Virus record (IMG/VR): IMGVR_UViG_3300047457_000503
Coordinates: 1 to 21,067 of that record
DNA from: a virus
DNA: 21,067 bases
Reading direction: 5' to 3' (one strand)
The position numbers were made by a program, and so were the translations under genes. Shown here in pieces: positions 1 through 21,067 of this stretch. Position 1 is the first letter of the stretch; every line of letters begins with the position of its first letter. The notes under the pieces were generated by a model. That model saw only the letters and a list, made by a program, of their open reading frames with translations, did no database searches and was not told the DNA's origin.

Positions 1-2
1 TT

Positions 3-770
3 TCACTTGACATCGGTCGGCTCCTTCTCGACGTTCTCGGCAGGGACTTCGAGGACGTCGGCGGCGGCGGCGATCGCCGCGTCAGACGCGTCTCCGTCGT
101 TCCCGGCCGCTTCCGCGATCATTGCGTCGGCGAGTTCCGGCGACAGCGGCAACCACTTCGCGAGGCGACGGAGGACGGTCTTACGGAACATCTCCTCGGT
201 GTCCGTGACCCAAGGCCCCGACCCGCTCGCCTTCGAGCGACGGCGGATCGCCTCCAACTGACCGCGCGTCATGACCTCGAACTGACGCCCGCCTCCGACG
301 AGTTCCGCGACGGCGTAGGCGGCGGTCACGTCGCCGCGATCGTCGACCCCGAACGCCGGGACGTGAACGATCGACGGCTCGGTTCCGAGGGTGACCTCGA
401 ATCGGTCGGCGGCATGCACGACCTGAGCCTGTAGGCTCACGATCTCCTTCGACCGCCGTGCGAGGTCGATCAGACCCCGGTAGCCGATCACGAGGGTCAC
501 CTTCCCCCCGTAGGGGACAAGGTACGCGGAACCCAGCGTCCCGGAACAGTCGAGGCCCAACTGTGCCGCCTGCTGTGCCGCGAGGAAGATCGACGCCTTA
601 TCCGCGTTCAGCAACGCGGGAGACCGCGCGGCGGCGAGGATGATCGAGCGGGCGAACCGCTCGACCGAGACGTGCTTCGGGAGGATCGCCGCCCATGACG
701 CCTTCCGGGATTCGACCGCGACCTTAAACCCCTCGATGGGGGCGACGGACTTCGTGCTGCTCTGGTTCAT
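3..770 (-). CDS. recT: RecT-family single-strand DNA annealing protein
   Basis: This 255-residue protein looks like a RecT-family recombinase, which coats single-stranded DNA and anneals it to a complementary strand during phage recombination and replication. The characteristic RecT core is visible: an N-terminal helical part with 'ARSPAL', then 'AAQLGLDCSG' and the strand-rich segment 'GSAYLVPYGGKVTLVIGYRG' (about residues 70-100). A later segment 'EEMFRKTVLRRLAKWLPLS' is also typical. The C-terminus (after about 220) is Ala/Asp/Glu-rich and probably disordered. The ATG start follows AAGGAG at good spacing and overlaps the stop of the upstream exonuclease gene as ATGA, so the pair is probably translationally coupled. 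The stop lies at bases 3-5, so the gene is complete. The exonuclease neighbour strongly supports the assignment. Confidence 0.93.
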   Translation of the reverse strand: MNQSSTKSVAPIEGFKVAVESRKASWAAILPKHVSVERFARSIILAAARSPALLNADKASIFLAAQQAAQLGLDCSGTLGSAYLVPYGGKVTLVIGYRGLIDLARRSKEIVSLQAQVVHAADRFEVTLGTEPSIVHVPAFGVDDRGDVTAAYAVAELVGGGRQFEVMTRGQLEAIRRRSKASGSGPWVTDTEEMFRKTVLRRLAKWLPLSPELADAMIAEAAGNDGDASDAAIAAAADVLEVPAENVEKEPTDVK

Positions 771-1693
771 GACATCTCCTTAAAGAGGAACCGCCGAGAA
801 GCGGCTCCGAGTTTGGTGTTCGACTCGATCAGTTCCTTCGACGCGCCGCACGCCTTCGCGACGGCTTCCCAGTCGACGCGGCTCGACGGCTTGGCGAACT
901 TCCACGTCGCGCGGAAGGTCTCGCCCTCGATGCCGTCGGCATCCGCGATCGCCTCCTGAAGGCGCGCCTTCGCGAGGTCAGCGCGGGCGGTCGCGGCGTC
1001 GGCGGCGGCGACGGCTTCCGCGTACTCGCGGGCGATCTCGGTCGCCATCGGGCCAGCCTTGAGGATGACACCCGAGGACGTCGCCCACCGCCGTTTGAGG
1101 GCGTCGAGGTCGGCTCCAGATGCGACGGGCGGCGGCGTGTTCGTGACGACGTAAGTCGACCACCAGTCGGCGAGTCGGTCGAGCGTCTCGGCTTCGACGG
1201 CGTGATCCCGATGGATCGTGTAGACCCGCAGATCTCCGGCGGCGAACAGCGCGAAGTCGCAGCGGTCGAGTCCGCACAACGCCATGTAGATCACTCCCTG
1301 AACCCTGTAGTGATCGGGAACGGCGTCGGTTCCTTCCTCGCCCCATGCGGCGATCGTGCGCGAGTTCCATGCCGTCTTGATTTCCACGACGCGCGCGGCG
1401 TCCGGCGTGACCACGATGCGGTCGGGCGTCCCGCTGATCGGCTTCGATGCGTGAACGATCGTCGTCGCGAGGTCGCGCAGTTCGAGGCCCGTCTGTTGAG
1501 AGTACAGGTCGGCGACGACGGGTTCGAGCGCGTTGCCGAGGCGCGCATACTTCGAGTCGATCGAGGGCGCAGCGTTCCCGGTCTTCTCCATCCAAACATC
1601 GAGAGCGGTTCGGTACGGGTTCAGGCCGAGGACGGCGGCGGCTTCACTTGCGCCGATCGTCGTCCGTCGGTCGTGTCTCTGGTCGAAACTCAT
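767..1693 (-). CDS. YqaJ-like viral recombinase exonuclease
   Basis: This 308-residue protein is a PD-(D/E)XK exonuclease of the YqaJ/lambda-exonuclease type. It is expected to resect double-stranded DNA ends and hand the single strand to the RecT-like partner encoded next. The diagnostic start 'IGASEAAAVLGLNPYRT' (about residues 13-29) is present. The catalytic set can be placed: Glu57 in 'GNALEP', Asp91 in 'GTPDRIVV', Glu104 and Lys106 in 'VVEIKTAW', and Gln132 in 'HYRVQGVIYM'. The C-terminal third (about 205-250) is an Ala/Glu-rich helical stretch. AAGGAGA precedes the ATG, and the start overlaps the stop of the small gene upstream (ATGA). The nuclease-annealase arrangement is the classical phage recombination module. 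Confidence 0.93.
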   Translation of the reverse strand: MSFDQRHDRRTTIGASEAAAVLGLNPYRTALDVWMEKTGNAAPSIDSKYARLGNALEPVVADLYSQQTGLELRDLATTIVHASKPISGTPDRIVVTPDAARVVEIKTAWNSRTIAAWGEEGTDAVPDHYRVQGVIYMALCGLDRCDFALFAAGDLRVYTIHRDHAVEAETLDRLADWWSTYVVTNTPPPVASGADLDALKRRWATSSGVILKAGPMATEIAREYAEAVAAADAATARADLAKARLQEAIADADGIEGETFRATWKFAKPSSRVDWEAVAKACGASKELIESNTKLGAASRRFLFKEMS

Positions 1694-1827
1694 GAGTCGG
1701 TCTCCTTAGGGTTTTCTGTTTTACGGAAGTCGTCGAGCCACAGTACGCGCGCACGTTCGAGGTTCTCGACCTTGCGCGCAAGAAGTTCTACGGTCGCGGT
1801 TCCCCGACGTCGAGCGACGTCGGACAC
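1690..1827 (-). CDS. Probable 45-residue hypothetical protein, GTG start
   Basis: A small reading frame not opened by ATG fills what would otherwise be a gap of about 95 bases in this tightly overlapped operon. From the GTG at 1825-1827 it reads VSDVARRRGTATVELLARKV and continues ENLERARVLWLDDFRKTENP, ending in KETDS. That is a plausible amphipathic helical peptide with few odd codons. Its TGA overlaps the ATG of the exonuclease gene as ATGA, exactly like the other junctions here, and its start would lie inside the end of the 108-residue gene. No good Shine-Dalgarno sequence precedes the GTG, so the exact start is uncertain; translation may depend on coupling to the upstream gene. Function unknown. 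Confidence 0.5.
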   Translation of the reverse strand: MSDVARRRGTATVELLARKVENLERARVLWLDDFRKTENPKETDS

Positions 1828-2114
1828 GAGGAAGCCGTGCCGTCGTTGTTGTCGATGGCGTGGCCGCTGATAGAGCCTCCCATCCAGAACCCGTTGAGCA
1901 AGGCCGCGAACTCCGAACTACTCATGTCGGTGTACTCGCTGTTCGTGGTGTCGACGATCTCGTACCTGCCTGACGGCCACCGACGGACGCGGAAGGCGTT
2001 GTTGCCATGCTGCATCCATATCGTCGGCGTCTGGTAGTGCGTGTCGAGGCGTTCACCATCGATCCATTCCTTGATCCTGTCCTCGGGCCAGTAGAGCGGA
2101 CGTTCCTTCGTCAT
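1788..2114 (-). CDS. Hypothetical protein, 108 residues
   Basis: I do not recognise this protein. It is soluble-looking, with a tryptophan- and tyrosine-rich N-terminal half ('PLYWPEDRIKEWIDGERLD', 'TIWMQHGNNAFRVRRWPSGRYEI') and a possible helix 'SSSEFAALLNGFWMGGS' near residue 70. The last 20 residues are low in structure signals. The ATG has an excellent AAGGAGG site and overlaps the stop of the preceding gene as ATGA, so it is clearly part of the operon. The 3' end overlaps the start of the probable 45-residue gene by about 40 bases. Its position just upstream of the exonuclease and RecT genes suggests an accessory early role, but that is inference only. Confidence 0.8.
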   Translation of the reverse strand: MTKERPLYWPEDRIKEWIDGERLDTHYQTPTIWMQHGNNAFRVRRWPSGRYEIVDTTNSEYTDMSSSEFAALLNGFWMGGSISGHAIDNNDGTASSCPTSLDVGEPRP

Positions 2115-2350
2115 GACTTTTCCTCCTTCAACCGAAGGGCTTCCTTCAGGTTGACGATCTTCTTCTCGATTCCTTCGATCACGTTGACGAGCCGTCGCAC
2201 GTGGACAGGCTCCTTCAGCACCTCATGGTGTTTGAGGCGCATCATCTGAGAGTGCAGCGAACGCTCGGCGTCGGCGATGCACTCGTTGATCTGATCGGCC
2301 GTAGCCTTGAAGGCGATGACGGTCGGCTTCATGAGCGGCGTCCATGTCAT
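2111..2350 (-). CDS. Small coiled-coil hypothetical protein, 79 residues
   Basis: The start was chosen at the ATG of 2348-2350 because AAGGAGGAG lies just upstream and because the stop of the previous gene overlaps it as ATGA. The longer in-frame version (opening at 2458) would add an arginine-rich stretch that is a shadow of the neighbouring gene. The 79-residue product, beginning MTWTPLMKPTVIAFKATADQ, is almost entirely helical with heptad-like spacing of hydrophobics ('INECIADAERSLHSQMMRLKHH', 'VNVIEGIEKKIVNLKEALRL'), so a coiled coil is likely. It ends in a charged KEEKS tail. No specific function can be assigned. Confidence 0.78.
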   Translation of the reverse strand: MTWTPLMKPTVIAFKATADQINECIADAERSLHSQMMRLKHHEVLKEPVHVRRLVNVIEGIEKKIVNLKEALRLKEEKS

Positions 2351-2493
2351 CGCCGCTCCTCCTTCGCGCGAAGGCGTTCGACCTCCGCGACGGTGCGGCG
2401 CAAGGCGTCCGCGAGTTTCGCGGCGATCACGCCGACGACGACGAGGGTGACGGCGCACGCCGTCGCGACCTCCTGCCAGTCCGCCGCGCTCAC
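2347..2493 (-). CDS. Tiny single-pass membrane protein, 48 residues
   Basis: A GTG-start gene (2491-2493) whose start overlaps the stop of the upstream gene as GTGA, preceded by GAGGTGA at usable spacing. The frame is open further upstream (to 2682), but that part is an arginine-rich shadow of the neighbouring gene. The 48-residue product reads VSAADWQEVATACAVTLVVV, then GVIAAKLADALRRTVAEVER and LRAKEERR. It has one hydrophobic helix of about 20 residues (roughly 9-29) followed by a strongly basic, helical C-terminus, consistent with a membrane-anchored peptide with its charged tail in the cytoplasm. Such small membrane proteins are common in phage early regions. A holin role is possible but unsupported here, since no lysis gene is nearby. 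Confidence 0.7.
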   Translation of the reverse strand: MSAADWQEVATACAVTLVVVGVIAAKLADALRRTVAEVERLRAKEERR

Positions 2494-2873
2494 GCGATCA
2501 CCTCGATCGCGAAGCGTCCGATCGACCAACAGGCGAGAACGCGGTCGGACTGCGGAACCGTGCGCGTGTACAGCGGTTCGCTCTTCACGAGTTCCTTCGC
2601 GTATGCGATCCCCTCGTCGATGTCGTCGAAGTTCTTCCGAAGCCGCTCGCCATCGAGTCCCGTCACGACGACGCTGACGCACGGCGGCTCGATCATGTCG
2701 CGGACGACGCGCCCGCCGACTTCGAGCGCGTCGCGGTTCGCGTCGTGCAGTTCGTCGAGGTCGTAGTATTCGAGGATGTCGGCCTCGGTGTCGTCACGGT
2801 CGACGACGACCCAGACGGGTACGAGAGTCGGGATCGGGTAGTTCGCGGGAAGGGTCGGAAGGGAGTAGGTCAT
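2490..2873 (-). CDS. Hypothetical acidic protein, 127 residues
   Basis: Not recognised. The protein begins with a proline-rich segment (MTYSLPTLPANYPIPTLVPV), followed by an acidic part ('DRDDTEADILEYYDLDELHD') and then a basic/hydrophobic C-terminal half containing 'SVVVTGLDGERLRKNFDDID' and 'IGRFAIEVIA'. There is no signal peptide or obvious membrane segment. The ATG is preceded by ACAGGAGACCACC, nearly identical to the leader of the next gene upstream, and the stop overlaps the GTG of the tiny membrane protein. It belongs to the same minus-strand operon as the recombination genes. Confidence 0.8.
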   Translation of the reverse strand: MTYSLPTLPANYPIPTLVPVWVVVDRDDTEADILEYYDLDELHDANRDALEVGGRVVRDMIEPPCVSVVVTGLDGERLRKNFDDIDEGIAYAKELVKSEPLYTRTVPQSDRVLACWSIGRFAIEVIA

Positions 2874-2891
2874 GGTGGTCTCCTGTGGGTA
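2870..2891 (-). repeat. Repeated ribosome-binding leader, copy 1
   Basis: The 22 bases covering the start codon and Shine-Dalgarno region of the 127-residue gene match 20 of 22 bases with the corresponding stretch at 3305-3326. The shared coding-strand pattern is TACC(C/T)ACAGGAGACCA(C/T)CATGA. A shorter version (13 of 14 bases) sits at the start of the zinc-ribbon gene (3702-3715). It acts as the translation signal here; the near-identity goes beyond the Shine-Dalgarno core. Confidence 0.6.
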
Positions 2892-2897
2892 GGTGGT

Positions 2898-3308
2898 TCA
2901 GCGTCCGACGTAGGCGACGCGCGCCTTCTCGAACGCGGCGATGATGGACTTCGGGAGTCGGTTCAGGAACGCGCCGTCGTCGTCGACGAGGTCGGTGTCG
3001 ATCTCGCTCGGGTCGCCTTCGTCGTCGAACTCGACGAACGCGAAGCCCTCGTCAGAGCGCACCCTATCGAACGACGTCGAAGCGTAGTCCCAACGGTGGA
3101 CGCAGACCGTGACACCGTTCGCGATGTCGCACCGATTGTCGGACGCCTTAAACGCGTCGATGAATCCGGCGACGGTCGCTGGGAAGTGTTCCGTGTCAGC
3201 GACGAAGTTCTCATCGCTCACCCAGACCTCGTACAGGTAGCGCGGGCCTTCGGTCGGCGCGATTTGCGCGGTCGTCTCGATCACCTTGGTCGTCGTCTTC
3301 GTGGTCAT
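2898..3308 (-). CDS. Hypothetical acidic protein, 136 residues
   Basis: Not recognised. After a Thr/Lys-rich N-terminus (MTTKTTTKVIETTAQIAPTE) the protein has a mixed alpha/beta look: 'RYLYEVWVSDENFVADTEHF', a central 'NGVTVCVHRWDYASTSFDRV', and a strongly acidic stretch 'VEFDDEGDPSEIDTDLVDDD' (about residues 92-111). A basic helix follows at the C-terminus. The acidic stretch could make it a DNA-mimic-like or regulatory protein, but nothing specific supports that. The ATG has the AGGAGACCATC leader shared with the downstream gene. It is separated from the zinc-ribbon gene by a 49-base spacer containing a strong hairpin. Confidence 0.8.
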   Translation of the reverse strand: MTTKTTTKVIETTAQIAPTEGPRYLYEVWVSDENFVADTEHFPATVAGFIDAFKASDNRCDIANGVTVCVHRWDYASTSFDRVRSDEGFAFVEFDDEGDPSEIDTDLVDDDGAFLNRLPKSIIAAFEKARVAYVGR

Positions 3309-3326
3309 GATGGTCTCCTGTAGGTA
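3305..3326 (-). repeat. Repeated ribosome-binding leader, copy 2
   Basis: This is the translation-initiation stretch of the 136-residue gene, matching 20 of 22 bases with 2870-2891. It contains ACAGGAGACCATC directly before ATG. The duplication suggests the two small genes, or at least their leaders, arose by local duplication or are under selection for the same initiation strength. Confidence 0.6.
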
Positions 3327-3332
3327 AGGGGT

Positions 3333-3350
3333 GGGGGGCCGAAGCCCCCC
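3333..3350 (-). terminator. Strong GC hairpin with TTCG loop between minus-strand genes
   Basis: Read on the minus strand, this spacer folds as GGGGGGC-TTCG-GCCCCCC, a perfect 7-base-pair stem capped by the very stable C(UUCG)G tetraloop. It lies between the stop of the zinc-ribbon gene and the leader of the 136-residue gene. No T-run follows, so it is not a classical intrinsic terminator. It could be a partial terminator, an attenuator or an mRNA-stabilising processing element that lowers expression of the downstream genes relative to the first gene. Confidence 0.5.
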
Positions 3351-3357
3351 GGGTGGA

Positions 3358-3705
3358 TCAGATCTTGTTCAAGCACTTGACGCAGGACACAAGGTTCTCG
3401 GCAAGTTCGCGAGCCTCCTTAGCGACGCGCTCGATATTGCCGCCGAGCGTGCGGGCCTCCGCGAGGGCGTCGAACGCGAGGGCGAAGTCGGCGCGGGCCT
3501 CGGCCTCGGTGTCGTAGGCAAAGTCGCACAGGGAGAGCGAGATGCCCGTCGCGACGTCGCACTGGGGGCAGAGGCCCTCGTACGAGTCGTCGATGCGATA
3601 GCGGCGTTCGCAGCAGTTGCAGCGGGCGATCTTGTCGCCTTTGCGGAAGCCGTTCGTCGTGGCCTTGATGCTGCGCTTGGTCGTGTTCGTCGTGTTGATC
3701 TTCAT
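3358..3705 (-). CDS. Zinc-ribbon hypothetical protein, first gene of minus-strand operon
   Basis: A 115-residue protein with two pairs of cysteines spaced as a zinc ribbon: Cys29-x-x-Cys32 ('CNCCE') and Cys46-x-x-Cys49 ('CPQC'), separated by 13 residues. This should fold as a small zinc-stabilised beta-ribbon. A third CxxC pair (Cys108, Cys111, 'CVKC') lies at the very C-terminus after a long helix (about 66-105) and may bind a second metal or pair with the first site in a dimer. The N-terminus is Thr/Lys/Asn-rich. The ATG has GGAGACC upstream, close to the repeated leader of the two downstream genes. As the first gene next to the divergent intergenic region, it could encode a regulator or a DNA/RNA-binding protein; this is inference. 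Confidence 0.82.
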   Translation of the reverse strand: MKINTTNTTKRSIKATTNGFRKGDKIARCNCCERRYRIDDSYEGLCPQCDVATGISLSLCDFAYDTEAEARADFALAFDALAEARTLGGNIERVAKEARELAENLVSCVKCLNKI

Positions 3706-3736
3706 CGTGGTCTCCGTCCGCTTGGGACGTGAGAAG

Positions 3737-3763
3737 ATTACAACACCCTAAAGTACGGCGCAA
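3737..3763 (-). promoter_or_regulatory. Weak candidate promoter for the minus-strand operon
   Basis: On the minus strand, TGTAAT (3737-3742) resembles a -10 box in an AT-richer patch about 30 bases upstream of the first start codon. TTGCGC (3758-3763) is a poor -35 match at a short 15-base spacing. The location is right for driving the zinc-ribbon to RecT operon, but the match is weak and the host sigma factor preferences are unknown. Confidence 0.2.
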
Positions 3764-4289
3764 GTACCCCCCGCTACTTTTTTCATTCTGACCACGGAAC
3801 CCCTCGTTTTCCCCGAGAAAACACGCGGTTCGGCTCCCGACTTCCTGCACCGCTTCGTCCCAAGAATCCGAGGCCGACGACGCGCCCGACGCCGAACTAG
3901 CGTCAGGACGGGTTCCCCGTAGACTGCGGACGCCTTCGACTCTGGTCGGTCGATGGTCTCCGACGACGGCGGGGGGAGGGTTCATCCCCGATCCCCGCCC
4001 AAGTCCTCGCGAGCGCGTGTGGGCACGCAGACTAAAACAGACAACCCGTCTCGCGACGGGAGAGCGACGCGGCGACGGTGGCCCACTCATCGTCGGCGCG
4101 TCGCTCTGTTTCGCGAGCGCGGCGTTCGCCCTCGACCGCGTGTCAACTCAAGGCGACAAGACCTCGCGGCGGGAAACTCCGCGCGGCAAGCGTCCCCGAG
4201 TAGAAACGGGGGGAAGGCGACGACCGTCGCCGATCGCGTCGGACGCTCACAGAAGGCGACGCGGGGGAGATCTCCACCAAACCACAGCG

Positions 4290-4347
4290 GCACACCGTTG
4301 GGGGGAGGGGGGGAGTTTGAGATCGCTTCAGACTTGCAGCGGTGTGC
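4290..4347 (+). repeat. Inverted repeat flanking a G6-A-G7 tract before the nuclease gene
   Basis: GCACACCG at 4290-4297 is the exact reverse complement of CGGTGTGC at 4340-4347. The 42-base interval between them begins with the run GGGGGGAGGGGGGG (4300-4313). The element ends about 25 bases upstream of the AGGAGA site of the VRR-NUC gene. In RNA it could form a long-loop hairpin with a G-quadruplex-capable loop; in DNA it could be a protein-binding site. An 8-base match could also arise by chance. Confidence 0.35.
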
Positions 4348-4383
4348 GTTCTTCGTCGGAACCCGAATCAGGAGAAGGCCAAG

Positions 4384-4722
4384 ATGCCCACCGAGACCGA
4401 GATTAAGAAGGCGATCCATTCACGACTCCGTAGTCTGCTTCCACGAATCGTTCGCGTACAGGCGGGACGGTTCCGAGGCGCGTCGGGACGGGTCGTACAC
4501 GCTGCGGAGCCGGGTACACCCGACCTCCTCGGGTTCTGTGATCACGGTCGCATCGTCGCAATCGAGGTCAAGAAACCTAACGGAGTCGCCACGCCGGAAC
4601 AGATCGAGTTTCTCGCAGCGGTTTGCGTTGCCGGAGGTCTCGGTGCAATCTGTACGTCCGCAGATGGTGCGGAGGAACTTGTGCGAGCAGAATGTCGGAA
4701 ACACACGGAGCGTAACGGATGA
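4384..4722 (+). CDS. VRR-NUC domain nuclease
   Basis: A 112-residue protein of the VRR-NUC (PD-(D/E)XK) nuclease type found as a stand-alone domain in many phages. Key residues: an N-terminal Glu in 'TETEIKKAI', then Gly44-Thr45-Pro46-Asp47 ('PGTPDLLGF'), Glu61-x-Lys63 ('IVAIEVKKP'), and the following 'ATPEQIEFLAAVCVAGG' helix with Gln73. Phage VRR-NUC proteins are thought to act as structure-specific nucleases; the exact substrate here is unknown. The ATG at 4384 was chosen because AGGAGAAGG lies just upstream; an in-frame GTG further up (4342) has no such site. Its stop overlaps the methyltransferase ATG (ATGA). Base composition is less GC-biased than in the structural genes, which suggests a different history. 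Confidence 0.88.
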   Translation: MPTETEIKKAIHSRLRSLLPRIVRVQAGRFRGASGRVVHAAEPGTPDLLGFCDHGRIVAIEVKKPNGVATPEQIEFLAAVCVAGGLGAICTSADGAEELVRAECRKHTERNG

Positions 4723-5942
4723 ATATCGAACGAGTGCCAATCACCTCTCTCATCGGAGATCCTTCCAACGTTCGTCGACATGACCAAAAGAACCTCGACG
4801 CGATCAAAGGTTCACTCGCTAGATTCGGGCAACAGAAGCCGATCGTCGTCGGTGCGAACAACGTCGTGATCGCAGGGAACGGAACGGTCGCTGCCGCTCT
4901 CAGTCTCGGATGGGTCGAGATCTCGATCGTGCGTTCCGAACTGATCGGGCCGGAGGCGACGGCGTTCGCGATCGCCGATAATCGCACGGCGGAGTTAGCG
5001 GAGTGGGACGAGGACGCACTCGCGCAACAACTCGCCGCCTTGGCGATCGACGACGAAGATCTCGCGCGGGCGACGGGGTTCGATGCGCGGGAACTGGATC
5101 GTCTATCATTGGGGCAAGATCTTGAGCAAGACGCAGTACCCGAAACTCCGATCGAACCGATAACGCGACGCGGCGACGTCTGGATTCTTGGGGAACATCG
5201 TGTCATGTGCGGCGATTCAACGGACGACGCCGATCTCGCGCGTCTTTTCGGGGAATCTCGTGCCGATATCTGTTTCACCTCTCCTCCCTACGCGTTGGGG
5301 ACTTCGATAACGCTGAGAGGGAATCGCAGTATGATGTCGCAGAGAGGGAGCGCGTATATCGGACACGCGGATCGTCCGCAGGAGTGGCTCGATCTCATGT
5401 CGCGATGGTTCGACGCTTCGCGACCGTATATCAGCGACGTATGGGTGGTAAACGTCCAACCACTCGCGGGGAATAAACGAGACCTGTTCCGATGGATCTA
5501 CGATCGCGTCGGACAACTCATCGACGTCGTAACGTGGGACAAGCAAGTGTCGGTTCCTCATATCCAAGCAGGTGTTTTGAGCGCGAGATTCGAGTGGTTA
5601 ATCGCTTTCGGGAAGGAAAACGCGTCTAGGTGCTTTCCGCTTTCATCATGGCGAGGAACGATCTCATCGGTGTACGTCGGCCTTCTTCAACGCGGAAACG
5701 AGTTCTCGGACATTCATGCCGCGACGATGCCCTTGCACCTTCCGGCGTGGGTTCTCGGGACGCTCTGCGATCGTTCTCAAGTTGTTTACGATCCGTTCGG
5801 AGGGACAGGCACGACACTTATCGCCGCTCATCAACTTCGGAAGCGTTCGTTTCTCATGGAGATCGAACCCGTATACGTCGACGTGATCGTAAAAAGATGG
5901 GAAACAATCTCCGGCGAAGTTGCGCGGCGTGAGGTGGTTTAA
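4719..5942 (+). CDS. ParB-like domain / DNA methyltransferase fusion (N4/N6 type)
   Basis: A 407-residue two-domain protein. Residues 1 to about 110 look like a ParB/sulfiredoxin-like nuclease-fold domain ('IERVPITSLIGDPSNVRRHD', 'QKPIVVGANNVVIAGNGTVA', 'AIADNRTAEL'). Residues from about 150 onward are an amino-methyltransferase: 'RRGDVWILGEHRVMCGDSTD', catalytic motif IV Thr187-Ser-Pro-Pro-Tyr191, and the SAM-binding motif near the C-terminus 'YDPFGGTGTTLIAAHQ' (Asp358, Gly361-Gly364). The order catalytic motif then SAM motif fits the beta class. SPPY is more typical of N4-cytosine enzymes, but the modified base cannot be settled by eye. This fusion is common in phages as an orphan methylase that may protect phage DNA from restriction. 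It is coupled to the nuclease by ATGA and shares its lower GC content. Confidence 0.9.
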   Translation: MNIERVPITSLIGDPSNVRRHDQKNLDAIKGSLARFGQQKPIVVGANNVVIAGNGTVAAALSLGWVEISIVRSELIGPEATAFAIADNRTAELAEWDEDALAQQLAALAIDDEDLARATGFDARELDRLSLGQDLEQDAVPETPIEPITRRGDVWILGEHRVMCGDSTDDADLARLFGESRADICFTSPPYALGTSITLRGNRSMMSQRGSAYIGHADRPQEWLDLMSRWFDASRPYISDVWVVNVQPLAGNKRDLFRWIYDRVGQLIDVVTWDKQVSVPHIQAGVLSARFEWLIAFGKENASRCFPLSSWRGTISSVYVGLLQRGNEFSDIHAATMPLHLPAWVLGTLCDRSQVVYDPFGGTGTTLIAAHQLRKRSFLMEIEPVYVDVIVKRWETISGEVARREVV

Positions 5943-5957
5943 CTCATAACGAGTTAA
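5939..5957 (+). repeat. Inverted repeat at the end of the methyltransferase gene
   Basis: TTAACTC-ATAAC-GAGTTAA is a perfect 7-base inverted repeat with a 5-base loop that includes the TAA stop of the methyltransferase gene. It sits in the 60-base gap before the small terminase gene. It has no T-run on either side and a modest AT-rich stem, so it fits a protein-binding operator or weak transcript structure better than a terminator. Confidence 0.45.
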
Positions 5958-6002
5958 CGATCGACTCAAGATTCGGCCTGCGACATCGCGCATGATGAAA
6001 GC

Positions 6003-6404
6003 GTGGCAAGGTTCTCCGTCAAAACACCTGAACGCGTTTCCGCGATCATGAAGGCGTTACGCGCCGGATCTACTCGACGTGCCGCCGCGCAGTTCGGCGA
6101 GATTCATGTCGACACCTTCTACGACTGGTTTAACAATGATCCGTCGTTCTCCGACGAAGTTCTAAAAGCCGAAGCGGACGCCGAGGTTCGATTCACGACG
6201 AAGATCGCCACTGCTGCCGAGGAGACATGGCAGGCCGCCGCGTGGTGGCTTGAGCGACGTCGACCCGACGACTTCCGCGAACAACGCGGACAGATCATCT
6301 CCGGGAACCTTCAACTCGGTCTTTCCGAACTCATGCGCGAAGCGCGCAAGACGAAGAACGCCGCGCGCGACGCTGAGTCGCCGCCGCCCTCCTCCGAGGT
6401 CTAA
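6003..6404 (+). CDS. Terminase small subunit-like DNA-binding protein
   Basis: A 133-residue protein with an N-terminal helix-turn-helix ('MKALRAGSTRRAAAQFGEIH', 'VDTFYDWFNNDPSFSDEV', about residues 14-50), then a long helical segment ('AEADAEVRFTTKIATAAEE', 'AAAWWLERRRPDDFREQRG'). Small terminase subunits bind the packaging site and regulate the large subunit, and this pattern plus the following TerL gene supports the role. The start is GTG at 6003; nearby ATGs at 5992 and 5995 are out of frame. The ribosome site is weak. The stop is 2 bases before the next gene. The C-terminus (from about 105) is charged and probably flexible. Confidence 0.75.
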   Translation: MARFSVKTPERVSAIMKALRAGSTRRAAAQFGEIHVDTFYDWFNNDPSFSDEVLKAEADAEVRFTTKIATAAEETWQAAAWWLERRRPDDFREQRGQIISGNLQLGLSELMREARKTKNAARDAESPPPSSEV

Positions 6405-6406
6405 CG

Positions 6407-6748
6407 ATGGCAACCACCTACGGCGATCATGTCGCGCTCGTCTCCGAGACCTTCACGGGGAACCTCACGAACGTCCTCACGCCTTCGAGCGGGAAACGTC
6501 TCGTCATCACGGGGTGGTCGCTCACCTGCTCGGGGAACACCGCCGCGTGTCAGGCGACGATCGTCCTCGGGTCGAACTCTCACGCGGCGACAAAGTTCCC
6601 GATCGCGGGCACGGTCGCCGGATCGCCGCTCCTTCTCTGGACGGTGACGGGCATCCGCATCAACGGCGCGGCGAACGAGGTTCTCAAGATCAACGGCGGC
6701 GCGACGGGCGGCGTCCTCGACGGCATCATCTTCGTCTCGGAGATCTGA
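6407..6748 (+). CDS. Small beta-rich protein, paralogue A
   Basis: A 113-residue Thr/Ser/Gly-rich protein that looks like a small all-beta fold: 'KRLVITGWSLTCSGNTAACQ', 'LLLWTVTGIRINGAANEVLK' and the ending 'GGVLDGIIFVSEI'. It is clearly related to the next protein: both share 'L-I-(T/S)-GWSLT-x-S' in the first half and end in '(G/N)(I/V)(I/V)FVSE'. There is no signal peptide or membrane helix. GAGG lies before the ATG at good spacing. Placement between the small and large terminase genes is unusual. A virion decoration or tail-associated role is possible from the composition, but the sequence does not prove it. Confidence 0.8.
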   Translation: MATTYGDHVALVSETFTGNLTNVLTPSSGKRLVITGWSLTCSGNTAACQATIVLGSNSHAATKFPIAGTVAGSPLLLWTVTGIRINGAANEVLKINGGATGGVLDGIIFVSEI

Positions 6749-6752
6749 TCGC

Positions 6753-7127
6753 ATGGGCGGCGGAGTGGCGACGACCTCGGTCTACGACGATCACGCGTGT
6801 CTCGAACAGATGACGTTCGAGGCCGACACGATCGTCGAGATCTACGCGCAGGAACACCCGCGCGCGCTCATCGTCTCGGGGTGGTCGCTGACCGTCTCCG
6901 ACTCGTCGGCGGACGTCTGTCCCGTCTCCCTGTGCTACGCCGACGGGACGAAACTGTTCGGGACGATCATCCCGCTACAGAAGACGACCGCAGGCGACTA
7001 CGCGAAGCCGTGGACGATCACGGGTCTACACCTCACGATCCCGGCGGGCGTCGGTCTCGGCGTCGTCGGCGGCGCGTCAGGCGCGACGCTGAACGGCGTC
7101 GTGTTCGTCTCCGAGGTTCTGACGTGA
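6753..7127 (+). CDS. Small beta-rich protein, paralogue B
   Basis: A 124-residue protein paralogous to the one just upstream. Shared positions include 'ALIVSGWSLTVSDSSADVCP' (compare 'RLVITGWSLTCSGNTAAC'), a middle 'PWTITGLHLTIPAGVGLGVV' (compare 'LWTVTGIRINGA') and 'GGASGATLNGVVFVSEV' (compare 'GGATGGVLDGIIFVSE'). Its N-terminus is longer and more acidic ('EQMTFEADTIVEIYAQEH'). It starts 4 bases after the upstream stop and its TGA overlaps the large terminase GTG (GTGA). The pair looks like a tandem duplication followed by substantial divergence. Function not known. Confidence 0.8.
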   Translation: MGGGVATTSVYDDHACLEQMTFEADTIVEIYAQEHPRALIVSGWSLTVSDSSADVCPVSLCYADGTKLFGTIIPLQKTTAGDYAKPWTITGLHLTIPAGVGLGVVGGASGATLNGVVFVSEVLT

Positions 7128-8518
7128 GCGGCTACGCCGACGCGGTTCAACGCTGCCAAGCGCGCACCGTTCTTGATGCGGTCGCGCTCGACCCCGCGTT
7201 CTTCGCGCAGTCGGTTCTCGGGTGGACTCCGTGGTCGCGTCAGCGCGAGATCCTGCGTTCGGCGCGCGAACATCGCCGGACGCTCGTCATGTCGGGGCAC
7301 GGCGTCGGGAAGACCCGCACCCTCGCCTCGCTCATCTGCGAAACGGTGACGACGGAGCCGGACTGCCGCGTCGTTTGTATGGCGTCGACGTATCGCCAAG
7401 TTCACGACGCGCTATGGGGCGAAATTCAGAAACTACACCGCGAAGCGCGACTCCCTCTCGGCGGTCGCATGGGCGAGACGGACTGGACGGTCGCCGACGG
7501 CTCGCGCGCGTCCATCGTCGCCGTCGACGACCCGACCGCGCTTCAGGGCATTCACTCTCGGCGCGTCCTCGTGATCGTCGACGAGGCCGAGGGCGTCGAC
7601 CCGAAGATGTGGGGCGCGATCGACTCGCTCCTCTCGTCGGGCGGCTCGTCGCTCGTCGTCGCGTTCAACCCGGTCACGCCGTCAGGCTACCTGTTCGACG
7701 CGCACCTGAACCCGCAACGGTGGAACGTCATCAAGGTCTCGTGCCTCGAACACCCGAACGTCGCGCAAGGCGAGGAGATCATCCCCGGCGCGGTCACCCG
7801 CGAGTGGGTCGAGGAAGTACGCGCGCGCGAAGGCGAGGACTCGCCGTTCTGGGCGTCGCGCGTCTGCGGTCAGTTCCCGGCGGCGGGGTCGGATTCGCTC
7901 GTGTCGGTCGCCGAACTCGAAGCGACGGAGAACGTCGCGACGGGTGTCCGCGAACCGCGCCGGATCGGCCTCGACGTCGCGCGCATGGGCGGGGACGCGA
8001 ACGTCCTCGTCGTCCTCGACGAATCGCGCCGCCTCGTCGCCGTCGAATCGTGGCGCGGCGAGGATCTCATGCAGACGACGGGACGCCTGATCGACGCGAT
8101 GCGCCGTCACGGGGTCGAGGGCCGGAACGTCTGCGTCGACTCGTGCGGGATCGGCGCGGGCGTCGTCGACCGACTCCGCGAACAGAACGTCCGCGTGACC
8201 GCCGTCGACTTCGGCGCAGGCGCGGTCGGCGACTGGCAGACGCTCCTCGGTCGCGAAGCCGCCTTCCCGAACCGTCGATGCGAACTGCACGCCGCGCTCC
8301 GTTCGGTCGTCCGCGCGCGGCAGATCTCGATCCCGTCGAAGTTCCGCGAGGTGATCGCCGATCTCGCGTCGGTTCGTTACTGGTACGATTCGCGCGGACG
8401 GTTCACCGTCGAGCCGAAGGACGCGATCCGCGCTCGGATCCGTCGCTCGCCCGACTTCGGCGACGCGCTCGTGATCGCGCTCGGCTCCGGCTTGGCGAGG
8501 AAGGTGGCGATCCTGTGA
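7124..8518 (+). CDS. terL: Terminase large subunit (ATPase and nuclease)
   Basis: A 464-residue packaging motor that pumps DNA into the prohead and cuts it. The ATPase domain shows Walker A Ser57-Gly-His-Gly-Val-Gly-Lys-Thr64, Walker B 'VLVIVDEAEG' with Asp153-Glu154, and a coupling-type segment 'LVVAFNPVTPSG'. The C-terminal RNase H-like nuclease domain has plausible metal ligands Asp284 ('IGLDVARMGGD'), Asp339 ('CVDSCGIG') and Asp447 ('DFGDALVIAL'). The GTG at 7124 was chosen because it overlaps the upstream stop (GTGA), has GAGG before it and gives a normal family length; the frame is open further upstream only as a shadow of paralogue B. Its own TGA overlaps the portal start. Confidence 0.96.
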   Translation: MSGYADAVQRCQARTVLDAVALDPAFFAQSVLGWTPWSRQREILRSAREHRRTLVMSGHGVGKTRTLASLICETVTTEPDCRVVCMASTYRQVHDALWGEIQKLHREARLPLGGRMGETDWTVADGSRASIVAVDDPTALQGIHSRRVLVIVDEAEGVDPKMWGAIDSLLSSGGSSLVVAFNPVTPSGYLFDAHLNPQRWNVIKVSCLEHPNVAQGEEIIPGAVTREWVEEVRAREGEDSPFWASRVCGQFPAAGSDSLVSVAELEATENVATGVREPRRIGLDVARMGGDANVLVVLDESRRLVAVESWRGEDLMQTTGRLIDAMRRHGVEGRNVCVDSCGIGAGVVDRLREQNVRVTAVDFGAGAVGDWQTLLGREAAFPNRRCELHAALRSVVRARQISIPSKFREVIADLASVRYWYDSRGRFTVEPKDAIRARIRRSPDFGDALVIALGSGLARKVAIL

Positions 8519-11043
8519 AGGGCAAGATCCTCAACGGGCGTCCGGCGTTCACGCGCGCGCGAACCGCGCAGACGCGCACGAAGACCGTCCCGGGCACGGA
8601 GTGGTTCTGGCTCCCGCGTCGACTCCTTCAGACCGAGGAGACCGTATCGAACGCCTACGCGCAGAACGCATGGGCGCACGCGGCGATCAAACTGAAGGCG
8701 CGTATGTGCGCGAGCGTCCCGCTTGAGATCCTCGCAGGGTCTCGACGCGACCGCGACGGCGAACCCGTGCGCGGCGACGACACGCTCCGTCGGCTCATGG
8801 AGTGTCCGTCCCCGCTCATGTCGGGGCACGAGTTCATCGAGGCGACGTCGATCTATCTCGACCTGAACGGCGAGTGCTTCTGGATCGGCTACGCGGCGGA
8901 CGGCTCACCGCTTCGACGCGGCGAGGTTCCCGCCGAGATCCTGATCGTCCGACCCGACGGCATGGTTCCCGACATCGATCAACGGACGGGAATCGTCCTC
9001 GGTTGGCAGACCACGAACGCGAACGGCGAGGTGTTCCGATTCACCGCCGAGCAAGTCGGGCATCCGAAGGAGTTCGACCCCGCCAACCCGTACAGGGGTC
9101 TCGCGCCGATCACGCCCGTCCTTCCTTCGTTCAACTACGAGTTGCGGGCGACGCAGTTCAACAACGCGCTACTCGCGAACGGAGCCGACCCGGGCGGCAT
9201 CATCTACTCCGAATCGCCGCTGACGCAGGACGAGGCGACGGGCCTCCGCTCGCAGTGGGAGGATCGGCATCGAGGCGCGATCAAGTCCGCGCGGCTCGCG
9301 ATCCTCTCCGGCGGTCTGAAGTACGAGCCGATCGCCGTCACCGCGAAGGACATGGCATTCTCCGACGCCCTCGGTTGGGGCAAGTCGGAGATCCTCGCAG
9401 TCCTCGGCGTGACGAAGTTCGACCTCGGCGAAGTCGAGGAGACGAACCGCGCGTCGTCGCTCACCGCGAAGGCGAACACTTGGGAGAAGACGATCCTCCC
9501 GCGCCTACGTCTGATCGAGTCGACCCTGTGGTCGTGGCTTCTCGAACCGCTCTCCGCGCGTCTCGGTCGCGACGTCTGGGCGGAGTTCGACGTGTCGGAG
9601 GTCGAGGCGTTACAGGCTCCGATGACGGAGAAGGCGCAGCAGGCGCAGATCCTAGTCGCCGCCGGATACTCGAAGGAAGCGGTGAACGTCCGCCTCGGTC
9701 TCGGCATCGAGGAGGAGCCGACCTTCGACCTTCCCGAACTCCCGACCGCCGGGACGCCCGACGTCTCGACGCCGACGCCTGCCGCGCCCGCGTCCGTCGC
9801 CGAGACCGCGATGAACGGGGCACAGGTCACGTCGCTCGTGCAAATCGTCCAGTCCGTCGCGAACGGCGAACTCCCGCCGGAGTCCGCGATCGTGACGCTA
9901 CAGATCGCGTTCCCGACGATCTCCGCCGAGGAAGCGCGCGCGCTCATCGAACCCGCCGCGCGTGCCGCTGCCGCGCGTCCTGCGCCGTCGGAACCCGCCG
10001 CGCCGCCCGCCGCACCTGTCGCCGCTTCGGTCGCGCAGAACCCCGCGCAGGGCGTCGCGCATAAGTCCGCGAATATGCGCGGCGTCCGTGTCGGCGACCG
10101 CTTCACCGCCGAGGGTAAGACCTTCCGCGTCGTGAAGGCGTGGAACGCGAAGAGTCGCGACGCGTCGAAGGTCGAGAAGGTTCTACGCGTCGCGATGCAG
10201 AAGGTGTTCCGGCAACTCCGAACGGAGGAAGTCGACGCCGTGGCGAAGTTCTCCGACGTCCTCGCGCCCGCGCTCGCGGTGAACGAGACGCGCGAGACCG
10301 AAGCCGTCGCCGAGACCGCGACGAAGGCGAACGACACCGTGACGCTGACGACGGTCACTCAGCGGCTACAGCCGCAGGGCGTCGAGTTCTCGTGGCCCCC
10401 GGCGTTCCTCGAATGGGCGCAGAGCGCGCCGGATCGGTGGGAACAACGCGCCCGCGAGATCCTCGGTCAGATCGCGCCGGAGATCGCGGAAGCCGCGTTG
10501 AACGAAGTCCGCGTCGCGATCGGCGGCTTCTCCGTCGTGAACCCCGCCGACAAGGAGTGGGTCGAGGAAGCCGGAAAGCGCACCGCGTCGATGATGCGTG
10601 TCACGCGCAAGGCGGCGACCCGGTTCAACCAGATCATCCTGACGAAGATCGGAACCGACGGTCTCGCGAACGTGACCGACCTCGCGAAGACGATCGAGGC
10701 GACGATGGGTCGGTTCATCGTGTCCGACGCGATGACGATCGCGCGAACCGAGACGGGGTTTATTCAGGAGCAGTTCAAGAACCGCGCCGCGAAGGAAGAA
10801 GGCTTCACTCACCACGAGTGGTCGGCGGCTTCCGACGCGCGTCCGTCGCATCAGGGGCAGGGCAGCGTCCGCATCGGGGAGAAGTTCCCGAACGGTCTCC
10901 TGCACCCGTGCGAGATCGGCGCGCCTGCGGAAGAGGTCATCAACTGCCGCTGCACCGCCGTCCCGTTCGTCGCGCGCGAGGAACTCGGAACCGAGGCGGA
11001 CATCGAGGAGATGAACCGTCTCATCGCGGCGGGGAAGATCTGA
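8515..11043 (+). CDS. Portal protein fused to MuF head-morphogenesis domain
   Basis: An 842-residue fusion. Residues 1 to about 420 are an HK97-type portal: 'ETVSNAYAQNAWAHAAIKLK', 'GHEFIEATSIYLDLNGECFW', 'NPYRGLAPITPVLPSFNYEL', 'FNNALLANGADPGGIIYS', and 'ILAVLGVTKFDLGEVEETN'. A segment around 433-480 ('MNGAQVTSLVQIVQSVANGE') is followed by an Ala/Pro-rich linker (about 482-510) and a short beta-type segment 'GDRFTAEGKTFRVVKAW'. Residues about 690-830 are a MuF-type minor head domain: 'RFIVSDAMTIARTETGFIQ', 'HHEWSAASDARPSHQGQG', ending at Asn810-Cys-Arg-Cys813. The portal forms the DNA gate; MuF-type proteins are minor head proteins, some delivered into the cell. The GTG start overlaps the terminase stop; TGATG joins it to the protease gene. 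Confidence 0.93.
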   Translation: MKGKILNGRPAFTRARTAQTRTKTVPGTEWFWLPRRLLQTEETVSNAYAQNAWAHAAIKLKARMCASVPLEILAGSRRDRDGEPVRGDDTLRRLMECPSPLMSGHEFIEATSIYLDLNGECFWIGYAADGSPLRRGEVPAEILIVRPDGMVPDIDQRTGIVLGWQTTNANGEVFRFTAEQVGHPKEFDPANPYRGLAPITPVLPSFNYELRATQFNNALLANGADPGGIIYSESPLTQDEATGLRSQWEDRHRGAIKSARLAILSGGLKYEPIAVTAKDMAFSDALGWGKSEILAVLGVTKFDLGEVEETNRASSLTAKANTWEKTILPRLRLIESTLWSWLLEPLSARLGRDVWAEFDVSEVEALQAPMTEKAQQAQILVAAGYSKEAVNVRLGLGIEEEPTFDLPELPTAGTPDVSTPTPAAPASVAETAMNGAQVTSLVQIVQSVANGELPPESAIVTLQIAFPTISAEEARALIEPAARAAAARPAPSEPAAPPAAPVAASVAQNPAQGVAHKSANMRGVRVGDRFTAEGKTFRVVKAWNAKSRDASKVEKVLRVAMQKVFRQLRTEEVDAVAKFSDVLAPALAVNETRETEAVAETATKANDTVTLTTVTQRLQPQGVEFSWPPAFLEWAQSAPDRWEQRAREILGQIAPEIAEAALNEVRVAIGGFSVVNPADKEWVEEAGKRTASMMRVTRKAATRFNQIILTKIGTDGLANVTDLAKTIEATMGRFIVSDAMTIARTETGFIQEQFKNRAAKEEGFTHHEWSAASDARPSHQGQGSVRIGEKFPNGLLHPCEIGAPAEEVINCRCTAVPFVAREELGTEADIEEMNRLIAAGKI

Positions 11044-12383
11044 TGCCGATCACCGACTTCCCCAAGGCGGGCGACGATCAGGAAGTGACGCTCCGCAACT
11101 CCGCGTACCCGCAGTTCGACTACGACTACGCGCTCGCGCTCCGCGACGAGTTCCCCGACATCTGGAACAACGGCGGCATGGAGCGCGGGACGACCGCGTT
11201 CACGAACTGGGGCAAGGCGCGCGACGGCGACATGACCGAAGCCGTCGTCGAGTGGATTCGCGAGCGCGAGGCGTGGGCGGCTCGGCACTTCGGAAACAAT
11301 CGGCTCCCCGGCGTGATCGCTCAGATCAAGTGGGGCGTCATCGGAACCCTCGGGGAGGGTGGCATGAAGGAACTCGTGAACGAGGCGAAGGCGCGCGCGC
11401 GCAAGGGTAAGACGTTCACCGCCAAGGTGAAGGCGTCGACGTCCGGCGACGGTCTGTACACGTTCGTCGGTTCGACGCCTCGCGTCGATCGCGCGGGCGA
11501 GACGGTCGCCGCGTCGTGGGATCTCGAATCCTACAAGCGGAACCCCGTCGTGCTGTATCAGCATCAGCATGACGGACTCCCGATCGGTCGCGCCGAGGAC
11601 GTGTTCCTCGACGGCGAACAACTGATGTTCCGCGTCCGCTTCGTGCCGAAGGAGATCTACCCGTTCGCTGACACGATCCGGCAGATGTACGAGGCCGGGT
11701 TCATGAACGCGGTGAGTGTCGGCTTCCGCCCGCTCGACGTGAAGGGCGCGGACATCCGACACTCCGAACTTCTGGAGTTGTCCGCCGTCGCGATCCCCGC
11801 GAACGCCGACGCGCTCCTCGAAGGTAAGTCCAACGTGCGACCCGTGTATCGGGACGACGTAACCCCGCGCGACCTTGCCGAGGCCGACGCGGTGAAACTG
11901 AAGGCGTGGTTTTCCACGAAGGAGGCAACCGTGAACGAGACGACGACCGAGAGCGTCGCGACGACCGAGGCTCCCGAAGCCGCCGTCGAAGCCGCGCTCG
12001 CCGAAGGCGTGGAGACTAAATCCCTCGCCGAACTGAAGGATCTGATCGCGCAGGCGATCGACGCGCACCGCTCGGGCGAGATGGACGCCGCGTCCGCCGC
12101 GCTCGAAGCCGCCGCCGCTATGGTGGACGTCCTCATGTCGGAGGACGAAGGCGAGGGCGCGGAAGTCGAGATCGAACTCCCCGAGATGGAGTCGATCGCG
12201 CAACCCGAAGAACAAAAGGATGCGAACGCTGACGCGCTCGCGACCCTGACGAAGCAAGTCGCCGAACTCGTCGCGCGTGTGGACGCGATGACGAAGCCGA
12301 CGACGAAGGCCCACGACGAAGATCCGTTTTCCTCGCAGGAGGCACTCGGACGCTTCATCGCGAAACAACTCGGAGGAGTCTAA
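11043..12383 (+). CDS. Prohead protease with N-terminal extra domain and acidic scaffold-like tail
   Basis: A 446-residue three-part protein. Residues about 15-125 form an uncharacterised helical domain ('LRDEFPDIWNNGGMERGTTA', 'EWIREREAWAARHFGNNRLP', 'GVIAQIKWGVIGTLGEGGMK'). Residues about 140-265 are an HK97-like S78 serine protease: 'RAGETVAASWDLESYKRNPV', catalytic His at 174 or 176 ('LYQHQHD'), Ser225 in 'MNAVSVGFRP', then 'LLELSAVAIPANADAL'. The remaining 170 residues are acidic, Ala/Glu-rich and end in a coiled coil ('LATLTKQVAELVARVDAM'), suited to act as a built-in scaffold removed on maturation. There is no separate scaffold gene before the capsid gene, which fits this. The start overlaps the portal stop (TGATG). 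Confidence 0.92.
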   Translation: MPITDFPKAGDDQEVTLRNSAYPQFDYDYALALRDEFPDIWNNGGMERGTTAFTNWGKARDGDMTEAVVEWIREREAWAARHFGNNRLPGVIAQIKWGVIGTLGEGGMKELVNEAKARARKGKTFTAKVKASTSGDGLYTFVGSTPRVDRAGETVAASWDLESYKRNPVVLYQHQHDGLPIGRAEDVFLDGEQLMFRVRFVPKEIYPFADTIRQMYEAGFMNAVSVGFRPLDVKGADIRHSELLELSAVAIPANADALLEGKSNVRPVYRDDVTPRDLAEADAVKLKAWFSTKEATVNETTTESVATTEAPEAAVEAALAEGVETKSLAELKDLIAQAIDAHRSGEMDAASAALEAAAAMVDVLMSEDEGEGAEVEIELPEMESIAQPEEQKDANADALATLTKQVAELVARVDAMTKPTTKAHDEDPFSSQEALGRFIAKQLGGV

Positions 12384-12385
12384 TC

Positions 12386-13519
12386 ATGGGCATCTCGAAG
12401 ACCGAAGCCCTCGCGAAGGCTATGCAAGCCGCACGCGAGGCCGGACGCGCCGAAGCGCGCGCGGAACTGAACCGCGCTCGCCCCGTCGCTGCCGCATCCG
12501 CGAAGGCGGCGTCGGCGTTCTCGCTCGCGCGCGTCATCGCGTCGTTGGCGTCGAAGGACAAGTCCCTCGCTAAGGACGAGTGGGAGATGTCCCGCGACGT
12601 CTGCCGCGAGTTCTACAACGCGAAGTCGCTCACGCTCGCGAACGACACGGCGGCGGGGTTCCTCGTTCCGCCGGACGTGATGCGCGACGCGCTCGTTCCG
12701 CTTCTGCGTTCGCCGCTCGTTCTCGACACGGCGGGCGTCTCGCGTATGTCAGGACTGACCTACGCTCCCGTGCAGATGCCGCGCCAGTCGGCGGCGGCGA
12801 CCGGGTACTGGGTCGGCGAAGCGGCTTCGGTGACCGAGTCCGATCAGGCGGTCGAGATGTTGTCGATGAACCCGCACAAGGCGGGCGCGGCGACTCGCAT
12901 CTCGAACACGCTTATCCGCAAGACTCCGGCGGCGGCAGAGGAGTTCGTCCGTCGCGACCTCGCGGAAGTGATGCGTCGTCTCGTCGAGGCGGCGTTCTTC
13001 GAGGGTTCGGGCGTGAGCGGTCAGCCGCTCGGTCTCAAGAACATCAGCGGCATCAACACCGTTTCGTTCACGTCCTCGACGGACGTCACGAAGTGGGCGA
13101 AGTTGCAGCAGATGGTGAAGGAGATCGAGATCGACAACGCGAACATCTCGAACCTCGTGTGGGTCATGCACCCGACCGACTACCAGATCCTCGCGGCGAT
13201 CCAACTCCCGCAGGCCGCAGGCCCGCTGCAAGGCTACCCGATCCTCTCGACCGGGAACGTCGTCGACAAGCAGCCGCGCTCGCTGTACGGCTACCCGATC
13301 TTGACCACGACGAACGTCACGGCGGGGACTCTGTTCCTGTTCGACCCTGCGGACGTCGTGTTCGCCGACTGGGGGCCGATGGAACTGCGTGCAACCTCGG
13401 AGGGTGCAACGCTCGCGCTCGCGGACATGACGCTCGTCACCGCGTTCCAAGAAGTCGACGTCGAGGCGTATCACCCTGTGAGCGTCTGCACGGGCACGTC
13501 CTTCTCGGCGTCCTCGTGA
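12386..13519 (+). CDS. Major capsid protein, HK97 fold
   Basis: A 377-residue capsid protein. The N-terminal 45 residues are helical and Ala/Arg/Glu-rich ('ALAKAMQAAREAGRAEARAE'), and may be a short scaffolding-type segment cut by the protease. The body shows typical HK97 capsid signatures: 'TAAGFLVPPDVMRDALVPLL', 'TGYWVGEAASVTESDQAVEM', 'FEGSGVSGQPLGLKNISGIN', 'NLVWVMHPTDYQILAAIQLP', 'GYPILTTTNVTAGTLFLFDP' and 'DVVFADWGPMELRAT'. GGAGGAG lies directly before the ATG, one of the strongest ribosome sites in the window, as expected for the most abundant virion protein. It starts 2 bases after the protease stop. Confidence 0.95.
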   Translation: MGISKTEALAKAMQAAREAGRAEARAELNRARPVAAASAKAASAFSLARVIASLASKDKSLAKDEWEMSRDVCREFYNAKSLTLANDTAAGFLVPPDVMRDALVPLLRSPLVLDTAGVSRMSGLTYAPVQMPRQSAAATGYWVGEAASVTESDQAVEMLSMNPHKAGAATRISNTLIRKTPAAAEEFVRRDLAEVMRRLVEAAFFEGSGVSGQPLGLKNISGINTVSFTSSTDVTKWAKLQQMVKEIEIDNANISNLVWVMHPTDYQILAAIQLPQAAGPLQGYPILSTGNVVDKQPRSLYGYPILTTTNVTAGTLFLFDPADVVFADWGPMELRATSEGATLALADMTLVTAFQEVDVEAYHPVSVCTGTSFSASS

Positions 13520-13536
13520 TCTGAAAGGAAAACATC

Positions 13537-13992
13537 ATGGCTGGAAACGCAACTGGATACGTCGCCAAGTGTGGCGGCGCGCTCTCGAAGTCCAACGCGT
13601 ACACGGCGTCGGCTGCCGTCAACGGCAACGGCGTCAACACGACGGGCTTCACTCATGCGACCGCGATCGTCGCGATCGGCACGGTCACGGGCGTCGGTTC
13701 GTCGACCCTCACCTTCAAGGTGCAGGAATCGAACGACGACGGCTCGACCGACGCCTACGCTGACATCACGGGCGCGACTACGACCGCGCTCTCGATGGCC
13801 GACACGACCTACTCGAACGCGACCGTCGCGATCGTCGTGAACCTTCTCAGCGGCTCGCGTAAGAAGTGGCTCCGCTTGGTTGCCACTCCTTCCGCGCACG
13901 CGGTGACGGCTCCGACCGCCGGGATGATCGCGCTCACCGAGGGCGACGCGTCGGTTCCTACGTCCTCGACGTATATCCGAATCGTGGTCTGA
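13537..13992 (+). CDS. Probable head accessory or decoration protein
   Basis: A 151-residue Thr/Ala/Ser/Val-rich protein with strand-like alternation throughout: 'HATAIVAIGTVTGVGSSTLT', 'FKVQESNDDGSTDAYADITG', 'SNATVAIVVNLLSGSRKKWL' and the end 'SSTYIRIVV'. No signal peptide or membrane helix. It has AAAGGAAAA before its ATG and sits immediately after the capsid gene, where decoration or cement proteins usually lie. The segment 'FKVQESNDDG..YADITGA' resembles virion proteins I have seen near phage capsid genes, but the exact family is not certain. A virion structural role is the best inference. Confidence 0.7.
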   Translation: MAGNATGYVAKCGGALSKSNAYTASAAVNGNGVNTTGFTHATAIVAIGTVTGVGSSTLTFKVQESNDDGSTDAYADITGATTTALSMADTTYSNATVAIVVNLLSGSRKKWLRLVATPSAHAVTAPTAGMIALTEGDASVPTSSTYIRIVV

Positions 13993-14004
13993 CAGGAGGC
14001 GACG

Positions 14005-14613
14005 GTGGATCTAACGACGACGACACGGGTCGCGAATCTCGTTAACGCGGGCGGCACGGCTCCTGCGTCGTTCAACACCACCGTCGCGATCCTCATCGCG
14101 ACCGTCAGCGCGGCGGTCGAACGGTATCTTGACCGAGGTATCCAGATCGCCGCGCGCACGGAGTACTTCGACGTCACGAACCAACAGCGGGTGTTCGCCC
14201 TGAAGGCGTACCCCGTGTCGGCGGTGTCGGGCGTTTGGTTCGACGAAGAGCAAGGGTGGGGGTCGGAAACGGAACTGGACTCCTCGGAGTATCGGTCGCC
14301 CGTGTACGATCCTCGCGGCTTGCTGACGCTCGCGATCCCTCAGAACGTGTATATCACTCCCGGCGTCGACGTCGCCTATAGGTCGATGAAGATCACCTAT
14401 ACGGGCGGCATGGCGGCGGACACCGCCGGGTTCATCTCCGCGTACCCCGACATCGCCGGAGCCGTCGACCATCAGGTCGCCTACCTGTGGCATCGTCGGA
14501 ACGAACTCGGGATCGCGTCCGTCAGCGGCGACGCGGGTTCCGTTTCGCTTGGTGCGGACTCGTGGGTTCCGTGGGTGAAGGTCGTCCTCGAACAGTATCG
14601 GCGGCGCACCTGA
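14005..14613 (+). CDS. Head-tail connector protein
   Basis: A 202-residue protein matching the gp6-like connector pattern that docks under the portal. There is an N-terminal helical part ('FNTTVAILIATVSAAVERYL', 'DRGIQIAARTEYFDVTNQQR'), a central beta-rich region with 'VFALKAYPVSAVSGVWFDEE', 'SMKITYTGGMA', and a C-terminal helix pair starting 'PDIAGAVDHQVAYLWHRRNE'. These alternations, the 'TYTGG' segment and the position after capsid genes are typical of the family. It starts with GTG preceded by a perfect AGGAGG. Its TGA overlaps the next ATG (TGATG). Confidence 0.82.
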   Translation: MDLTTTTRVANLVNAGGTAPASFNTTVAILIATVSAAVERYLDRGIQIAARTEYFDVTNQQRVFALKAYPVSAVSGVWFDEEQGWGSETELDSSEYRSPVYDPRGLLTLAIPQNVYITPGVDVAYRSMKITYTGGMAADTAGFISAYPDIAGAVDHQVAYLWHRRNELGIASVSGDAGSVSLGADSWVPWVKVVLEQYRRRT

Positions 14614-15335
14614 TGCAACTCACCGCCGACATCGACCTCCGACCCGTGGAGTCCGTCATCCGACGGTTCCCGAACATCGCGAAGAAGGGGATCCGGCTCC
14701 CGCTCCTCGCGTGGGTCGGCGACGTCGGTCGCGCGCTCGCGAAGCGTCTCGCGGGTCGCGACGGCGACACGGGACTCAACCGCCGCACGGGTCGCACGCT
14801 CGCCGGGAATCTCATCTACGGGATCGAGCCGCAAGTCCTGAAGGACGACGCGCCGCCGTCCGTCGGCTTCCAGACGTTCCTCGGCTTCATGGACGCTCAT
14901 GCCGCGCGCATCGCTCGCGTCCACGAACTCGGCACGGTCGGCAAGGGGGGCACGCTCCCCGACATCACGCCGAAGCGGTTTAAGTTCCTGTGGGTTCCCG
15001 TCACCTCGGCGACGAAACGCTACGACGCGCCGCTCCTCGCATGGGCAGAGGCGAACGGGTGGATCGCCGGGAAGTCGAAGATCAAATACAAGTCGCGGAA
15101 CCGCGTGGTGAAACGGGACGCCCGCTTCGGCGACGTCGTGCGAACGACGACCGCGAAGGCGCGCGGCGGGCAGGAGTTCATCCTCCTGCGGAAGGCGTCG
15201 ATCCCTCCGCGCCTGAAGTTCCGCGAGATTCACCGCGCGGCGATCCGCGACGATCTGCCGAAGGTTCTGAACGCGATCCCGGCGACGATCGCGAAACTCG
15301 TCGTTGAGGCGTCGAGGACAGGCGGTCTCGCATGA
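14613..15335 (+). CDS. Probable neck or tail-completion protein (HK97 gp10-like position)
   Basis: A 240-residue basic protein. The N-terminal half has 'VESVIRRFPNIAKKGIRLPL', 'WVGDVGRALAKRLAGRDGDT', 'NRRTGRTLAGNLIYGIEPQV', then 'RIARVHELGTVGKGGTLPDI' and a basic middle; the C-terminus is 'FREIHRAAIRDDLPKVLNAI'. An N-terminal helix, a 'GRTG.L' type turn, a 'HE.GT' segment and a final amphipathic helix are usual in phage minor tail or neck proteins of the HK97 gp10 type. It sits between the connector and tail terminator genes, where that protein is expected. It is longer than the usual ~130-160 residues. The start overlaps the previous stop; the end overlaps the next start (ATGA). Confidence 0.6.
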   Translation: MQLTADIDLRPVESVIRRFPNIAKKGIRLPLLAWVGDVGRALAKRLAGRDGDTGLNRRTGRTLAGNLIYGIEPQVLKDDAPPSVGFQTFLGFMDAHAARIARVHELGTVGKGGTLPDITPKRFKFLWVPVTSATKRYDAPLLAWAEANGWIAGKSKIKYKSRNRVVKRDARFGDVVRTTTAKARGGQEFILLRKASIPPRLKFREIHRAAIRDDLPKVLNAIPATIAKLVVEASRTGGLA

Positions 15336-16027
15336 TCGCGACCGTCACGATCTCGAACACGTCCGGCTCGTCGATCGCCTCGGGGACGACGGTCGACACG
15401 AACTCCCTTCCGTTCGATCACGCCGCGCTCGTGACGTCGCTCCAGTCGCGCGCGGACGGTTACGACTTCCGCCTGACCGACTCAGCCGGGAAGGTGGCGG
15501 GCCTCGTCTCGCTCGCGAACGCGAACACCGCGACGGCGCGCCTACGGTTCAACCTCATCGACACCCTCGCGAACGGCGGCACGGTCGTCTACACGCTCGC
15601 CCACGGGAACCTCGGGAAACAGGTCTCCCCGTTCACGGCGACGGCTTCAGGCGACGCGGCGGTCGGAATGGCGATCGCGTGGGCGTCGCCCGCGCTCCCC
15701 GTTCCGTCGTTCCCGCTTGGCTACGCGCTCCCGCGCATCGCCGACGAATCGTCGTACCCCGAGGCGTTGTCCGTCCGCGTGAACTATCGCAACAACACGC
15801 CCCGACGCCGCTACGCGATCTCGTGGGCATCGATCACCGCCGATGAGTGGTACGAGATCCGCGCCTTCCTGTACGCTCAGCGCGGCGGTTCCTACACGTT
15901 CACGGAGTCCTCGGCGACGTTCCTCGACTCGGGGACTTACGCCGTCGTCCCGAACACGGCGTCGTTCAACCAGTCCTCGCGCCTCGGCTTCGCGGCTTCC
16001 TTCGAGGTCGAGGAGGTGCTGCCCTGA
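15332..16027 (+). CDS. DUF2341-like / phage tail motif two-domain protein
   Basis: A 231-residue protein that appears to have two parts. Residues 1 to about 95 ('ATVTISNTSGSSIASGTTVD', 'SRADGYDFRLTDSAGKVAGL', 'ATARLRFNLIDTLANGGTVV', 'YTLAHGNLG') resemble the DUF2341 pattern, a beta-sandwich domain often found beside carbohydrate-binding modules. Residues about 145-231 ('NNTPRRRYAISWASITADEW', 'YEIRAFLYAQRGGSYTFTES', ending 'RLGFAASFEVEEVLP') resemble a motif common in phage tail proteins, where a 'R-x-W-x-x-x-E..F' pattern ends beta strands. The N-terminal family call is by eye only. It overlaps both neighbours (ATGA and TGATG), so it is firmly in the tail operon, between the neck and terminator genes. 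A structural tail role is likely. Confidence 0.6.
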   Translation: MIATVTISNTSGSSIASGTTVDTNSLPFDHAALVTSLQSRADGYDFRLTDSAGKVAGLVSLANANTATARLRFNLIDTLANGGTVVYTLAHGNLGKQVSPFTATASGDAAVGMAIAWASPALPVPSFPLGYALPRIADESSYPEALSVRVNYRNNTPRRRYAISWASITADEWYEIRAFLYAQRGGSYTFTESSATFLDSGTYAVVPNTASFNQSSRLGFAASFEVEEVLP

Positions 16028-16503
16028 TGCCGTCCCCGACCGCCTATCGCGAAACGATCTACGCCGCGCTCGCCGCACAACTCGCGACGATCGCGACCGT
16101 TGTCGTCGGCAAGACGTGGAACGGCACGGTGACCCCGCAAGTCGAGCGCGTCGAGATGAACGCGCAGACGATCCCGCGCTTCCCGCTGATCTACCTAGCG
16201 GGGAAGGACGAGGTGTACGAGCCGCGCGCGTCGGAGTCGACGTGGAATATCTACGTCCGAACGATGACCGTTCGCATCCTTTACTTCGTGGAATCGTGGA
16301 CGCCGGACACGACGATCTCCGGCGCGCTCTACGATCTCGAACTCGCGCTGAACAACCCGACGCTAGGTGGCGTCGTGGACGATCTGATCTTTCGGAGCAA
16401 CCGTCCCCTGTATGACGAACAGGGGCAACCGCTCGCGGGCATAGAACTCGTGGTCGATCTGAAGTATCGGACGACGACGAACGACCCCGCGACGAGGAGG
16501 TGA
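16027..16503 (+). CDS. Probable tail terminator / tail completion protein
   Basis: A 158-residue protein of the size and position of tail terminators, which cap the tail tube and join it to the head. There is an N-terminal helix ('YRETIYAALAAQLATIATVV'), a beta-rich middle ('QTIPRFPLIYLAGKDEVYEP', 'MTVRILYFVESW') and the end 'GQPLAGIELVVDLKYRTTTN', which matches the usual final strands of this group. It lies just before the tube gene, as in many siphoviruses. The start overlaps the upstream stop (TGATG). The Shine-Dalgarno site of the next gene overlaps its own stop codon. Confidence 0.72.
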   Translation: MPSPTAYRETIYAALAAQLATIATVVVGKTWNGTVTPQVERVEMNAQTIPRFPLIYLAGKDEVYEPRASESTWNIYVRTMTVRILYFVESWTPDTTISGALYDLELALNNPTLGGVVDDLIFRSNRPLYDEQGQPLAGIELVVDLKYRTTTNDPATRR

Positions 16504-16506
16504 CCT

Positions 16507-17469
16507 ATGGGCGAAGCGTTCATCAGCAAGCGGCGGCATATCGGTCTCAAGATCGAGACGAACAAGGGAACGGCGGAAACACTTGTCGCGGCGGACTACG
16601 CGATCATCGCCTACGACATTCAGGCGACGACGCAGTTCGGACGCTTCGACCGTGACACGCAGAAGGCGTACCTGTCGAAACTCCCGGGCATCGTCGGCAC
16701 GACGGCGGCGCAGATCTCGTTCACCTGTGAGGTTCGCCATTCCGCGAACACGACGACGCTCGACGTCTGGGAACGTGCGCTTCAGGCGTGCGGGTTCGCG
16801 CTCTCGACCTCGACTCTCAAGCCGACGTCGAACGGCGACGAACAGAAGACGCTCACGATCGAGGTCGCGCTCGGCGCGTTCGGCACGGGCACGGACGAAG
16901 CCGTGATCTTTAAGGCGAAGGGATGCGCCGGGACGGTGACGTTCGAGGGTCGCGTCGGTCAGCCGCTCCTCGCGCGGTTCACCTTCACGGGCGTTTACAA
17001 CGGCGTCGCGGACGGCACGCTACAAGTTCCGACGCAGGAGACTGGCATCCCCGGCATCTTCCAAGGCGTCAGCGCGACTTGGGGCGGAACCGCTCGCGTC
17101 CTCTCGACGATCAACCTCGACGTCGGGAACTCCGTCGTCCTGCGCGAGACGGTGAACGCGTCCTCGGGTCTCCTGCATGCGGTCATCACGGATCGCCGCC
17201 CGACTGGCTCGATCGACCCCGACCTCGAACTCGTCGCGACCGATGACTTCTACGGGCAACTCGCGGGCAACACGTCGAAGGCTCTCGCGTTCGCGGTGAC
17301 GACGGGAGGATCGACGCGCGTCCAGACGTTCACTCTCGGCGACTGCCGCGTGACGAACGTGAACGACGCGAACCGTAACGGGATTCAGGTCGCCGGGATC
17401 GACTTCGAGATCGTCGACACGTCCGACAGCACGACGCCGGACGGCGACATCACGATCGTTATCTCGTGA
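16507..17469 (+). CDS. Major tail tube protein
   Basis: A 320-residue beta-rich protein: 'SKRRHIGLKIETNKGTAETL', 'VGTTAAQISFTCEVRHSANT', 'LDVWERALQACGFALSTSTL', 'FKAKGCAGTVTFEGRVGQPL', 'LARFTFTGVYNGVADGTLQV', and a C-terminal half with 'FGRFDRDTQKA'-like strands replaced by 'STRVQTFTLGDCRVTNVNDA'. The 'G..GT..F......G.P..A.F.F.G' pattern is common in tail tube proteins. The strong GAGGAGGTGA site before the ATG fits a highly expressed structural gene, and the following chaperone and tape measure genes confirm its place. The stop lies inside a small hairpin that precedes the chaperone gene. Confidence 0.88.
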   Translation: MGEAFISKRRHIGLKIETNKGTAETLVAADYAIIAYDIQATTQFGRFDRDTQKAYLSKLPGIVGTTAAQISFTCEVRHSANTTTLDVWERALQACGFALSTSTLKPTSNGDEQKTLTIEVALGAFGTGTDEAVIFKAKGCAGTVTFEGRVGQPLLARFTFTGVYNGVADGTLQVPTQETGIPGIFQGVSATWGGTARVLSTINLDVGNSVVLRETVNASSGLLHAVITDRRPTGSIDPDLELVATDDFYGQLAGNTSKALAFAVTTGGSTRVQTFTLGDCRVTNVNDANRNGIQVAGIDFEIVDTSDSTTPDGDITIVIS

Positions 17470-17479
17470 TAGGATCACG
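17465..17479 (+). promoter_or_regulatory. Small hairpin presenting the chaperone ribosome site
   Basis: CGTGAT-AGG-ATCACG is a perfect 6-base inverted repeat with a 3-base loop. It overlaps the tube protein stop (TGA, 17467-17469) and carries the only Shine-Dalgarno-like AGGA of the chaperone gene in its loop and first stem base. The ATG at 17482 follows 2 bases after the stem. Such a structure could lower chaperone translation relative to the abundant tube protein and make it depend on ribosomes finishing the upstream gene. Confidence 0.45.
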
Positions 17480-17481
17480 GT

Positions 17482-17868
17482 ATGGCAATCGCACTCGATC
17501 CGAATCGTTCGCACCGCTACGTCCTGCGCGAGGACGCATCCCTCCCCGTCGAGGATCAGACCGTGTTCCTTCTGCGTTCGCTCACCGTCCGCGACGATGA
17601 GATGATCCAGAACAGCAAGATGGTCGCGTCCTCCGGCGGCGAGTTCCGACTACAGCCGGGGACGGAGGATCTCATGACCCTCCGCCTCGGTCTGATCGGC
17701 GTCGAGAACTTCCGCGACGGAGCGGGGAAGATGGTTCACTTCGACGCAGACAAGGCGGGACGCGTCACCGATGCGTTCCTATCTCGTCTCAAGAAGGAGT
17801 GGAGGAACGAGATCGCCGATCAGATTCGCACGCTGAACGCGCTCACGGTCGACGAAAAAAAAGCCTGA
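17482..17868 (+). CDS. Tail assembly chaperone, short (G-like) form
   Basis: A 128-residue protein in the position of lambda gpG: 'ALDPNRSHRYVLREDASLPV', 'QTVFLLRSLTVRDDEMIQNS', then 'LMTLRLGLIGVENFRDGAGK' and the end 'RTLNALTVDEKKA'. Chaperones of this type bind the tape measure and recruit tube subunits. They are not in the mature virion. Recognition rests mainly on gene order and on the frameshift site at its end: the last codons GAA AAA AAA GCC TGA contain an A8 run, and slipping there gives the longer form. Confidence 0.86.
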   Translation: MAIALDPNRSHRYVLREDASLPVEDQTVFLLRSLTVRDDEMIQNSKMVASSGGEFRLQPGTEDLMTLRLGLIGVENFRDGAGKMVHFDADKAGRVTDAFLSRLKKEWRNEIADQIRTLNALTVDEKKA

Positions 17869-18257
17869 CCGTCGCCGGATGCGCGGCGGCGGGCGGGTTC
17901 GATCAGGACTGCCGAGTATGTCGAAAGATCCCGCAGACAATCCGCGACCGTTGGGGATGCGACGCCGACGCGCCGTCTCCCTTCGCGTTTCTCGCGTGTC
18001 CCGAGTGTTCGGGCGGCGACGCGTCGTGTCCGATCTGTGGCGGCAACCCGCAGGGGTTCGCGGTGACGCGATGTCCGAACCGAACGATCGGACGCTCGGA
18101 GGCTATGGTCGCCGAGTCTCGGCATCTCATGGAGGTCGGTATACTCCCGACGTCTGGCGGTCTCCTCGATCAGTCGCTGACGTGGTGGCGAGCGGTCAAG
18201 ATTCTAGCGAGCGAGTATCACGCGACGACGGAACGCAAGCGCGAACGGAAGGAGTGA
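17482..18257 (+). CDS. Tail assembly chaperone, frameshifted (GT-like) form with cysteine-rich extension
   Basis: Reading shifts by -1 at the A run (the last A, 17862, is read twice), joining 127 codons of the short form to 131 codons of the second frame, for 258 residues. The joint reads 'VDEKKSLTVAGCAAAGGF'. The second frame has no start codon with a ribosome site of its own, so it is almost certainly expressed by slippage. The extension has CxxC pairs at Cys144/147 ('DCRVC'), Cys173/176 ('CPEC') and Cys183/186 ('CPICGG'), plus Cys134, Cys160 and one in 'TRCPN'. This suggests one or two zinc sites. In lambda, the T part contacts tube subunits; the cysteine cluster may play that part here. 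It ends 3 bases before the tape measure GTG; the tape measure's AAGGAG site lies in its final codons. Confidence 0.85.
17856..17892 (+). promoter_or_regulatory. Programmed -1 ribosomal frameshift signal
   Basis: The heptamer A-AAA-AAA (17856-17862, phased with the upstream frame) is a classical slippery sequence. A hairpin follows after 6 bases: CCGTCGCC (17869-17876) pairs with GGCGGCGG (17885-17892), 8 pairs including one G-U, with an 8-base loop. The zero-frame stop TGA (17866-17868) lies in the spacer. Heptamer, spacer length and stem agree with known -1 signals, and the gene order matches the conserved G/GT arrangement. Confidence 0.88.
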
Positions 18258-18260
18258 GCC

Positions 18261-19877
18261 GTGACTGAAGTGAACCTTGTCGTGAAGGTGATCGACAAGA
18301 TCACCGAGGAGACGAAGAAGATCGTCGGTCGGTTCCGCGATCAGATGAAACGCGCGGCGGCAGCGACAAAGGACTTTTTCAAGAACTTCGACGTCGCGGT
18401 CTTCGGCGCGGTGTTCAAGGGTCTCGAAAAGATGGGGAAGGCGATCGGCGCACTCTCCGCGAAGATCGTCGAACTCGCTCCGAACGCTCAGGTGTTCGAG
18501 GCGACGTTCGGGCCTGCGACCCTTGAGAAGATCAACGCGACGGCGAGTGGCATCAATAAGGTCAGCGCGGCGTGGGATCAGTTCGTCGGAAACCTCGTAA
18601 ACCGAGGGCCGAACGCGGTCGGCATCCTCGACGAACTTTCGAGCCGACTAAAAGCGGCGGCGGGACTCGGCCCAGCACTCACCGAGCGCGCGAAACTTCA
18701 GGTCGCGATCGTCGACGCCGAGGAGCGTTTCGCGAACAGCGTCTCGCGCGAGCGCGGCGAATACACGCGCCTCAAAGGTGAGATCGAGGCGGCGAAGAAC
18801 GCGCTCGTCGCCTATGACGAGGCGCAACGCAAACGCGCGGAGGCGATGGATCTCGCGGCGTATCGGAAAGAACAGCAGGAGTTCAAGACGACGCGCGAAC
18901 GCGTCACGGCGTCGGGTGGCACGCTGCTCGACGTGCCGAAGACTCTCGACAGATACGGGCGTCCGATCGACCAAGCGGCGGCGGATATTCGCGAACTTCA
19001 GCGCATCAGCGGCGAGGCGTTCCAGATTCAAGTCGAGAACGATCTAGCGGCGTGGGTCGAGTACAACGAGGAACGCGTTCGCGTGACAGCCGACGCCCTC
19101 GACGACATCTCCGAGGAGGAACTCGACTTCATCGCGACGATGCAACGCATCCGCGACGAGGACGTTCAGCAGCAGATCGCCGACCAAGAGAAGATCGCGC
19201 AAGCCGCCCGCGCGCGGCTGGATCAGTCCTTCGAGGAACATCGTCGCAATATGGAAGCCCTCGCCGAACTCGATCGGCAACGAATCGAGAAGGCCGCCGA
19301 GGAGATGCAGAAACTGCAGGACGATATCGACCGCGTGTCGAGCATCATGACCGACAACTTCATGGCGGCGTTCGACTCGATCATCCTAGGCACCGAGAGT
19401 GTCGGCCGCGCGTTCACGCGCATGATCGGCAGTATCATTGCCGACGTCGGTCGCATGATGGCGGCGGAGGCGATGAAGAAGTTCATCTCAAGCGTTCTCG
19501 GTAGTTTGTTCGGCTCGGCGACTCCTTCCTATTCAACGCAGAACGGCGGCGCGTTCGACGAGTTCGGCGGCGAGATCTCCCCGCTGTACGACACGCTCCC
19601 CGGTCAGGCGTCCGGCGGCTTCGTCCCCGGGCGTAACGCGTTCATGGTCGGCGAGCGGGGGCCGGAACTCTTCGTGCCGCCGTCGTCGGGGAACATCATC
19701 ACCGCCGCGCGTTCGGGCGGGAACTCCGTTAGCGGCGTGACGATCAACGTCAACGGCGCGCAAGATCCGGGACGCACGGCGCGCGAAGTTAAAGCCGCGC
19801 TGATGTCGCTGATGTCGAGCGATCCGGCGGCGCGTCAACGTCTTCGCGTCGTCGCGTCGGGAGGCGGCGTCGCGTGA
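18261..19877 (+). CDS. Tape measure protein
   Basis: A 538-residue largely helical protein that sets tail length and fills the tube. The N-terminal part ('VNLVVKVIDKITEETKKIVG', 'FRDQMKRAAAATKDFFKNF') is typical, followed by long charged helices (about 130-350). A hydrophobic membrane-active segment follows ('DNFMAAFDSIILGTESVGRA', 'MIGSIIADVGRMMAAEAMKK', 'FISSVLGSLFG', about 360-415). The C-terminus has a Gly/Ser/Pro-rich region with 'GGFVPGRNAFMVGERGPELF' and 'VPPSSGNIITA', a widespread tape measure signature. By the usual rule of about 1.5 angstroms per residue the tail would be near 80 nm. GTG start with AAGGAG upstream; the TGA overlaps the next GTG (GTGA). Confidence 0.93.
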   Translation: MTEVNLVVKVIDKITEETKKIVGRFRDQMKRAAAATKDFFKNFDVAVFGAVFKGLEKMGKAIGALSAKIVELAPNAQVFEATFGPATLEKINATASGINKVSAAWDQFVGNLVNRGPNAVGILDELSSRLKAAAGLGPALTERAKLQVAIVDAEERFANSVSRERGEYTRLKGEIEAAKNALVAYDEAQRKRAEAMDLAAYRKEQQEFKTTRERVTASGGTLLDVPKTLDRYGRPIDQAAADIRELQRISGEAFQIQVENDLAAWVEYNEERVRVTADALDDISEEELDFIATMQRIRDEDVQQQIADQEKIAQAARARLDQSFEEHRRNMEALAELDRQRIEKAAEEMQKLQDDIDRVSSIMTDNFMAAFDSIILGTESVGRAFTRMIGSIIADVGRMMAAEAMKKFISSVLGSLFGSATPSYSTQNGGAFDEFGGEISPLYDTLPGQASGGFVPGRNAFMVGERGPELFVPPSSGNIITAARSGGNSVSGVTINVNGAQDPGRTAREVKAALMSLMSSDPAARQRLRVVASGGGVA

Positions 19878-21067
19878 GCCTGACGCTGATTTACGAGGAC
19901 TTCCCCGGCACGGCCGACCTTGCGTCGCCGTGGACGAACGTAAACGGTATTTGGACTTCTCGCGCGGTGATTAACTACACAGGCACTACGACGCTCCCGC
20001 CGACGCTTGCGTACACCTCCGGCGCAGCGATCCTCGCGAACATCACGACGGGATTCTTCGGATCGAGTCCATCAACGGCTCCTCCGCGACCGATGGGGAA
20101 GACGATCCTCGCGACGAACTGGTTCGATCAACTTGCGGGCGATGCGACGAACAACAAGGTCGCCGAGGTGTCGTGCGATCTCGTGTGGCGCGATCAGACC
20201 GACCAGTACACCTATACGTCGGGCGGAAGTCCGACGACGATCGCGAACAACTCCACGTTCCTCGGTCTGATATTCGCGGGCACGTCGTCGGGCCTCGGCG
20301 GGTACGCCGTCCTCGTGACGCGCACGGGCGGCGCGTCGCCGTCGACGACGGGTCGTCTCGTCAAGATCGACACGACGTCATCCTTCACGTCGCCGACCTT
20401 CACCAATATCGGAGGCGCGGCGGTCACGTTGCCGAACGCGGCGAACGGCGAACGGTGGACGTTAAAGGCGCGGGTGACGTGGTTCGCTCCGTCGTTCTCG
20501 ATCGCCTCGATCCTCGCGACGTTCGTCGACGCGACAGGCACAAACCACGTTATCGGCCTCCCGAGCGGTCAGAACTCCGCGACGTTCGGACTCAACACGG
20601 GACAGGGTTCGCTCGCGTCGTGGAGCGCGGGTCAGTTGTACGTCGGCTTCCTCGAACGGGACGGAACCTTCAGTCCCGGCATCTCGCAGTCCGCGACGGT
20701 TCGCGTCGCCTGCGCGAATCAGTTCGAGCGGCTCCGCGTCCGCGACGTCGGCCCGCTTGCGAACCTCACGACGTCGACGCCCGCGTACACGTTCGCGCCG
20801 TCTGTCACCTACTCGACGGCTAGCGTCTCGACCGAGACGAACGCGTCGGCCTACTCGCTCGCCGTCCAACCGTCGTTCTCGCAGGAGACCGTCGATCAGT
20901 GGGCCGTCGCCGACTTTTACTCCGACTCCGGCGATCGCGTCGCCTTCCCGCTTCAGACGAAGCGGCGTCGGCGGTGGTCGTTCCGATGGTCGGCCCTCGA
21001 CGATTCGGAGAAGGCGTCCCTCGCGACGCTGAACGCGAACGTGAAGGGTCGGTTCTCCACATGGTCG
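19874..21067 (+). CDS. Large tail protein, 3' end beyond window
   Basis: From the GTG at 19874 (GTGA overlap with the tape measure stop) the frame is open for 398 codons to the right edge without a stop. It begins 'MSLTLIYEDFPGTADLASPW' followed by 'TNVNGIWTSRAVINYTGT', a pattern like LamG/concanavalin-type beta-sandwich domains ('F.G....L..W......W'). The next part is Thr/Ser/Gly-rich with 'GGYAVLVTRTGGASPSTTGR', 'ERWTLKARVTWFAPSFSIAS' and 'GQLYVGFLERDGTFSPGISQ'. Near the edge is 'FPLQTKRRRRWSFRWSALDD', which resembles 'NNTPRRRYAISWASITADEW' in the protein at 15332-16027. Its place after the tape measure suggests a distal tail, baseplate or receptor-binding protein. Which of these cannot be decided from the part seen. 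Confidence 0.8.
   Translation, partial: MSLTLIYEDFPGTADLASPWTNVNGIWTSRAVINYTGTTTLPPTLAYTSGAAILANITTGFFGSSPSTAPPRPMGKTILATNWFDQLAGDATNNKVAEVSCDLVWRDQTDQYTYTSGGSPTTIANNSTFLGLIFAGTSSGLGGYAVLVTRTGGASPSTTGRLVKIDTTSSFTSPTFTNIGGAAVTLPNAANGERWTLKARVTWFAPSFSIASILATFVDATGTNHVIGLPSGQNSATFGLNTGQGSLASWSAGQLYVGFLERDGTFSPGISQSATVRVACANQFERLRVRDVGPLANLTTSTPAYTFAPSVTYSTASVSTETNASAYSLAVQPSFSQETVDQWAVADFYSDSGDRVAFPLQTKRRRRWSFRWSALDDSEKASLATLNANVKGRFSTWS

Follow-up and report, generated by a model that had tools for sequence, protein, structure and literature searches.

The window analysed here, a virus record of 21,067 bases, comes from an uncultured, GC-rich tailed phage, an assignment based on the tailed-phage genes it carries. 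Its left gene block runs leftward and comprises RecT-like, RecE-like and small genes; its right block runs rightward and encodes a VRR-NUC nuclease, a ParB-like/DNA methyltransferase, the small and large terminases, a head protease and the capsid protein. The first-pass annotation had described a gap of about 680 bases between divergent operons, and this was confirmed: 678 bases without a credible gene (3706-4383) separate the two blocks. Rightward transcription most simply starts in this gap, because the left-side genes run leftward. The framing features and the conserved core of the gap are as follows.

3358..3705, minus strand: first gene of the leftward operon, an open reading frame for a Cys-rich protein of 115 aa
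3735..3763, minus strand: possible leftward sigma-70-like promoter (TTGCGC, 17 bases, TAATCT), seen by eye from the sequence and alignment
About 3797-4323, plus strand: conserved, putatively structured RNA core of ~520 nt (alignment A2 columns 125-661; ends estimated)
4384..4722, plus strand: first gene of the rightward operon, a VRR-NUC nuclease (Pfam PF08774, 31.1 bits against a cut-off of 23.8)

The Cys-rich protein gave no match at E 0.01 in PHROG or Pfam. Farther right, 4719-5942 encodes an N6/N4 DNA methyltransferase joined to a ParB-like domain, of which only the first part aligns at the DNA level in several relatives; 6003-6404 is the likely small terminase gene, so placed that the gap element lies ~1.7 kb upstream; and 8802-10064, between the terminase and protease genes, encodes a 420-aa protein with no PHROG match at E 0.01. 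Matches to the capsid, terminase, RecT and protease proteins yielded no host prediction: the best capsid matches were Synechococcus phages at ~31%, those of terminase and RecT were scattered, and the protease match covered only 19%.

The core was found whole in four other IMG/VR contigs (L003, L005, L006 and L101) and in part in L004. These homologues were recovered by flanking-protein searches and DNA patterns, and two further patterns returned the same four; the "five homologues" are the window plus these four, with L004 a partial sixth. Core length among the five was 516-535 nt, and identity to the window was 92.9% (L006), 88.0% (L005) and 86.1% (L003). L101, which we call the most diverged, aligned at 86.5% over 527 and departs from the others 3' of a TTTGAGA/TCTGAGA segment. 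In L101 the core is more like the window than are terminase (76%, 670 aligned bases) and VRR-NUC (73%, 136 aligned bases), whereas in L003, L005 and L006 it is not above terminase (93-96%) but is above VRR-NUC (80-82%). Nor is the core the most alike stretch in L101, because 187 bases at the left end of that contig match window 3176-3361 at 96%. To the left of the L101 core a different 70-aa reading frame takes the place of the Cys-rich gene, and to its right a putative methyltransferase gene (DPPYG motif, by eye) precedes VRR-NUC; retention of the core while the genes on both sides differ fits an autonomous element. In all five phages the core stands ahead of the first rightward gene, about 60-165 nt upstream.

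Within the core the family is clearly a mosaic: 38 two-state columns in 134-446 are common to L003 and L005, 9 in 506-633 to L003 and L006, and 8 in 607-654 to L003, L006 and L101. Stem alleles, or internal blocks of the core, are shuffled between phages, and recombination therefore occurs here.

Searches beyond the family returned no further copy. A profile HMM run over 110 loci, including methyltransferase relatives (80 loci kept of 177) and the Cys-rich-gene relatives L090/L091, found none outside the family (best E 0.07, L105), and a covariance model of a 166-position part (R1), run on 75 sources including the window, gave a best outside E of 0.13, again in L105. Four of 15 whole related records, mostly fragments, had a match, and all four were known copies. 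Significant reverse-strand model matches fell on the same element, mostly on a palindromic hairpin. DNA-pattern matches in L092, L096, L097, L098, L099, L100, L102 and L111-L114 were rejected as chance by alignment; the single genome_contigs pattern match, in a Polyangiaceae MAG (L103), was also rejected, having no blastn similarity beyond the pattern and lying within reading frames. Among nine relatives examined, chosen for carrying this neighbourhood, the upstream contig ends of seven (L104, L101, L095, L109, L106, L107 and L105) fall within window 2758-4454 and those of L108 and L110 outside it. The ends near the RNA are scattered over 1.7 kb, not gathered at one terminus, and perhaps reflect assembly breaks at mosaic, GC-rich hairpins, or conceivably a genome end close by.

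The helices predicted for a plus-strand RNA, listed below, were curated and then counted on the sequence alignment; most recur in folds of the five homologues.

3806..3822, plus strand: hairpin GUUUUC/GAAAAC, 6 pairs, all cells paired, one U-A changed to U-G; competing with it is a further predicted long-range pairing, between 3801-3809 and 4204-4212
3823..4141, plus strand: long-range helix between 3823-3830 and 4134-4141 that would close the 5' domain, a prediction with no covariation support; one of its 8 pairs is broken in L005 (A-C), the other 7 being invariant
3885..3907, plus strand: hairpin, one of five tested pairs changed on both sides (L101), the rest invariant
3928..3961, plus strand: hairpin with internal loops, 12 pairs, of which one is changed on both sides, two on one side, one is broken (L101) and eight are invariant
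3968..3999, plus strand: stem with the first G-tract, two of three outer tested pairs changed on both sides; the inner part aligns poorly, and the relatives carry two very different alleles
4045..4060, plus strand: hairpin CCCGUC/GACGGG, 6 pairs, one compensatory (L101) and one G-U (L006); terminator-like on the minus strand, at chance rate
4061..4107, plus strand: long hairpin, the best supported, 7 of 19 pairs changed on both sides and 97.9% of cells paired (G-U 9, A-C 0, other mismatch 2)
4165..4183, plus strand: hairpin with a GAAA (GNRA) tetraloop invariant in all five, two of seven pairs changed on both sides (G-C to C-G, G-U to C-G), one broken in L003
4194..4211, plus strand: hairpin CCCCG-AGUAGAAA-CGGGG, which includes a portion of the second G-tract, invariant in all five and hence uninformative for covariation
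4216..4263, plus strand: two hairpins (4216-4231 and 4235-4263), stems invariant, loops variable
4285..4313, plus strand: region of the third G-tract, a stem (4285-4288 / 4297-4300) followed by GGGGGGAGGGGGGG (4300-4313), one of four stem pairs changed on both sides

Comparison of the homologues supports the view that these stems keep their pairing through compensatory change. Two-sided changes were found in 15 of 92 tested pairs, against 7.4 in shuffles (none of 500 as high), a test inflated by relatedness; the five near-complete homologues are in effect a few haplotypes. Paired cells made up 98.7% of 460, a figure that is partly circular because the structure was derived from the same sequences; sliding the partners by 1-3 columns left 34-50% paired and 2-3 two-sided pairs. 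Our own leave-one-out count gave 16 two-sided pairs for the full set of five and 11-16 when a single sequence was dropped. Further pair types, one of the five shuffle measures, were not above chance (26 versus 24.6; 167 of 500 shuffles), and the covariation term of RNAalifold was small (-1.71 of -260 kcal/mol). Seven of the 15 two-sided pairs sit in the long hairpin at 4061-4107. In pairwise terms, the window and L003 differ in the tested pairs by nine changes on both sides, five on one side and two broken, and the window and L101 by five, five and two; the worst comparison, L003 with L005, gave two, three and two. More than one lineage contributed compensation, because changes specific to L101 and to L006 exist beside the L003/L005 haplotype.

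By folding energy the region stands out from shuffles only to a moderate degree. For the whole gap the z-score was -2.6 on the plus strand and -2.15 on the minus strand, with the raw energy lower on minus. For the core, with 30 shuffles each, z in the window, L003, L005, L006 and L101 was -3.1, -4.3, -4.1, -3.3 and -1.6 on plus, and -2.2, -2.0, -2.4, -3.0 and -0.5 on minus. Folding energy alone is not decisive, because among nine further segments of the window one gave a z of -3.5.

The strand was judged mainly from wobble pairs. Over helices called on both strands, G-U exceeded A-C by 15:3; the long hairpin contributed 9:0 and the remainder 6:3. Counts over helices called on one strand (G-U:A-C of 39:4 on plus; A-C over G-U of 37:12 on minus) are biased by the caller, and only the both-strand helices were used. 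The energy z was lower on plus in all five sequences, narrowly so in L006, although the raw folding energy was lower on minus in the window and L003. An all-pairs helix scan found 32 helices with at least one compensated pair on plus (shuffle mean 10.4, maximum 25) and 37 on minus (12.75, 22), and three per strand with at least two (shuffle means 0.35 and 0.2, maximum 2). The excess was present on both strands, and the scan therefore did not assign the strand; its strongest helix, with five two-sided pairs of 11, was on plus alone. The occurrence of G-U without A-C in the best helix points to a plus-strand RNA rather than to DNA.

The G-tracts fared less well as a hallmark of the region. G6 runs are concentrated in the gap on the plus strand, starting at 3971, 4208, 4300 and 4307. 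The remaining 20.4 kb have only two, with starts at 3333 and 14945; of C6 runs there are two outside the gap, at 504 and 3345, and one inside it, at 3767. The first-pass annotation had reported three plus-strand G-tracts of the same type, and they do exist, but that they are of one type is doubtful, as only two are conserved. The first, which forms an arm of the variable stem, is missing in L003, L005 and L101. All five homologues have the second, with one base different in L005, and the third is found in all five, with one base different in L101, as well as in the partial L004. The G-tract motif is not the unifying feature. The claim of at least four inverted repeats also held only in part: the repeat tool listed three pairs in 3600-4500, of which one is clearly strong (4061-4080 / 4088-4107, 90%), another has arms 508 nt apart (84%) and the last is a 12-nt palindrome, while shorter stems are backed by covariation. 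No direct repeat of at least 12 bases was found in 3600-4500. The 8-mer AAGGCGAC occurs three times on the plus strand of the core, at 4150, 4214 and 4253 (4150..4260), with spacings of 64 and 38-40 in all five homologues; the window holds six copies on both strands, against 1.28 expected.

Two smaller observations concern short motifs. A near-identical 19-mer (AAGGCGACAAGA...) occurs in the mRNA of the leftward Cys-rich gene (3623-3641, minus strand) and in the RNA (4150-4168, plus strand), possibly as a shared binding site. Positions 4268-4269 and 4314-4315 read AG/AG in the window and L005 and CC/CC in L003, L006 and L101; the dinucleotides switch together without being complementary, and the switch sits beside AGAUCU or GGCC palindromes.

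The core matched no catalogued element in the collections searched. None of 4227 Rfam families matched at the gathering score; ROOL and GOLLD were absent there and, for three homologues, up to E 10, and the sub-threshold Rfam matches differ between homologues and look like chance. blastn of the window region against 50,697 phage records gave eight short matches of at most 69 bases, at chance level, and the L101 region gave none in the same records; in 72,556 plasmids, 14 records had short matches, the five of them shown covering at most 7%. An exact search of 84,980 species genomes, a limited test with a single pattern, gave one chance match, the L103 match already mentioned. Literature searches on similar RNAs and on put showed no element recognisable as the gap RNA.

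Several other explanations were weighed against an RNA. That the gap hides an unrecognised protein gene or overlapping frame is scarcely credible: a single plus frame stays open across the core in the window and in L101, but in L003, L005 and L006 every one of the six frames is interrupted by at least one stop, differences by window position modulo 3 are flat (29/26/20, 26/21/16, 10/10/15 and 20/23/23), and core lengths differ from that of the window by 15, 17, 2 and 2 bases. The core looks non-coding. Neither a conserved protein nor an absence of conserved structure, the outcomes that the first-pass annotation had set against its own reading, emerged: no frame is conserved, and structure is kept in the alignment. 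A GC-rich spacer with incidental hairpins, its apparent compensation arising from a few exchanged blocks, is very improbable. Such a spacer would suit the small number of sequences, their clear mosaic, the overlap of core energies with one other window segment and the near-identical left end of L101, which makes a recent neighbouring exchange possible; yet whichever two sequences are compared, the tested pairs that have changed are mostly compensated or still able to pair, and some of the compensations occur only in L101 or only in L006, outside the main division into haplotypes. Quite improbable, too, is a DNA element with DNA hairpins, be it an origin, a pac/cos packaging site or a recombination site. 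The proximity to the likely small terminase gene, the nearby contig ends (in contigs chosen for this neighbourhood) and the shuffled stem alleles would favour it, but the G-U excess of the long hairpin is unexpected for DNA, and direct repeats of at least 12 bases are missing from 3600-4500, where only the 8-mer recurs. GC skew, proposed earlier as a check for an origin, dips slightly over the gap and is positive on both sides of this incomplete genome, with no lasting switch, and the scatter of the contig ends likewise speaks against the packaging site that had been suggested. Of the earlier candidates (an origin, a packaging or recombination site, or a structured RNA), compensated stems and G-U pairs favour the last, and positive evidence for an origin or packaging site was not found.

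A closer competitor, possible if on balance doubtful, is an RNA leader that acts in cis on the rightward operon as a whole. While still nascent, the RNA would fold and alter the polymerase transcribing it, for processive antitermination in the manner of put, or would set late timing in another way. That the element precedes the rightward genes in each of the five phages suits a leader, and since L101 has another gene in first place, the target of control would be the operon and not one particular gene. A strict scan of 3300-4800 found no plus-strand terminator, as a leader would have it, but it also found no promoter on either strand, and so none for rightward transcription. The put RNA of HK022, which suppresses termination by way of the zinc-binding domain of the polymerase beta-prime subunit, is likewise a phage RNA with stem-loops near an operon head; PMC9378689 gives it ~70 nt, two stem-loops and two sites per genome, places putL just downstream of its promoter and has put act on terminators at least 10 kb away. 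The core, in contrast, has ~520 nt, many stems and one copy in the 21-kb window, with no second copy in the 15 related records, mostly fragments. A put-like sub-element may lie inside it.

The best explanation, to which we give about an even chance, is that the gap core is a large structured RNA not described before in phages, which lies where the rightward (late) operon begins and acts in trans as a free RNA. That it is a structured RNA is supported by its conservation in five phages, its non-coding sequence, its compensated stems and their plus-strand G-U pairs, all read from sequence. Action in trans is inferred from its size and from the exchange of its neighbours. The phi29 pRNA is another phage RNA, much shorter and belonging to another phage type. 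According to PMC12286853, pRNA forms a homomeric complex in phi29, and Rfam holds models of ROOL and GOLLD, whose functions are still poorly understood. The likeness to ROOL and GOLLD lies in being large, phage-encoded and non-coding with many covarying stems (PMC12286853); the core is phage-encoded, several hundred nucleotides long and has covarying stems, as counted on five sequences only. It differs in leaving their covariance models unmatched and may differ in its setting: ROOL and GOLLD are often near tRNA islands (PMC12286853), and a tRNA search of the 21-kb window, a fragment, found none.

Transcription of such an RNA would accompany or shortly precede that of the rightward operon (nuclease, methyltransferase, terminase and capsid genes), and the RNA would be released or processed from the rightward transcript; processing would be needed because no rightward promoter or terminator was found. 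The RNA itself is probably the functional product, on the model of ROOL and GOLLD, and once free and folded it might act in trans, either through contact with a protein of the phage or the host or through self-assembly. The stems would be mainly architecture, free in sequence with pairing kept, and contacts would be made by conserved segments, among them AAACAGACAAC, all three copies of AAGGCGAC, the GAAA tetraloop and the third G-tract. An unlikely extension is a new class of large phage RNA with a protein-free fold and self-assembly like those of ROOL and GOLLD, which form RNA-only homo-oligomers (cages). In this case the AG/AG versus CC/CC switch would mark an intermolecular contact and exchanged stem alleles would set specificity; in OLE and GOLLD, kissing loops are described as switching palindromes in such a way (PMC12286853).

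Few large structured phage RNAs are known, and this one, matching neither ROOL nor GOLLD and standing at the head of a late operon, would be one more. An RNA kept while its flanking genes change would provide an independent case, either of late expression governed in cis or of a free RNA machine.
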